Source: Zunongwangia pacifica
GTDB taxonomy: Bacteria; Bacteroidota; Bacteroidia; Flavobacteriales; Flavobacteriaceae
Direction: 5' to 3'
DNA length: 64,000 nt
NCBI RefSeq assembly: GCF_023499215.1
Contig: NZ_JAKHSK010000008.1
Coordinates: forward strand, 62,001-126,000
Positions 1-64,000 of this stretch are shown here, piece by piece (positions within the stretch are counted from its first letter, which is position 1; each line of letters starts with the position of its first letter). The position numbers and the translations under genes were made by a program. The notes beneath the pieces were generated by a model. The model was not told the DNA's origin, searched no databases, and was given only the letters and a program-made list of their open reading frames with translations.

Positions 1-603
1 GGTGGGGAAACCTGGGAAAAATCGACCGGTGAAAAATATAGGTTACCCATAACCGTAAATACAGCAGAATATGCGTGGAAAATTCCGCAAAAAAGAGAAT
101 TGATTAATCAAACTGCTATGACGGCCGATAGAAATGGTAATCCCTTTATCGTAACCTATTGGACAGAAGATCACAAAACCGATTATCAAATAATCTATTT
201 GGAAAATGGAAAATGGAAGCACGAAAACACCAATTTTAGAAATTCTTCATTTCAATTAGGTGGTGGTGGAACCAAGAAAATTCCAATCTCCCGACCAGAT
301 ATTTTAATTAAGGAAACAAAAAATAACCCAATCATCTATCTTTTATTTAGAGATGCTGAAAGAGAAAATAAAGTTTCTATGGCATACCACAAGTTACATA
401 GCGACGATCCCTGGAAGGTAATCGATCTTACAAAAGAATCTGTTGGGGAATGGGAACCAAATTATGATTTACAGCTTTGGAAGAACAAAGAGAAACTGCA
501 TGTTTTTGTCCAAAAAGTAACGCAGGTTGATGGTGAAGGTCTTGCAAAAGCAAAGCCTACAATGGTTCGGGTTTTGGAAGTTTCAAATTTGCCGAAAAAA
601 TAA
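1..603 (+). CDS. BNR-repeat (BNR_4-like) beta-propeller protein, 5' end outside window
   Basis: The reading frame is open from base 1, so the gene starts left of the window and only the last 200 residues are visible. The first residues (GGETW) look like a BNR/Asp-box turn (SxDxGxTW), followed by ITVNTAEYAW and later RPDILI and RDAERENK, the pattern of BNR_4 seven-bladed propellers. That fold includes ulvan lyases (PL24/PL25), the rhamnose-glucuronate lyase family PL27 and rhamnosidase family GH145. With a GH88 enzyme 22 bases downstream, a lyase or rhamnosidase acting on rhamnosyl-glucuronate caps is my preferred reading, but the catalytic part cannot be checked. The product is probably exported, since all its neighbours carry signal peptides. 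Confidence 0.7.
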   Translation, partial: GGETWEKSTGEKYRLPITVNTAEYAWKIPQKRELINQTAMTADRNGNPFIVTYWTEDHKTDYQIIYLENGKWKHENTNFRNSSFQLGGGGTKKIPISRPDILIKETKNNPIIYLLFRDAERENKVSMAYHKLHSDDPWKVIDLTKESVGEWEPNYDLQLWKNKEKLHVFVQKVTQVDGEGLAKAKPTMVRVLEVSNLPKK

Positions 604-625
604 ATAACTATAGTTCACAACCCTA

Positions 626-5064
<4,439 letters not shown>

Positions 5065-5085
5065 TCCATGAATATGTTGAAAAAA

Positions 5086-5188
5086 TTAGAATCTTAAGTT
5101 TGAAAAGTAGACTCAAAAAAAGATTCTAACCACATTACAATGTGAGTTGGGAGCTATCCCCTATAGGATTAATTTTCTTTGGGGATAG
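5086..5188. promoter_or_regulatory. Three consecutive inverted repeats between GH2 and GH16 genes
   Basis: The 202-base gap between the GH2 and GH16 genes holds three successive inverted repeats. The first is TTAGAATCTT (5086-5095) with AAGATTCTAA (5120-5129). The second is CACAT/ATGTG around TACA (5131-5144). The third is CTATCCCC (5154-5161) with GGGGATAG (5181-5188), followed by a short T-rich stretch. A TGTCTTTG box (7 of 8 matches to TAnnTTTG) follows at 5229-5236, 31 bases before the GH16 start. I read this as a transcription break or attenuator plus a possible second promoter; it is not proven. Confidence 0.5.
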
Positions 5189-5266
5189 TTTACTCGATGA
5201 TCTATTAAAAATTGAAAGCCGTTTCGACTGTCTTTGTATTGTTTTTAATTTAAATACTTGTAAAAC

Positions 5267-6115
5267 ATGCTTCAAAAAGCATCGATTTTAGTCATTTTTT
5301 TATGGGTTTTCCAATCTTGTGCAGTTCAGCGAAACAGTGTTGTCCCCATTGGATATAAACTGGTTTGGTCTGATGAATTTGAAAAGGGAACCAAACCAAA
5401 CCCTAAATTTTGGGGCTATGAAAATGGTTTTGTTCGCAATGAAGAATTACAATGGTATCAATCTGAAAATGCAAATATTCATGATGGAAAACTGATAATT
5501 TCAGGTAAAAAAGAATCGGTTAAAAATCACCAATATAAACCTGAGAGTAGCAACTGGAGAGAAAACAGGGAATTTGCAGAATATACTTCAGCCAGTATCA
5601 ATACGAATGGTAAATTCGATTTTCAATTCGGTATTTTAGAAGTAAAAGCCAAGATCGATACCTCGATGGGAATGTGGCCGGCAATCTGGACGCTTGGTAT
5701 AAAGAAAGGATGGCCTTCTAATGGAGAGATCGATGTGATGGAATATTATTTAGTCGATCAAAAACCTGCAATTTTAGCAAATGCCGCATGGAAGGGAGAA
5801 AAAGCCTATGTATCTTGGGATAGCGAGAAAATCCCGTTCTCAAAATTCCTTGAAAAAGATCCAAAATGGGCAGATAAATTTCATATCTGGAAAATGGACT
5901 GGACAAAAGATGATATCAAAATCTATTTGGATAACGAATTGCTAAACACAATAGAGCTTTCCAAAACCCAGAATCCCGACGGATTTAATCCATTTCATCA
6001 ACCCCATTATATTTTACTTAATCTAGCAATTGGTGGTAATGGCGGAGATCCCTCAAAAACTGCATTTCCCAGAAAATATGAAGTCGAGTATGTAAGAGTC
6101 TACCAGAAAAAATAA
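5267..6115 (+). CDS. GH16 endo-beta-glycanase, lipoprotein
   Basis: This 282-residue lipoprotein (lipobox VFQSC) is a single GH16 beta-jelly-roll domain. The catalytic signature EIDVME is intact: nucleophile Glu154, Asp156 and acid/base Glu159, preceded by MWPAIWTLG. The six-residue spacing (ExDxxE with a beta-bulge) is that of laminarinase, agarase, carrageenase and endo-beta-1,3-galactanase members. The substrate cannot be read from sequence alone; next to an exo-beta-1,3-galactanase-like GH43, an endo-beta-1,3-galactanase is plausible. There is no added binding module or T9SS tail. Only 3 bases separate it from the DUF2264 gene. Confidence 0.88.
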   Translation: MLQKASILVIFLWVFQSCAVQRNSVVPIGYKLVWSDEFEKGTKPNPKFWGYENGFVRNEELQWYQSENANIHDGKLIISGKKESVKNHQYKPESSNWRENREFAEYTSASINTNGKFDFQFGILEVKAKIDTSMGMWPAIWTLGIKKGWPSNGEIDVMEYYLVDQKPAILANAAWKGEKAYVSWDSEKIPFSKFLEKDPKWADKFHIWKMDWTKDDIKIYLDNELLNTIELSKTQNPDGFNPFHQPHYILLNLAIGGNGGDPSKTAFPRKYEVEYVRVYQKK

Positions 6116-6118
6116 CGT

Positions 6119-7348
6119 ATGTTGAAAATATCCAATCTTAGTTTTTTATTTAGTTTACTTTTTTTGAGTTTCAGTATAAATGCTCAGGAAGTAGATCAGC
6201 CGGCGCCTAAAGAGGTCCGGGAATTTTATGTAAACGCTTTAGTCAAAATAGCCGATCCGGTTTTAAGTAATCTGGCCAAAGGAAAATTAAAAGATAAAAT
6301 GCCTATAGAGCGTTCACCGGGTGCCTGGGACGATCGTACCCATGTAACTTATCTAGAGGCTTTTGGAAGAACATTATCCGGGATTGCACCTTGGCTGGAG
6401 CTTGGGCCAGATGATACTAAAGAAGGAAAACTAAGAGAAAAATATATCGAATTAGCTCAAAAAGCAATTGATCAAGCAACCGATCCTGAGTCGGCAGATT
6501 TTATGAATTTCAATAAAGATCGTCAGCCTTTGGTAGATGCTGCTTTTTTTGCTCAGGGATTACTTAGAGCTCCTACGCAGTTGTGGGAGCCACTCTCTGA
6601 GGCAACAAAAAGGAACGTTATAAAAGCGCTAAAATCGTCTCGGGATATCGAGCCTTATTACAGTAACTGGTTGTTGTTTACAGGAATGGTTGAAGCTGCT
6701 TTGCTAAAATTCGATAAAAAAGCCGATATGGTTCGACTATCTTATCCTATAAATAAGCACATGGAATGGTATCTGGGCGACGGAATGTATGGGGACGGAC
6801 CAGATTTTCATTGGGATTACTATAATAGTTTTGTGATTCAGCCTATGTTACTGGACATTCTAAAAGCGATGGATGAAGCAGGAGTGGGCCGAAAAGAAGA
6901 TTTTAAAAAAGTACAACAAAGAGCGCAAAGATATGCCAGTATTCAGGAGCGGTTAATCTCTCCTACCGGAACCTATCCACCAATTGGCAGGTCTTTAGCT
7001 TATCGTTTTGGTGCTTTTCAGTCACTCTCTCAGATAGCACTATGGAAAAATTTAAGTCAGGAATTGGCACCTTCTCAGGTTCGGTCAGCTTTATATGCGG
7101 TTATAAAAAGACAAATTGAAGCTGAAGGAACCTTCGATAAAGAGGGATGGCTTCAGGTTGGTCTTGTAGGCCATCAAAATAATATTGGTGAAGGCTATAT
7201 TTCTACCGGAAGCCTTTACTTATCTACCGAAGCTTTTCTTGTTTTAGGACTTTCTCCTGAAGACGAATTCTGGACAGCACCTGCAAAACCTTGGACTCAA
7301 AAGAAAATATGGAGTGGAGAAACCATTCCTATAGATCACGCACATTAA
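6119..7348 (+). CDS. DUF2264 family protein (possible GH154-type glucuronidase)
   Basis: This 409-residue protein has a Sec signal peptide (cleavage probably after SINAQ) and the DUF2264 pattern: ERSPGAWDDRTHVTYLEA near residues 64-81, then FMNFNKDRQPLVDAAFFA and a conserved DGPDFHWDYYNSFV segment. DUF2264 proteins have an all-alpha, toroid-like fold. From memory, a CAZy family with this domain (GH154) contains beta-glucuronidases active on arabinogalactan-type substrates; I cannot confirm the family assignment here. It sits between the GH16 and GH43_24-like genes in one run of closely spaced genes, consistent with removing glucuronic acid before exo-cleavage of the galactan backbone. Confidence 0.8.
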   Translation: MLKISNLSFLFSLLFLSFSINAQEVDQPAPKEVREFYVNALVKIADPVLSNLAKGKLKDKMPIERSPGAWDDRTHVTYLEAFGRTLSGIAPWLELGPDDTKEGKLREKYIELAQKAIDQATDPESADFMNFNKDRQPLVDAAFFAQGLLRAPTQLWEPLSEATKRNVIKALKSSRDIEPYYSNWLLFTGMVEAALLKFDKKADMVRLSYPINKHMEWYLGDGMYGDGPDFHWDYYNSFVIQPMLLDILKAMDEAGVGRKEDFKKVQQRAQRYASIQERLISPTGTYPPIGRSLAYRFGAFQSLSQIALWKNLSQELAPSQVRSALYAVIKRQIEAEGTFDKEGWLQVGLVGHQNNIGEGYISTGSLYLSTEAFLVLGLSPEDEFWTAPAKPWTQKKIWSGETIPIDHAH

Positions 7349-7360
7349 CCCCCACGAAAA

Positions 7361-8488
7361 ATGAAAAATCCGGAATTCAAATACCTCATTATTTTAGCTG
7401 TGTTTTTGTTCAATATCGACATAGAAGCGCAATCTACAGCACCAAACTATACTGCTTTTTATCCTGGCGAGATATGGAAAGATACCGATGGAAATCATAT
7501 TAATGCGCATGGTGGCGGGATCATGTTTAAAGACGGTACTTATTACTGGTATGGTGAACATAAAGGAAAATCTAGTTTGGCCAGGGTTGGGGTTACCGTA
7601 TATTCTTCAGAAGATTTATATAATTGGAAAAATGAGGGCGTAGCCCTTTCAGTATCCAAAGATCCCGATTCAGAGATTACTTCGGGCAGTGTAATGGAAC
7701 GGCCGAAAGTAGTGTATAACGAAAAAACGGGGCAATATGTGATGTGGTTTCATTTGGAGCTGAAAGGACAGGGATATTCTGCCGCCCGAACCGGAGTAGC
7801 AACCAGTGAATCTCCAACAGGCCCATTTACCTATTTAAAATCCTATCGTCCAAATTCGGGAAAATGGCCACAAAATTTTAAAGAAGCATGGAAAGCTACC
7901 CCAAAAAAGGGAGATCCAAAAGAGTGGTGGACACCAAAATGGGAAAAGGCTTTAAATAAAGGAATGTTTGTTCGCCGTGATTTCGAAAAAGGACAAATGT
8001 CACGTGATATGACGATTTATATCGATAAAGATGGTACGGCATATCATATCACTTCTTCAGAAGAAAATCAAACGCTTCACATTTCAAAATTAACTGATGA
8101 TTATCTTGATTTTACCGGGGAATGGGTGCGTATGCAACCCGGCGGGCAAAATGAAGCACCGGCAGTCTTTGAAAAAGAAGGATATTATTATATGATTACT
8201 TCAGGCTTAACCGGTTGGGAACCAAATGCAGCAAGGTCATTCCGCGCCAAATCTATGATGGGACCCTGGGAAAAACTAGGAAACCCTGCAAGAGGAAAAA
8301 ATGCCGATAAAACCTTCTTTTCTCAAAGTACGTTTATTTTACCCGTACAGGGAAAAGATGATGAATTTATATTTATGGCAGATCGATGGAAGCCAAAAAA
8401 TCATATTGATGGACGATATATCTGGTTACCGATTGAATGGGAAGATGATAAGCCAATCATTCGATGGAAAGATAGTTGGTCATTATAG
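7361..8488 (+). CDS. GH43 subfamily 24-like exo-beta-1,3-galactanase
   Basis: This 375-residue protein starts with a Sec signal peptide ending near IEAQS. Its opening segment, DGNHINAHGGGIMFKDG and then YYWYGEHKG, is the signature of exo-beta-1,3-galactanases such as the Clostridium thermocellum enzyme, rather than of arabinanases or xylosidases. Glu113 (MERPKVVY) and Glu265 (QNEAPAVF) are the candidate catalytic residues; this subfamily lacks the usual first Asp of GH43. Unlike many relatives there is no C-terminal CBM. These enzymes release galactose, including branched units, from the non-reducing end of beta-1,3-galactan. This gene is the strongest pointer to arabinogalactan as the locus substrate. 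Confidence 0.82.
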   Translation: MKNPEFKYLIILAVFLFNIDIEAQSTAPNYTAFYPGEIWKDTDGNHINAHGGGIMFKDGTYYWYGEHKGKSSLARVGVTVYSSEDLYNWKNEGVALSVSKDPDSEITSGSVMERPKVVYNEKTGQYVMWFHLELKGQGYSAARTGVATSESPTGPFTYLKSYRPNSGKWPQNFKEAWKATPKKGDPKEWWTPKWEKALNKGMFVRRDFEKGQMSRDMTIYIDKDGTAYHITSSEENQTLHISKLTDDYLDFTGEWVRMQPGGQNEAPAVFEKEGYYYMITSGLTGWEPNAARSFRAKSMMGPWEKLGNPARGKNADKTFFSQSTFILPVQGKDDEFIFMADRWKPKNHIDGRYIWLPIEWEDDKPIIRWKDSWSL

Positions 8489-8577
8489 TTTAGTAAGCAT
8501 TACGATTAATTATTTCTAATTCCGTTAAAAAGTGTATATTTAACACTTAAATGATAAAATCCGAAAATATCACCATA

Positions 8578-10734
8578 ATGAACATCAAATTCTTATTGAA
8601 GCCTGTAAATTTTATTTTATTACTATGTTGTATCACTCTTTTCTCCTGTAAAGATGGACAAAAGGAAAGCGAATACACCGCCTATTTATTCACCTATTTT
8701 ACCGGTAATGGCGATGGAGAAGAAGCCATTCGTTACGCCATTAGTAAAGATGGTTATAACTTCTATGCGTTAAACAACAACGAGCCCATTATATCTTCAA
8801 ATGAGATCAGCCTAAGCGGAGGCGTTCGTGATCCTCATATTTTAAGAAAAGAAGATGGTAGTGGATATTATATGGTAGTGACCGATCTTTTATCGCAAAA
8901 GGGTTGGACAAATACAGCCATGACGCTATTAACATCTGATGATATGGTTAGCTGGTCTAGTTCTATTATTGATATTCCACAAACTTATCCAGAGTTTTCA
9001 AAGGTGATGCGGGTTTGGGCGCCACAAACCATTTACGATGCCGCTGCAAAAAAATATATGGTGTACTTCTCGATGTTAGAGCCAGGAAGCTATGATAAAA
9101 TATATTATGCTTATGTAAACGAAGATTTTACAGGTCTGGAAAGTGCACCAAAGCAATTGTTTTTTAATCCGAACAAAAAGGCATCTATAGACGGTGATAT
9201 TATTAAAAAAGACGGCAAGTTTTATTTGTTCTATAAAACCGAAGGAGATCAAGATAAAGGGATAAAAGTAGCTATTTCAGATTCTTTGACTTCAGGATAT
9301 AAGGCAGAGCCCGGGAACGTAGATCAAACTGATAAAGCGGTAGAAGGATCTGGAGTATTTAAATTGATTAATTCTGAAGATTATATCCTGATGTACGATG
9401 TGTACATGGACGGGAGTTATCAATTTACCAAAAGTTCAGATTTAAAGAATTTTGAAATCGTAGATGAAGATATATCCATGAATTTTCATCCAAGACACGG
9501 AACGGTAATGCCTATTACGATTAAAGAGTTGCAGCGTTTACTCAACGCTTTCCCTTCAGATGATCTGGTTGGTGTAACAGGCGCTTCAAATTCGGCTATA
9601 AAAAAGAACAATATTGTAATAAAAAGCGATGAAAATACTATTTATCTTCCTGTAAAATATGGTACAGATATCAGTAATTTTAATCCTGAGTTTAAAACAC
9701 TTCCGGGGGTTGCGGTTTCTCCCGAAGGGGCTCAGGATTTTTCTAATGGTCCGGTAGCTTATGACATTTCAACAGGTGACGAGACCAAAACTTTTCAGGT
9801 GACTGTAGCGGTAGCCAATAATCCGGTAGTTGAAGGGTATTATGCTGATCCAGAAATTATTTATGCTGAAAAAGATAAAAAATATTACCTGTACCCAACC
9901 AGCGATGGTTTTAACAGTTGGTCTGGAACCTATTTTAAAACCTTTTCTTCTGAAGATTTAGTAAACTGGACAGACGAAGGTGTAATTCTCGATTTAGAGA
10001 AAGATGTTTCCTGGACCAGCAGAAATGCCTGGGCACCAACAATGATCGAGAAAAAAATCGATGGAAAGTATAAATATTTCTATTATTTTACAGCAGCACA
10101 GCAGGTAGGAGTAGCCGTTTCAGATAGTCCTAAAGGTCCATTTAAAGATTCTGGAGCACCATTAATTTCAGAGAAGCCAGAAGGCATAAAAGGGGGACAA
10201 AATATCGATCCTGATATTTTTGAAGATCCACAGTCTGGTAAAAATTATTTGTACTGGGGGAATGGGTTTTTAGCTGTTGTAGAGCTTAATGACGACATGA
10301 CCTCTATCAAAGAAAATACATTAAAAGTACTCACTCCAGATCATACCTTTAGAGAAGGGGCCGAAGTTTTCTTTAGAAATGGAAAATATTATTTTATGTG
10401 GGCTGAAGATGATACGCGAAGCCCAAATTATAAAGTACGCTACGCCACAGCCGATAGCCCACTTGGCCCGTTAACTATTCCTGAAGATAATATCGTAATC
10501 CAAAAAGATGTGAAAAAGGAAATTTTAGCTACAGGTCATAATTCAGTTATTCAGGTGCCGGGAAAAGACGAATGGTATTTAGTGTATCATCGTTTTACAC
10601 GTCCTAAAGGCGAAGCTATGGGAGAAGCTGCCGGATTCCATCGTGAGGTTGCTATCGATAGCTTAGCTTTTAACGAAGACGGTTCGATAATCGAAGTTAA
10701 ACCAACTTTAGAAGGTATAGCACCTTTAAATTAA
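8578..10734 (+). CDS. Tandem GH43-GH43 lipoprotein
   Basis: I start the gene at the ATG at 8578, because it gives a clean lipoprotein signal peptide (lipobox TLFSC); the ATG at 8551 adds nine residues with a charged, non-signal character. The 718-residue product has two five-bladed GH43 propellers. The first (about residues 25-315) has the triad in GGVRDPHIL, SIDGDIIKK and AVEGSGVF. A beta-sandwich-like linker follows (about 320-400). The second (about 405-718) has YYADPEII, NIDPDIFED and FREGAEVFF. Both triads look intact. Substrates are probably arabinofuranosides, xylosides or galactosides on side chains. The first domain is a clear paralogue of the next gene. Confidence 0.88.
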   Translation: MNIKFLLKPVNFILLLCCITLFSCKDGQKESEYTAYLFTYFTGNGDGEEAIRYAISKDGYNFYALNNNEPIISSNEISLSGGVRDPHILRKEDGSGYYMVVTDLLSQKGWTNTAMTLLTSDDMVSWSSSIIDIPQTYPEFSKVMRVWAPQTIYDAAAKKYMVYFSMLEPGSYDKIYYAYVNEDFTGLESAPKQLFFNPNKKASIDGDIIKKDGKFYLFYKTEGDQDKGIKVAISDSLTSGYKAEPGNVDQTDKAVEGSGVFKLINSEDYILMYDVYMDGSYQFTKSSDLKNFEIVDEDISMNFHPRHGTVMPITIKELQRLLNAFPSDDLVGVTGASNSAIKKNNIVIKSDENTIYLPVKYGTDISNFNPEFKTLPGVAVSPEGAQDFSNGPVAYDISTGDETKTFQVTVAVANNPVVEGYYADPEIIYAEKDKKYYLYPTSDGFNSWSGTYFKTFSSEDLVNWTDEGVILDLEKDVSWTSRNAWAPTMIEKKIDGKYKYFYYFTAAQQVGVAVSDSPKGPFKDSGAPLISEKPEGIKGGQNIDPDIFEDPQSGKNYLYWGNGFLAVVELNDDMTSIKENTLKVLTPDHTFREGAEVFFRNGKYYFMWAEDDTRSPNYKVRYATADSPLGPLTIPEDNIVIQKDVKKEILATGHNSVIQVPGKDEWYLVYHRFTRPKGEAMGEAAGFHREVAIDSLAFNEDGSIIEVKPTLEGIAPLN

Positions 10735-10737
10735 GTG

Positions 10738-11829
10738 ATGAGAAATTTGATAAGGTTCCATATTTTTTTGCTCCTTTCTTTAGGAGTGCTTTCCTGTAAG
10801 CAAACTCCTTCTCAAGGAAATTCAGAAAAGCAGGATCAGGAAAAAAAGGCGGCAGCAAATGAAGAAGCTCAGGGAAATAAGGAAGCTTATCTTTTTGTTT
10901 ATTTTGAAGGAACAGGAAAGGGGGAACTTCAGGAACAGTTAAGGTTTGCGGTAAGTGCTGATGCTCAAAACTGGAAAGCCCTTAATAATAATCAACCCAT
11001 TATAAGCTCAGATCGTATTTCGAATTCCGGAGGAATTAGGGATCCTCATATTCTTAGAAATAATGATGAGTTTTTTATGGTGGCCACAGATATGTTTACC
11101 GTTAAAAATGGCTGGGGCAGCAATCCGGGTATCGTTTTAATGCGTTCCAAAAACTTAACCGACTGGAAAACGAATGCTATCGATTTTAGAAAAGAATATC
11201 CTAAAACTTTTAAAAACGTGAAATGGGTCTGGGCACCACAAACATTTTACGATAAGGATAAAGATAAATATCTGGTGTATTTCACCATTCGGTTTTCAGG
11301 GCAGGATAATTTAGATTTTTATAGTGCGTATGCAAATAAAGGTTTTAGTGGTTTTGAAAGTGAACCTACATTAATGTTCCGGGCAAAATATGGTGCGATT
11401 GATGGCGATATCATTTATAAAGACAGTCTTTATCACTTTTTTTATAAAGGAAATACTAAAAATGAAAAAGGAGAAGAAATAAAAAATGGAATTCAACAAG
11501 CTGTTAGTAAATCCTTAGAAGGGCCGTGGAAAGAGGATTTTAAATATCTGGACAGTTATGCTGATACTAATACTGTTGTAGAGGGTTCTTCAGTATTTAA
11601 ACTGAACAATAGTGATGAGTATATCCTGATGTACGATTTATATTCGAGCGGTCGTTACGAATTTCAGCGAAGTAAAGATCTTTTTCATTTTTCAGAAGAA
11701 ACAGAAAGTTTTACAAAAGATTTTTTTCCTCGTCACGGCAGTGTTATCGGGATAACCAAAGAGGAAGCAAAAAGACTCGATAAAAAATGGGGCGGTGTAC
11801 CCAAAGAACTTTTAAATGAAGAGGAATGA
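10738..11829 (+). CDS. GH43 family lipoprotein
   Basis: The ATG at 10738 is preferred over the GTG at 10735, which lies directly after the upstream stop codon. The 363-residue product has a lipoprotein signal (lipobox GVLSC), a short charged linker and one GH43 propeller with RDPHILRNN, AIDGDIIYK and VVEGSSVFKL as the catalytic Asp, Asp and Glu segments. It matches the N-terminal half of the preceding protein at many positions (ALNNNQPIISS, GGIRDPHIL, WVWAPQTFYD), so the two arose by duplication. It follows that gene after 3 bases and overlaps the next start by 4 bases (ATGA), so translation is probably coupled. Confidence 0.88.
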   Translation: MRNLIRFHIFLLLSLGVLSCKQTPSQGNSEKQDQEKKAAANEEAQGNKEAYLFVYFEGTGKGELQEQLRFAVSADAQNWKALNNNQPIISSDRISNSGGIRDPHILRNNDEFFMVATDMFTVKNGWGSNPGIVLMRSKNLTDWKTNAIDFRKEYPKTFKNVKWVWAPQTFYDKDKDKYLVYFTIRFSGQDNLDFYSAYANKGFSGFESEPTLMFRAKYGAIDGDIIYKDSLYHFFYKGNTKNEKGEEIKNGIQQAVSKSLEGPWKEDFKYLDSYADTNTVVEGSSVFKLNNSDEYILMYDLYSSGRYEFQRSKDLFHFSEETESFTKDFFPRHGSVIGITKEEAKRLDKKWGGVPKELLNEEE

Positions 11830-12800
11830 AAATAGGAAACACTTTTATAAAAATAGTATGTATGCTCTTTGCAGGTTCTATACATGCGCAACAACATGTA
11901 GATTCAACATTTATTTTTGAAGCGACACAAAACCCGATTTTTACCCATAAATACACCGCAGATCCTGCAGCTCTGGTAGAAGATGATACTTTATGGCTGT
12001 TTACCGGGCATGATTACGAAGGTGGGCAAAAAGGCTACAAAATGAAAGACTGGTTGGTATTCTCTACAAAAGATATGAAAACCTGGGAAGAACATCCGGT
12101 ACCTTTAAAAATTACCGATTTTAAATGGGCGACCAGTGGCGATGCCTATGCCGGGCATGTTGCCAAAAGAAATGGAAAATACTACTGGTATATCAGTACT
12201 AATTGGAATGGCATTGGTGTTGCCGTTGCCAACAAGCCTAGCGGCCCTTATAAAGATGCGCTTGGAAAGCCATTATTAACCAATGAAGATTGCTTTGCTT
12301 CTACACATTCATGGACGTGTATAGATCCTGCAATTTTTATAGATGATAATGATCAGCCGTGGATTTTTTGGGGAAATGGCGTTTGCTATTATGCAAAGCT
12401 TAAAGACAACATGATTGAAATTGAAGGAGGTATTAAAAAGATCGATTTTGATGGCTTAGAGTTTACCGAGGCGCCCTGGGTGCATAAAGCCAATGGAAAA
12501 TATTACCTAACCTACGCTACTGGTTTTCCAGAGAAAATAGCTTATGCCATGGCAGATAGTATCGAAGGGCCTTATGAATATAAAGGGATCTTAAATGAAA
12601 TTGCCGGAAATAGCAATACCAATCATCAGTCAATCGTAGAATTTAATAATGATTGGTATTTTATTTATCATAATGGAGGCATCCAAACCGACGGTTCTAG
12701 TTATAGCCGATCTGTTTGTATCGAAAAAATGGAACACAACGCCGACGGAACCATAAAACCCATTGTGATGACGACTAAAGGAATTTATAGTGAAGAATAA
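11826..12800 (+). CDS. GH43 family glycoside hydrolase
   Basis: This 324-residue protein has a Sec signal peptide ending near GSIHAQ and one GH43 propeller. The catalytic segments are YTADPAALVE (base Asp), CIDPAIFID (pKa-modulating Asp) and FTEAPWVH (acid Glu), the arrangement of beta-xylosidase/alpha-L-arabinofuranosidase GH43 members. It is unrelated at close range to the two preceding GH43 proteins, so it probably has another linkage specificity. It is the last gene of the plus-strand run: its stop is 1 base from the stop of the convergent sugar porter, and no terminator hairpin is visible between them. Confidence 0.88.
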   Translation: MKIGNTFIKIVCMLFAGSIHAQQHVDSTFIFEATQNPIFTHKYTADPAALVEDDTLWLFTGHDYEGGQKGYKMKDWLVFSTKDMKTWEEHPVPLKITDFKWATSGDAYAGHVAKRNGKYYWYISTNWNGIGVAVANKPSGPYKDALGKPLLTNEDCFASTHSWTCIDPAIFIDDNDQPWIFWGNGVCYYAKLKDNMIEIEGGIKKIDFDGLEFTEAPWVHKANGKYYLTYATGFPEKIAYAMADSIEGPYEYKGILNEIAGNSNTNHQSIVEFNNDWYFIYHNGGIQTDGSSYSRSVCIEKMEHNADGTIKPIVMTTKGIYSEE

Positions 12801-12801
12801 T

Positions 12802-14121
12802 TTATTCTTCTGATAGCCCCAGCCCTAAATCTTCTAAAGATTTGCCTTTGGTCTCGGGCATCATAAATTTCACATATAACAACTGCAATACCATCATAAA
12901 TGCGAAACAGGCAAAAACCCATCCCGGGCCAATACTTCCAAATAAAACAGGTACCATTGATGGAATGATGGCTGCCAATACCCAATGGGTAGACGATCCA
13001 AAAGCCTGTCCATCGGCACGCAAATGATTTGGGAAAATTTCAGAAATAAAAACCCAAATAACAGAACCCTGCCCAATAGCATGAGCGGCGATAAATATAA
13101 AAATGAAAATGGGGACACTCATGCCGCCCCAATTTAAAAAGAACGCGGCTGAAACCATGGACAAAGAAATAATGTAGCCAATAGATCCTATAAACATTAA
13201 TGTTCGCCGGCCTAAACGGTCAATTAAAAATAAGGCTAAGAATGTGAAAATAATATTGGTGACCCCAACTCCTATACTGCTAAGCAGGGAAGCACTTTCT
13301 TCTAAACCGGCTTCTTCAAAAATTCTTGGTGCGTAATACAACAGGGCATTAATTCCTGAAAACTGATTAAAAAAGGCGATAAGAAAAGCTAGCGCCAACG
13401 GTTTACGGTACTTTTTCATAAAAATGTTTTCGTGGCTGGATTTTCCGTGATCGGCCTGTCTTTTAATTTCGGCAATCTTAGCGTCTAGATTTTTAGAAGT
13501 ATCGATTTTAGATAAAATACTGCGTGCTTTTTCAATTTTCCCCTGTGCGATTAACCAACGCGGACTTTGTGGAATAATAAGTACTAAAAAAGTATAAATT
13601 AAAGCCGGTAAAGCTTCCATACCCACCATCCATCGCCAGGGTTCGCTGCCGGTTTCTCGTAGCAGGTAATTTGAAGCATAAGCCGCCAACATCCCTAAAA
13701 CAATATTGAATTGATAAAATGCCACTAATCTTCCCCGATCTTTTTCAGGAGCGATTTCAGAAATATAGGCGGGCGCAGCGATCGTTGAAGCCCCAACTCC
13801 TAATCCACCAATAAATCTAAAAATCCCAAAGGTAATAGGATCGTCTACCAAAGCAGATCCTAAAGCAGAGATTACATATAAAATCCCTATAAAGAATAAA
13901 CTCTTTTTTCTTCCGAAAAAATTAGTAGGGAAACTTCCAAAAACGGCTCCGGCTACCGTACCCCATAATGCCATACCAATTACATAAGTGCCATGAAAAG
14001 CATCAGAGCTTTGCCAGATTTGTTGCAATTGCTTTTCGGCTCCCGAAATTACTACGGTGTCGAAACCAAAAAGGAATCCTGCAAACGCGGCGCAAAGTGA
14101 CCAGAGTATGATTTTATTCAT
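12802..14121 (-). CDS. Sugar porter family MFS transporter
   Basis: The protein starts best at the ATG at 14121 (MNKIILWS, directly entering the first membrane helix), giving 439 residues; a longer frame up to 14235 adds 38 polar residues unlike any transporter N-terminus. Twelve membrane segments are visible, with sugar-porter motifs FLFGFDTVVISGA in helix 1, a PQSPRWL motif before the central loop, QFSGINALLYYAP in helix 7, and PETKGKSLE at the C-terminus. It should import a hexose or pentose with protons or sodium. Convergent placement against the GH43 operon suggests uptake of the released monosaccharides, but which sugar is not decided by sequence. Confidence 0.92.
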   Translation of the reverse strand: MNKIILWSLCAAFAGFLFGFDTVVISGAEKQLQQIWQSSDAFHGTYVIGMALWGTVAGAVFGSFPTNFFGRKKSLFFIGILYVISALGSALVDDPITFGIFRFIGGLGVGASTIAAPAYISEIAPEKDRGRLVAFYQFNIVLGMLAAYASNYLLRETGSEPWRWMVGMEALPALIYTFLVLIIPQSPRWLIAQGKIEKARSILSKIDTSKNLDAKIAEIKRQADHGKSSHENIFMKKYRKPLALAFLIAFFNQFSGINALLYYAPRIFEEAGLEESASLLSSIGVGVTNIIFTFLALFLIDRLGRRTLMFIGSIGYIISLSMVSAAFFLNWGGMSVPIFIFIFIAAHAIGQGSVIWVFISEIFPNHLRADGQAFGSSTHWVLAAIIPSMVPVLFGSIGPGWVFACFAFMMVLQLLYVKFMMPETKGKSLEDLGLGLSEE

Positions 14122-14395
14122 TTTGTTAAAATAAAATTTAGAATTTTTGAGAATATAGCCATTTTTATTGGAATGATAATTTAAACTTGAAAATTTCAGG
14201 AATGTGTATTTCAGAAGTTTATAAAAAATACCCAATTATTTGATTCTAATTTTAGGCAGGGTAAAATTGAGACCGCTACGAAAACGATATTGTGAAGATT
14301 TTATATCTTCGAGTTAAACCTTATATAAATGCTTTCTTAAGTCTATGGATTGAATATATTTTCGCTGAGTATTAACAACAAAAAAATTAAAAATT

Positions 14396-14755
14396 ATGGC
14401 ATCTTATTTAAAAACGGAGGAGATTAAAACATCATTGCGGGTATTGGTAAACCAATATATTGAAGAGTGCAGGGATTGTGATAAAATACCACAGGATTTT
14501 ATCGATTTATTACGCCATAATTTTTTAGCAAAGTTTGTTTTTTATAACAAGAACGATAAAACTATAGAGATTGGCATTAATCAGGGATCGTTGCCAGAAG
14601 GGTATCCTAATATTAAAGTCTTTACTTTTCCTGTAAATAAAGCAGTAGAATGGCTGGATGAATCGTTTAAAAGTAATAGCAACGATCTTGAATTTTACGG
14701 AAAATTACTGAATAGAAATGATAGTATTAGTCCATCAGAATTGGTGCTGATCTAA
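14396..14755 (+). CDS. Small protein of unknown function
   Basis: I do not recognise this 119-residue protein. It has no signal peptide or membrane segment. The N-terminal half is predicted helical with a pair of cysteines (ECRDC, residues 23-27); the middle (KFVFYNKNDKTIEIGI) looks like beta strands. It stands alone: it is divergent from the sugar porter, separated from it by 274 bases of A/T-rich DNA, and is followed by a good hairpin terminator. A TATATTTT box (7 of 8 matches to TAnnTTTG) lies upstream. The monocistronic layout and normal codon use support a real gene. Confidence 0.7.
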   Translation: MASYLKTEEIKTSLRVLVNQYIEECRDCDKIPQDFIDLLRHNFLAKFVFYNKNDKTIEIGINQGSLPEGYPNIKVFTFPVNKAVEWLDESFKSNSNDLEFYGKLLNRNDSISPSELVLI

Positions 14756-14780
14756 TTAACTATTTAAATGTTGTGATACA

Positions 14781-14810
14781 AACCCCGGGAATTTTTCGGG
14801 GTTTTCCTTT
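14781..14810 (+). terminator. Rho-independent terminator after the small unknown gene
   Basis: AACCCCG (14781-14787) pairs with CGGGGTT (14797-14803) around a nine-base loop, and a T-rich run (TTCCTTTTTT) follows. It lies 26 bases after the stop codon at 14755 and 12 bases from the end of the convergent DUF1835 gene. Confidence 0.8.
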
Positions 14811-14821
14811 TTTAGGCTTGT

Positions 14822-15565
14822 TTATAAGTTTTTCGCTTTTTCAACCAGTTTTTTTACCTGTAGATCGCCAAAGCCATAAATACTTTCCCGCTTACAAAAT
14901 TCCCTAAAAATGAGGTTAAAATCATCGGTTTGCAATTCATCCATAATTTTTAGGGTAGCGGTTACCGGACGGCCTGGATCCTCCTTTTTCGGAATTCGTG
15001 CAATGTGAGCCTTGACTGCGGGCAGAATGAACGGGAATTCTTTTTTAAGATTCTTGGCCGTTTCCTTTAGGTCTTCAAGGTTATTATTTTGATAGTGCTG
15101 CCAAAGCTTTGCAAAATCTTGAACATTATTTATCGATTTTCGATGGTTATAAGCTGCAATTAATTCGGGTTCACTTAATCCGCCAAATCCAAAGGGAGTG
15201 TGCTCTTTTGGCATTACCAAAAATACGTTGTTTACATGAGGGGTTTGAACGATTAAAGAAGCGACAAACCACAAATTCGCCTGGCAGAAAAGATCCTGCT
15301 CAAACCAAAGGTTAATTTCACAGGCTTCGTTGATATCCAGGATTTTCTGAAATTCCGATTTAACGTTTTTTAGGTAATTTTCTTCAGTTTCAGCATGACT
15401 TTCAGAAATAAACCGGGCCCGATTTTTAAAAAAGCTATCAAAATCATCTCCTTTTGTAGTTCCTTCTACTAAACATTCCCTGGCGATAATTGATTTGCCT
15501 GGAAGTACTTTGGGAAATTGATGTTTTAAAGCATCGCCGTTTAGAATGTGATATTGTGATAGCAT
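14822..15565 (-). CDS. DUF1835 domain-containing protein
   Basis: This 247-residue cytoplasmic protein opens with YHILNGDAL, followed by ARECLVEG, the pattern of DUF1835 proteins, which occur widely in Bacteroidota and Firmicutes without a settled function. An acidic NEACEINLWFEQDLFCQAN segment and a C-terminal helical half follow; the C-terminal FGDLQVKKL resembles a small winged-helix-like segment. It has no signal peptide. The stop of ypdA lies 55 bases upstream on the same strand, so it may be the last gene of the rpe-ypdA unit. Confidence 0.8.
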   Translation of the reverse strand: MLSQYHILNGDALKHQFPKVLPGKSIIARECLVEGTTKGDDFDSFFKNRARFISESHAETEENYLKNVKSEFQKILDINEACEINLWFEQDLFCQANLWFVASLIVQTPHVNNVFLVMPKEHTPFGFGGLSEPELIAAYNHRKSINNVQDFAKLWQHYQNNNLEDLKETAKNLKKEFPFILPAVKAHIARIPKKEDPGRPVTATLKIMDELQTDDFNLIFREFCKRESIYGFGDLQVKKLVEKAKNL

Positions 15566-15620
15566 AGAAAAAAATGAATCTAAAATTCAGGATTAAAATT
15601 GCATAAATTAGGATTAGCTT

Positions 15621-16598
15621 TTAGGACTTTCCAACAATATCGGCAACGATAAGCTTGGCGTGAATTCTAGAGTTTTCAATAAACCATTTATGGGTTTCCA
15701 TTCCGCCGCAAATCACCCCGGCAAGGTAAATCCCTGGAATATTGGTTTCCATCGTATTTTCATCATACATAGGGATTCGTTTGTTTTCGTCTTTTAGTGA
15801 GATTCCTATTTTATTTAAAAACTCAAAATTAGGACGATATCCCGTTAGTAATAACACAAAATCATTTTCAATTTGTATTTCACCGTCTGGTGTTTGCACG
15901 ATCACTTCGTGTTCTTTGATCTCTTTGATACTAGAATTAAAATGCGCTTTAATGCTCCCTTCTTCTATCCTGTTTACAATATCCGGGCGCACCCAATACT
16001 TTACGCGAGGGCCAATATCTTCGGTTCTCACAATCATCGTAACCTCGCCGCCTTTTCTGTAAATTTCTAAAGCTGCATCTACTGCCGAATTACTTGCGCC
16101 AACAACAATTGTCTTTTGGGTGGCGTAATAATGGGGATCGTCGTAATAATGCGCTACTTTAGGCAGTTCTTCGCCTTTTACGTCAATATAATTTGGGATA
16201 TCATAAAATCCGGTAGCGACTACTACATTCTTCGCTTTATAAGAAGCTTTTGTGGTAATGACCTCTTTTATAGCAGCATCAGCTTTTACCTGGGTAACCT
16301 TTTCAAACAAACGAATGTTCACCTGGTTAGAAGTGGTAATCCTGCGGTAATATTCTAAAGCTTCGGCCTTTCGGGGCTTAGGATTATTACTGATAAAAGG
16401 AATGCCATCTAACTCCAGTTTTTCTGAAGTAGAAAAGAAAGTCATATTGGTAGGATAATGGTAAAGACTGTTTACCAAACATCCTTTTTCAAGGATCACA
16501 TAGGTGAGTCCGTGTTTTGCTGCTTCTAGTCCGCATGCTATCCCTATTGGGCCACCGCCTATAATTACAAGGTCGTATGTATCGTTATGAATTTGCAA
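15621..16598 (-). CDS. ypdA: YpdA family bacillithiol-disulfide reductase-like flavoprotein
   Basis: This 325-residue protein is a two-dinucleotide-fold flavoprotein. The FAD-binding IGGGPIGIACG lies at residues 13-23, the NADPH-binding VVGASNSAVDAALE in the middle and a C-terminal IPGIYLAGVICGG FAD segment near the end. It lacks a CxxC redox pair, as YpdA does; YpdA reduces bacillithiol disulfide, and Flavobacteriia can make bacillithiol. The only possible start is a TTG at 16598, because a stop codon lies three codons upstream and no Met precedes the FAD motif. The start overlaps the end of rpe by 14 bases, so it probably depends on coupled translation. Confidence 0.85.
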   Translation of the reverse strand: MQIHNDTYDLVIIGGGPIGIACGLEAAKHGLTYVILEKGCLVNSLYHYPTNMTFFSTSEKLELDGIPFISNNPKPRKAEALEYYRRITTSNQVNIRLFEKVTQVKADAAIKEVITTKASYKAKNVVVATGFYDIPNYIDVKGEELPKVAHYYDDPHYYATQKTIVVGASNSAVDAALEIYRKGGEVTMIVRTEDIGPRVKYWVRPDIVNRIEEGSIKAHFNSSIKEIKEHEVIVQTPDGEIQIENDFVLLLTGYRPNFEFLNKIGISLKDENKRIPMYDENTMETNIPGIYLAGVICGGMETHKWFIENSRIHAKLIVADIVGKS

Positions 16599-17247
16599 GA
16601 TGCTTTAAGTCTTTAATAGTTTCTAATTGATTTTTAGCTTTAAAAACATAGCTGCCGGCAACCAGAATATCTGCACCAGCTTTTACCAGTTCTAAAGCAT
16701 TTTTATTGGTTACCCCACCGTCGATCTCGATTAAGGTTTCAGCATTGTGGTTTAAAATGATTTCTTTTAAACGTTGTACTTTATTGTAGGTATGCTCAAT
16801 AAAAGTTTGTCCGCCAAAACCGGGGTTAACACTCATTACAAGTGCTATGTCGATATCTTTAATTACATCTTTCAATAAATCTACATTTGTGTGAGGATTT
16901 ATCGCTACGCCAGCTTTCATGCCTTCTGCTTTTATGGCTTGTAACGTTCTGTGCAAGTGCGTGCAGGCTTCATAATGCACGGTAAGATGACTGGCACCAA
17001 GATCAGCAAAATCCTTAATGTATCGATCTGGATCTACAATCATAAGATGCACATCCAAGGGCTTTTTAGCATGCTTATTAATGGCCTGTAACACTGGCAT
17101 TCCAAAAGAAATATTGGGTACAAAAACACCATCCATAATATCGATATGAAACCATTGTGCTTCGCTATTATTAACAGTTTCTATATCGCGTTGTAGATTT
17201 GCAAAATCTGCTGCAAGTAGGGAAGGGGCAATTATCTTTTCTTTCAT
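16585..17247 (-). CDS. rpe: Ribulose-phosphate 3-epimerase
   Basis: This 220-residue TIM-barrel enzyme interconverts ribulose-5-phosphate and xylulose-5-phosphate in the pentose phosphate pathway. It starts at MKEKIIAPSLLAADF; the longer frame to 17271 runs into the promoter -7 box at 17269-17276. Conserved segments are WFHIDIMDGVFVPNISFG (metal ligands His and Asp), MSVNPGFGGQTF and LIEIDGGV, ending with ADILVAGSYVF for phosphate binding. It leads the minus-strand unit and overlaps ypdA. The role fits pentose use from arabinose or xylose, but rpe is also a core gene. Confidence 0.96.
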   Translation of the reverse strand: MKEKIIAPSLLAADFANLQRDIETVNNSEAQWFHIDIMDGVFVPNISFGMPVLQAINKHAKKPLDVHLMIVDPDRYIKDFADLGASHLTVHYEACTHLHRTLQAIKAEGMKAGVAINPHTNVDLLKDVIKDIDIALVMSVNPGFGGQTFIEHTYNKVQRLKEIILNHNAETLIEIDGGVTNKNALELVKAGADILVAGSYVFKAKNQLETIKDLKHLANS

Positions 17248-17268
17248 TGTTAAAGAATGTTTCTCTAA

Positions 17269-17276
17269 CAAAAATA
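17269..17276 (-). promoter_or_regulatory. Candidate -7 box for rpe
   Basis: TATTTTTG on the minus strand is a full match to TAnnTTTG, 21 bases before the rpe ATG. No clear -33 TTG lies at the usual distance. The box overlaps the longer alternative start, which supports the shorter one. Confidence 0.5.
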
Positions 17277-17346
17277 CTAAGAATATGTGAGGTGTAAAGA
17301 ATAAGAGGAAAAGCTTCCCTTGCTTCTTTATCGTTTTTTAATTGAA

Positions 17347-17354
17347 TATCTTTG
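17347..17354 (+). promoter_or_regulatory. Candidate -7 box for lplA
   Basis: TATCTTTG is a full match to TAnnTTTG, 22 bases before the lplA ATG. A TTG lies at 17320-17322, with a longer spacer (24) than the best promoters in this window. Confidence 0.5.
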
Positions 17355-17376
17355 AAAAACCTAAAGAAAAAAGACC

Positions 17377-18381
17377 ATGATTTTTATCGAAAATGAAGGA
17401 AATAACGATCCTTTTTTAAACCTGGCATTAGAAGAATATATACTACGGAACTTTGACCACGGGCAGGATTACCTATTGTTTTACATCAATGAGCCTTCGA
17501 TTATTATTGGTAGAAATCAAAACACGCTAGAAGAAATTAACCACTCTTATGTTGAAGCGCAAAATATTAAAGTAGTACGAAGAATTTCTGGAGGAGGTGC
17601 GGTATATCATGATTTTGGCAATTTAAATTTTAGTTTTATTACCGATTATGATGTAAAAAGCCTGAATAATTTTAGAAAGTTTACAGAGCCGGTTATTAAA
17701 GTGTTGAACAAAATGGGTGTTCTGGCGGAATTAAAAGGGCGTAATGATATCGTGGTGAACGATCGTAAAATCTCGGGTAATGCACAGTTTAGCAGTGTAA
17801 AAAGAATGTTTAGTCATGGGACTTTGCTGTTAGATTCAGATTTAGATGAGGTGACCAGAGCGCTTCAGGTAAAAATGAGTAAAATTCAGTCTAAAGGTCA
17901 TAAATCGGTACGTAGCCGTGTGGCCAATATTAGTGAATTTTTAGATGAACCTTTAGCTATTGAAAACTTCCGAAGTATTATTTTAAAAGGATTATACGAG
18001 GAACGTGAAGAATTTGAAACGTATCATTTGACCCCAGAAGAATGGGAAGGAGTACGGCAATTAAAGGCTGAAAAGTACGAATCCTGGGATTGGAATTATG
18101 GACGATCGCCTAAATTTAATATTCAGCGTACAAAGCGTTTTCCAATAGGGGAGATCGATCTTAGAATTTTTGTTGATAAAGGCCGTATTGAAGAATTTAA
18201 GATCTTTGGAGACTTCTTTGGAAAAGAACCGGTATCTAATATTGAAAATAAACTGATTGGTGCCCGATATGATAAACCAGAAATAGAATCGCTTTTAGCC
18301 GATATTGATACCAAATTTTATTTTGGAGATTTACCAAAAGAAGATTTTATAAATCTTGTATATGGGGAAGATGAGGAATAA
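17377..18381 (+). CDS. lplA: Lipoate-protein ligase A
   Basis: This 334-residue enzyme activates lipoate with ATP and attaches it to the lipoyl domains of 2-oxoacid dehydrogenases and glycine cleavage H protein. Family motifs are present: RRISGGGAVYHDFGNLNFSF (lipoate-binding loop, about residues 68-87) and RKISGNAQFS (adenylate-contacting Lys). The C-terminal accessory domain (about 240-334) is present, so it should catalyse both steps, unlike catalytic-only ligases. It is a single-gene unit between rpe and the convergent BLUF gene. Confidence 0.94.
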   Translation: MIFIENEGNNDPFLNLALEEYILRNFDHGQDYLLFYINEPSIIIGRNQNTLEEINHSYVEAQNIKVVRRISGGGAVYHDFGNLNFSFITDYDVKSLNNFRKFTEPVIKVLNKMGVLAELKGRNDIVVNDRKISGNAQFSSVKRMFSHGTLLLDSDLDEVTRALQVKMSKIQSKGHKSVRSRVANISEFLDEPLAIENFRSIILKGLYEEREEFETYHLTPEEWEGVRQLKAEKYESWDWNYGRSPKFNIQRTKRFPIGEIDLRIFVDKGRIEEFKIFGDFFGKEPVSNIENKLIGARYDKPEIESLLADIDTKFYFGDLPKEDFINLVYGEDEE

Positions 18382-18410
18382 TTCCGCAAAAAAATGAGAC
18401 AGTTCAGGAT

Positions 18411-18812
18411 TTAATCTACAAAAGCCTTTAGCATATTTTTTACTGTATTTTGTGAAGCAGGATACAAATACTTAAGATACTCCAGATAGCTTATATTCTG
18501 GGTTAAGTTTTTGGTTTGCTTAGAGAGAAAAGCAGCTTCATAACCGGTAAAGGTGGTATTTTTAATTTCTTTATTAAAAATTTTTATGAGGTTGCGATGT
18601 CTGGAGTCTTTAGCGATATTGGCGAAAAGCTCTTGAATAATAGCACTTTCCCCTTCTATTACCTGAAAAAAATTACCTTCTGAACATAGTAAAATTCCGG
18701 TGATGTTGTGATCCATATTCCAATTTTCTGTATAAGAAAGAATGTTATCGATGTCTTTTTCTTCCATATCGGGAGAAGCTGTACTTACGTAGCAGATTGC
18801 CCATCTTTTCAT
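18411..18812 (-). CDS. BLUF-domain blue-light photoreceptor, stand-alone
   Basis: This 133-residue protein is a single BLUF domain with no output domain. The residues needed for the photocycle are all present at the family positions: Tyr8 in ICYVSTA, Asn32 five residues before ITG, and Gln50 in NFFQVIEG. Single-domain BLUF proteins bind FAD, respond to blue light by hydrogen-bond switching, and usually act by binding a partner protein. No partner (EAL domain, PixE-like regulator) is adjacent. Its 5' region is unusual: between it and rpoD lie two 125-base repeats and a candidate promoter, so its mRNA could carry a structured leader of about 270 bases. Confidence 0.93.
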   Translation of the reverse strand: MKRWAICYVSTASPDMEEKDIDNILSYTENWNMDHNITGILLCSEGNFFQVIEGESAIIQELFANIAKDSRHRNLIKIFNKEIKNTTFTGYEAAFLSKQTKNLTQNISYLEYLKYLYPASQNTVKNMLKAFVD

Positions 18813-18887
18813 AATTAAAATGATTGGTGAAATGTTAAAAGTAAGGAATTAAGTGAAGTTTTTATATTAAAGCCTTGTTACAATTTA

Positions 18888-19012
18888 TTATAAATGAAGC
18901 GACCCCGGGTCATCACTCCGGGGTCATTCATCAATCAAAAAACGAACAGTTATTTTCATGGTTAGGGTCATCACTCCCACCACTAAACTGTTGTCATCTT
19001 AAATATGTTTAA
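18888..19012 (-). repeat. Copy 1 of a 125-nt structured direct repeat
   Basis: This is nearly identical to 19198-19322, with two compensating one-base indels. On the plus strand it holds hairpin B, GACCCCGG (18901-18908) with CCGGGGTC (18918-18925), and hairpin A, GGTTAGGG (18960-18967) with CCCACC (18976-18981), the latter enclosed by AACAGTT/AACTGTT (18945-18951 and 18986-18992). Both loops carry TCATCACT. On the minus strand hairpin A is followed by a six-T run, as in a terminator. A non-coding RNA or duplicated rpoD terminator are the two main readings. Confidence 0.85.
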
Positions 19013-19091
19013 ATCTATCTTTAATTTTCAATATTTTAATAGTGATAGTCAAAAGTAATGCCATTATAAAATAGATGATCGCTAAGACTCC

Positions 19092-19123
19092 CAAAATTAG
19101 TCCGCTAATTTAGTAAGTTTCAA
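19092..19123 (-). promoter_or_regulatory. Candidate promoter between the two 125-nt repeats
   Basis: On the minus strand TTG (19121-19123), a 21-base spacer and TAATTTTG (19092-19099) match the Bacteroidota -33/-7 pattern with the same spacing as the nqrA promoter. Transcription would begin near 19085 and run through repeat copy 1 toward the BLUF gene. A second TAnnTTTG box (TACTTTTG) lies further downstream in the same spacer. Confidence 0.55.
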
Positions 19124-19197
19124 TTAGAATCAATAAATTTTAATTTAAGTTTAATAAATGATGCCAAAATAAGGAGTGGAATTAAAAATACATATCC

Positions 19198-19322
19198 TTA
19201 TAAAATGAAGCGACCCCGGGTCATCACTCCGGGGTCATTCATCAATCAAAAAACGAACAGTTATTTTCATGGTTGGGTCATCACTCCCACCACTAAACTG
19301 TTGTCATCTTAAATATGTTTAA
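19198..19322 (-). repeat. Copy 2 of the 125-nt structured direct repeat, overlapping the rpoD stop
   Basis: This copy overlaps the last 4 bases of rpoD, so it forms the immediate 3' untranslated region. Hairpin B is GACCCCGG (19212-19219) with CCGGGGTC (19229-19236); hairpin A is GGTTGGG (19271-19277) with CCCACC (19286-19291). The loop octamer TCATCACT is again present in both. The stems are kept while a one-base change in hairpin A relative to copy 1 falls in a bulge, as expected if structure matters. Confidence 0.85.
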
Positions 19323-20182
19323 CCTAAATAGGTTTTTAAAATCTTACTGCGGGATGTATGTTTTAATCTTCTAATCGCTTTTTCTTTAATTTGTCGTACA
19401 CGTTCACGGGTAAGATCAAAAGTTTCGCCAATTTCTTCTAAAGTCATAGGATGTTGATCTCCTAATCCAAAATATAAGCGAATAACATCAGCCTCACGAG
19501 GTGTAAGTGTTTCCAAAGCACGCTCGATCTCTGTTCTTAGCGATTCATGTAGAAGATCTTTATCTGGATTTGGAGACTCACCAGATCGTAATACATCATA
19601 AAGGTTAGAATCTTCACCTTCTACTAAAGGAGCATCCATCGATACGTGACGGCCAGAGTTTTTCATAGACTCTTTAACGTCATTAATCGTCATATCCAGC
19701 TCTTTTGCAATTTCTTCAGCACTTGGTGGGCGCTCATGAGATTGCTCTAAGAAAGCAAAGGTTTTGTTGATCTTGTTAATAGATCCAATTTTGTTAAGTG
19801 GCAAACGCACAATACGGGATTGCTCTGCCAATGCCTGTAGGATAGATTGTCTAATCCACCAAACAGCGTAAGATATAAATTTAAAACCACGAGTTTCATC
19901 AAAACGTTTCGCAGCTTTAATAAGTCCTAAGTTTCCTTCGTTAATAAGATCGGGAAGGGTTAATCCCTGGTTTTGATATTGTTTCGCCACAGAAACCACA
20001 AAACGTAAGTTCGCTTTTGTTAATTTCTCCAAGGCACGGTTATCACCCGCTTTAATTCGTTGTGCTAATTCTACCTCTTCGTCTGCGGTAATTAAATCTA
20101 CTTTACCAATTTCTTGCAAATACTTATCTAGCGAAGCAGTTTCACGGTTAGTTACCTGCTTCGTAATTTTAAGTTGTCTCAT
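19319..20182 (-). CDS. rpoD: Primary RNA polymerase sigma factor (sigma-70)
   Basis: This 287-residue protein is the short Bacteroidota primary sigma factor: it lacks region 1.1 and the long non-conserved insert of E. coli RpoD. Region 1.2 starts near residue 18 ([15 protein letters not shown]). Region 2 contains [18 protein letters not shown] and [13 protein letters not shown] (core binding and -10 recognition). Region 3 follows, and region 4 has [23 protein letters not shown], the helix-turn-helix for the -33 element. This factor would read the TAnnTTTG promoters found throughout this window. A strong ribosome site (AGGAGAAG) lies 5 bases before the ATG, unusual in this phylum. Confidence 0.97.
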
Positions 20183-20280
20183 CTATCTTCTCCTTGGGTT
20201 TTAATTATGAATAGCTCTTGTATATAGTTATACGTAAGAAGACCAAAAAATGTTACAAAATGTTTAGGTAATTTTATCTG

Positions 20281-20376
20281 GGCGTTACCCAAAATGGCCA
20301 TTTTGGGTCGGGCTTTCTGCTACAAGTCCGCGTTGCTTGTAGCAACTACGGGCTTTTCGCGCCAATCCCTAACGCA
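20281..20376. repeat. REP-like palindromic intergenic element
   Basis: The sequence stands out by GC content in an A/T-rich gap. It holds a perfect 20-base palindrome (CCCAAAATGG/CCATTTTGGG, 20289-20308), a stem CTACAAG (20321-20327) with CTTGTAG (20337-20343), and an outer pair GCGTTA (20283-20288) with TAACGC (20371-20376). CGGGCTTTC/CGGGCTTTT is repeated inside. Elements of this general form are common between genes in Flavobacteriaceae; function unknown. Confidence 0.7.
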
Positions 20377-20420
20377 AAGAAAAATTATGAAATTTTATCG
20401 AAAAAAAATGAAATAAAAAC

Positions 20421-20451
20421 AAAAAGGCACCGAAATTCGGTGCCTTTTTTA
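20421..20451 (-). terminator. Terminator of pnp
   Basis: GGCACCGAA pairs with TTCGGTGCC with almost no loop beyond the AT centre, and the run of A on its left side becomes a T-run on the minus strand. The hairpin lies about 20-50 bases past the pnp stop codon. A T-run also follows on the plus strand, so it can work in both directions. Confidence 0.85.
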
Positions 20452-20471
20452 AGATTATATAATCTAAAGGA

Positions 20472-22676
20472 TTATTTTTTATCTCCTCTTGGTTTGCGAT
20501 CGTCACGTTTGTTGTGATTACGATCACCACCTTCTTTACGTTCTGGGCGTTCTGTACGCTCTGGTCTTGGAAGTAAAGCTTTTCTGGAAACTTTCTCTTT
20601 TCTGGTTTTTGGATCTACACCAAAATATTTTACATCGATAACATCACCAAGGTTAACAACATCGGTAACATTATTGGTGCGTTCCCAGGCAAGTTCAGAA
20701 ATATGAAGTAACACTTCGTTTCCTGGAGCTTCTACATATTCTACTACTGCACCAAAATCTAGAAGTTTTATTACTTTAACTTCGTAAACACTTCCTTTTT
20801 CTGGTTTAAAGGTAAGGGCGTCGATCTTAGCAAGAACTTTATCGATGCCTTCCTGGCTGGTACCAAGAATTTCTACAATACCTTCTTCAGTAACAGGATC
20901 TTCGTTAATAACGATCTCAGTCTTAGTTTCTTTTTGTAGTTCTTGGATCACTTTACCACCTGGCCCAATTAATGCTCCAATATAATCTCCAGGAATTCTT
21001 CTGGTAATGATTTTTGGCGCGTGAGCTTTTACATTTGTATTTGGCTCGGCAATCGTATCGGTTAATTTTTCAAGAATATGTAATCTTCCGTCACGTGCCT
21101 GCTTAAGTGCTTTTACTAAGATTTCGTAAGAAAGTCCTTTGATTTTAATATCCATCTGGCAGGCGGTAATACCATCTGCAGTACCGGTAACTTTAAAATC
21201 CATATCTCCTAAGTGGTCTTCATCCCCAAGAATATCAGAAAGTACCGCGTAATCTTCACCATCAGAAATTAATCCCATAGCGATACCGGAAACTGGCTTT
21301 TTAAGCTGAATACCAGCATCCATTAAGGCCATTGTACCAGCACATACCGTTGCCATAGAAGAAGAACCGTTAGATTCTAAAACTTCAGAAACAACTCTTA
21401 CAGTATAAGGACAATCTACAGGGATCATTCCTTTTAATGCCCTTTGTGCAAGGTTACCGTGACCAATCTCTCTTCTGGAAGTTCCTCTTATTGGATACGC
21501 TTCACCGGTAGAGAAAGGAGGGAAGTTATAATGTAAGTAGAAATTTTCTTCACCCTGATAGGTTGGAAGATCTACTTGGTTGGCTTCTCTAGAAGTACCT
21601 AAAGTAACAGTTGCAAGCGCCTGAGTTTCCCCTCTGGTAAAGATGGAAGATCCATGCGGAGAAGGTAAATAATCTACTTCACACCAAATTGGTCTAATTT
21701 CAGTAGTTTTTCTACCATCTAAACGAATTCCTTCTTTAAGAACAACGTCTCTTACTGCTTTTTTGTGGGCATCACCTATGTAAGCACTAATAAGTTTTTG
21801 ATTTTCTTCAAGTTCTTCTTCAGTGAATGTCGCTAAAACTTCGTCTTTTAAATTAGAGAAAGCTTCGCTTCTTTCTTGTTTGGTGCTTCCCTGCTTAGCA
21901 ATATCGTATGCTTTTTGGTAAACAGCATCGTAGATTTTTTGTTTTAAATCTTCATCATCTTCAGCAACTTCGTATTCACGAATCTCTGTTTTTCCGGCAG
22001 CTTCTCTTAATCTTGTCTGTGCTTCACACTGAACTTTAATCGCTTCGTGAGCAAATTTGATGGCTTCTGCCATTTCTTCTTCAGAAATTTCATCCATCTC
22101 ACCTTCAACCATCATTACAGAATCTGCAGATGCACCAACCATGATATCAAGATCGGCTTGCTCCAACTGTTCAAAACTTGGGTTGATAACCAGTTCTCCA
22201 TCAATACGTGCTACTCTAACTTCTGAAATTGGAGTTTCGAAAGGGATGTCTGAAACCTGGATAGCGGCTGAAGCGGCTAAACCGGCAAGGGCATCTGGCA
22301 TCACTTCAGGATCATGAGACATCAACTGAATCATTACCTGAGTTTCGAACTTATAGTCTTTAGGGAAAAGAGGTCGTAATACACGATCTACTAATCGCAT
22401 TACAAGAATTTCTTCACTACTTGGTCTTGCTTCACGCTTAAAATACCCTCCAGGGAATCGTCCCGCTGCGGCAAATTTTTCACGATAATCTAAGGTTAAT
22501 GGGAAAAAATCCATTGTAGTAGGCGTGTAAGACGACACTACGGTACATAAAAGCATAGCATCTCCCATTCTAACAACAACAGAGCCATGTGCCTGTTTTG
22601 CTAGTTTTCCGGTTTCGATCGAGATTTCTCTTCCATCTCCAAGATCGATAACCTCTTTAAAAGTTTGTGGAATCAT
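20472..22676 (-). CDS. pnp: Polyribonucleotide nucleotidyltransferase (PNPase)
   Basis: This 734-residue enzyme degrades RNA 3'-to-5' with phosphate. Order: first RNase PH-like domain, helical linker (about 215-300), second RNase PH domain with [12 protein letters not shown] and [11 protein letters not shown] (metal-binding Asp), KH domain with [21 protein letters not shown]1 domain ([21 protein letters not shown]), and a basic Arg/Lys/Asp tail. Length and layout match the family. It follows rpsO by 243 bases on the same strand, the classical rpsO-pnp arrangement, and is followed by its own terminator before rpoD. A GACCTTTG box (7 of 8) near 22726 may give a second promoter. Confidence 0.97.
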
Positions 22677-22888
22677 AAATTTTGCATATTTGATCTGAAT
22701 AACTTCACCAGATCTATTTTGTTAAACAAAGGTCTTTCCGTCTTTATCTGGACGGCCAGGAGTTGTGTTGTTGTCGTTGCAGGCAGACCAATGAAAAACT
22801 ACCCTTTTTGGGTGACAATTTCTAAAATAGGAGTAATCCTAAATTGTAAAGAACTTATTTTTGGGTATTTACAGCTACCCAGGCTGTA

Positions 22889-22913
22889 TAAAAAAAGGGG
22901 GCAAAAAGCCCCC
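22889..22913 (-). terminator. Terminator of rpsO
   Basis: GGGGGC (22897-22902) and GCCCCC (22908-22913) form a six-pair GC stem around AAAAA; on the minus strand a seven-T run follows. It starts 7 bases after the rpsO stop codon. It should reduce read-through from rpsO into pnp. Confidence 0.88.
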
Positions 22914-22919
22914 TGAAAA

Positions 22920-23189
22920 TTATTTTCTTAATCCTAATTCCTTAATAATGGCACGATATCTCATGATATCCTTTTTCATTAAGTAATCAAGAAGTCTTCT
23001 TCTTTTTCCTACAAGACCAACAAGAGATCGCTCTGTGTTAAAGTCTTTACGATTTCTTTTTAAATGCTCAGACAAATGTGAAATTCTGTAAGTGAATAAT
23101 GCGATTTGCCCTTCAGCTGTACCAGAATCGTTTTTACCGTTTCCGTACTTTTCGAAGATTTCTTCCTTCTTTTCTTTAGTTAAATACAT
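22920..23189 (-). CDS. rpsO: Small ribosomal subunit protein uS15
   Basis: This 89-residue protein is ribosomal protein S15, which binds the 16S rRNA central domain early in 30S assembly. The conserved KNDSGTAEGQIALFTYRI and HLSEHLKRNRKDFNTERSL segments and the LVGKRRRLLDYL helix are present at the expected places, and the length is exactly that of the family. It has its own promoter box, a short leader with a hairpin, and a strong terminator before pnp. Confidence 0.98.
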   Translation of the reverse strand: MYLTKEKKEEIFEKYGNGKNDSGTAEGQIALFTYRISHLSEHLKRNRKDFNTERSLVGLVGKRRRLLDYLMKKDIMRYRAIIKELGLRK

Positions 23190-23219
23190 TCCAATATTAT
23201 TTAAATGATTTTTATGTAT

Positions 23220-23249
23220 TGGCAGCTTTTCTGCCAGGCCGCAAATGTA
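23220..23249 (-). promoter_or_regulatory. rpsO promoter box and leader hairpin
   Basis: On the minus strand TACATTTG (23242-23249) is a full match to the -7 box; no good -33 TTG is seen. Transcription should begin near 23236, exactly where a six-pair hairpin (TGGCAG/CTGCCA, 23220-23236, loop of five) starts. The hairpin thus caps the 5' end of the mRNA, 30 bases before the start codon. S15 autoregulates through its own leader in other bacteria; that is only a possibility here. Confidence 0.55.
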
Positions 23250-23301
23250 CTACTTTTTTGTACAAATGCTATTTATTCTTTAAATTTTATTTTTATCGCT
23301 A

Positions 23302-24165
23302 TTACGCTCTTATTGGTTGATTTTGAATAAGATCCAGGTAAAGGTTAACCTTATTCTTAAGTTCAGACCTTTTGGTAATAAAATCTAAAAAGCCGTGTTC
23401 TTTCAAAAATTCTGAAGTCTGAAAGTCTTTTGGAAGGTCTTTACCTGTTGTATCTTTCACTACACGAGGACCGGCAAACCCAATAAGCGCACCAGGTTCA
23501 GAAATATTAATGTCTCCTAACATGGCAAAGGAAGCGGTGGTTCCTCCGGTAGTAGGATCTGTACATAAAGAAATATAAGGAAGTTTAGCCTCAGCTAATT
23601 GTGCTAGTTTTACTGAAGTTTTTGCCAGCTGCATTAAAGAAAGCGCAGCTTCCTGCATTCTGGCACCACCAGATTTAGAAATAATCATTAAAGGCAGGTT
23701 GTTTTGGATGGCATAATCTGCTGCACGTGCTATTTTTTCACCTACTACAGATCCCATAGAACCTCCAATAAATTTAAAGTCCATACAGGCAATAACCAGT
23801 TCTTTTCCTTTAGATTTTCCTACGGCTGTTCTTACAGCATCTTTAAGTCCTGTTTTATCCTGAGCGGTCTTTAGACGTTCCGTATATTTTTTGGTGTCCT
23901 TAAAGCTAAGAGGATCCTTGGCAGAAAGCCCTTTATCCAGTTCATTATATTCATTATCATCAAAAAGGATCTGGAAGTACTCGTTACTTCCTATTCTTAC
24001 ATGATAACCATCTTCAGGACTTACATAGAAATTGCTTTCTAATTGTTCTGCATCAACGATTTTTCCTGTAGGGGACTTATACCATAAGCCTTTTGGAACA
24101 TCCTTTTTCTCCTCAGTAGGGGTTTGGATACCTTTTTGTGTTCTTTTAAACCAAGCAGCAGCCAT
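23302..24165 (-). CDS. accD: Acetyl-CoA carboxylase carboxyltransferase subunit beta, without zinc ribbon cysteines
   Basis: This 287-residue subunit, with AccA, transfers the carboxyl group from biotin to acetyl-CoA in fatty-acid synthesis. The crotonase-like core is clear: [37 protein letters not shown] (oxyanion hole), [16 protein letters not shown]. The N-terminal domain keeps the family's shape (GLWYK, then [15 protein letters not shown]) but the four zinc-binding Cys of E. coli AccD (27, 30, 46, 49) are replaced by Ser31, Thr33 or Gly34, Ser49 and Asp52. From memory this loss is common in Flavobacteriia. It follows fbaA after a terminator. Confidence 0.95.
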
Positions 24166-24227
24166 AGTATTTCAAGTTTTTATCTCTTTCGTTCAATCAG
24201 CTTCATTTACGAAAGAGCAATTAATAT

Positions 24228-24269
24228 CAAAAAATAAAAACAGCTGAAATTTAATAATCTCAGCTGTTT
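24228..24269 (-). terminator. Terminator of fbaA
   Basis: AAACAGCTGA (24238-24247) pairs with TCAGCTGTTT (24260-24269) around a 12-base loop. On the minus strand a T-rich run (24228-24240) follows. It begins 14 bases after the fbaA stop codon. Confidence 0.82.
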
Positions 24270-24282
24270 ATTAAGCTTATTC

Positions 24283-25350
24283 TTATAAAGTATTTACGTT
24301 ATTAAGATCTTCGAAAGCTTTCTTTAAACGAGTTTTAAAAGTAAGTTCTCCTTTACGTACCCATTTTCTTGGATCATAGTATTTCTTGTTTGGAGAATCT
24401 TCCCCTTCAGGGTTACCAATTTGCGAAGCAAGGTAATCTTTGTTTTCGCCCATATAGTCTCTAATTCCTTCTAGGTAAGCGTATTGAAGATCGGTGTCAA
24501 TATTCATTTTAATCACTCCGTATCCAATAGCCTCACGAATTTCTTCTACTGTAGAACCACTACCACCGTGGAAAACAAAGTCGATATGGTTTTCTTCAAC
24601 ATTGTATTTTTTAGTGATATAATCTTGTGAGTTTTTAAGGATCTTAGGAGTAAGTTTTACGTTTCCTGGTTTGTAAACTCCATGAACGTTACCAAAAGCA
24701 GCAGCGATAGTAAACTGGTCACTAACTTTGCTTAATTCTTCGTAAGCGTAAGCTACTTCTTCTGGTTGGGTGTACAATTTAGAAGAATCCACATCGCTAT
24801 TGTCAACTCCGTCTTCTTCACCACCGGTAATACCTAGCTCAATTTCAAGAGTCATTCCCATTTTGCTCATACGCTCAAGATATTTTTTACAAATCTCAAG
24901 GTTTTCTTTAAGAGGTTCTTCACTTAAATCGATCATGTGGGAACTGAAAAGTGGCTTTCCGGTTTTTTCAAAATGTGCTTCACTGGCATCCAGTAAGCCA
25001 TCAATCCAAGGTAAAAGTTTCTTGGCACAATGGTCTGTATGCATAATTACAGTAACACCATAAGCTTCAGCTAATGTTTGTACATGTTTTGCACCGGCAA
25101 TACCACCTGCGATTGCAGCTTTTTGCCCTTCGTTAGAAAGACCTTGACCAGCGTTAAATTGTGCACCTCCGTTAGAAAATTGAATAATAACAGGAGAATT
25201 TAATTCAGCAGCAGTTTCTAATACAGCATTAATACTGCTCGAGCTAATTACGTTTACAGCAGGAAGGGCAAAGCCTTTCTTTTTAGCGTAATTAAATATT
25301 TCTTGTACTTCCTTTCCGGTTGCTACACCGGGTTTAATGTTGTGACTCAT
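24283..25350 (-). CDS. fbaA: Class II fructose-bisphosphate aldolase
   Basis: This 355-residue zinc-dependent aldolase splits fructose-1,6-bisphosphate in glycolysis and makes it in gluconeogenesis. Zinc and catalytic segments are visible: VIMHTDHCAKKLLPW (Asp and His ligands), EIELGITGGEEDGVD, AFGNVHGVYKPG and DFVFHGGSGS. The length and the GGEEDGVD insertion are those of the long, E. coli-like class IIA form. It lies 45 bases after tamL on the same strand with its own -7 box in between, and ends in a good terminator. Confidence 0.97.
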   Translation of the reverse strand: MSHNIKPGVATGKEVQEIFNYAKKKGFALPAVNVISSSSINAVLETAAELNSPVIIQFSNGGAQFNAGQGLSNEGQKAAIAGGIAGAKHVQTLAEAYGVTVIMHTDHCAKKLLPWIDGLLDASEAHFEKTGKPLFSSHMIDLSEEPLKENLEICKKYLERMSKMGMTLEIELGITGGEEDGVDNSDVDSSKLYTQPEEVAYAYEELSKVSDQFTIAAAFGNVHGVYKPGNVKLTPKILKNSQDYITKKYNVEENHIDFVFHGGSGSTVEEIREAIGYGVIKMNIDTDLQYAYLEGIRDYMGENKDYLASQIGNPEGEDSPNKKYYDPRKWVRKGELTFKTRLKKAFEDLNNVNTL

Positions 25351-25372
25351 AATTTAAGTTGAATTAGGTTTA

Positions 25373-25380
25373 CAAAAATA
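25373..25380 (-). promoter_or_regulatory. Candidate -7 box for fbaA
   Basis: TATTTTTG on the minus strand matches TAnnTTTG fully and lies 22 bases before the fbaA ATG, inside the 45-base gap to tamL. No clear -33 element. Confidence 0.45.
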
Positions 25381-25395
25381 AGAAAATAAACTGGC

Positions 25396-27963
25396 TTAGA
25401 AAGGATAATTGATCCCAACATTATATACTGCCCTGGCAAAATTATATTCTTTAAACCATCTGTCACCTAATACTCTGGCAGGATTGTAGGTTTTAAAACC
25501 GATATCGAAACGAAGGATGAAAAAATTAAAGTCGTAACGCAAACCAAAACCAGAACCTATAGCAAGATCCTGCAGGTCTGAGAAGGAGGTGAAGGTAGAA
25601 GCTTCATCTTCTACAATATCCAATACATTCCAGATATTGCCAATATCTACAAAAAATGCACTGTTTAAAGATCCAAAAAGATTGTAACGATGTTCAATAT
25701 TAAAAGCAAGTTTCATATTAGCCTCGTTAAACTCGTTACGGCCACCGCTGCTTCCTGGGCCAAGATCGTAGGCTTGCCAGGCACGGTTATCATTAGGGCC
25801 GCCGGCAAAGAAACTTCTGGTAAATGGGATACTATTAGCATTTCCGTAAGGTATAGCAACACCACCAAAAGCTCTAATGGCAAAAATATTATCGTGCCCC
25901 AAATCCCAGTGCTTAATAAAATCGACTTCTGGTTTTACATACTGTGAAAAATTTACACCTAAAATGTCGTAATTTCCATTTTCGTTTTTATCCAAATTGG
26001 CAATACTGGCTACGGCCGATAAAAAGTTACCGGCAGTTTCAATCTTAAAACGAAAGCGGGTAAACTCACGGTCGTAAAGATTATCTTTGGTATTCCATAA
26101 ATAAGTATAATTAGAGGCAAAAATCAAGTTGTTTTCTGTAAGTCGTTGTTTTCGTTCTCCGATATTTTTAACGAGCTGGGATTGATCGCTGGTTAATCCT
26201 GTAGTAGCGCTTCGGTTATTCTGGATATCATTGATAAAGTTATCAGCCCCATTTGGGATGATAAGGTTGCCATTTCCATTTAAATAAGCAGGATCGGTAA
26301 CCACGTTAACCGAGTTTACAATTTCGTTGAGATCCTGGTATGAGCTGCGATAAACATTAAAATAATTAGCAGCATTAAGGTTTCTTACGTATTGAATATC
26401 CAGTAAATCAAAACTGTTTGAAAGCTTTCTGGAAGGCGACCATTTATAATTTAATTCGCCAGTAATATTCTGTTTATCCAGTCCGATATTGGTTTGTGTG
26501 CTTACTCCAAGACTTAAAGAGGTAAACGGGGACATATATTTTGGGATAAACCTTTCTGTATTAAAAGGCAAAAATATCCTTGGGAAACTTAGGCTTACAT
26601 CACCGCCAATTTCAGTAATATCAAAAAACTGATCCTGATTGCTGGAGGTTACCGCATCTTTAGATGAGCCTATACTACCACGTGCAGAAATTTCAAAATT
26701 CTCAGCACCACCAAAAACATTTCGTATTAATAAAGAACCTCCAAAACCAATCCCAAATTGTTGAATGTTGGACTGAGAGACATCAAAATTGAATCCTAAA
26801 GAATATTTTTGTTGCGGGGTTAGGAATATATTGGTGATTAAATCGGTGCCGGTACTATCTGCCGGATCTGGCATGTATTGGATGTTAGGATATTTAAAGA
26901 CACGATAAGAATTTAAACGGTTATAAGTACGGGTACGGTCGATATCCCTGTAAATTTGTCCAGGTCTTATAAATACCGCATCGGTAATGGCCTCGGGTTT
27001 AAAATCCAGTTTGTCGTAAGAATATAAATAGTAGCCACCCATTACCTGTGCACTATCTAAAAGGGGTTTGTTTTTATTTATAAATTTATAATCGGTAATA
27101 ATATTTATCCGACTAATTTTGTGGATTTTAAAGGTTTTTTTTACCGTATCTTCCTCGGTGTTTGGTAAATCACCAATAATTACGCTGGTATTTACATTGT
27201 GATTAGTATTAATGGTATCGGCATCAAAACTTATATATTCCTGTTCAAAATCATAAATTCCATTATTTCTGAAAAGAGTAGTTAAACGATCTCTTTCGGC
27301 ATTAAAATCTAATGTTTTGTACTGCACACCAGATTTTATGATCGAGTTTTGATCGTGTTCATTATAAATAGAATCCAGGACATGAGAAGTAATTCTGGTT
27401 TTTATAGAATCAATATCATAGGGTGTTCCTGTCTCTACAAAATATTCAACACGGGCACGTTTTTCTTTTTTTAGTGGAATGACATCAGATGAGGTTTCTA
27501 CATTAAACCAACCATTATTCCAATAATAAGACTTTAATTTTTCTTCAGAATCCTGAATGTCTTTACTTCGAACGGTTACAGGTGCTTCACCAGTTCGTTT
27601 AATCCAGGCGTTAAAATCTTTTTTATTCTGAATTAACTGATCAAATTGCTTTCTGGAAAGGCGGTTGACCAGTCGCCTGAATTTTACGGAATCCTGAATA
27701 TATTTTTTATTTAAAATCGAATCGATATTTGGCCTGGCCAGATTATAAAAGTGTAAGCGTAAAGGAATGCCCAGCAAACGGGTGTTGGGCTCTTTGTCTA
27801 ATTGATTGTAAATATTCGCCTGACTGATCTTATCCCCATTAACAAAAATTTCGTTTTTCTCTAATAGCTGCTGGTTCTCGTCTAAGCGTTTTACCGCATC
27901 ACACGAAAATAGAAAAAGAGATACTAAAAAAAATAATGATATTTTTGCGAAAAGCCTTTTCAA
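25396..27963 (-). CDS. tamL: TamL-type BamA-family outer-membrane lipoprotein
   Basis: This 855-residue protein has a lipoprotein signal (lipobox LFLFSC), POTRA-like beta-alpha repeats in the first half (for example GTPYDIDSIKTRI and IYRDIDRTRTYNRLNSY) and a C-terminal 16-strand barrel typical of the BamA/TamA (Omp85) superfamily, including FFAGGPNDNRAWQAY with the conserved RAW-type lid-lock segment and a terminal aromatic-rich strand ending in NYPF. Bacteroidota carry such lipidated TamA equivalents (TamL), usually with TamB; no tamB is in the window. The expected role is outer-membrane protein or lipid transport. It is divergent from the TrmH-family gene. Confidence 0.88.
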   Translation of the reverse strand: MKRLFAKISLFFLVSLFLFSCDAVKRLDENQQLLEKNEIFVNGDKISQANIYNQLDKEPNTRLLGIPLRLHFYNLARPNIDSILNKKYIQDSVKFRRLVNRLSRKQFDQLIQNKKDFNAWIKRTGEAPVTVRSKDIQDSEEKLKSYYWNNGWFNVETSSDVIPLKKEKRARVEYFVETGTPYDIDSIKTRITSHVLDSIYNEHDQNSIIKSGVQYKTLDFNAERDRLTTLFRNNGIYDFEQEYISFDADTINTNHNVNTSVIIGDLPNTEEDTVKKTFKIHKISRINIITDYKFINKNKPLLDSAQVMGGYYLYSYDKLDFKPEAITDAVFIRPGQIYRDIDRTRTYNRLNSYRVFKYPNIQYMPDPADSTGTDLITNIFLTPQQKYSLGFNFDVSQSNIQQFGIGFGGSLLIRNVFGGAENFEISARGSIGSSKDAVTSSNQDQFFDITEIGGDVSLSFPRIFLPFNTERFIPKYMSPFTSLSLGVSTQTNIGLDKQNITGELNYKWSPSRKLSNSFDLLDIQYVRNLNAANYFNVYRSSYQDLNEIVNSVNVVTDPAYLNGNGNLIIPNGADNFINDIQNNRSATTGLTSDQSQLVKNIGERKQRLTENNLIFASNYTYLWNTKDNLYDREFTRFRFKIETAGNFLSAVASIANLDKNENGNYDILGVNFSQYVKPEVDFIKHWDLGHDNIFAIRAFGGVAIPYGNANSIPFTRSFFAGGPNDNRAWQAYDLGPGSSGGRNEFNEANMKLAFNIEHRYNLFGSLNSAFFVDIGNIWNVLDIVEDEASTFTSFSDLQDLAIGSGFGLRYDFNFFILRFDIGFKTYNPARVLGDRWFKEYNFARAVYNVGINYPF

Positions 27964-27983
27964 ACATTAGGTTTTAAAGTGAT

Positions 27984-27991
27984 CAAAAATA
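27984..27991 (-). promoter_or_regulatory. Candidate -7 box for tamL
   Basis: TATTTTTG on the minus strand matches TAnnTTTG fully, 20 bases before the tamL ATG, within the 38-base divergent gap to the methyltransferase gene. The 5' leader would be only about 14 bases. Confidence 0.42.
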
Positions 27992-28001
27992 CATTTTTTG
28001 T

Positions 28002-28727
28002 ATGGTTAGTAAAAGCCAAATTAAATTAATAACGAGCCTTGGTCAAAAAAAGTACCGACAAAAAAACGGACTTTTTGTTGCTGAAGGAATCAAAGTAATC
28101 CAAGAGCTTTTAAATTCTGATTTTCAGTTAGAAAAATTATTTGCTTGTGAGGCGATTTTTGATGTTTCTGAAGATCAATTTGTTTTGGCTGACGTACGCG
28201 ACTTAAAGAAGATGAGCTTTCTTAAAACACCGCAAACGGCATTGGCACTGTTTAAAATTCCGCAGCAAGATTTAGAAGAAGTTTTAGATGAACTCACCGT
28301 CGTTTTAGATGGTGTTCGCGATCCTGGTAATTTAGGGACTATCATTAGGCTTTGTGACTGGTTTGGAGTAAAAAATCTGGTGTGCAGCAAGGACACGGTA
28401 GATTGTTTTAATCCTAAAGTGATCCAGTCTACTATGGGATCGATCACTCGGGTAAATGTAGTTTATAAAAACCTGGCTGAATTTTTACAATCTCAGGATC
28501 TGGTAAGCTATGGTACCTTTATGGAAGGCGAAAATGTTTATCAGAAAAAGCTTCGGCAAAAAGCAGTTTTGGTAATGGGGAACGAAGCGAATGGTATTAG
28601 TCTAGAAATTGAAAAATTGATTTCAGAAAAAATAAGTATTCCGCAATTTAGCCAATCTCAAGAAACCGAAAGTTTAAATGTAGCCACGGCAACAGCGATT
28701 TTTCTTAGTGAATTCCGAAGAAAATAG
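28002..28727 (+). CDS. TrmH/SpoU family RNA 2'-O-methyltransferase
   Basis: This 241-residue enzyme has the N-terminal SpoU_sub_bind-type region (KYRQKNGLFVAEG) and a SPOUT knot domain with VLDGVRDPGNLGTIIRLCDWFG, VQ-STMGSITRVNV and MGNEANGISLE, ending in SLNVATATAIFLSEFRR. These are the S-adenosylmethionine-binding motifs of 2'-O-ribose methylases of tRNA or rRNA. The exact nucleotide target (RlmB-, TrmH- or TsnR-like) cannot be fixed from sequence. It is transcribed alone, divergent from tamL, with almost no room for a leader. Confidence 0.92.
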   Translation: MVSKSQIKLITSLGQKKYRQKNGLFVAEGIKVIQELLNSDFQLEKLFACEAIFDVSEDQFVLADVRDLKKMSFLKTPQTALALFKIPQQDLEEVLDELTVVLDGVRDPGNLGTIIRLCDWFGVKNLVCSKDTVDCFNPKVIQSTMGSITRVNVVYKNLAEFLQSQDLVSYGTFMEGENVYQKKLRQKAVLVMGNEANGISLEIEKLISEKISIPQFSQSQETESLNVATATAIFLSEFRRK

Positions 28728-28849
28728 TTTTTATAAAAAAGATTCGGTTTTATTAAATCTTAATCGATAACGGTGATTAAATGCTTCACAGCTTGCTTAG
28801 AAACGAAAAAATCTAATAAATATGCCGTTGGACTTATTTAAGATGACTT

Positions 28850-29569
28850 TTATTGAAAAGTAAAGTTTAAGAATATCGCACGGGTGGTCATTTTATCGAT
28901 ATTGCGGGTAAAATGACTATTTGGATTATCATCCCGAACCAACTCGTCATTTAAGCCAAAAACACCACGTATAGAAGGGGTGAATTTAAAGTAATACAAG
29001 TAAAAATCAATCCCAAAACCAATTTCCCAGTTATAGGTGTTGGTCGTCATTCTAAATTGCCCGTCCTCATTATCATCCTCATTATCTTCGTTGCTCGAAA
29101 GGTTTGCCGAATAAGAAACACCGCCAATTAAAAAAGGCCTAAAATTGTTAAGACGATTAGTGTTTATTTTTAATAACAATGGCACATGAATATAGGTAGA
29201 GTTAATCTCTCGATATCTGTTATCTTCGGTTACGCCATTGCCAATAGGAAAATAAAAACCGCGGGAAGCAAAGTTAACCCCGGGTTGTAGTCGTAAATCC
29301 AGATTTTTATGCAGTTTTAAATTCCCTAATAGACCAACATTAAAACCTATATTTCTTTGTATGCCTACTTCACGGCCGGTACGCGGACTTGGATCGTATT
29401 CATTATACTTAAAATTAAAATCGTAAGAATTTAGACCAAGAAAATATCCCCACGACCACCGTTTATTATCGATATCTACACTTTGCTGAACTTTTTCTTT
29501 GGTGAAAAGCTGCGCCTGCGTTGATGTGAATGAGCATAAAATGATGAATAGTAAGAAATATCGTTTCAT
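28850..29569 (-). CDS. porT: PorT, type IX secretion/gliding outer-membrane protein
   Basis: This 239-residue protein starts at MKRYFLLF with a Sec signal peptide (cleavage near STQAQ); the longer frame to 29614 overlaps ubiE. The rest is a small beta-barrel of alternating hydrophobic strands (WSWGYFLGLNSYDFNF, IGFNVGLLGNLKLHKNLDLRLQP, INTNRLNNFRPFLIGGVSY), the pattern of PorT/SprT. PorT is needed for type IX secretion in Porphyromonas and for gliding in Flavobacterium. It lies 16 bases after ubiE; this ubiE-porT pairing is, from memory, frequent in Flavobacteriia. Confidence 0.88.
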   Translation of the reverse strand: MKRYFLLFIILCSFTSTQAQLFTKEKVQQSVDIDNKRWSWGYFLGLNSYDFNFKYNEYDPSPRTGREVGIQRNIGFNVGLLGNLKLHKNLDLRLQPGVNFASRGFYFPIGNGVTEDNRYREINSTYIHVPLLLKINTNRLNNFRPFLIGGVSYSANLSSNEDNEDDNEDGQFRMTTNTYNWEIGFGIDFYLYYFKFTPSIRGVFGLNDELVRDDNPNSHFTRNIDKMTTRAIFLNFTFQ

Positions 29570-29585
29570 ATAATTACCTGGATAA

Positions 29586-30317
29586 TTACTTAGATGCATT
29601 ATAAATGGTAGCAACTCCTAAAGTTTGTGGATTACTTGCTACAGATATAAACCCAATTTTCTTTAAAATATTGTTGAATTTTTCTCCATAAGGAAATTCA
29701 GCGGCACTTTTACTTAAATACGTATAGGCTTCCTTGTCTTTAGAGAACAATTTTCCAATAGTGGGTAAAATAAAACTGCTATAAAATTTATATCCCTGTT
29801 TAAAAGGAAATTGGGTAGGAACTGAGGTTTCTAACACAATAAATAATCCGCCTTTTTTTAGTACGCGGTAAATTTCAGATAAACCAAGTTCTAAGGTTTC
29901 AAAGTTTCTAACACCAAAAGCAACGGTAATGACATCAAAAGAATTATCCTCGAAAGGTAAAGCTTCAGAATCTCCCTGGATCATTTCGATCTTGGTTTGC
30001 AGGTTTTTAGACATAATTTTTTTACGTCCTACTTTTAACATGCCTTCAGATAAATCTAATCCTACAATTTTTTTCGCGTTAGCGGCTTCAGCAATTTGTA
30101 TGGCAAGATCTCCGGTTCCGGTAGCAATATCCAAAACAGTCTCTGGCTGGTGATCTTTGGCCATTTGCACCACCTTTTTTCTCCAGCTTACATCTGTTCC
30201 CATAGAAATCACACGATTTAAGCCGTCATAATTTCCAGAAATATTATCAAACATTTGCTCTACCTGCTGCTTTTTGCTTTGAGTAGAACCTTGGTACGGA
30301 GTAACTTTTTTGCCCAT
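29586..30317 (-). CDS. ubiE: Demethylmenaquinone methyltransferase
   Basis: This 243-residue class I methyltransferase carries [16 protein letters not shown] (SAM-binding motif I), [25 protein letters not shown] (motif II and the UbiE signature) and [12 protein letters not shown]. It makes menaquinone from demethylmenaquinone; menaquinone is the usual quinone of this phylum and would be the substrate of the Na+-NQR encoded further right. The N-terminal [20 protein letters not shown] region is family-typical. It starts a two-gene unit with porT. Confidence 0.96.
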
Positions 30318-30333
30318 TTCTGCAATTTTGGTT

Positions 30334-30341
30334 CAAAGATA
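30334..30341 (-). promoter_or_regulatory. Candidate -7 box for ubiE-porT
   Basis: TATCTTTG on the minus strand is a full TAnnTTTG match 16 bases before the ubiE ATG. No clear -33 element; the leader would be about 11 bases. Confidence 0.45.
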
Positions 30342-30420
30342 AGTTTTATAGAATAATTAGTAGATAAAGATTTCTGAATTGTTCTTATCTCCTCAGTTTT
30401 AGGTTTATTTAAAAATAACT

Positions 30421-30428
30421 TACATTTG
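30421..30428 (+). promoter_or_regulatory. Candidate -7 box for trkA-trkH
   Basis: TACATTTG is a full TAnnTTTG match, 27 bases before the ATG at 30456. The alternative TTG start at 30426 lies inside this box, which argues against it. Confidence 0.5.
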
Positions 30429-30455
30429 CACTTCTTTACAATTCTAAGCTGTTAT

Positions 30456-31805
30456 ATGAAGATAATTATCGCCGGCGCGGGTGAAGTGGGCTTTCATTTA
30501 GCTAAATTACTTTCTTTTGAATCACAGGATATAACCCTGATCGATCCTAACCGGGATAGATTGCAGTATGCAGATACGCATTTAGATATTCGTACCATAA
30601 AAGGGGATGCCAGTTCTATTGCGATTTTAAAGGAAGCACAGGTAAAATATACCGATATGTTAATTAGTGTAACCTCTAGTGAGGCCACTAATATTACGGT
30701 ATGTGTGTTGGCAAAGCAGCTTGGAGCAATGCGAACAATTGCCCGAATCTCGAATACTGAATTTTTAGAGAAAAAAGAAGAGATTGGATTTACCCAATTT
30801 GGGATAGATGAGTTAATTTCTCCGGAAGCACTGGCGGCGCGAGAAATTGGTTTGTTGTTAAATCAGTCCGCTTTTAACGATTCTTACGAATTTGAAGAAG
30901 GAGCCCTAACCATGATTGGTTTAAGTTTATCCAGAACTGCGCGCTTTGTGGGGAAAACAGTGAAAGAAGCGGCAAGGATATTTCCGCAGCTTAACTTTGT
31001 TCCTATAGCCATTCAGCGTTTTGGAACGCAGTATACTTTGATACCACGTGGGGATACACAATTTAAAGAAGGCGACCAGGTCTATTTTATCACGCTAAAA
31101 AGCGGAGTAGAAGAATTGTATAAACTTACCGGAAAAACCAAACAGGAAATTAAAAGTGTTATGATCCTGGGTGGGAGTAAGATTGGGCGAAAAACCGCAA
31201 GGGATTTATGCCGAAATAACTTTAACGTAAAACTGGTTGAAACCAATAAAGATAAAGCTTACGATCTAGCCGATGAGCTACCAAATACACTGATTATTCA
31301 CGGGGATGGTAGAAATGTAGAATTACTTGAAGAAGAGAACATTCACGATATGGATGCTTTTATCGCAGTAACCGGTAATTCTGAAACCAATATTATGTCT
31401 TGTTTGGTGGCAAAATCTAAAAGTGTAAAGAAAACCATCTCTTTAGTTGAAAATATGGATTATTTTCAGCTTAGCCATTCTATAGGGATCGATACTTTGA
31501 TCAATAAAAAACTTCTTGCCGCAAACAATATTTTTAGATATATACGAAAAGGAGAAGTGGTGGCGATGACCAAGCTAAACAATATGAATGCCGAGCTTCT
31601 GGAATTTATTGTGAAGCCGGGATCTCAGGTAGCCGATAAAAAGATTAAAAATCTTGATTTTCCCCGTTCAGCAATTATCGGTGGGATTATTCGTCATGGC
31701 GAAGGAATTATCGCTTTAGGCGAATTTTTAATTAAACCCGGCGATCGTATTGTGGTTTGCTGTCTTCCAAGATCGATTAAGAAGGTTGAAAAATTATTCC
31801 TGTAA
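30456..31805 (+). CDS. trkA: Trk potassium transporter regulatory subunit TrkA
   Basis: I place the start at the ATG at 30456 (MKIIIAGAGEVGFH), ten codons after a TTG that overlaps the promoter box. The 449-residue protein is a tandem of two RCK units: Rossmann folds with GAGEVGFHLAKLL and GGSKIGRKTARDL, each followed by a small ligand-binding TrkA_C domain. TrkA binds NAD(H) or ATP and gates the membrane subunit TrkH for potassium uptake. Its stop codon overlaps the trkH start by one base (TAATG), so the two are translationally coupled and probably made in fixed ratio. Confidence 0.96.
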   Translation: MKIIIAGAGEVGFHLAKLLSFESQDITLIDPNRDRLQYADTHLDIRTIKGDASSIAILKEAQVKYTDMLISVTSSEATNITVCVLAKQLGAMRTIARISNTEFLEKKEEIGFTQFGIDELISPEALAAREIGLLLNQSAFNDSYEFEEGALTMIGLSLSRTARFVGKTVKEAARIFPQLNFVPIAIQRFGTQYTLIPRGDTQFKEGDQVYFITLKSGVEELYKLTGKTKQEIKSVMILGGSKIGRKTARDLCRNNFNVKLVETNKDKAYDLADELPNTLIIHGDGRNVELLEEENIHDMDAFIAVTGNSETNIMSCLVAKSKSVKKTISLVENMDYFQLSHSIGIDTLINKKLLAANNIFRYIRKGEVVAMTKLNNMNAELLEFIVKPGSQVADKKIKNLDFPRSAIIGGIIRHGEGIIALGEFLIKPGDRIVVCCLPRSIKKVEKLFL

Positions 31806-33301
31806 TGCCAAAATTAAACTTTAAGGTCATTTTGCATGTTATGGGGCTGCTGTTAATTTGTAACGGTGGTTTTATGTTGCTATCGGTACTTATTAGTTTT
31901 ATTTATAAAGATGGCGTAACACTGGGGATGTCTGCAGCAGCTTTGGTGACCTTACTTATTGGTACGCTACTTATGTTTACTACCAGCGGGCACCGTAAAG
32001 AATTAAAAGTTAGGGAAGGCTATATAATTGTAAGTTTTGGCTGGATCTTTATGGCGTTAAGCGGTTCTTTACCTTACGTGATGACCAAAGCGATCCCCGA
32101 TTTTACCAATGCTTTTTTTGAAACCATGTCTGGTTACACCACAACAGGAGCTTCCATCTTAAATGATATCGAGTCGATCCCAAAAGGAGTATTATTCTGG
32201 CGTAGCTTAACCCATTGGATAGGAGGTATGGGAATTATTGTCCTGGCAATAGCGATTTTACCGCTTTTGGGAATAGGAGGGATGCAGTTATTTGCTGCGG
32301 AATCTCCCGGACCAAGTGCCGATAAACTGAAACCTAGAATTACTGATACTGCAAAACGTTTATGGCTAATTTATGTAAGTTATACTGCTGCTGAAACCGT
32401 CTTGTTAATGCTTGCGGGAATGGACTTTTTTGATGCGATAAACCACGCATTTAGCACCTTATCTACCGGAGGCTTTTCTACAAAAAATGCCAGTATGGCT
32501 TATTGGAATGATAATCCGATGATCCAGTACATAATCATCTTATTTATGTTTTTGGCGGGTAGTAACTTTGTGATGAGTTACTTTGCGTTTAAAGGAAAAG
32601 TACAACGCGTGTTACAGGACGATGAGTTTAAGTGGTATTTCTATTTTGTAGCTGCCTTTACAATAATATCATCCTTAATTGTCTATTTTCAGGCAGATGT
32701 TTCGTTGTCGTCCATAGATCATCCAATGATTTGGGGCGAGGGTGAAAGTGCTTTTAGACACTCATTATTTCAGGTACTAACGGTAATTACCACCACAGGA
32801 TTTGTGTCGGCAGATTTTACCATGTGGACGCCTTTCTTAACGATCTTTTATTTTGGGATGTTCTTTCTTGGTGGTTGCGCCGGGAGTACCGCCGGTGGGG
32901 TAAAAGTGATGCGCCATATTATAATGATCCGTAATGGACTGATCGAATTCAAACGAACTCTTCATCCAAATGCGATCTTACCGGTACGTTTCAATAAAAA
33001 GTCGATTAACAGTGATATTGTATTTAATATTCAGGGATTTTTTATCCTTTATATGTTATCATTTATTATTGGTGCCGTGGTTTTAGCTGCTTTAGGTTTA
33101 GATTTTGAAACGGCTATTGGGGGCGCTGCCTCTTCTTTGGGGAATATAGGCCCTGCTTTTGGTGCGCTTAGCCCGGTAAACAATTTCGATTTATTGCCCG
33201 ATTTTGGTAAATGGTGGTGTTCTTTTTTAATGCTTATAGGAAGGCTGGAACTGTTTACGGTTCTAATTATCCTTACACCATTTTTCTGGAGAAATAGGTA
33301 A
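31805..33301 (+). CDS. trkH: Trk potassium transporter membrane subunit TrkH
   Basis: This 498-residue membrane protein has the four pore-loop repeats of the TrkH/KtrB family. Filter-like sequences are TTTGAS, STGGFST, TTTGFVS and SLGNIGPAF, each followed by a hydrophobic helix; WRSLTHWIGGMGIIVLA and FLGGCAGSTAGGVK are further family motifs. The protein imports potassium, with TrkA as cytoplasmic partner. It overlaps trkA by one base. A bidirectional hairpin terminator lies about 220 bases downstream. Confidence 0.96.
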   Translation: MPKLNFKVILHVMGLLLICNGGFMLLSVLISFIYKDGVTLGMSAAALVTLLIGTLLMFTTSGHRKELKVREGYIIVSFGWIFMALSGSLPYVMTKAIPDFTNAFFETMSGYTTTGASILNDIESIPKGVLFWRSLTHWIGGMGIIVLAIAILPLLGIGGMQLFAAESPGPSADKLKPRITDTAKRLWLIYVSYTAAETVLLMLAGMDFFDAINHAFSTLSTGGFSTKNASMAYWNDNPMIQYIIILFMFLAGSNFVMSYFAFKGKVQRVLQDDEFKWYFYFVAAFTIISSLIVYFQADVSLSSIDHPMIWGEGESAFRHSLFQVLTVITTTGFVSADFTMWTPFLTIFYFGMFFLGGCAGSTAGGVKVMRHIIMIRNGLIEFKRTLHPNAILPVRFNKKSINSDIVFNIQGFFILYMLSFIIGAVVLAALGLDFETAIGGAASSLGNIGPAFGALSPVNNFDLLPDFGKWWCSFLMLIGRLELFTVLIILTPFFWRNR

Positions 33302-33521
33302 TGATTTGAGTTTGATATAATAGTTTTTTATCCCAGATATTTTGGTCATTGCGTGAATTTTCAAAGAAAAGTTATATCGAAGCGCAACCAACTACAATGG
33401 AAGCTTCATCAAAATCTTTTGCAAAGATTTCATTCAGTCTCTGGAGTTTTCTTAAATCGAAATCAGTTTAGTCGTTACTTTGGTAATTTTAGAGTCCTAT
33501 TAAACTATAGGTTCAATAAAG
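33302..33521. other. Intergenic stretch after trkH, no gene called
   Basis: These 220 bases between trkH and the terminator hold no convincing gene. A 64-codon frame at 33353 starts from a TTG and has no family features. The segment with GGTCATTGCG and later AAGCGCAAC loosely resembles the degenerate intergenic repeats (GTCATTGCGA...) found in many Bacteroidota, so it may be a decayed repeat. Confidence 0.3.
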
Positions 33522-33545
33522 AAAACCGGCGCATGGCCGGTTTTT
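33522..33545. terminator. Bidirectional terminator between trkH and the aminotransferase
   Basis: AAAACCGGC (33522-33530) pairs with GCCGGTTTT around a five-base loop. T-runs follow on the plus strand and, more weakly, on the minus strand, so it can serve both convergent genes. Confidence 0.85.
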
Positions 33546-33568
33546 AAGCTATTGCTTCTCGGAATAAA

Positions 33569-34759
33569 CTATTCAGTTAAAGCAGATTTTATTCTTTTTA
33601 AAGCTTCTTCAATTTGTTCTTCACTGGCTGCATAAGAAATTCTGATACATTCTGGATTTCCAAAAGCATCACCGGTAACAGTTGCTACAAGTGCTTCTTC
33701 TAATAAGAACATAGAGAAATCTGTCGCATTGTTAATAGTGTGTCCTTTAATGGTTTTCCCGAAGTAATACGAGATATTTGGAAAAACATAAAAAGCACCT
33801 TCAGGCTCTGTAGTTTCAAAACCTTCGATCTCGTTTAGTAAGTCTATAATTAGCTTTCTTCTGGATTTAAAGGTATCTACCATGTAGCTAATTTTGCTCA
33901 CCGGTGCTTCTAAAGCGGTAATAACTGCTCTTTGTGCAATACAATTGGCACCGCTGGTTACTTGTCCCTGTAGTTTGTTGCAGGCACGTGCGATCCAGGC
34001 AGGAGCTCCAATATAACCAATTCTCCATCCTGTCATGGCAAAAGCTTTTGCAACTCCGTTAACGGTAACGGTACGGTCGTACATATCTTCAAACTCGGCC
34101 ATAGAGGCGTGCGCACCAATGTAGTTGATGTGCTCGTAAATTTCGTCACTTACTACAATAATATCTGGGTGTTTTACCAAAACATCAGCTAAAGCTCTAA
34201 GCTCTTCTTTTGTATACACCATACCACTTGGGTTACATGGTGAGCTGTACCAAAGCATCTTTGTTTTAGGGGTAATAGCTGCTTCAAGTTGTTCTGGAGT
34301 CATTTTAAAGTTAGACTCTAAAGTAGTAGGAACTTCTACAGGAACACCTTCTGCAAGTTTTACAATTTCAGCATAACTTACCCAGTAAGGACATGGTAAA
34401 ATAACTTCATCTCCTGGGTTAAGCATGGCTAAAGCTACATTTGCCAAAGATTGTTTAGCTCCTGTAGAAACCACGATCTGAGGATGTGTATAGGTTAAAT
34501 TATTATCTCTTTTGAATTTAGTAATAATAGCATCCTTAAGCTCTACATAACCATCTACCGGGCTGTACGAGTTATAATTATCGTTAATGGCCTGGATAGC
34601 GGCATCTTTAATAAAATCTGGGGTATTAAAATCTGGCTCTCCCAGTGAAAGCCCAATAATATCTTTACCTTCTGCCCTCAATTCACGCGCTTTAGCTGCC
34701 ATTGCCAGCGTTTGCGAGGTTGCTAAATTGTTAATCCTGTTAGAGAGTTTTTCTTGCAT
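33569..34759 (-). CDS. Pyridoxal-phosphate aspartate aminotransferase, class I
   Basis: This 396-residue enzyme is a fold-type I aminotransferase of the AspC/AAT Ib type: GLSLGEPDFNTPD at the N-terminus, GAKQSLANV, SSPCNPSGMVY (cofactor-binding Asn), VSDEIYEHI (Asp and Tyr), NGVAKAFAMTGWRIGYIGAP (Schiff-base Lys) and CIRISYAAS (substrate-carboxylate Arg). It moves the amino group between aspartate and 2-oxoglutarate, with likely activity on related amino acids. It follows the desaturase gene by 24 bases, so the two may be co-transcribed. Confidence 0.94.
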   Translation of the reverse strand: MQEKLSNRINNLATSQTLAMAAKARELRAEGKDIIGLSLGEPDFNTPDFIKDAAIQAINDNYNSYSPVDGYVELKDAIITKFKRDNNLTYTHPQIVVSTGAKQSLANVALAMLNPGDEVILPCPYWVSYAEIVKLAEGVPVEVPTTLESNFKMTPEQLEAAITPKTKMLWYSSPCNPSGMVYTKEELRALADVLVKHPDIIVVSDEIYEHINYIGAHASMAEFEDMYDRTVTVNGVAKAFAMTGWRIGYIGAPAWIARACNKLQGQVTSGANCIAQRAVITALEAPVSKISYMVDTFKSRRKLIIDLLNEIEGFETTEPEGAFYVFPNISYYFGKTIKGHTINNATDFSMFLLEEALVATVTGDAFGNPECIRISYAASEEQIEEALKRIKSALTE

Positions 34760-34783
34760 TTTAAAATGATTAATAAATAAGTA

Positions 34784-35890
34784 TTAAGACGATATTGCAG
34801 GTTTTGTCCCCATTTCTTTTAAATATTTAAAATGGGCAATAATCGCTGCGCGTGTGGTTTTGTATTCGTTGTATGGTAAATTACATTCCCTGGCGGTCTC
34901 TTTTACGATCTCGGCAATTTTTGAATAGTGAATATGACTAATATTTGGGAATATATGATGTTCTACCTGATGGTTTAGGCCACCGGTAAACCAGTTTACT
35001 ATTTTGTTTTTGGTTGAAAAATTCACTGTAGTAAATAACTGGTGAATCGCCCAGGTATTTTTCATAGAACCAGTATCATCTGGTAAGGGCATATCGGTTT
35101 CTTCAACAACATGTGCCAGTTGAAATACGATACTTAAAATTAAACCAGCGGTATAATGCATAACGAAAAAACCTATTAAAATTTTCCACCATGCAATCGA
35201 TAATATAAGCATTGGGATTAAAATCCAAACCGAAACATAAATTAATTTGGTAATCGCTACTGTACTCCATTGCTTTACAGGATTAGGCATTTTACCGTAG
35301 GAAAGCTTTCTTTTAAGATACCTTCTTGTCTGCTTAAAATCTGTAGTAATCGCCCAGTTAAAAGTTAAAAGGCCATATAAAAAAACAGAATAATAATGCT
35401 GAAATTTATGGAACTTTCGCCATTCGGCATGTTTTGAAAATCGTATAATCCTACCGGCATCTAAATCTTCGTCGTGTCCATGGATATTGGTATAGGTGTG
35501 ATGAAGCACATTATGTTGTACTTGCCAGTTGTATACATTCCCGGCAAGAATATAAATAGTGCCCCCCATAAATTTATTTACCCATTTTTTGGAAGAATAC
35601 GAGCCATGATTTCCATCGTGCATAATATTCATCCCAACTCCAGCCATTCCTATTCCCATAACGATGGTCAATAAAAGCATCCACCATTGCGAAATATTTA
35701 AGGTGAGAATAAGAAAGTAAGGGGTTAAAAACATAGAAAACATGATCGCTGCTTTTAAATGCAATTGCCAGTTTCCTGTTTTTTTAATGTTATTTTCTTT
35801 AAAATAAGTATTTACTCGTTTGTTTAGGGTTCTAAAAAAATTAGCAGAATCCTTCCTCGAAAAACGTATATGTGGTTGTGATAAATCCAT
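34784..35890 (-). CDS. Membrane fatty-acid (acyl-CoA/acyl-lipid) desaturase
   Basis: This 368-residue membrane protein has all three histidine boxes of di-iron desaturases: HDGNHGSYS, HNVLHHTYTN-type HxxHH followed by HGHDEDLD, and the QVEHHIFP box in which Gln replaces the first His, as in front-end desaturases (Delta-5/Delta-6 type). Four membrane segments lie between them. No cytochrome b5 domain is fused, so an external ferredoxin or cytochrome is needed. The likely role is membrane fluidity; the position of the double bond made is unknown. It has its own -7 box and lies 24 bases before the aminotransferase. Confidence 0.92.
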   Translation of the reverse strand: MDLSQPHIRFSRKDSANFFRTLNKRVNTYFKENNIKKTGNWQLHLKAAIMFSMFLTPYFLILTLNISQWWMLLLTIVMGIGMAGVGMNIMHDGNHGSYSSKKWVNKFMGGTIYILAGNVYNWQVQHNVLHHTYTNIHGHDEDLDAGRIIRFSKHAEWRKFHKFQHYYSVFLYGLLTFNWAITTDFKQTRRYLKRKLSYGKMPNPVKQWSTVAITKLIYVSVWILIPMLILSIAWWKILIGFFVMHYTAGLILSIVFQLAHVVEETDMPLPDDTGSMKNTWAIHQLFTTVNFSTKNKIVNWFTGGLNHQVEHHIFPNISHIHYSKIAEIVKETARECNLPYNEYKTTRAAIIAHFKYLKEMGTKPAISS

Positions 35891-35910
35891 TTGTATTTTT
35901 AATCTATAGT

Positions 35911-35918
35911 CAAAGGTA
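35911..35918 (-). promoter_or_regulatory. Candidate -7 box for the desaturase
   Basis: TACCTTTG on the minus strand is a full TAnnTTTG match 20 bases before the ATG at 35890. No clear -33 TTG. Confidence 0.5.
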
Positions 35919-35969
35919 AAATATTATACTTTCGAAACGAATTAAATAGCCACTTTAATACTAAATTTC

Positions 35970-35977
35970 TAATTTTG
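35970..35977 (+). promoter_or_regulatory. Candidate -7 box for rsmG
   Basis: TAATTTTG is a full TAnnTTTG match. It lies 16 bases before the TTG start of rsmG, so the leader would be about 10 bases; a stop codon (TAA) in the rsmG frame sits inside the box, which excludes any start further upstream. Confidence 0.5.
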
Positions 35978-35993
35978 TTTAAAAATTGATCAG

Positions 35994-36623
35994 TTGGAAT
36001 TAATCAGGAAATATTTTGACGGACTTAGTCCGCAGCAAATTGCTCACTTCGAAAAATTGGAAGATCTTTATAAAGACTGGAATCTTAAGATTAATGTCGT
36101 AAGCAGAAAAGATATCGACGAATTGTATTTGCGCCATGTGTTGCATTCTTTAGGAATTGCTAAGGTGCAACAATTTAACCCCGGCTCTTATATTCTTGAT
36201 GTAGGTACAGGTGGTGGTTTTCCCGGTATTCCAATGGCTATTCTTTTTCCTGAAGTAAATTTTCATTTAGTAGATTCTATAGGGAAGAAAATGAAAGTGG
36301 TTGAAGAAGTTGTGACGGGTTTAGGCTTGGAAAACGTAAAGACCACGAATGATCGTGTTGAAAATATCGATGGCCGTTATGATTTTATTATTAGTAGAGC
36401 AGTAGCGGCCATGCCAACATTTGTAAGGTGGACTAAAGGTAAAATTGCTAAAAAAAGCAATCACGAATTAAAAAATGGAATTCTTTACTTAAAAGGTGGA
36501 GAATTGGCTGAAGAACTTGCTGATTATCAAACTGCAAGAATATATAATTTAACAGACTATTTTGAGGAGGATTTCTTTGAAACCAAAAAAGTAGTGCACT
36601 TACCCTTAAAATATAAAGGTTGA
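35994..36623 (+). CDS. rsmG: 16S rRNA (guanine527-N7)-methyltransferase RsmG, TTG start
   Basis: This 209-residue methyltransferase modifies G527 of 16S rRNA. It contains YILDVGTGGGFPGIPMA (SAM-binding loop), FHLVDSIGKKMKVVEEV and ISRAVAAMP. Homologues begin at the same point (MELIxKYFxxLS), which here is coded by TTG at 35994; no in-frame ATG exists before the SAM motif and a stop lies eight codons upstream. Loss of RsmG gives low-level streptomycin resistance in other bacteria. A strong terminator follows immediately. Confidence 0.93.
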   Translation: MELIRKYFDGLSPQQIAHFEKLEDLYKDWNLKINVVSRKDIDELYLRHVLHSLGIAKVQQFNPGSYILDVGTGGGFPGIPMAILFPEVNFHLVDSIGKKMKVVEEVVTGLGLENVKTTNDRVENIDGRYDFIISRAVAAMPTFVRWTKGKIAKKSNHELKNGILYLKGGELAEELADYQTARIYNLTDYFEEDFFETKKVVHLPLKYKG

Positions 36624-36650
36624 AAAAGCGGAGTTTCAACTCCGCTTTTT
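36623..36650 (+). terminator. Terminator of rsmG
   Basis: AAAAAGCGGAGTT (36623-36635) pairs with AACTCCGCTTTTT (36638-36650), with T-rich sequence after. It overlaps the stop codon of rsmG by one base. The symmetrical A/T flanks let it work both ways. Confidence 0.88.
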
Positions 36651-36763
36651 ATATTCAATTTTCTTTTATTAAAAAAAGACCTCAGAACTATCGAATATCA
36701 GGGATTGGTGTTCGATGTTTTTAAAGTTTAGAATGCTTTTAAAATTCAGGCTAAAAACAATTC

Positions 36764-39700
36764 CTAATTTCTAACAAACTTCAGATTAGTCACGCCATTC
36801 TCTGTAAAAATTTTCAGAATATATACGGCAGAACTCATTTTGTTTTCCATTGGGATATATATTTCTGAAATGATAGGAACATCATTAAATTCTTTTATAA
36901 GGCTTCCGTTTATATTATAAATTAATAGTCTTTTTATGTCTATTAAATGAGGGTTTTTAAGATAAACACTCTGCTCTTTCGATAGGTACAAGACTTTAAA
37001 GTTTCCTATAATTTCTTCTTCATGATTTTCAGCATTATCTTCCTCTTCTGGAAGTTCTGGTTTTTCAGGGGTTTCATTATCCTCTTCGGTTTCTTCATTT
37101 TCATTATCCTCTGTTTCGTCGTTTTCCGGGTCTTCATTATCTGTTTCTTCCTCGTCAGGATCTTCTTGGACGTCTTCTGGATCTTCAATTTTTTGGAAGG
37201 TAATCGCAAAGCGATCCTTGTGATAACCGCTATCGATAGTAGCACTATATTTTTCAGCTTTTAAATCAAAATAAGTACTGTCTTTACGATCCAAAAGGTA
37301 GATTTTCTTTTCTGCAGGAATGTTTTCGAGCGAGTCAATTTCAATATAAAATTTATTATTGGATCGCACTAGAACTCCCAGTTCGAGAATACGATCTTTA
37401 TTGAAATCTGGCACTCCCTGAATAACAAGTGGCTGATCTTCCATGAGCCAGAACATATCTTCCTTTTGACGATCGTAAAGTGGTGCGTCATATCCCAAAT
37501 CGAAACCTGAAGTTGAATTTTTATCGGCTCCCACGACAATTTGCCTATTAATTCCTCCAGGAGACTTAAAATTTAATCGGATTTTTTCGCGTTCGTCTGC
37601 CTTTACGAGTACGCTGGCATTCAATGTTTTTAGAAAAACACTCTCTGGTTTTAAAAACTGTGATTCGGTTGATATGCTTTCTTTAGAAAATACTCTTTGG
37701 GCATTTCTAAATAGAATATCTCCCTGGCTAATGCTAATATTGCTATTAGCGGTGTTCAAATAACTATTTACAAAAAATCCCTGTCCTACTGGAATATATT
37801 TTCCGGGCATTCGTTCACTTTGTGAATTATTAGCGTTAATTCTTTCATCTGTAGAAACGGCCGGTACACTTCCTATTAAATTTAATGCAGCATAGCCGCC
37901 AACATAATCTTTTAGATAATGAGAATTACTATCGCCAAAATGATCCCAAAAATATACGGCACCATTAAAAAGGTTTTTATCCCCAGTAGCACCATTCACC
38001 GTATTTTTATCGAGGTTATCAAGAATAAATTGTTCAGCATCCAGGGCTGAAGGATAAGGATTTCCAATAAGAAAAATTTCATTGGGTTGGATGCTCAATT
38101 TTATGTCTCCATTATTTGGGAGTCCTGTGAATGTATAATTTTGCAAAGTGGAAATAGCAACCGAACCTGAGGTGCCTTTCATAGTGTAGCCTTCACCAGC
38201 TTTTAGTTTTGTGTTTTGGGTTATTTGTTTCCATCCAGAATAGCTTGCGATTTGATGAAACCTATTTAACCAATAGGTACTAATTCTTTTTAGTCCCGTA
38301 TAATTTCTGGAGTCGGCCCAGGCGTATTGTCTATTAAATGAAATTTCCTGAATATTATCAGGATCGGTACCGTCTTTTAAGACTTCACCAATAGTGAATC
38401 CAGAATTTATTGAATTGGTGCTTACCGGGGAAGACCAATAGTTGTAATTATAAGAATTCGCTGTTCCTTGTTGATCCTTCTGAATGCTGCCGGTACTGTT
38501 TGGATCTAGTACACTTCCTTCTGTTTGGATTAATTGAGATTCCCCATTTAAGTCTATAATTCCGTTCAGTTTTAGATAATCGGTTACAATTAATGGATTG
38601 CCGGTCCCTCCTTCGGGAGGATTTGTTCCCATGATATTTAGAGTTCCTGCATTTGAAATTAACCCTAGCAGTTGCAAAGGTTTTGTTGAATTCGCATAAG
38701 GATAGAATATATCTTGGGAAACTTCTACAATATTCCAGTCTATAGTAGTTTCTCCATCAATACCATAACTACCGGGAACTTGCCAAACATTCCTTTCTGA
38801 TATTTTTGAATTATTTACAGTAGAAGCCAATAACCATGTAGTTGGATTGATCCAATTTTGGTTTTCTTCGCTTAGCACATAAGGAAATGGTGCAGTATTA
38901 TCCTGGGTAGTGGTAATATTCCTGATAAGGCCGTTGCTGTGATTACCGGTTATTTCAGGTGTTAAACCTTTAGTAATGGCTTCAGGGTTACCTTTTAGTT
39001 GATAATATGCTTCAAGATCGATCCATTTTAGATTACCCGGTACATCAACAGGTAATAAATTTCCACGTAAAGGATCGCTTGCCACAGCAATACGTTGATT
39101 CATTAAAAAGCGTAGCTGTTTTTCAGAAAGACTTTTGTTCCAGATTCTTAGTTCTTCAATCCAACCATCAAAATAATTAGAGGGAATATCCTGATTCGCG
39201 CTGTCATAGATAGCACCGATAATAAACGGAGAAGAAATATTACTGGGAGCATTACCGCTTTTGCTGGCTAAAAGAATCCCATCTATATATAACTTCATAT
39301 TATTTTCCTGATAAATCACAGCGATATGATGCCATATTCCTTTCTTAATTTTATATGAAGTTGAAACAGAATTATCATTCCATCTAAATGTTGGGGAACC
39401 TGCGTTGATGGTCAAATCATAGCCTCCAATATTTAAATTTTGAATATCCCTTTTTGAAATAATGGTTTTTAAACCGGTATTATTTTCAGACTTTATCCAT
39501 GCTTCAATGGTGAAGGCTGTTTTATCGGCCATATTAAAAGAATCGCCTATTAAGATATGATCATCTATTCCATCAAAATCAAGCGTATTACAATTAGCAG
39601 ATATGGTTAAATGGAAGTCCTCATAATTTGAACAATTTTCGTTCGATACGGTCCATCTTAACGTGTATTCTCCTTCATCGCCTATAAATTTGGTTGAAGG

Positions 39701-42700
39701 GTCGTTAGGATCGATAAAATTATAATCTGAAGGGCCGCTAACGACACTCCATCTACCAGTTCCAAATTCTGGTGTATTCGCTTCTAGTGTCGTTTGAAAA
39801 TAACCACATCCTAATACCTTGTCTTCTCCTGTAGCGGCATTGGACAATTTTTCTGGTTCAGTAATACTAATTGTTTGGATGGCCTGACATTGATTGGCAT
39901 CAATAACGGTGATGGTATACTCTCCTGGTTCGAGGCTGTCTACTGTTTTTGTTGTAGAGCCGGTTGCATCATTCCACAAATATTCATAGGTGGAATTTCC
40001 GTTCTCAACTTTAGGTGTGCCACCAGAAGGATTTACAGTTACCGTTGCTTTATCACCGGGACAAACAGGTTGCTGAATTTCAAATTCCATGGTAATAGGT
40101 GCATCGGGCTGCGTAATAACCACAGATGGAATTTTATATATCGTTCCTTCAGAATCTTTAACCCATACATCATAAGAGCCCGCCTTTAAAATTTCAAATA
40201 AATTTTCTTTTTGGAAACCTGAAGTTTCACTGGTTATACTATAACTGTAAGGAGCCCTTCCTCCTGAAGCCTGGACCAATATCGTTCCTAATTCAGAATC
40301 ATAACATTCTAATTGATTAGGCGTGGCTTTAGCGTACAAAGGTGTGAAAACAATTTCCTGGTTATTAGTAGAATAACATTTAGATTTGCTGCTTTGTCCA
40401 CAGGTGTTTTTAATATTGTTAGAGAACGTAAGGTAGATATTATCGATAGAAACCTCGTCGCCACATTCATAATTGATAGGTATGGTTTGCGCGTAAACCG
40501 GGATTTCTTCTCTTTCGTAAAAACATCCAAACTGTCTTTTGATGGTAGTCTGACCAGTTTCTAAGCTCTTCACACTATAAGTGAACTCGGTATATAAGGA
40601 GTAACGTGAAGTATTTTGATCAAGTTGAACATAAATATATTTCTGATCTCCATTATTACAATTTTCTGATGTTATTTCTTTACCTGAAGCATCCCCAATA
40701 TAATATCCAGAAATACCAAAATCGTTAGAACCGCAATTGTCTACATAGCACTCTCCAACATATTGTTGATATATAAAATCACGACTAAAACCTTCGGCGT
40801 CGGTAACCGTTAAAGTGATGTTTCTGTTGCCTTCCGTAGGGTAGGTAACTCTGTGAGAACCTATCCCGGTATTGGTGGTGTACGTCCCATCGGAGTCGAA
40901 ATCCCAACTATAAGAATACGGAGCAACGCCTCCATAAGCCTTTCCATCTGCTACTTCAAAATAACTAACACGAACATTATTTTCTCCTTCACAAATAGAA
41001 GTCGGTAATATTTCTGCTTTTAATATTTCATTAACTACAACATCCACCGTCTTGGTACAACCATTTTTGTCAAAAACGCTTAGCTTATAATCTCCAGCTG
41101 CCAGGTTTGTTGCTTTTTTTGTAGTCGCTATGACCGTAGAATTTCCGGAAGCTCTCCATTCATAAGTGAAACCAGGAGTTCCTCCGCTGGGATAGGCCTC
41201 TGCTGTACCCGTTTTAGAACCAAAAACAGTAGTTCTGGTGGTAGTTACAGTTACATTAACGGCAGCGTCTGGTTCACTTATCGTAATATTTTCCGCAATT
41301 AATTTTTCACAGCCTATATTATTCTTATCTCTTATTTTTAAGGTATACGACCCTGGTTTTAAATTGTCAAAAACAGCTGAATTTAACCAGTTCGCTCCAT
41401 TGTCAATACTGTATTGAAAAGCCTCAGTACCTCCGGAAGTTCCTGTAAACTCCATTTTACCTGAATCTTCCTGATAACAGTTAACGTTGGTTTTGTTGTA
41501 GTTAGAAATAAGTTCATTTGGCTGGTCTATCGTAAACATTTGCTGTATTCCACAAGCATTTGCATCTTTTATAAAAAGTGTATAATTACCAGCGCTTAGG
41601 TTTGGGAAATTTTTATCTGTTTGAAAATTAATGTTGTCGATAGAATATTCATACGGGGCGGTACCGCCATTAACCGCTCCTACGGTAATTTCTCCGTTTG
41701 AAGCACCATAACAATTGACGTTTGTTACCGATGGATTGGTCGCTGTAAGATCATCGGGTTGACTGATTTGTATGGTCTCATTAATAGTACATCCATTATT
41801 ATCTATAATGCTTACTGTATAGGTGCCTGAAGATAAGTTACTAAATTTTTTATTGGTTTGGTAATTGGAGCCATCAATCGAATATTGATAAGGAGTAATT
41901 CCACCAGAAACCCTTCCTATGGTAATACTACCGTTACTTCCTCCAAAACATGAAACATTTTCAGAAGACGGTGTCTCCATAATCAATAGGTTGGGTTCTC
42001 TAATGGTGATATTGGTAGAAATCGAACAATTATTTGCATCGCGAACGTAAAGCGTATAATTCCCAGCAGAAAGGGAATCGAAATTGGTGTCCGTAGAAAA
42101 GTTTGTACCGTCTAACGAATATTGATACGGCGCTGTCCCTCCTGAAACGTTACCTGCGGAAATACTTCCGTCATTGCCACCAAAGCAGGACACATTTTCT
42201 GAAGCAGGCGCAGTCATGCTGAGTTGCGCCGGTGCTGTAATTTCGATATTTGTAGAAATTGAACAATTATTTGCATCACGAACGTACAGGGTATAATTCC
42301 CTGCTGTCAGCGAATCAAAATTGTTAGCTGTGGAAAAATTCGTTCCATCTAAAGAATATTGATAGGGTGCTGTTCCTCCCGAAACGGTACCTGCGGAAAT
42401 ACTTCCATCATTGCCACCAAAGCAGGACACATTTTCTGAAGCAGGCGCAGTCATGCTGAGTTGCGTCGGTGCTGTAATTTCGATATTTGTAGAAATCGAA
42501 CAATTATTTGCATCGCGAACGTAAAGCGTATAATTCCCGGCAGAAATGGAATCGAAATTGGTGTCCGTAGAAAAGTTTGTACCGTCTAACGAATATTGAT
42601 AGGGTGCTGTCCCTCCCGAAACGGTACCTGCGGAAATACTTCCATCATTGCCACCAAAGCAGGCAACATTTTCTGAAGTAGGCGCAGTCATGCTGAGTTG

Positions 42701-44218
42701 CGCCGGTGCTGTAATTTCGATATTTGTAGAAATGGAACAATTATTTGCATCGCGAACGTAAAGCGTATAATTCCCGGCAGAAAGTGAATTGAATTCCGTA
42801 TTCGTAGAAAAGTCAGTGCCATTTATCGAATATTGATACGGCGCTGTCCCTCCTGAAACGTTACCTGCGGAAATACTTCCGTCATTGCCACCAAAGCAGG
42901 CAACATTTTCTGAAGCAGGCGCATTCATGCTGAGTTGTACTGGTTCTGTAATTTCGATATTAGTAGAAATCGAACAATTATTTGCATCACGAACGTACAG
43001 GGTATAATTCCCTGCTGTCAGCGAATCAAAATTGTTAGCTGTGGAAAAATTCGTTCCATCTAACGAATATTGATACGGCGCTGTCCCTCCCGAAACGGTA
43101 CCTGCGGAAATACTTCCGTCATTGCCACCAAAGCAGGACACATTTTCCGAAGCAGGCGCAGTCATGCTGAGTTGCGTCGGTTCTGTAATTTCGATATTTG
43201 TAGAAATGGAACAATTATTTGCATCACGAACATAAAGTGTATAATTCCCTGCTGTCAGCGAATCAAAATTGTTAGCTGTGGAAAAATTCGTTCCATCTAA
43301 CGAATATTGATACGGCGCTGTCCCTCCTGAAATGTTACCTGCGGAAATACTTCCATCATTGCCACCAAAGCAGGACACATTTTCTGAAGCAGGCGCAGTC
43401 ATGCTGAGTTGCGTCGGTTCTGTAATTTCGATATTTGCAGAAATCGAACAATTATTTGCATCACGAACATACAACGTGTAATTCCCTGCTGTCAGCGAAT
43501 CAAAATTGTTAGCTGTGGAAAAATTCGTTCCATCTAACGAATATTGATACGGTGCTGTCCCTCCCGAAACGTTACCTGCTGAAATACTTCCATCATTGCC
43601 ACCAAAGCAGGACACATTTTCTGAAGCAGGCGCAGTCATGCTGAGTTGCGTCGGTTCTGTAATTTCGATATTAGTAGAAATGGAACAATTATTTGCATCA
43701 CGAACGTAAAGCGTATAATTCCCGGCAGAAAGTGAATTGAATTCCGTATTCGTAGAAAAGTCAGTGCCATTTATCGAATATTGATACGGCACTGTCCCTC
43801 CCGAAACGGTACCTGCTGAAATACTTCCATCATTGCCACCAAAGCAGGCAACGTTGGTGGAAGAAAACGATTCCAGAACAAGTTCGTCTGGCTGGCTAAT
43901 TACAATTGATTCTGTACCAGTATTTCCAGCATCGTCTGATACTGATATGGTATAACTTCCGGCTTCTAAATTTATAAGATCTTCATTCGATGAAGAAAAG
44001 GAATTTGGGCCAGTCCATTGATACGTATAATTGCCGTTACCACCAGATACGGTAATATCAATACTTGCATTGTTGGCATTATAACAGCTTACATCTTCCG
44101 ATACGGAAGTGATAATAAGATCCTCTTCCAATCCGAAAGACTCAGATTGGTGATTAAGAAAAAAAAGTAGAGATAAGCCTAAGATAAGAACGGCTCCAGG
44201 AAAAGTAGTTTTTTTCAT
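36764..44218 (-). CDS. Giant SprB-repeat adhesin with LamG-like domain and T9SS sorting tail
   Basis: The ATG at 44218 is preferred over a GTG two codons upstream. The 2,484-residue protein has a signal peptide, a first divergent repeat, eight near-identical 79-residue SprB repeats (residues about 121-752), about four divergent SprB repeats, a PKD-like domain (YSWDFDSDG), two more repeats, a LamG/concanavalin-like domain (FDGIDDHILIGD, FTIEAWIK) and a long beta-rich region. A Glu/Asp-rich linker of about 60 residues follows, then a C-terminal type A T9SS sorting domain ending in NGVTNLKFVRN. It should be exported by the type IX system and fixed to the surface, in gliding or attachment; the LamG-like domain could bind sugars. 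Confidence 0.92.
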   Translation of the reverse strand: MKKTTFPGAVLILGLSLLFFLNHQSESFGLEEDLIITSVSEDVSCYNANNASIDITVSGGNGNYTYQWTGPNSFSSSNEDLINLEAGSYTISVSDDAGNTGTESIVISQPDELVLESFSSTNVACFGGNDGSISAGTVSGGTVPYQYSINGTDFSTNTEFNSLSAGNYTLYVRDANNCSISTNIEITEPTQLSMTAPASENVSCFGGNDGSISAGNVSGGTAPYQYSLDGTNFSTANNFDSLTAGNYTLYVRDANNCSISANIEITEPTQLSMTAPASENVSCFGGNDGSISAGNISGGTAPYQYSLDGTNFSTANNFDSLTAGNYTLYVRDANNCSISTNIEITEPTQLSMTAPASENVSCFGGNDGSISAGTVSGGTAPYQYSLDGTNFSTANNFDSLTAGNYTLYVRDANNCSISTNIEITEPVQLSMNAPASENVACFGGNDGSISAGNVSGGTAPYQYSINGTDFSTNTEFNSLSAGNYTLYVRDANNCSISTNIEITAPAQLSMTAPTSENVACFGGNDGSISAGTVSGGTAPYQYSLDGTNFSTDTNFDSISAGNYTLYVRDANNCSISTNIEITAPTQLSMTAPASENVSCFGGNDGSISAGTVSGGTAPYQYSLDGTNFSTANNFDSLTAGNYTLYVRDANNCSISTNIEITAPAQLSMTAPASENVSCFGGNDGSISAGNVSGGTAPYQYSLDGTNFSTDTNFDSLSAGNYTLYVRDANNCSISTNITIREPNLLIMETPSSENVSCFGGSNGSITIGRVSGGITPYQYSIDGSNYQTNKKFSNLSSGTYTVSIIDNNGCTINETIQISQPDDLTATNPSVTNVNCYGASNGEITVGAVNGGTAPYEYSIDNINFQTDKNFPNLSAGNYTLFIKDANACGIQQMFTIDQPNELISNYNKTNVNCYQEDSGKMEFTGTSGGTEAFQYSIDNGANWLNSAVFDNLKPGSYTLKIRDKNNIGCEKLIAENITISEPDAAVNVTVTTTRTTVFGSKTGTAEAYPSGGTPGFTYEWRASGNSTVIATTKKATNLAAGDYKLSVFDKNGCTKTVDVVVNEILKAEILPTSICEGENNVRVSYFEVADGKAYGGVAPYSYSWDFDSDGTYTTNTGIGSHRVTYPTEGNRNITLTVTDAEGFSRDFIYQQYVGECYVDNCGSNDFGISGYYIGDASGKEITSENCNNGDQKYIYVQLDQNTSRYSLYTEFTYSVKSLETGQTTIKRQFGCFYEREEIPVYAQTIPINYECGDEVSIDNIYLTFSNNIKNTCGQSSKSKCYSTNNQEIVFTPLYAKATPNQLECYDSELGTILVQASGGRAPYSYSITSETSGFQKENLFEILKAGSYDVWVKDSEGTIYKIPSVVITQPDAPITMEFEIQQPVCPGDKATVTVNPSGGTPKVENGNSTYEYLWNDATGSTTKTVDSLEPGEYTITVIDANQCQAIQTISITEPEKLSNAATGEDKVLGCGYFQTTLEANTPEFGTGRWSVVSGPSDYNFIDPNDPSTKFIGDEGEYTLRWTVSNENCSNYEDFHLTISANCNTLDFDGIDDHILIGDSFNMADKTAFTIEAWIKSENNTGLKTIISKRDIQNLNIGGYDLTINAGSPTFRWNDNSVSTSYKIKKGIWHHIAVIYQENNMKLYIDGILLASKSGNAPSNISSPFIIGAIYDSANQDIPSNYFDGWIEELRIWNKSLSEKQLRFLMNQRIAVASDPLRGNLLPVDVPGNLKWIDLEAYYQLKGNPEAITKGLTPEITGNHSNGLIRNITTTQDNTAPFPYVLSEENQNWINPTTWLLASTVNNSKISERNVWQVPGSYGIDGETTIDWNIVEVSQDIFYPYANSTKPLQLLGLISNAGTLNIMGTNPPEGGTGNPLIVTDYLKLNGIIDLNGESQLIQTEGSVLDPNSTGSIQKDQQGTANSYNYNYWSSPVSTNSINSGFTIGEVLKDGTDPDNIQEISFNRQYAWADSRNYTGLKRISTYWLNRFHQIASYSGWKQITQNTKLKAGEGYTMKGTSGSVAISTLQNYTFTGLPNNGDIKLSIQPNEIFLIGNPYPSALDAEQFILDNLDKNTVNGATGDKNLFNGAVYFWDHFGDSNSHYLKDYVGGYAALNLIGSVPAVSTDERINANNSQSERMPGKYIPVGQGFFVNSYLNTANSNISISQGDILFRNAQRVFSKESISTESQFLKPESVFLKTLNASVLVKADEREKIRLNFKSPGGINRQIVVGADKNSTSGFDLGYDAPLYDRQKEDMFWLMEDQPLVIQGVPDFNKDRILELGVLVRSNNKFYIEIDSLENIPAEKKIYLLDRKDSTYFDLKAEKYSATIDSGYHKDRFAITFQKIEDPEDVQEDPDEEETDNEDPENDETEDNENEETEEDNETPEKPELPEEEDNAENHEEEIIGNFKVLYLSKEQSVYLKNPHLIDIKRLLIYNINGSLIKEFNDVPIISEIYIPMENKMSSAVYILKIFTENGVTNLKFVRN
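41963..43858 (-). repeat. Eight tandem 237-bp SprB repeats
   Basis: Exactly 1,896 bases hold eight 237-base units, each coding a 79-residue SprB repeat that begins (E/T)NV(S/A)CFGGNDGSISAG and ends near TAPAS. Units 1 and 5 share an INGTDFSTNTEF block. Units 2, 3, 4 and 7 share LDGTNFSTANNF. Units 6 and 8 share LDGTNFSTDTNF. The blocks match at DNA level too, which points to recombination between units. Confidence 0.95.
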
Positions 44219-44319
44219 AGGCACTTACCTTTATTATTATTCGCTATCTTCAAGTAAGATAATTTTTCTTCAAAGATTTTTATGTCATTTAAAATTTCTC
44301 TCATCATTGTTGCATCTTG

Positions 44320-44327
44320 CAAATCTA
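44320..44327 (-). promoter_or_regulatory. Candidate -7 box for the SprB-repeat adhesin
   Basis: TAGATTTG on the minus strand is a full TAnnTTTG match, about 100 bases before the ATG. The leader of about 95 bases is the longest of the simple promoters here and is A/T-rich without an evident hairpin. Confidence 0.4.
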
Positions 44328-44442
44328 ATCTTTTTTTGCAAATTATCGATAAAAGGTTGTCTTTTAGCGTTAAAGGAAGTTAAATATCAAATTCTATGCC
44401 TTAATATTTAGTTGTAAGATGGTTAATTTCAATTATGTCCAA

Positions 44443-44473
44443 AAAAAAAGGCTACTCGCGGTAGCCTTTTTTT
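44443..44473 (-). terminator. Terminator of pruA
   Basis: AAAGGCTAC pairs with GTAGCCTTT around TCGCG (44456-44460), flanked by long A and T runs, so it gives a good T-run on the minus strand (and on the plus). It lies 20 bases after the pruA stop codon. Confidence 0.88.
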
Positions 44474-44492
44474 ATAAAATATGTTTGAAAGA

Positions 44493-46121
44493 TTATTCCT
44501 TCATAAATGGATATTTATAATCGGTTGCGGGAACGAATGTTTCCTTAATTAAACGAGGAGATATCCAACGCATTAAGTTAAGTTTAGATCCTGCTTTATC
44601 GTTAGTACCACTAGCTCTAGCTCCACCAAATGGTTGCTGTCCTACAACGGCTCCTGTTGGTTTATCATTAATATAGAAGTTACCAGCAGCATTTTGTAAA
44701 ATATCTGTTGCTTTTGCAGCTTCGTAACGATCACCAGAGAAAATGGCACCGGTTAAAGCGTAAGCACTTGTGTTATCTACCGTGTGAAGTGTTTCTTCCC
44801 ATTTTTCGTCCTCGTAAACATAAATGGTTACTATTGGGCCAAATAATTCTGTTTCCATAGTCGTGTAGTGAGGATCTGTAGTAAGAATTACTGTGGGTTC
44901 AACAAAATAACCTACAGACTTGTCGTATTTTCCACCTACTACAATCTCTGCAGCATCATCTTCTTCAACTTTATCAATATAAGAAGCCAGTTTATCGAAA
45001 GAACGCTCATGGATTACTGCTGTAAAGAAATTGGTAAGATCTTCTGGAGATCCCATTTTTATCGATTTCACATCTTCTACCACAAAGTCTTTAATTTCTG
45101 GCCATAAACTCTTAGGAAGATAAACTCTGGAAGCGGCACTACATTTTTGCCCCTGAAATTCGAATGCGCCCCTGGTGATTGCCGTAGCAACCTGTTTAGG
45201 ATTAGAGGTAGGGTGTGCAATGATAAAATCTTTACCACCAGTTTCTCCAACAATTCTTGGATATGATTTGTAGGTATGGATATTGTTTCCAATTTTAGCC
45301 CAGATGTTTTTGAAAACTTCTGTACTACCAGTATAGTGAATACCGGCAAAATCAGGACTTTTTAATACCGTATCGGTAATCATTTCAGGATCTCCCATCA
45401 CCATGTTAATAACACCATCTGGCACTCCTGCTTCTTTAAATACCTCCATTAAAACCTGTGCAGATAGCATTTGGCTATCACTAGGTTTCCATACCGCTAC
45501 ATTGCCCATTAAGGCCGCACTACTAGGAAGGTTACCTGCAATTGCCGTAAAATTAAATGGCGTTACGGCGTAAACAAAACCTTCTAGGGGTCTGTATTCA
45601 ACGCGGTTCCAGCATCCGTCTGAAGAGTTTGGTTGCTCGTTATAAAGCTCTGTCATGTATTCTACGTTAAAACGTAAAAAGTCACAGATCTCTGCAGCCG
45701 AGTCAATTTCTGCCTGGAAAATAGTTTTTGATTGTCCTATCATTGTGGCTGCATTCATCTTTTGGCGGTATGGTCCAGAGATTAGATCTGCAGCTTTAAG
45801 GAAAACAGCGGCTCTTTGTTCCCACTCTAGTTTTGCCCATTTTTTACGAGCTTCCAAAGCAGTCTCAATCGCTTGTTCTATATGTTTTTTTTCAGCCAAA
45901 TGATAAACACCACATTCATGTTTGTGATCGTGTGGCGGATTTATACTGGCTGTTTTTCCGGTCCTGATTTCTTCAGAACCTATGTAAAGTGGTACATCAA
46001 CTTTGGTGTTGTACAACTCTTTATATGTTAATAATACTTCTTCTCTTTCTGGTGTTCCCGGAGCGTAAGTTTTTACCGGCTCGTTTACAGCTTTAGGAAC
46101 GTGAAAAAATCCTTTTCCCAT
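44493..46121 (-). CDS. pruA: L-glutamate gamma-semialdehyde dehydrogenase
   Basis: This 542-residue aldehyde dehydrogenase is the stand-alone second enzyme of proline breakdown, oxidising glutamate semialdehyde to glutamate with NAD+. Conserved sites are visible: VTPFNFTAIAGNLP (NAD binding), GETGGKDF (catalytic Glu region), GAFEFQGQKCSAASRVY (catalytic Cys) and ETELFGPIVTIYVY. The N-terminal 40 residues (KAVNEPVKTYAPGTPERE) are typical of the monofunctional PruA form found in Bacteroidota and eukaryotes. No putA-like proline dehydrogenase is adjacent. It is transcribed alone and ends in a strong terminator. Confidence 0.96.
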   Translation of the reverse strand: MGKGFFHVPKAVNEPVKTYAPGTPEREEVLLTYKELYNTKVDVPLYIGSEEIRTGKTASINPPHDHKHECGVYHLAEKKHIEQAIETALEARKKWAKLEWEQRAAVFLKAADLISGPYRQKMNAATMIGQSKTIFQAEIDSAAEICDFLRFNVEYMTELYNEQPNSSDGCWNRVEYRPLEGFVYAVTPFNFTAIAGNLPSSAALMGNVAVWKPSDSQMLSAQVLMEVFKEAGVPDGVINMVMGDPEMITDTVLKSPDFAGIHYTGSTEVFKNIWAKIGNNIHTYKSYPRIVGETGGKDFIIAHPTSNPKQVATAITRGAFEFQGQKCSAASRVYLPKSLWPEIKDFVVEDVKSIKMGSPEDLTNFFTAVIHERSFDKLASYIDKVEEDDAAEIVVGGKYDKSVGYFVEPTVILTTDPHYTTMETELFGPIVTIYVYEDEKWEETLHTVDNTSAYALTGAIFSGDRYEAAKATDILQNAAGNFYINDKPTGAVVGQQPFGGARASGTNDKAGSKLNLMRWISPRLIKETFVPATDYKYPFMKE

Positions 46122-46261
46122 GTTGTTGTTTTTCTTGTTTTTATAGGTTTTCTAAATCAATCTAAAGGTAAAAAAATAATAAAGATTTAAACTAACTAAA
46201 TCTGGCTTTTAAGTAAGCTTAACTTTTTTCGTACATTCAGCTTTTCGTTTAAGAAAAAATT

Positions 46262-46981
46262 ATGTGTACAGTAAGTATTTTTCCCAAAGAAGAAAGTCCA
46301 AATTCTTTCATATTAAGCTTTAACCGCGATGAAGCCTTAGAACGGAAAACTTTTGCCCCTGCAAAGCAAAATGTTAATGGATGTGAAATGATTTTCCCTA
46401 AAGACGCGGTTGCTGGGGGAACCTGGCTGGGAGTAAGTGAGAAAAAACGACTGGTAGGGATTATGAATGGCGAATTTAAAGCGCATAAACGCCATCCGCC
46501 GTACCGAAAAAGCAGAGGAGTAGTGGTAAAAGAATTTTTAGCTGCGGAAGCGCTAAAAAATCATGCTGAAAATTACGATTTTGACGATATAGAGCCTTTT
46601 ACGATGCTTTGTGTGGAATGGAGTTTAGATTTAGTGATTACTGAAATGGTTTGGGATGCTAGAAAACTTCATGTGAAAAATATCCCATTAAAACCTCAAA
46701 TCTGGTCCTCTTCACCTTTATATGATCCAGGCATGAAAAAACAGCGAGAAAATTGGTTTAATGATTTTATTGGAAATACTGAAATTACGGCTGGTGCCAT
46801 TTGGGATTTTCATCATAAGGCCGGCGAGGGCGATAAAAATACCGATTTAATAGTAGATCGCGGGTTTTTAAAAACACAAAGTATTTCGCAGATTGAAATT
46901 AGCGAAAAAAAGAAGCAATTTAAATATGAAGAATTAGCTACCGGAAACCTTAAAATACTGAATTTAGAACATTTAGTTTAA
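46262..46981 (+). CDS. NRDE family (TANGO2-like) protein
   Basis: This 239-residue cytoplasmic protein starts with MCTVSI, in which Cys2 is the conserved N-terminal cysteine of the family, then FNRDEALERKT (the NRDE motif, residues 21-31) and GGTWLGVSEKKRL. The family is the bacterial counterpart of TANGO2, with a fold related to N-terminal nucleophile hydrolases; the biochemical role is not settled (lipid or heme handling has been proposed for TANGO2). It overlaps the convergent apaG by 9 bases at the 3' ends. Confidence 0.88.
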   Translation: MCTVSIFPKEESPNSFILSFNRDEALERKTFAPAKQNVNGCEMIFPKDAVAGGTWLGVSEKKRLVGIMNGEFKAHKRHPPYRKSRGVVVKEFLAAEALKNHAENYDFDDIEPFTMLCVEWSLDLVITEMVWDARKLHVKNIPLKPQIWSSSPLYDPGMKKQRENWFNDFIGNTEITAGAIWDFHHKAGEGDKNTDLIVDRGFLKTQSISQIEISEKKKQFKYEELATGNLKILNLEHLV

Positions 46982-47359
46982 CGCAAACGGAGCACTTAAC
47001 TTAAAAGAAGGAATTTGTACTCTAAATTTTCGGGTAGAAGTGAAATTAATCATGTTGTAATATCCGCTCATGGCCCCAAAAGGGGTATTTAGAAGGCAAC
47101 CACTTTGATAAGTGTGTTTTTCCCCGGGTTTTATCACTGGTTTTTTGCCAATAACCCCTTCACCTTCTACCGTTTCGGTTTTATTTAAAGCATCTTTAAT
47201 TTTCCAGAATCTTGATTTTAACTGAACCGAATCATTGCTTTGGTTTTCTATAGTAACCTTATAACCAAAAGCATATTTTACCTGATAGCTATCGTAAAGA
47301 ATGCCATCAAAGAACGTTTGTACTGAAATTTTAATGCCTTTAGTAATTTGTTCAACCAT
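46973..47359 (-). CDS. apaG: ApaG domain protein
   Basis: This 128-residue protein is a complete ApaG: VKYAFGYKVTIENQSNDSVQL, SRFWKIKDA, VEGEGVIGKKPVIKPGEKHTY and GAMSGYYNMI. The fold is a fibronectin III-like sandwich; the name comes from a cobalt-resistance phenotype in Salmonella and the molecular role is unclear. It is 8 bases downstream of the DUF3667 gene and probably co-transcribed with it, and it overlaps the convergent NRDE gene by 9 bases. Confidence 0.93.
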   Translation of the reverse strand: MVEQITKGIKISVQTFFDGILYDSYQVKYAFGYKVTIENQSNDSVQLKSRFWKIKDALNKTETVEGEGVIGKKPVIKPGEKHTYQSGCLLNTPFGAMSGYYNMINFTSTRKFRVQIPSFKLSAPFALN

Positions 47360-47367
47360 ATCAATCT

Positions 47368-48450
47368 CTAAAAAATTGCGAACGAGCCGAATACCGATAT
47401 CAGTCCTACAATTGTGGCTAAGGTAAAAAATATTATGTTGAGAATCATAAATTTAACAATGGTTTTCAATTTTCCTTGTTCGTAGAATTTTCGTAATCCC
47501 TGGTACAGATACCCTATAAAAATAATATTGGCAATATTTACGCCGTAACTATTTCTGGTAATAATATCTACAATTAATGCGATACTGTATAAAATGAAGC
47601 ACATGCTTTGTGTATGGAAAGCAAAAGTAAGATGCTCCATATAATTATATTTAGACCGAATATAGATCAGGCTTAAGAAAAGTGTGAAAATAGGCAGAAA
47701 TATAAATATGATAAAAGGGAGTTTGCCAATTAAATAATTCAGGAAAAACTTGGGGTTTTCTCTTAGAAGTTTAAAATCGATAACCTTCTTATATAACCAA
47801 CGGTTGTAAGCAGAGTTTTCAAGGTCTAATTTGTTTAAAGCATCTTCTGAAACTGTATTTTGAGTTTCTTTAAAATAATGATCAAATAATTTAATCTTAG
47901 CACTAAAAGAATCGCTAAAAGACATGGTGTCAATCTGCTGTTGAGTTACTAGATAGTCATGATAGGTCTTCTGCTTGGTAGAATTTGATGATTTTATGAT
48001 AGAATCCAAATTAGTAAGATTAACACCTTCGAATTCAATATCTACTTTATTATCCTCATTAATTTTTTCTAGTTCAGTGGTCAGTTCTTCAGGATCTTTG
48101 CCAAGGTTTATTCCTTCAAAAGAAGTATCGTAACCATAAATTAAAAAGAAAATAATAGCGGTGGTTAAAAAAAAGCGGTAAGGATTTACGTATCGCATCC
48201 TTTTTCCCTGAATATAGTCTTTAGAGATTTTTCCGGGTCTAAAAAGAAGGATCCTCATGGTTCTGATAAACCGGGAGTCGTAGGCAAAAAGACCAGAGAA
48301 GAATTCAGAAAAGAAGTCGCTCAGGGCTAGTTTTTTAGTAGAGTTTAATTGGCCGCAATTAGGGCAAAACTTATGCTCTTGTTCTAAACTTACGCCGCAG
48401 TTAAGACATTCTTCGCCGCGATACTTCACTAAAGATCGCTTAGATTTCAT
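47368..48450 (-). CDS. DUF3667 membrane protein with zinc ribbon
   Basis: This 360-residue protein begins with a zinc ribbon (two CxxC pairs, residues 16-35: CLNC and CPNC). DUF3667 follows: FFSGLFAYDSRFIRTMRIL, RPGKISKDYIQGKRMRYVNPYRFF. After that come a membrane helix, a coiled-coil-like charged region (about 120-230) and three or four more membrane helices. The function of the family is unknown; it is common in Bacteroidota. It lies 15 bases after the T9SS plug gene and 8 bases before apaG. Confidence 0.85.
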   Translation of the reverse strand: MKSKRSLVKYRGEECLNCGVSLEQEHKFCPNCGQLNSTKKLALSDFFSEFFSGLFAYDSRFIRTMRILLFRPGKISKDYIQGKRMRYVNPYRFFLTTAIIFFLIYGYDTSFEGINLGKDPEELTTELEKINEDNKVDIEFEGVNLTNLDSIIKSSNSTKQKTYHDYLVTQQQIDTMSFSDSFSAKIKLFDHYFKETQNTVSEDALNKLDLENSAYNRWLYKKVIDFKLLRENPKFFLNYLIGKLPFIIFIFLPIFTLFLSLIYIRSKYNYMEHLTFAFHTQSMCFILYSIALIVDIITRNSYGVNIANIIFIGYLYQGLRKFYEQGKLKTIVKFMILNIIFFTLATIVGLISVFGSFAIF

Positions 48451-48465
48451 TTATGTTGCAATAGG

Positions 48466-49719
48466 TTAGTTGCTAATATTCTTGGAGTTTGTCATGCCCA
48501 TGCCAATAATCCTGTCGTACCTTCCTCCAATTTCGCGATAATAGATAAGCACTCGATATTCGTTTTCGGTTTCGTCGTAATTTCCACTAACAAATCCTTC
48601 ATCTAAGCTTCCGTCTTTATTTACAAGAATATATTTGTAATTATAATATCCTTGTTTAAAAAGACGGGCAGTTTCGTAATAACCGGTTTCTTCATTGTAA
48701 TTAAGCGCTGTGCTGTTATCGGGAGTGAAATTATTAAAATTTCCGTAAATATGTAATTTTCCTCCGTTTATTGGTTCGGGATTTTTCAGTGAGAAGTGAA
48801 TCCAGGTGTATTCCGATTCTGTATCTACATCTTCAGCATCAAGCTGTCTAATTACAAAGCCACCATTAATATCGGGATTATAGGTGTATGGATTGTTGGC
48901 CCTGGCGATATCCCTGTTTAAATAATGATGATAAAGCTGATCTGCTTCTACTCTAACAATATCTGCGGTGGTGGCTCTAAGATCTTTGGTGTCAAATTGC
49001 AAATATTCGTTGCCGCCCCAAAAAGAAGTTTGCATATCATATCGATAAATCAATTGGTCGCCAACGGTATATTGCGGTTTGATATTTTTAATAGCCGTTT
49101 TTAAATTATTATTCTGAAGAATTAAAGGTTTTACCGTTTGTTCGGGATTACGGAGTAGTAGGTTAGGGGATTCTACTGTGAAATTTATCACTTGTTTAGT
49201 GTCTATAAACTGAAGATCCCTGGCTCTTTTTACGACAGGGGCAACACTAACTTTAGCTTCATAGATCATAAATTTTCTTGAAAACACCAGCTCTTCGTTT
49301 TCATTGAAAATCTTGATCATGTAGTTTCCTGAAACTTTTAGTGCTTTGGTATATTGGTTGGGAATACTTAATTCGTAGTGCGAAAAAGGCTGAAGGGTAT
49401 TATAAGAATTTTGATAATTCATAATTCTAATATCATCCAAACCTTCTAAATACTCGTTTTTCGAAAGCTGTGTAGGCTTCCAATCATAGTCGTAATGCTG
49501 TATTTGGTAATAATAATCGGCTTCATCTCCAATAATATCATCAAATGTTAAATTTAACATTCCGTTGATAGGGATCACCGGATTCCCATTATTGGTAGAA
49601 TTTTCCCCAAATAATTGTACCGTTCTTATATAGTTTGGCGGTGGTGTTTCTTTGATGACCTGCCCAATGGCAGACCCTGTAAAACATAAGAAAACCATCA
49701 AAAAAAATAATCTATTCAT
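48466..49719 (-). CDS. Type IX secretion system plug protein (DUF5103)
   Basis: This 417-residue secreted protein has a signal peptide ending near GSAIGQ and then the DUF5103 start (IKETPPPNYIRTVQLFGENS), DDIIGDEADYYYQIQHYDYDW, and RDLQFIDTKQVINFTV. The family includes the plug that seals the SprA translocon pore of the type IX system in Flavobacterium. The C-terminal part (GGKLHIYGNFNNFTPDN, YYNYKYILVN) is Ig/CBM48-like. It leads a unit with the DUF3667 gene and apaG and is divergent from the nqr operon. Confidence 0.88.
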   Translation of the reverse strand: MNRLFFLMVFLCFTGSAIGQVIKETPPPNYIRTVQLFGENSTNNGNPVIPINGMLNLTFDDIIGDEADYYYQIQHYDYDWKPTQLSKNEYLEGLDDIRIMNYQNSYNTLQPFSHYELSIPNQYTKALKVSGNYMIKIFNENEELVFSRKFMIYEAKVSVAPVVKRARDLQFIDTKQVINFTVESPNLLLRNPEQTVKPLILQNNNLKTAIKNIKPQYTVGDQLIYRYDMQTSFWGGNEYLQFDTKDLRATTADIVRVEADQLYHHYLNRDIARANNPYTYNPDINGGFVIRQLDAEDVDTESEYTWIHFSLKNPEPINGGKLHIYGNFNNFTPDNSTALNYNEETGYYETARLFKQGYYNYKYILVNKDGSLDEGFVSGNYDETENEYRVLIYYREIGGRYDRIIGMGMTNSKNISN

Positions 49720-49815
49720 TGTAAAAAAATATGGGTAAATGTACTTACAATTAGCATACCTTATTTTAATGCTTCTTATTTTAACAATTGACTAGCCCGA
49801 AAAAACACCAGTTTG

Positions 49816-49847
49816 TTGGGAAAAATCTCGTGAAAAATATAAATTTG
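49816..49847 (+). promoter_or_regulatory. Promoter of the nqr operon
   Basis: TTG (49816-49818), a 21-base spacer and TAAATTTG (49840-49847) match the Bacteroidota -33/-7 pattern. Transcription should start near 49853, about 35 bases before the nqrA ATG. It is the best complete promoter in the window. Confidence 0.65.
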
Positions 49848-49887
49848 CACGACTTTAAAATAAACTTTATAACATACACTCCATCCT

Positions 49888-51234
49888 ATGTCAAAAGACA
49901 TTCGAATTAAAAGAGGACTTACTCTACGATTAAAAGGGGAGGCGGAAAAACAAATAGTTGAGGCCCCAAGGTCCAAGACCTATGCGATTAAACCTCCAGA
50001 TTTTCACTCAGTTGTTCCTAAAATGGTTCTTAAAGAAGGAGCCAAAGTACTTGCAGGAGACGAAATTTTCTTTTCTAAATATACGGAAGAGGTAAGATTT
50101 ACTTCGCCGGTTAGCGGAACCCTGAAAGAAATTAAAAGAGCTGAAAAGCGCCGAATAGTTGAGGTGATTATCGAAGCCGATGCTACAGATTCCTACAAAG
50201 ATTTTGGAAAACTTAATGCAGCTACCGCTCCGGCTGAAGCTGTTAAAGAAAAAATCCTTGCAAGTGGTTGCGGAGCTTTTATCATGCAACGTCCATACGA
50301 CATTGTAGCAGATCCAAAAGATACGCCTAAGGCAATCTTTATCTCTGCCGTAACTACAGCACCTTTAGCAGCAGATCTAGGCTTTGTTTTAAAAGACAAA
50401 GTAAAAGCATTTCAGGAAGGGATTTACGCTTTACAAAAACTTACACCGGGAAAAGTTCATCTTTCGGTAGATGATTCTTCTTATCCAGTTCTTAAGGATA
50501 TTCAGGGTGTGGAGTTACACAAAGTTAGTGGTCCACATCCCGCAGGGAATGTTGGTGTACAAATCCATGAAATCGACCCTGTAAATGCAGGGGAGCGTGT
50601 TTGGGTTGTAGGCGCAGATCATGTTCCTGTAATAGGTAATTTGTTTTTAACGGGGTATTTTCAGCCTAAAAAGACAATTGCTGTTGCAGGTAGTGAAGCT
50701 AAGGATAGAAAATATTATGAGGTAATCCTTGGAGCAAATTCTGCAGATCTCATAGGGAATCAAATCCCAGATGATGTAAGGATTATTTCTGGTGATGTAT
50801 TAACGGGAGATCAAATATCCAACAATCATTATTTAGGTTTTTATCACAATACATTAACCTTAATTCCTGAAGGTAATAATTATAGAATGTTTGGATGGTT
50901 GCCATTTACGTACAATAATATCCATTCTAATTCTAAAACATCGTTATCCTGGTTGTTTCCTAATAAAAAATACGAGCCAACGACCAACCTTAATGGTGAA
51001 GAGCGTGCATTAGTAGTTACGGGAGAAATGGAAGAAGTTTTTCCTATGGATATTTATCCAATGCAATTACTAAAGGCTTGTATGGCTGGAGACATCGAGA
51101 AGATGGAAAATTTAGGGATTTACGAAGTAGCCCCTGAAGATTTTGCGTTGATAGATTATGTAAACACTTCTAAACTTGAAGCTCAGGAAATCATACGTCT
51201 TGGTTTAGATTTAATGATCACTGAAGTAGGATAG
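49888..51234 (+). CDS. nqrA: Na+-translocating NADH:quinone reductase subunit A
   Basis: This 448-residue peripheral subunit docks on the cytoplasmic side of the sodium-pumping NADH dehydrogenase and contributes to quinone binding. It begins KDIRIKRGLTLRLKGEAE and contains PDFHSVVPKMVLKEGAKVLAGDEIF and TSPVSGTLKEIKRAEKRR (barrel-sandwich hybrid fold), then GPHPAGNVGVQIHEIDPVNAGERVW, all typical of NqrA. It is first in nqrABCDEF, with 19 bases to nqrB. The complex suggests a sodium-based energy economy, as in marine bacteria. Confidence 0.97.
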   Translation: MSKDIRIKRGLTLRLKGEAEKQIVEAPRSKTYAIKPPDFHSVVPKMVLKEGAKVLAGDEIFFSKYTEEVRFTSPVSGTLKEIKRAEKRRIVEVIIEADATDSYKDFGKLNAATAPAEAVKEKILASGCGAFIMQRPYDIVADPKDTPKAIFISAVTTAPLAADLGFVLKDKVKAFQEGIYALQKLTPGKVHLSVDDSSYPVLKDIQGVELHKVSGPHPAGNVGVQIHEIDPVNAGERVWVVGADHVPVIGNLFLTGYFQPKKTIAVAGSEAKDRKYYEVILGANSADLIGNQIPDDVRIISGDVLTGDQISNNHYLGFYHNTLTLIPEGNNYRMFGWLPFTYNNIHSNSKTSLSWLFPNKKYEPTTNLNGEERALVVTGEMEEVFPMDIYPMQLLKACMAGDIEKMENLGIYEVAPEDFALIDYVNTSKLEAQEIIRLGLDLMITEVG

Positions 51235-51253
51235 TAGGATAAAAAGTTTAATT

Positions 51254-52438
51254 ATGGAATGGATAAGACAACGATTAGATAAATTTAAAGAGCCTTTTGG
51301 CAAGGGCAAAAAACTTGAAAAGTATGCTCCTGCCTTTAATGCTCTTGATACTTTTTTGTTTACGCCTAACCACACCACTAAAACCGGTGCGCACATTCGT
51401 GATGGTGTAGATTTAAAAAGAACAATGATTACGGTAGTGTTAGCCTTGATCCCTGCCCTTATTTTTGGGATGTGGAATGGAGGTTACCAGTACTTGCATC
51501 AATTACCAGAATATGCAGATGGTGTTCCTTTTATGGATGCCTTTTTAGAAGGAGCGTCTAAAATAGTACCAATGATCATAGTTTCTTATGTTATTGGTCT
51601 TGGGATAGAGTTTGCTTTTGCAATTTTTAGAGGTCACGAAGTGAATGAAGGTTACCTGGTAACCGGTTTGCTAATTCCTATGATCATGCCAATCGATATT
51701 CCACTTTGGATGGTTGGAGTAGCTGTAGTTTTCTCTGTGATTATTGGGAAAGAAGCTTTTGGTGGTACAGGGATGAATATTCTTAACCCAGCTTTAACTG
51801 CTCGTGCATTTGCTTTCTTTGCCTATCCAACTTATATGTCTGGTAACACCGTTTGGGTGCATAATGCTTATGAAATCGATGGGGTTTCAGGAGAAACCAT
51901 TCTTGGTAAATTGGCATCGGGTACAGATGTTCCTTATAATACTATGGACATGTTTTCTGGTTTAATCCCTGGTTCTATTGCAGAAACTTCTACTATATGC
52001 ATCCTGGCAGGGGGCCTTATTTTAATGCTAACAAAAGTAGGTAGCTGGAGAATAATTGTAAGTGGGTTTATTGGAGCTGCAGTAATGGCTTTCATATTTA
52101 ATTCACTTCCATCTTTAGGAGTTGAAGGGAATGATCTTACTAATTTCCCCTGGTACAATCACCTTGTAATTGGTGGTCTCGCTTTTGGTATCGTGTTTAT
52201 GGCTACAGATCCTGTTTCTGCAGCACAAACAATGAAAGGAAAGTGGATTTATGGATTTTTGATAGGGTTCTTTGCAATTATGATTAGAATCTTTAATCCT
52301 GCATATCCAGAAGGAATTATGTTAGCCATCTTATTAATGAATGTTTTTGCTCCTGTAATTGATCACTATGTGGTACAGGGGAATGTGAAGAAAAGAAAGA
52401 AAAGATTGGCTACAGTTAAAGAAGTGAAAACAGCTTAG
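51254..52438 (+). CDS. nqrB: Na+-NQR subunit B (FMN- and riboflavin-binding membrane subunit)
   Basis: This 394-residue subunit has about ten membrane helices and forms the sodium channel core with covalent FMN and riboflavin. NHTTKTGAHIRDGVDLKRTM, GKEAFGGTGMNILNPALTARAFAFF and FMATDPVSAAQT are family signatures. The expected FMN-attachment site at Thr215 reads SGET, where the ApbE target motif is normally SGA(T/S). The last 25 residues form a basic tail (VKKRKKRLATVKEV). It lies 19 bases after nqrA and 2 bases before nqrC. Confidence 0.97.
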   Translation: MEWIRQRLDKFKEPFGKGKKLEKYAPAFNALDTFLFTPNHTTKTGAHIRDGVDLKRTMITVVLALIPALIFGMWNGGYQYLHQLPEYADGVPFMDAFLEGASKIVPMIIVSYVIGLGIEFAFAIFRGHEVNEGYLVTGLLIPMIMPIDIPLWMVGVAVVFSVIIGKEAFGGTGMNILNPALTARAFAFFAYPTYMSGNTVWVHNAYEIDGVSGETILGKLASGTDVPYNTMDMFSGLIPGSIAETSTICILAGGLILMLTKVGSWRIIVSGFIGAAVMAFIFNSLPSLGVEGNDLTNFPWYNHLVIGGLAFGIVFMATDPVSAAQTMKGKWIYGFLIGFFAIMIRIFNPAYPEGIMLAILLMNVFAPVIDHYVVQGNVKKRKKRLATVKEVKTA

Positions 52439-52440
52439 TT

Positions 52441-53184
52441 ATGGAAGAGAAAAAAGTAAATAAAACAAATACAAACGGCTATACCTTTTTATTCGCCATC
52501 ATCATGGTATTAGTGGTAGCCAGTGTACTTGCTTTTACGGCAACATCGCTGAAGCCTTTGCAAAATGAGAATGTGCGTAATGAAAAGATGCAAAACATTC
52601 TTGCCACTGTTGGTATAGAAACCAGCAGGGATAGTGCGCAGGCTTTATACGATAAATATATTACAGAAACCGTTTCTTTAAGAGAAGATGGTTCTGTAGA
52701 CGAGTCTATCGATGCTTTTGAGGTTGATTTAACCAAAGAATTGCGTAGACCGGTTAAAGACCAGGTTTATCCATTATATATTGCAGATATCGACGGTGCT
52801 AAATACTATATTATTCCTCTTAGAGGAAAAGGACTTTGGGATGCAATCTGGGGATATATTTCTCTTAAAGATGATGTAAATACAGTTAAAGGTGCTGTGT
52901 TTGATCACAAAGGAGAAACACCAGGTTTAGGAGCTGAAATTACACAGGCATGGTTCCAGGAACGTTTTGCAGATGAAAAGATCTTCGACGAAAACGGAAA
53001 TCTTGTAGGGGTGTCTGTTGTAAAGGGAAGTAAGGGAAATGCTAATAAAGACGACAACCAAGTAGATGCTATATCTGGTGCGACAATTACTGGTAATGGG
53101 GTGTCTGATATGATTTCTGAAAGATTAAAGCATTATCTACCTTATTTCAAGCAACAAACTGACGTTAAAGTAGCAACTAAGTAA
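52441..53184 (+). CDS. nqrC: Na+-NQR subunit C (covalent FMN)
   Basis: This 247-residue subunit has one N-terminal membrane helix (about 13-36) and a periplasmic FMN-binding domain. The flavinylation motif [13 protein letters not shown] is intact, with Thr215 as the attachment residue for Apb[15 protein letters not shown] and [12 protein letters not shown] are conserved. It carries electrons between the NqrB and NqrD/E centres. Only 2 bases separate it from each neighbour, so the operon is tightly packed. Confidence 0.97.
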
Positions 53185-53186
53185 TT

Positions 53187-53945
53187 ATGAAGACAGATAA
53201 CACACAAACTTCTACAGATTCGGCTCAAAAAGCTGCTGAGAAGAAAAAAGATGAAATGATTCTGTTCTTATCAAGTTCAGAAGAGAAAGAACATTTTCTG
53301 TCTAAGAATAACAGGAAATTATTATCAGACCCATTTAACGATAACAACCCAATTACTGTTCAGGTATTAGGTATTTGTTCGGCATTAGCAATTACTGTAC
53401 AGTTAAGGCCTGCTTTGGTAATGGCTTTAGCGGTAATCGTAGTAGTAGCTTTTTCTAACGTGATCGTTTCTTTAATTAGAAATTTAATTCCTAATCGTAT
53501 TAGGATCATCGTGCAACTTGTAGTAGTTGCATCTTTGGTAATTTTAGTAGATCAGGTGCTTAAAGCATACTCTTATGATGTAAGTAAGCAGCTTTCGGTT
53601 TTCGTAGGTCTAATTATTACCAACTGTATTGTGATGGGACGTTTAGAAGCTTTTGCATTAGGGAATGGTGTTTATAAATCATTTCTTGATGGGATAGGAA
53701 ATGGTGCCGGTTATGGTTTTATACTTATCGTGGTTGCTTTCTTTAGAGAGCTATTAGGCTCAGGTAAATTATTTGGATACGAAGTTTTAGGACATAAAGC
53801 ACCAACATTAGCAGATTCTACCGGTCTTTATGCTTTAGGATATGAAAATAACGGTTTAATGTTATTATCCCCAATGGCCCTTATTATCGTAGGGATCATT
53901 ATTTGGGTACAACGTTCAAGAAACCGTAAACTAATCGAAGAATAA
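53187..53945 (+). CDS. nqrD: Na+-NQR subunit D with an N-terminal extension
   Basis: This 252-residue membrane subunit has six helices and the two cysteines ([15 protein letters not shown] and [15 protein letters not shown]) that, with those of NqrE, hold an iron-sulfur centre in the membrane. It is about 40 residues longer than the usual NqrD (about 210): residues 1-45 are rich in Lys, Asp, Glu, Ser and Thr ([20 protein letters not shown]) and lie before the family start near [12 protein letters not shown]. The start is set by the ATG 2 bases after nqrC; a Met at residue 24 is the only alternative. Confidence 0.95.
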
Positions 53946-53969
53946 TTATCAACAGCGAATTATCTTATT

Positions 53970-54584
53970 ATGGAATATTTAAATTTATTTGTTAGAAGTA
54001 TTTTCATAGAAAATATGATTTTTGCCTACTTCTTAGGAATGTGTTCCTACTTAGCAGTGTCAAAAACAGTGAATACCGCTGTTGGTCTTGGTGCGGCAGT
54101 AATTTTTGTACTTACCGTAACGGTACCAATCAACTTTCTATTAGATCAATATTTATTAAGCCCTGGTGCTTTAGCCTGGTTGAGTCCTGAATATGCCGAT
54201 GTAGACCTTAGTTTCTTAAGTTTTATCATGTTTATCGCAGTAATCGCGTCTATGGTACAGCTTGTAGAAATGATTGTTGAAAAATTTGCTCCGGCTCTTT
54301 ACGGTGCGTTAGGTATTTTCCTTCCGCTTATTGCGGTAAACTGTGCCATCTTAGGTGGATCTTTATTTATGCAACAAAAGAACTTTGGCGGTATAGGTGA
54401 AGCAGTAACCTATGGTTTAGGTAGTGGTATTGGATGGTTCTTAGCGATCATAGCTATTGCGGCAATTAGAGAAAAAATTACCTATTCTAATGTTCCTGCT
54501 CCATTAAAAGGTCTTGGGATTACATTTATCATCACGGGATTAATGGCGATAGGATTTATGAGTTTTATGGGTATTAAATTATAA
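53970..54584 (+). CDS. nqrE: Na+-NQR subunit E
   Basis: This 204-residue subunit has six membrane helices in the inverted topology of NqrD. Conserved cysteines in [11 protein letters not shown] and [13 protein letters not shown] supply the other half of the membrane iron-sulfur centre. [11 protein letters not shown]-type start ([21 protein letters not shown]) and [15 protein letters not shown] near the end are family-typical. It lies 24 bases after nqrD and 16 before nqrF. Confidence 0.97.
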
Positions 54585-54600
54585 AAGAAAAACAACAACA

Positions 54601-55887
54601 ATGACAGTTATAATTGCAAGTATAGTTGTATTCTTAATTTTGATCCTTCTTTTGGTTTCTATTCTTTTAGGAGCTAAAGCGAAGTTAATCCCTTCGGGAC
54701 CGGTTAAAATTAATGTAAACGGAGAAAAAGACCTTGAAGTTAGTTCTGGTGGAACACTACTTGGTACTTTAGGTTCAGAAAAACTTTTCCTTCCTTCTGC
54801 TTGTGGTGGAGGTGGTACCTGCATCCAGTGTAAATGTATCGTTAAAGAAGGAGGAGGAACACTTTTACCGACTGAAGAACCACACTTTACCCGTAAGGAA
54901 ATTGCTGATGGATGGAGACTTGGTTGCCAGGTGAAGGTAAAACAGGATATGAAAATTCAGATTCCTGAAGAAGTTTTTGGAATTAAGAAATGGGAAGCAA
55001 CTGTAGTTAGAAACTATAATGTTGCTTCTTTTATTAAGGAATTTGTAGTTGAAATTCCTGAAGATATGGATTACAAAGCTGGTGGTTATATCCAAATTGA
55101 AATTCCTAAGTGTGAAGTTCCTTATAAGGATATCGATATTACAGCTCACCCAGAAGAGCACGAAACACCAGATAAATTTAAGGCTGAGTGGGATAAGTTT
55201 AACTTGTGGCCACTTGTGATGAAGAATAATGAAACGGTAGAACGTGCGTATTCTATGGCTTCTTATCCAGCAGAAGGTCGTGAGATCATGCTTAATGTTC
55301 GTATTGCTACTCCGCCATGGGATAGAGGTAAGAATGGTTGGATGGATGTGAATCCTGGTATTGCTTCTTCTTACATCTTCTCTAGAAAGAAGGGTGATAA
55401 AGTAACCATATCAGGACCTTATGGAGAATTCTTTATTAATGAAAGTGATGCGGAAATGCTTTATGTTGGTGGTGGTGCAGGTATGGCGCCAATGCGTTCA
55501 CATTTATACCATCTTTTCCGTACAGTAAAAACAGGAAGAAAAGTAACGTATTGGTATGGTGGTCGTTCTAAACGAGAGCTTTTCTATACAGAGCATTTTA
55601 GAGCTTTAGAAAGAGATTTCCCTAACTTCAAATTCTATCTAGCACTTTCTGAACCTTTAGAAGAAGACAACTGGAAAGTAAAAGACGGAATTGATGGAGA
55701 AGGAGATGGTTTCGTAGGCTTTATTCACCAGGTGGTAATTGATAATTACTTAAGTCATCATGACGAACCTGAAGATATAGAATTCTATTTCTGTGGGCCA
55801 CCGTTGATGAACAAAGCGGTAGAGAAAATGACTGAAGATTTTGGAGTACCTCGTGAGAATGTAAGATTCGATGATTTTGGAGGATAA
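54601..55887 (+). CDS. nqrF: Na+-NQR subunit F (NADH-oxidising, 2Fe-2S and FAD)
   Basis: This 428-residue subunit takes electrons from NADH. It has an N-terminal membrane helix (3-23), a 2Fe-2S domain with Cys68, Cys74, Cys77 and Cys109 ([13 protein letters not shown] and RLGCQ), an FAD domain with RAYSMASYP, and an NADH domain with [15 protein letters not shown] and the C-terminal [14 protein letters not shown]. All cofactor residues are present. It ends with a good terminator, so the two genes after it need their own transcription or read-through. Confidence 0.98.
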
Positions 55888-55909
55888 TTCAAAATATAGC
55901 GTATAGTTT

Positions 55910-55941
55910 AAAAAGCCGACTTGAAAAAGTCGGCTTTTTTA
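55910..55941 (+). terminator. Terminator of the nqr operon
   Basis: AAAAGCCGACTT pairs with AAGTCGGCTTTT around a four-base GAAA-like loop, followed by a T-run. It starts about 23 bases after the nqrF stop codon. Confidence 0.9.
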
Positions 55942-55974
55942 TATTCTTTTTTTCAAGCTTTACTGTTCTATTTG

Positions 55975-55982
55975 TAATTTTG
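55975..55982 (+). promoter_or_regulatory. Candidate -7 box before the small gene and apbE
   Basis: TAATTTTG matches TAnnTTTG fully but ends only 4 bases before the ATG at 55987. If it is used, the transcript starts at or next to the start codon and is leaderless. Confidence 0.4.
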
Positions 55983-55986
55983 CAGC

Positions 55987-56346
55987 ATGGCAAACGAATT
56001 ATCAAAACAAGAGCTTCATAACCTTGCAATGAACGTAGTTGGGAAAGATTTGGAGAAGAATGGATATGAGTTTTTAGGAGTAAATAGTAGCATTAAGGCA
56101 AATCCACAATTTGTAGCCTTAAAAAATAAGAGACTTCATTTTGTAGTGGTACGTGCGATTAATTATCCCATGGATCCACGAGTGATGGATAGAATTTATA
56201 TGGAAACCATGAAGCAGCATGCTTCTAAGTTTAATGCAAGAACCTTTTATGCCGGTGTGGGAATTGCAAATGCTAAGGATTACGAATTACCGGTGACTCA
56301 CGAAGAAAATTATATTATTAATTATGATGGCTGGCAGGAAATTTAA
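55987..56346 (+). CDS. Small uncharacterised protein between nqrF and apbE
   Basis: This 119-residue soluble protein is not one of the known NQR subunits; from memory, homologues in Flavobacteriia are sometimes mislabelled as NqrF. It has an alpha/beta make-up: an N-terminal helix (LSKQELHNLAMNVVG), a strand-like KNKRLHFVVVRAINYP, a helix (PRVMDRIYMETMKQHASKF) and a C-terminal strand. There is no signal peptide, cysteine or cofactor motif. Its end overlaps apbE by 23 bases in another frame, so translation is coupled to the flavin transferase. A role near NQR maturation is an inference from position only. Confidence 0.85.
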   Translation: MANELSKQELHNLAMNVVGKDLEKNGYEFLGVNSSIKANPQFVALKNKRLHFVVVRAINYPMDPRVMDRIYMETMKQHASKFNARTFYAGVGIANAKDYELPVTHEENYIINYDGWQEI

Positions 56347-57361
56347 TCTATCAATAGCTGTAGTAGTGGTTTTTTTCGCTTTTATTTTAGGAGCGTGTGA
56401 AGGGAATGAGTTTGAAGAACAAAATTATTCAGGTAGTGCATTAGGAACTTCCTACCACATTAAGATCTTTACTGGAAAAGAAGATTTACAGATTGAAAAA
56501 GGTTTGGATAGCATTTTTCAGGTGATCAATCAATCCATGAGTACCTATTGGGAAGAATCTGATATTTCCTTAATTAATCACGGTGTAGATTCTATAAAAG
56601 TGGACGAAAACTTTAAAAAGGTTTTCAAAGGTTCAGAGAAAATTTATAAGGAAACCGATGGCTACTTTGATCCAACTGTTGGTAATCTTGTAAATGCCTA
56701 CGGCTTTGGCCCAGATAAAAGCCCTGAGGCATTAAATGCTGCAACTATAGATTCTTTACTCCAATATGTGGGATTGGATAAACTGAAACTTACTGCCGAA
56801 GGAAGGATCAAGAAAGAAAATCCACAAATTTATCTGGATTTTAATGCTATCGCTAAAGGTTACACCATCGATGTTATTGCAGGATATTTTGAAAATAAAG
56901 GGATATATAATTATCTAATTGAGCTGGGTGGAGAATTGGTGAGTAAAGGAGAGCATATCACTAAGCAGAAGCCATTTATTGTGGCTATAGACGACCCTTT
57001 GCAAGAAGAAGGGGAAAGAACTTACCAGGCAACTTTAAAATTGAAAAACAGGGCTATGGCGACTTCTGGTAATTATCGTAAATTCAGGATAGATTCGATT
57101 ACAGGAGAACGTTTTGTACACACTATAAATCCGCTTACCGGAAAACCGGAGAGAAGCAATTTGCTTAGTGCTTCGGTCTTGGCAGATAATTGTATGCTAG
57201 CGGACGGTTATGCCACCGCTTTTATGGCGTTAGGACTGGAAAAAGCAAAAGAATTATCTTCTAAATTGGATAATATCGACGTGTATTTTATTTATTCTGA
57301 AAATGATTCAACTAAAGTATATGTTTCTGAAGGTTTTCAGGAAACCCTAATTACAGATTGA
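56324..57361 (+). CDS. apbE: FAD:protein FMN transferase ApbE
   Basis: This 345-residue lipoprotein (lipobox ILGAC) attaches FMN to Thr or Ser of target proteins using FAD and magnesium, on the periplasmic side. Motifs are YSGSALGTSYHI, MSTYWEESDIS, FNAIAKGYTIDVI, ATSGNYRKFRID and HTINPLTGKPE (metal and FAD binding). Its targets should be NqrB and NqrC of the operon just upstream. The start lies inside the small upstream gene (23-base overlap); ATG codons at 56324 and 56327 are equally possible. Confidence 0.95.
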   Translation: MMAGRKFNLSIAVVVVFFAFILGACEGNEFEEQNYSGSALGTSYHIKIFTGKEDLQIEKGLDSIFQVINQSMSTYWEESDISLINHGVDSIKVDENFKKVFKGSEKIYKETDGYFDPTVGNLVNAYGFGPDKSPEALNAATIDSLLQYVGLDKLKLTAEGRIKKENPQIYLDFNAIAKGYTIDVIAGYFENKGIYNYLIELGGELVSKGEHITKQKPFIVAIDDPLQEEGERTYQATLKLKNRAMATSGNYRKFRIDSITGERFVHTINPLTGKPERSNLLSASVLADNCMLADGYATAFMALGLEKAKELSSKLDNIDVYFIYSENDSTKVYVSEGFQETLITD

Positions 57362-57539
57362 TTCTACTAAAAATGTTTACTCGATAGGATTAAATATTTC
57401 AATCCTGCTTAAATGTATAGTTAGGAATAACTGAAACTAAAAAGGGATTTTGTAATAGATAGGAACCTTCGTTAAGAAGATAGTTTAATTTGGGTTTTAT
57501 AACTTTTGAAAATAATCCTTTTTCTAACTAAATACATTT

Positions 57540-58313
57540 TTAAACTTCAGGTTTGTGGCAAACGGGAATGATTTCTCCTTTGGCAAGGCGGAATTTGTCA
57601 ACTTCATCAGGAGATAATTCTTCAGTGAAATTTACTTCTTCAACTTCAAAACCAATCTTTCTTAATTTATCAAAATAGTCTCTTCCGTAGACACGTACAT
57701 GGTCATATTGGCCAAAAATACGAGCTCTTTCTTTTGGATCAGTGATGCTATCATCTTCAAAAGTAGTAGCGCGATCTAGTTCCTGCGGAATTTGTAGAAT
57801 GGCCGTGCCGCCGGGTTTAAGCACGCGCAGAATTTCCTGCATGGCTTTAGTGTCATCTGGAATATGTTCTAACACATGATTGCACAAAATGAAATCATAT
57901 TGATTAGTTTTAAATGGTAGGTTGCAGATGTCTGCCTTTACATCGGCTAAAGGAGAATTAAGATCTGTTGTGGTATAATCAAGATTGCTTAAATTCCTAA
58001 ATCGTTTATAAAAGGCCTGCTCTGGGGCAAAGTGCAGAACCTTCATATTAGCTTTAAAAAAGTTTGTTTTTTGCCTTAAATAAAGCCATAAAAGCCGGTG
58101 ACGCTCTAAAGAGAGTGTTGACGGCGATAATACATTGTCCCGCTGATTCTCGTACCCATAGGGCAAAAATCTTTTAAAACTTTTGCCATCTATAGGATCT
58201 GTATAGACATTACCTTTTAGTGTTAAAACCAAAAATGGCTTAACAAAATAACTAAGACGTATTAATAACGGTCTTGGTACTGTATTGAGAATCTTTTTAA
58301 AAAGCCTTTTCAT
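57540..58313 (-). CDS. Class I SAM-dependent methyltransferase
   Basis: This 257-residue protein has the Methyltransf_11 core: MKVLHFAPEQAFYKRF (motif I with an unusual HFAPE in place of the glycine-rich loop), DYTTTDLNSPLADVKADICNLPF, YDFILCNHVLEHIPDD and VLKPGGTAILQIP. An N-terminal 80-residue region precedes it (basic, GNVYTDPIDGKSFKRFLPYG). The substrate is unknown; this HFAPE-type group is often near lipid or cell-envelope genes. It has its own -7 box and is the last gene of the minus-strand cluster. Confidence 0.88.
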   Translation of the reverse strand: MKRLFKKILNTVPRPLLIRLSYFVKPFLVLTLKGNVYTDPIDGKSFKRFLPYGYENQRDNVLSPSTLSLERHRLLWLYLRQKTNFFKANMKVLHFAPEQAFYKRFRNLSNLDYTTTDLNSPLADVKADICNLPFKTNQYDFILCNHVLEHIPDDTKAMQEILRVLKPGGTAILQIPQELDRATTFEDDSITDPKERARIFGQYDHVRVYGRDYFDKLRKIGFEVEEVNFTEELSPDEVDKFRLAKGEIIPVCHKPEV

Positions 58314-58334
58314 TTAAATATATCTTTCCGGAGC

Positions 58335-58342
58335 CAAAGATA
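58335..58342 (-). promoter_or_regulatory. Candidate -7 box for the methyltransferase
   Basis: TATCTTTG on the minus strand is a full TAnnTTTG match 21 bases before the ATG at 58313, in the 69-base gap to the upstream gene. Confidence 0.45.
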
Positions 58343-58382
58343 TTCAAATAAAATGCTTTCAGCAGGATTTTATATCGAATGT

Positions 58383-58949
58383 CTATACTTCGATATCTCC
58401 CCAGTTCTCACCAGATTTAATACGGTAAAGTTGCATTTCTGAAACTCCAAATTGTTTTGCAAGAACGCGTATTCTTGTTTTTCTATTTGGATCAAGCAAT
58501 TTCTTTTTAAGGATAACCGCCTGTGCATAGGTTAATTTAGAATAAGAGGTCACTTTTCTAAGTTTCCGTTTTTTCTTATTTTCTTTAACGCTGGGACTGT
58601 TGTATTGATGCGCAACCCATTCGTCTTTGGTCGCCCATGCAATATTTTCTACGCGGTTATCGTCTTTTTGAAAATTCTTATGAATTACATATTTATCACC
58701 TTCTTTTTTATCCAGAAAAAGTTCTGCTACAATGCGGTGTATGTAATATGTCTTGGACTTTCCAGACTTTAGTCTCACGGCAAAATTAAGGTAGCCTCCA
58801 ACACGGCCGCCACGCATTAATTCGCCTTCTTCTTTGTTTTTTAGGAAGCTTACCAGTCTACCGTAATTGGATACTTTGTAGACAAAACGGTCTTCCCATT
58901 CTTCTTTGTGTAGGGTTTTCCAAACCTCTCCTCTGAAATTTTTAATCAT
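58383..58949 (-). CDS. NUMOD4/HNH-like protein with C-terminal helix-turn-helix
   Basis: The start is either at 58949 (MIKNFRGE, 188 residues) or seven codons upstream at 58970; both overlap the end of map. The first part is NUMOD4 (EVWKTLHKEE, YKVSNYGRLVSF), followed by an HNH-like region: YYIHRIVAELFL and VIHKNFQKDDNRVENIAWAT, in which the usual N-H of HNH nucleases reads I-H. A Lys/Arg-rich linker leads to a C-terminal helix-turn-helix (RIRVLAKQFGVSEMQLYRIKSG). This is homing-endonuclease ancestry in a non-intron, operon-like setting, so it may now be a DNA-binding protein rather than a mobile nuclease. Confidence 0.82.
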   Translation of the reverse strand: MIKNFRGEVWKTLHKEEWEDRFVYKVSNYGRLVSFLKNKEEGELMRGGRVGGYLNFAVRLKSGKSKTYYIHRIVAELFLDKKEGDKYVIHKNFQKDDNRVENIAWATKDEWVAHQYNSPSVKENKKKRKLRKVTSYSKLTYAQAVILKKKLLDPNRKTRIRVLAKQFGVSEMQLYRIKSGENWGDIEV

Positions 58950-59757
58950 AGGTTTTTGCTCTAAATTCATCTTCTTCGTTACTTTCTATGCCTAAAGCTT
59001 CATAGATATAACTGAAGGTTGACAACAGCTCCGGTTTGCCGTCAATTAAGGCTACGTCATGTTCAAAATGAGCACTTGCTTTGTTATCTGCAGTTAAAAT
59101 AGTCCAGCCATCGGGAAGCTGTTTTATGCGACGTGTTCCCAAATTCGTCATGGGTTCTATCGCAACAACCATTCCTTCTACAAATTTCTTTCCTCGACCT
59201 TTTCTGCCATAATTAGGCATTTCAGGGTCTTCGTGCATTTTAGCGCCAAGGCCGTGGCCAACAAGCTCACGAACAACTCCGTAACCATGGTCTTCAGTAA
59301 ATTTCTGAATAGCATAGCCAACATCACCGACACGATTGCCGGCTTTGAACTCTCTTATTCCTACGTAAAGTGACTCTTTGGTAACCTCCAGGAGTTTTTG
59401 AATTTCTGGGGCAATTTCTCCTACGGGGAAGGTATACGCATGGTCTCCGTAAAAACCATTTTTTAAAGCGCCACAATCAATAGAAATAATATCACCTTCT
59501 ACAAGGGGTTTGTCGTTAGGAATCCCATGCACAACCTGTGCATTAGGACTCATACATAGGGAATTTGGAAAATCGTACATTCCAAGAAATCCTGGATGAG
59601 CGCCATGGTCTTTAATAAACTCTTCAGCTAGTTTGTCTAACTGAAGCGTAGTCACACCAGGTTTAACTTCTTTAGCCAGCATTCCAAGGGTTTTAGACAC
59701 GATTTGCGCACTTTCCCTAATTAATTCAATTTGTTCCCTTGTTTTAGGTATAATCAT
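58942..59757 (-). CDS. map: Methionine aminopeptidase, type I
   Basis: This 271-residue enzyme removes the N-terminal Met of new proteins. The pita-bread fold's metal ligands are present: IISIDCGALKNGFYGDHAYTF (two Asp), ELVGHGLGAKMHEDPEMPNYG (His), VVAIEPMTNLG (Glu) and ASAHFEHDVALI (Glu region). The N-terminal IIPKTREQIELIRESAQI is typical. It has about 15 extra C-terminal residues (GIESNEEDEFRAKTYD). It overlaps the NUMOD4-like gene, so the latter probably depends on it for translation. Confidence 0.97.
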   Translation of the reverse strand: MIIPKTREQIELIRESAQIVSKTLGMLAKEVKPGVTTLQLDKLAEEFIKDHGAHPGFLGMYDFPNSLCMSPNAQVVHGIPNDKPLVEGDIISIDCGALKNGFYGDHAYTFPVGEIAPEIQKLLEVTKESLYVGIREFKAGNRVGDVGYAIQKFTEDHGYGVVRELVGHGLGAKMHEDPEMPNYGRKGRGKKFVEGMVVAIEPMTNLGTRRIKQLPDGWTILTADNKASAHFEHDVALIDGKPELLSTFSYIYEALGIESNEEDEFRAKTYD

Positions 59758-59778
59758 TAGTGTTACTCTTTAATACTT

Positions 59779-60189
59779 TTATAGTCTGCCGAAAAATCGG
59801 CTTTTCTTTTTTTTAAACTGTCTAGGATTTTTGCTGCCTGTTTTGTCGGAAATAATTTGATAAATTTCTCCCCAACCTAACATACCGCCTATATTACGGT
59901 CGTCAATAAAAATATCGGCCATAATCTTACGACTTAGGCTTTCGTCAAAATTTTCTTCAGGGTAGCTTTTATTTACAGCATAGAAATTTATGCCATTTTT
60001 TTCACAAAATGTTACGGCCTCTTCTAAACGAGAGCCTTTTCGGTAAGTCCATAGAATAAGGTTATGACCATCATTTTGTAGCTTTTTTAAAGTTTCAAAA
60101 GCAAACAAAAGTGGTTTACCTATTTTTGGGTACTTATTTTCTACAATAGTACCATCAAAATCTATCGCTATTGTTAGTGTAGGGGACAT
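59779..60189 (-). CDS. HAD-like (BT0820-type) hydrolase
   Basis: The ATG at 60189 (MSPTLTIAIDFDG) is the likely start; a TTG at 60201 lies inside the -7 box. The 136-residue protein has HAD motif I (IAIDFDGTIVENKYP), motif II-like LILWTYRKGSRLEEAV, and motif IV-like ADIFIDDRNIGG, with a basic C-terminus (RQFKKKKSRFFGRL). It is a minimal HAD fold without a cap domain. The substrate is unknown; related small proteins have been studied structurally in Bacteroides. It lies 21 bases before map. Confidence 0.85.
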   Translation of the reverse strand: MSPTLTIAIDFDGTIVENKYPKIGKPLLFAFETLKKLQNDGHNLILWTYRKGSRLEEAVTFCEKNGINFYAVNKSYPEENFDESLSRKIMADIFIDDRNIGGMLGWGEIYQIISDKTGSKNPRQFKKKKSRFFGRL

Positions 60190-60198
60190 AACGTTCAG

Positions 60199-60206
60199 CA
60201 AAAATA
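60199..60206 (-). promoter_or_regulatory. Candidate -7 box for the HAD-like gene and map
   Basis: TATTTTTG on the minus strand is a full TAnnTTTG match 10 bases before the ATG at 60189, implying a leader of only a few bases. Confidence 0.4.
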
Positions 60207-60248
60207 AATGAATAGCAATTAACTATCCGTTTTCAAACACTTATTTAT

Positions 60249-60788
60249 TTACTCGGCATACGAGTTTTTATAATCCTTACCGCTTACGATTTTAGCGATA
60301 TCTTCTTCCAGGCTTTCTTGTGCAAATTCTACAAATCTGTTTACTTCCTGCCCGTTTTTGTAAAAGATTATTGTTGGTACACGGTTCAAATTTACTTTTT
60401 CCTCATATTTTTCAGGAGTAGATTTGCTGTAATCTACGGCAACTGCCGTAAGCTTATCTAAATTATAACCGGTTGCATCTAATATTTTGAAAAAGCGAGG
60501 TGTTTCTCTTTTACTATCGCCACACCAGGTTCCCATAAAGATTGTTATATCATAATCATTAATATGATCTTTAATGGTTTCCATAGCCTCAGCCTTTGGT
60601 TCATATTTTTCATATCTGGGCTCAAACCAGGCTGCATAAGGCTGTTGCAATAAATCGGCTTTTTCAAATTTTCCAAGTAGCATGCTCTGTTGTGTACTTA
60701 CTTCTTGGTTATTTTCATTTTGTTTTGGTGTATTTATGGTGCCGCACCCTAAAAGTACGGCAACCATAAAAGGGATTAATTTTGTCAT
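60249..60788 (-). CDS. Thioredoxin-like lipoprotein with a CGDS active site
   Basis: This 179-residue lipoprotein (lipobox LLGC, Cys15) has a thioredoxin fold: ITIFMGTWCGDSKRETPRFF, VDYSKSTPEKYEEKVNLNRVPTIIFYKNG (cis-Pro in RVPT). The active site is W-C-G-D-S, so the second cysteine is Ser and the protein is a monothiol (CxxS) type, better suited to mixed-disulfide or peroxide chemistry than to disulfide exchange. It acts outside the cytoplasm. It lies 22 bases after gpmI and is probably in the same transcript. Confidence 0.88.
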   Translation of the reverse strand: MTKLIPFMVAVLLGCGTINTPKQNENNQEVSTQQSMLLGKFEKADLLQQPYAAWFEPRYEKYEPKAEAMETIKDHINDYDITIFMGTWCGDSKRETPRFFKILDATGYNLDKLTAVAVDYSKSTPEKYEEKVNLNRVPTIIFYKNGQEVNRFVEFAQESLEEDIAKIVSGKDYKNSYAE

Positions 60789-60810
60789 TTTATTAGCTGT
60801 TGCTTCTTAT

Positions 60811-62331
60811 TTATTCAATAAGGGAATCTTGTGTCATTAATTCTGGCTTCTCGATTCCCATTAATTTTAAAATTGTTGGCGCAATATCTCCTAATTTACC
60901 ACTTTTTATTTCTTTTACGTCTTTATCTAAAAGAATTAAAGGAACAGGGTTGGTGGTATGTGCGGTATTTGGTGAACCATCTTCATTAATCATAGTTTCA
61001 CTATTACCGTGATCTGCAATGACTATTACAGAATAATCGTTATCCATTGCTGCCGTACAAACATCTTTTGCACACTCATCTACGGTTTCGCAAGCTTTAA
61101 CGGCTGCTTCAAAAACACCGGTATGTCCAACCATATCTGGGTTTGCAAAATTTAAACAGATAAAATCTGCCGATTTTTTATTCAATTCAGGAATAATTTT
61201 ATCCCTAATTTCGTAGGCACTCATCTCTGGTTGTAAGTCGTAAGTAGCTACTTTTGGAGAGTTGCACATAATTCTTTTTTCTCCCTTAAAAGGTTCTTCA
61301 CGACCACCAGAAAAGAAAAAGGTTACGTGTGGATATTTTTCGGTTTCCGCAATTCTTATTTGCTTTTTACCAACAAACTCTAACACTTCGCCTAAAGTAC
61401 TTTTTATGTTTTCTTTTTTAAAGATCACATTTACGTTTTTAAAGCTATCGTCGTATTTGGTTAAGGTTACATAATATAAAGGCATTTTCTTCATATCATA
61501 TTCTGGGAAATCGTCCTGGCTTAACGCTTGCGTTAATTGTCTACCACGATCTGTCCTGAAATTAAAGAATATGACCACATCTTTTTCCTGTAACTTAGCA
61601 ACAGGCGTGCCATCTTCGTGAGTAATTACGATTGGTTTGATAAATTCATCGGTAACATCATCGTCGTAACTTTCCTGTACGGCCTTTACAGGATCCTGGG
61701 TTTCTTTTCCTTCACCCTTCACAATCAGGTCGTAAGCCTTTTCTACGCGTTCCCATCGGTTATCACGATCCATCGCATAATAACGACCAATTATAGAGGC
61801 TAATTTACCGTTTGTTTCTTTTAAATGTTCTTGTATTTCTTCCACAAAACCTTTACCAGAACGTGGATCCACGTCACGGCCATCTGTAAAAGCGTGTAAA
61901 TATTTGTTTTCTATACCATAGTCTTCGGCAGCGCTTAAAAGACCTTTTAAATGTTTAATATGCGAGTGTACACCACCGTCACTTAAAAGCCCCATAAAAT
62001 GAATGGGCTTTTCATTTTTCTTTGCATATTCAAAAGCCTCGCGCAAGGCAGGCTCTTCTATTAATGTTTTATTTTCTACAGCCTGATTAATTTTTACCAG
62101 ATCTTGATATACTACACGACCTGCACCCAGGTTCATATGGCCAACTTCACTGTTTCCCATTTGTCCATCTGGCAAACCAACGTTCATCCCATCGGTTCTT
62201 AACTGGGCATGTGGATACTTTTCAGAAATTTCATCTATAAATGGTGTTTTGGCTTTTGCTACGGCAGAAACTTCTTCATTTTGAGTAATTCCCCAACCGT
62301 CCAATATCATTAATAATACCTTCTTGTTCAT
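60811..62331 (-). CDS. gpmI: 2,3-bisphosphoglycerate-independent phosphoglycerate mutase
   Basis: This 506-residue enzyme starts at MNKKVLLMILDGWG (62331); the upstream frame to 62367 adds 12 residues not found in the family. The manganese-dependent mutase converts 3- to 2-phosphoglycerate. The phosphoserine nucleophile is Ser61 in GQMGNSEVGHMN. FTDGRDVDPRSGKGF, FNFRTDRGRQLTQ, NFANPDMVGHTG and IADHGNSETM supply substrate and metal ligands. It leads the minus-strand cluster that runs to the methyltransferase. Confidence 0.97.
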   Translation of the reverse strand: MNKKVLLMILDGWGITQNEEVSAVAKAKTPFIDEISEKYPHAQLRTDGMNVGLPDGQMGNSEVGHMNLGAGRVVYQDLVKINQAVENKTLIEEPALREAFEYAKKNEKPIHFMGLLSDGGVHSHIKHLKGLLSAAEDYGIENKYLHAFTDGRDVDPRSGKGFVEEIQEHLKETNGKLASIIGRYYAMDRDNRWERVEKAYDLIVKGEGKETQDPVKAVQESYDDDVTDEFIKPIVITHEDGTPVAKLQEKDVVIFFNFRTDRGRQLTQALSQDDFPEYDMKKMPLYYVTLTKYDDSFKNVNVIFKKENIKSTLGEVLEFVGKKQIRIAETEKYPHVTFFFSGGREEPFKGEKRIMCNSPKVATYDLQPEMSAYEIRDKIIPELNKKSADFICLNFANPDMVGHTGVFEAAVKACETVDECAKDVCTAAMDNDYSVIVIADHGNSETMINEDGSPNTAHTTNPVPLILLDKDVKEIKSGKLGDIAPTILKLMGIEKPELMTQDSLIE

Positions 62332-62714
62332 TTTAGTAGTGTAAATTTTGGATAAAGATAAAAACAAATTAAAAGTTTGCTAAATGCTGCAAGCTTAATG
62401 TTTTATTAAAGTTATTCACTTTTTGGGGAATATCTTTAATATTTTGAAATAATTCTTCACGAAAACGATGTATTGTTTAAAAAAATAATTTTGAAGATAT
62501 TTTTAACAAACTTCGAATTTAAATTTTAACATTTTTTGGTTCGGTTTATGCAATATTGGTGGACAATGTACGTTTCCTAATAAATACGTTATTAGGCTGA
62601 AAATAGGTGTTTAATGCCTTAGATTTCAGATAAATGTCTTAAAAATTGTGCAAACGTGTTATTTTTTGTATGTTGGCAAAAATTTTAGATAAAATTAACA
62701 AAAGAAACCCCAGA
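62332..62714. other. Divergent A/T-rich intergenic region gpmI / L,D-transpeptidase
   Basis: These 383 bases contain no gene that I can support. TAATTTTG at 62486-62493 (plus strand) and TATCTTTA near the gpmI start (minus, 7 of 8) are possible -7 boxes; neither has a good -33 partner. The plus-strand TATTTTTTG at 62660-62668 is one base longer than the consensus. No hairpin or repeat stands out. Confidence 0.35.
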
Positions 62715-63473
62715 ATGACGAAGCGATTAATGACTGTAGCGGTAGTTTTAATGTTTTCAACTGCCTTTTCGGGATCAACTACCATCACAGAAATTCCTAT
62801 TAAAAAAGATCAAAAATTATTAGCAGAATTAGACAATTTTGAAGTAAAAAGGACCGAGCTTACTTTTGAAGATAAGGTTGGTATGCTGTACGATACTTTT
62901 AATGAGAACAGTGAAAGTATGCCCAAGCTTGGAACTTTTGAGAATGCCATGAGAGGTTATTATAAGTTAGAAGATGAAGGTAAAGTAAAGAATAAGTTGC
63001 TTACCATTATCGATTTTGACCTTTCTTCTAAAAAGAAAAGATTTTGGGTTTTAGATATGGAAAATCAGGAAGTAGTATTTAATACATATACTTCTCACGG
63101 TAAAAATTCTGGATGGGAATTTGCTAAAACCTTCTCTAATGCAGTAAATAGCCATAAAAGTAGTTTAGGTTTTTATGTAACCGGTGAGACTTATTATGGT
63201 AAAAACGGATTATCTCTTTTTATCGATGGAATGGAGAAAAACTTTAATAGTAACGCAAGAAAGCGTTATGTGGTGATTCACGGTTCAGATTATGTAAGCG
63301 AAAAATTTATAAATAGTAGAGGTCGAGCAGGCCGTAGTTATGGTTGTCCTGCCATACCAAGGCTTATTTCTAAAAAGATTATCAATACGATAAAGGGAAA
63401 TTCTGTTGTTTATATCAATAAGAGTTCCAAGGACTATCTTTCTAAGAGTACTTTCTTAAATCAGAACTTATAA
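62715..63473 (+). CDS. Murein L,D-transpeptidase catalytic domain family protein (YkuD_2)
   Basis: I prefer the ATG at 62715 (MTKRLMTVAVVLMFSTAFSG), which opens a signal peptide; a TTG at 62646 and an ATG at 62670 lie at or upstream of the likely transcription start. The 252-residue protein ends in a YkuD_2-type domain: LLTIIDFDLSSKKKRFWVLD, NTYTSHGKNSG, YVVIHGSDYVS (catalytic His) and GRSYGCPAIP (catalytic Cys). Such enzymes are predicted to form or cut 3-3 cross-links in peptidoglycan from the periplasm. It is transcribed alone up to a strong terminator. Confidence 0.88.
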   Translation: MTKRLMTVAVVLMFSTAFSGSTTITEIPIKKDQKLLAELDNFEVKRTELTFEDKVGMLYDTFNENSESMPKLGTFENAMRGYYKLEDEGKVKNKLLTIIDFDLSSKKKRFWVLDMENQEVVFNTYTSHGKNSGWEFAKTFSNAVNSHKSSLGFYVTGETYYGKNGLSLFIDGMEKNFNSNARKRYVVIHGSDYVSEKFINSRGRAGRSYGCPAIPRLISKKIINTIKGNSVVYINKSSKDYLSKSTFLNQNL

Positions 63474-63494
63474 TAAGTTAGAGAGTAGTAGTCG

Positions 63495-63538
63495 AAAAAA
63501 CAAAGGCCGAAATTGTACAATTTCGGCCTTTGTTTTTT
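63495..63538. terminator. Perfect 44-nt palindromic bidirectional terminator
   Basis: Bases 63495-63538 are a perfect 22-base inverted repeat centred between 63516 and 63517, with a GGCCG/CGGCC core and six A/T at each end. It stands between the convergent L,D-transpeptidase and GNAT genes and gives a T-run on both strands. Confidence 0.92.
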
Positions 63539-63550
63539 GTTTATAGGATA

Positions 63551-63838
63551 TTAAGCACGAACGTCTGAGTACTCTGTATACCTTTCAAACATGACTTCGG
63601 CAAAAGGGCATAATGGTTCAATTTTAAGATTGTTCTGTCTCGCAAAATGAACTGCTGCGGCTACTAATTTTGTAGCTTTTCCCTGGCCTTCGTACTGGCG
63701 TTTTACTTCAGTATGATCGATAACGATCACTCCGTCTGAATTTTTAGTATAGGTAAGTTCGGCAATAACACCTTTTTCGCCTTCTATATAGAACATGCCC
63801 ATACGATCGTTTTCTCTATGTTTAATTGGGCCTTCCAT
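63551..63838 (-). CDS. Small GNAT-fold N-acetyltransferase (YidJ/Gtt2-like group)
   Basis: This 95-residue protein is the minimal GNAT type (Pfam acetyltransferase 14 group): GVIVIDHTEVKRQYEGQGKATKLVAAAVHFARQ, where RQYEGQGKA is the acetyl-CoA pyrophosphate loop, then LKIEPLCPFAEVMFERYTEY. Such short members carry only the central acetyl-CoA site; their substrates are unknown. It lies 6 bases after clpP on the same strand, so it is probably the last gene of a clpP unit. Confidence 0.9.
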   Translation of the reverse strand: MEGPIKHRENDRMGMFYIEGEKGVIAELTYTKNSDGVIVIDHTEVKRQYEGQGKATKLVAAAVHFARQNNLKIEPLCPFAEVMFERYTEYSDVRA

Positions 63839-63844
63839 AGTTTT

Positions 63845-64000
63845 TTATTTTAAAATAGCGTCAACAATGCCATAATCCAAAGATTCCTGTGCATCCATCC
63901 AGTAATCACGATTAAAATCCTTCATGACCTTTTCTACGGTTTGGCCACAATTTTCAGCAAGAATTTTAGCGCTAAGTTCTTTGGTTTTTAAAATTTCTGT
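63845..64000 (-). CDS. clpP: ATP-dependent Clp protease proteolytic subunit, 3' end only
   Basis: Translating the minus strand gives 51 residues up to a stop at 63845, with the 5' part outside the window. ELSAKILAENCGQTVEKV and DFNRDYWMDAQESLDYGIVDAIL match the last helices of ClpP (family pattern ...TGxxxExVxxDxxRDxxMxAxEAxxYGLID). The Asp of the catalytic triad lies upstream and is not seen. ClpP forms the barrel that degrades proteins delivered by ClpX or ClpA. Confidence 0.88.
   Translation of the reverse strand, partial: TEILKTKELSAKILAENCGQTVEKVMKDFNRDYWMDAQESLDYGIVDAILK

Follow-up and report, generated by a model that had tools for sequence, protein, structure and literature searches.

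A candidate base-pairing small RNA at the 3' end of rpoD mRNA, duplicated in Zunongwangia pacifica and widespread in Flavobacteriaceae

The window analysed here, a stretch of 64,000 nucleotides from Zunongwangia pacifica, carries the gene for the primary sigma factor, rpoD, and behind it two copies of a 125-nt element. A self-comparison of the window aligned copy A and copy B at 99-100% identity in two blocks, with start spacings of 311 and 310 that correspond to one internal indel and one edge indel, and so bore out the duplication described in a first-pass annotation of this DNA. Copy B (19198-19322) meets rpoD (19319-20182, minus) at the stop codon, as had also been described, and copy A (18888-19012) is a tandem duplicate 311 bases beyond it. 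Because rpoD runs from 20182 to 19319, the rpoD-sense strand is the minus strand, and this is the meaningful strand of the element. The features of the locus are as follows.

19319..20182, minus: rpoD, primary sigma factor of 287 aa, host gene of the element (Pfam Sigma70 regions 1.2-4)
19198..19322, minus: copy B, the rpoD 3'UTR copy (self-comparison, fold)
19256..19302, minus: copy B hairpin 1, arms AACAGTT/AACTGTT, with an added inner hairpin carrying a AGTGATGA loop (fold; arms near-invariant in relatives)
19238..19262, minus: copy B antisense core AACTGTTCGTTTTTTGATTGATGAA, overlapping the 3' arm of hairpin 1 (relatives, target sites)
19204..19241, minus: copy B terminator hairpin, AGTGATGA loop, longer stem, poor U-tract (fold; covariation in relatives)
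18888..19012, minus: copy A, tandem duplicate (self-comparison, fold)
18945..18992, minus: copy A hairpin 1 (fold)
18927..18951, minus: copy A antisense core, same sequence as the copy B core (sequence identity)
18893..18930, minus: copy A terminator hairpin (fold, terminator scan)
18411..18812, minus: BLUF gene (PF04940), downstream neighbour outside the element (Pfam)

The stable hairpins reported earlier are evident when the minus strand is folded as RNA, with z scores of -5.25 for copy A and -5.13 for copy B and none of 200 shuffles equally stable; a DNA fold of the plus strand, made for one copy, gave z -4.75. Four terminator-like structures were found on the rpoD strand, against 0.1 in shuffles. 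The four loops do carry the same octamer, TCATCACT, at 18910, 18968, 19221 and 19278, and it occurs 6 times in the window against 1.49 expected, a count reached by none of 100 shuffles. A 12-mer, GGTCATCACTCC, searched across the window with two mismatches allowed, was found 4 times, which is chance level (25 of 100 shuffles reach 4). Copy A does lie ahead of the BLUF gene, but the good promoter said to precede it did not hold up: a scan with a sigma-70-type consensus, not one of the Bacteroidetes type, returned 3 promoter-like sites against 3.2 in shuffles, and we rejected a self-standing sigma-70-like promoter before copy A as being at chance level in that scan. Against Rfam 15 (4227 families) the element reaches no gathering threshold, and the ten sub-threshold matches in its region are nowhere near a gathering score. 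Flavo-1 (RF01705), the family that had been suggested for comparison, resembles the element in being a structured RNA of Flavobacteriaceae; its best match, at 13.4 bits against a gathering score of 42, falls in the spacer, outside the element. The only Rfam family recognised in the window lies elsewhere, an S15-Flavobacteria ribosomal protein leader (RF03161, 77 bits) at 23187-23249 on the minus strand.

Relatives show how widely the element is distributed. In a DNA search of 60 relatives, many genera carry it behind rpoD among the matches listed, and each of five other genomes of the window's genus has 2-3 copies among the matches listed. The exact 25-mer AACTGTTCGTTTTTTGATTGATGAA occurs in at least 117 stretches in named genomes, and the 80 loci examined include, among the matches listed, Aequorivita, Aquimarina, Winogradskyella, Gillisia, Kordia, Galbibacter, Leeuwenhoekiella, Salegentibacter and other genera. 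Among the 81 listed matches to the 25-mer, rpoD lies upstream in 78; its stop codon is 20-152 nt before the core in 77 and 469 nt before it in one tandem copy, and was not found in 3, two of which are cut by the end of the locus. Since the 25-mer scan required the core, conservation of the core in that set holds by construction. We kept 67 of the 81 matches, removing 14 for identical sequence, a missing 5' arm or a short flank. Alignment A1 comprises 54 of the 67 and the two window copies, and alignment A2 comprises 41 of the 67, without Kordia and the members with a long hairpin 1. Covariance model R1, built from the 41 sequences of A2, which is also the basis of the covariation test below, matches 216 of 299 genomes of Flavobacteriaceae and 175 of 236 genera, figures from which strongly divergent members may be missing because R1 scores the core. 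Among fetched loci the end of rpoD lies at most 1.5 kb upstream of the core in 195 of 202 distinct contexts. An order-level sample of 296 genomes gave 40 matches, all 40 in the window's own family. In following a coding gene immediately and sharing its terminator, the element has the arrangement of a 3'UTR-derived sRNA.

Members that score weakly with R1 and are linked to rpoD keep the core in 17 of 19 cases (one with an inserted GATT unit), and those that keep it differ in hairpin 1, in the terminator and in the loops. In two genomes, G215 (L311) and G224 (L312), the typical rpoD terminator is kept and the core has decayed; neither has a 17-mer target match. Two further arrangements were noted. 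One locus (L447; G363, genus g146) has four tandem units behind rpoD at 1275-1600, three with a shortened core, GTTCGTTTTTTGATTACTCC, and one with the full core and terminator. Another, L316 (G293:C80:208529-208602, minus), is not linked to rpoD and combines a related linker, TTTTTTTGATTGATGAATGA, with a AGTGATGA terminator and a long U-tract; it is possible that it represents a paralogous sRNA.

The stem covariation sought in relatives is present in the terminator, and hairpin 1 hardly varies. In the terminator stem (A2, n=41), 53 cells are changed on both sides, against 12.9 in shuffles, and 98.1% of cells are paired, compared with 88.0% after shuffling and 30-50% after sliding. Of the five measures of covariation, two fail to stand out, namely pairs changed on both sides (5 of 8, against 4.2 shuffled, with 172 of 500 shuffles reaching this) and pair types (15, against 12.7 shuffled, reached in 27 of 500). 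Five of the 6 pairs of hairpin 1 are invariant in A2, so its covariation carries little information, and this steadiness is partly by choice because A2 excludes Kordia and the members with a long hairpin 1. Between the two hairpins, the middle eight bases of the core, TTTTGATT, are unpaired with a mean probability of 0.93-0.95 in the ensembles of the 41 sequences; the first core bases lie in the stem of hairpin 1, and the last are paired in part (0.16-0.51, with 0.65-0.87 for the two copies in the window). A conserved and accessible pairing region of this kind is what is looked for in a trans-acting sRNA.

Read as its reverse complement, TCATCAATCAAAAAACGAACAGTTAT, the core is also found at other places in the carrier genomes. 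We collected sites scoring at least 16, of which there are 67 in 60 regions together with five loci in the window's own genome; the 60 regions make up most of the listed matches outside the element and were taken best E-value first, so the tally describes the best matches. Among the best matches listed, 35 of the 67 sites lie upstream of a start and 27 in frames encoding an M56 peptide, of which 16 overlap a PF05569 match and the other 11 are assigned by the peptide only; 1 is in another frame and 4 are without assignment. Orientation is gene-sense in 63 of these 67 best matches, with 1 on the opposite strand. For the 24 upstream sites among the best matches listed that do not belong to PadR genes, the ATG is -2 to +11 nt from the end of the site in 20, and the site reaches into the ATG in 11. 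CATAA precedes the CTG of the core in 128 of 195 rpoD-linked contexts, and the antisense stretch therefore reaches over the AUG. Weak matches to the linker had also been considered as further copies of the element; we rejected this when translation gave M56 frames and start regions.

A Pfam scan of 20 target proteins identified PadR (2), DUF2807/GIN (2), MacB/FtsX (2) and TonB receptors with CarboxypepD (2), along with a beta-lactamase family protein, a BBP2 porin, an ABC ATPase, DUF5367, DUF4440 and an ankyrin/calcineurin-type phosphoesterase; it assigned no family to L089, L118, L123, L128 and L141, and L129 had a single match below threshold. At one locus (L094) the gene order is PadR, a PspC protein (PF04024) and GIN, with sites before the first and third genes. 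PadR leaders (for example L415, L417, L420 and L423) and L115 contain partial TCATCAAT/ATCAATCA units in a row before the full site, as if sites grew by small repeats. The sites in the window's own genome belong to three M56 genes (C56, C14, C3), to the leader of a PadR gene (C34) and to the start of a gene on C56. With whole flanks, their duplex energies range from -48.8 to -57.7 kcal/mol; shuffled duplexes average -28.2 to -32.3 kcal/mol, the best of them reaching -40.8 to -51.5 kcal/mol. Within the window itself no convincing target was found, only two matches with 3 mismatches, at 17329 and 26039. The first of these (17329-17345, minus) is upstream of a ribulose-phosphate 3-epimerase gene (PF00834) and is probably there by chance.

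If these sites are targets of the RNA, one might expect them to occur where the RNA occurs. Allowing at most 1 mismatch, the target 17-mer has 639 matches in 214 carriers, or 416 in 776 Mb once RNA genes are subtracted (one copy per carrier, two in 11 genomes, floor 0), and the reversed 17-mer has 16 in the same 776 Mb. The 85 genomes without the RNA or with a lost core (202 Mb), in which we counted G215 and G224 as without it because the element is present but its core is lost, have 13 sites against 6 for the control. That class rests on R1, and since 12 of its 85 genomes have a 17-mer match, a few may be model misses. Restricted to genomes of at least 2.5 Mb, the comparison is 409 sites in 750.7 Mb of carriers and 7 in 106.6 Mb of genomes without the RNA. 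At least one site beyond the RNA is present in 169 of 214 carriers, with none in 45. Sites that exceed chance, are oriented in gene sense and co-occur with the RNA are what a putative trans-acting sRNA would be expected to show.

PadR orthologs gave a comparison within one gene. A site, defined as a score of at least 13 within 120 nt upstream, is present in 11 of the 15 carriers and in none of the 15 non-carriers (rank p = 2.8e-5, over 30 genomes that are not 30 independent cases because non-carriers mostly cluster on a PadR+PspC tree). The 30 genomes were chosen independently of the site, the carriers in list order without G076, G079, G082 and G088, with the 17-mer counts seen beforehand. Four of the 15 carriers lack the site (scores 4.5-11); in 4 of the 11 that have it the site lies at a distance of 63-89 nt from the start, and in G060, which belongs to these 4, it matches only by half. 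Mapped on the PadR+PspC tree, carrier status has to change 4 times, and for 3 of these changes well-supported branches leave no alternative. The non-carrier G220 pairs with the carrier G073 (100/100) and the non-carrier G255 falls inside a supported carrier group (98/97), and in both we found no core, no PadR site and no 17-mer on either strand, with assembly gaps being possible. Among the members compared, no core change was matched by a target change, because the core hardly varies.

The M56 sites lie within coding regions, at the codons of a conserved peptide, SxIKKRI, which makes it possible to ask whether synonymous codon choice follows the RNA. Of the 22 carrier motifs, 19 fit better than synonymous shuffles (p<0.05), and of the 22 motifs from genomes without the RNA, 6 did (rank p = 4.4e-5; Fisher p = 1.7e-4), in a test tilted toward the antisense reading because 12 of the 30 carrier genomes (G087 to G282) had been picked for many 17-mer matches. 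When these hit-rich picks are left out, 11 of 13 carrier motifs pass (Fisher p = 0.0016); among the hit-rich picks, 8 of 9 do. In each set 8 of 30 loci yielded no motif and stand outside the 22 and 22. Of the non-carrier motifs, 4 belong to other families, and four come from genomes that each have a single 17-mer match (G061, G140, G226, G251). Five motifs were parsed in the genome of the window itself; 2 of them score at least 15 and 3 beat the shuffles. An argument we dropped is that CGA at the M56 arginine is proof of selection by itself, because CGA also appears in 7 of 11 motifs from non-carriers, and we used the synonymous-shuffle test instead.

It is conceivable that the M56 match is a by-product of the SxIKKRI peptide and AT-rich codons, in which case the other targets would still stand. 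The peptide is indeed present in genomes without the RNA, with CGA frequent there, and the 6 non-carrier motifs that beat shuffles would be accounted for as well. But the carrier median score of 17.75 stands well apart from shuffles with each gene's own codon usage, which lie near 10, while the non-carrier median is 10.75, and we consider a by-product unlikely. Non-carrier motifs nonetheless score at least 15 in 5 of 22 cases, one of them at 19.5 (G081), which could reflect recent loss of the RNA, a model miss or constraint on the protein.

That the octamer loop is the functional part, the central argument of the first-pass annotation, is not supported. Among 211 distinct tails, AGTGATGA terminator loops, counted with or without an added C, account for 16, against 167 with CTGATTA, and most genera seen have a hairpin 1 without an octamer-type loop. 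The octamer is thus a local form of the conserved terminator loop, and has been copied into hairpin 1 in the window's clade. Searched genome-wide, as the annotation had proposed, it occurs 245 times against 156 for the reversed pattern, which is unspecific, and we dropped it as a genome-wide signal. A factor binding the AGTGATGA/CTGATTA loop, as in the sponge idea raised at first, might still provide the main function of the element, and the constancy of the terminator loop while its stem covaries, and the repetition of that loop in hairpin 1 in the window's clade, are what one would expect of such a ligand. Kordia and several other members, however, have different loops with the linker intact, and we regard loop binding as the main function as somewhat less probable again than an M56 by-product. 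Conservation and target matching both reside in the linker that joins the hairpins, a part to which the first reading drew no attention. What stands of that reading is its link to the sigma factor and its terminator: the element ends in the rpoD-linked terminator of what appears to be a conserved RNA family, in support of a sigma-linked small RNA, and this terminator-bearing element is duplicated in the window's genus.

The target sites might instead be DNA or 5'UTR elements in their own right, such as operators or translation enhancers, with a copy behind rpoD by relatedness. Many sites do share the same distance to the ATG, and their A-rich stretch resembles the loading region of starts that are not of the Shine-Dalgarno type. 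However, the sequence is antisense at rpoD and sense at the targets, some sites fall within M56 coding regions, where the choice of codons follows them, and sites are scarce where the rpoD element is absent, which together leave this explanation very little room. Least credible, if only by a little, is that the element is a duplicated rpoD terminator and the rest passive sequence, for although the excess of terminator-like structures on the rpoD strand and the position behind rpoD in 195 of 202 contexts agree with it, the linker and not the terminator is least variable (in one set selected for the core, and in weak members not so selected), and a passive linker would neither match hundreds of sites nor sit gene-sense at starts.

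We therefore favour a base-pairing RNA, and the element is very probably the gene of a trans-acting sRNA derived from the 3' end of rpoD mRNA, present here in two copies. As a near-invariant core is antisense to envelope gene starts and to an M56 stretch, it is probably a widespread regulator. The sRNA would be about 75-100 nt long, with hairpin 1 and the intrinsic terminator enclosing a partly unpaired linker; rpoD mRNA would be made with its 3' end bounded by the terminator, and the sRNA may be freed by processing or by an internal start. The linker and the 3' arm of hairpin 1, with the preceding CAT in most members, would form an antisense stretch of up to 27-28 nt that pairs with UCAUCAAUCAAAAAACGAACAGUUAUG. 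Such pairing would mask the A-rich stretch on which ribosomes load and, in many cases, the AUG as well, with repression of translation as the probable outcome. In the PadR-PspC-GIN(DUF2807) operon the RNA could bind before PadR and again before the GIN gene; MacB/FtsX permeases, TonB/CarboxypepD receptors and the M56 coding region are the other proposed targets. In M56 mRNAs pairing would occur mid-gene and may act on stability. Extra copies in the window's genus would raise dosage, a chaperone may take part, and the physiological role might be to tie envelope functions to expression of the sigma factor. According to PMC9723704, the 5'UTRs of Flavobacterium psychrophilum have a median length of 24 bases and its translation starts are unlike those of the Shine-Dalgarno type, which fits a regulator that would mask the last 25 bases before the AUG. 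Taken together, we lean towards an old, family-wide antisense regulator at the rpoD 3' end, whose near-invariant 22-28-nt core would mask the starts of an envelope regulon (PadR-PspC-GIN, MacB/FtsX, outer-membrane receptors) in bacteria that manage without Shine-Dalgarno pairing, and would reach an entire peptidase family through the codons of the M56 motif, whose synonymous choice the RNA would hold.

By comparison with known systems, the element and its proposed mode would be of a known kind, the base-pairing sRNA from a 3'UTR. Such sRNAs likewise lie behind a coding gene, share its terminator and have an unpaired segment antisense to several mRNAs near their starts. CpxQ is another trans-acting sRNA of 3'UTR origin. 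The sRNA from the 3'UTR of glutamine synthetase mRNA is an example of the enterobacterial kind (PMC9731577). Unlike in these, the parent gene here is the primary sigma factor, and the core is 22-28 nt long, near-invariant across the family and matched to the codons of a conserved peptidase family. Judged from sequence, its unusual features would be a host gene that encodes a sigma factor, a core that is both long and near-invariant, and a target made of the codons of a protein motif.

Post-transcriptional regulation in Flavobacteriia is, to our knowledge, scarcely charted, and Bacteroides belongs to an order different from that of the window. The Bacteroides sRNAs described in PMC7366714 and PMC10861873 resemble the element in that they concern regulation by sRNAs within its phylum. 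No earlier description of an rpoD-linked sRNA of Flavobacteriaceae came up in the open-licence PMC literature, judged by titles, the openings of abstracts and counts of terms; the terms 'rpoD' and 'small RNA' both occur in PMC7366714 and PMC5787105. In the same literature the only sRNA of the family found with a deletion phenotype is Rfp18 of F. psychrophilum, whose deletion lowered two target mRNAs (PMC9723704). As described there, Rfp18 is similar in being conserved beyond its species and in having predicted mRNA targets, and different in that these targets are metalloproteases and one adhesin and that it pairs via its third stem-loop; 'rpoD' and 'sigA' are absent from the main text of PMC9723704. 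By targets and pairing region as described, the two differ, and it is unlikely that Rfp18 is the same RNA as the element.

The element is a widespread sRNA candidate with a directly testable predicted regulon, in a group that does not rely on Shine-Dalgarno starts. It would link the mRNA of the main sigma factor to envelope genes, and would be a case in which an antisense RNA apparently preserves synonymous codons of a protein family. Both the regulator and its targets could be annotated in many genomes with a single covariance model and a single motif.
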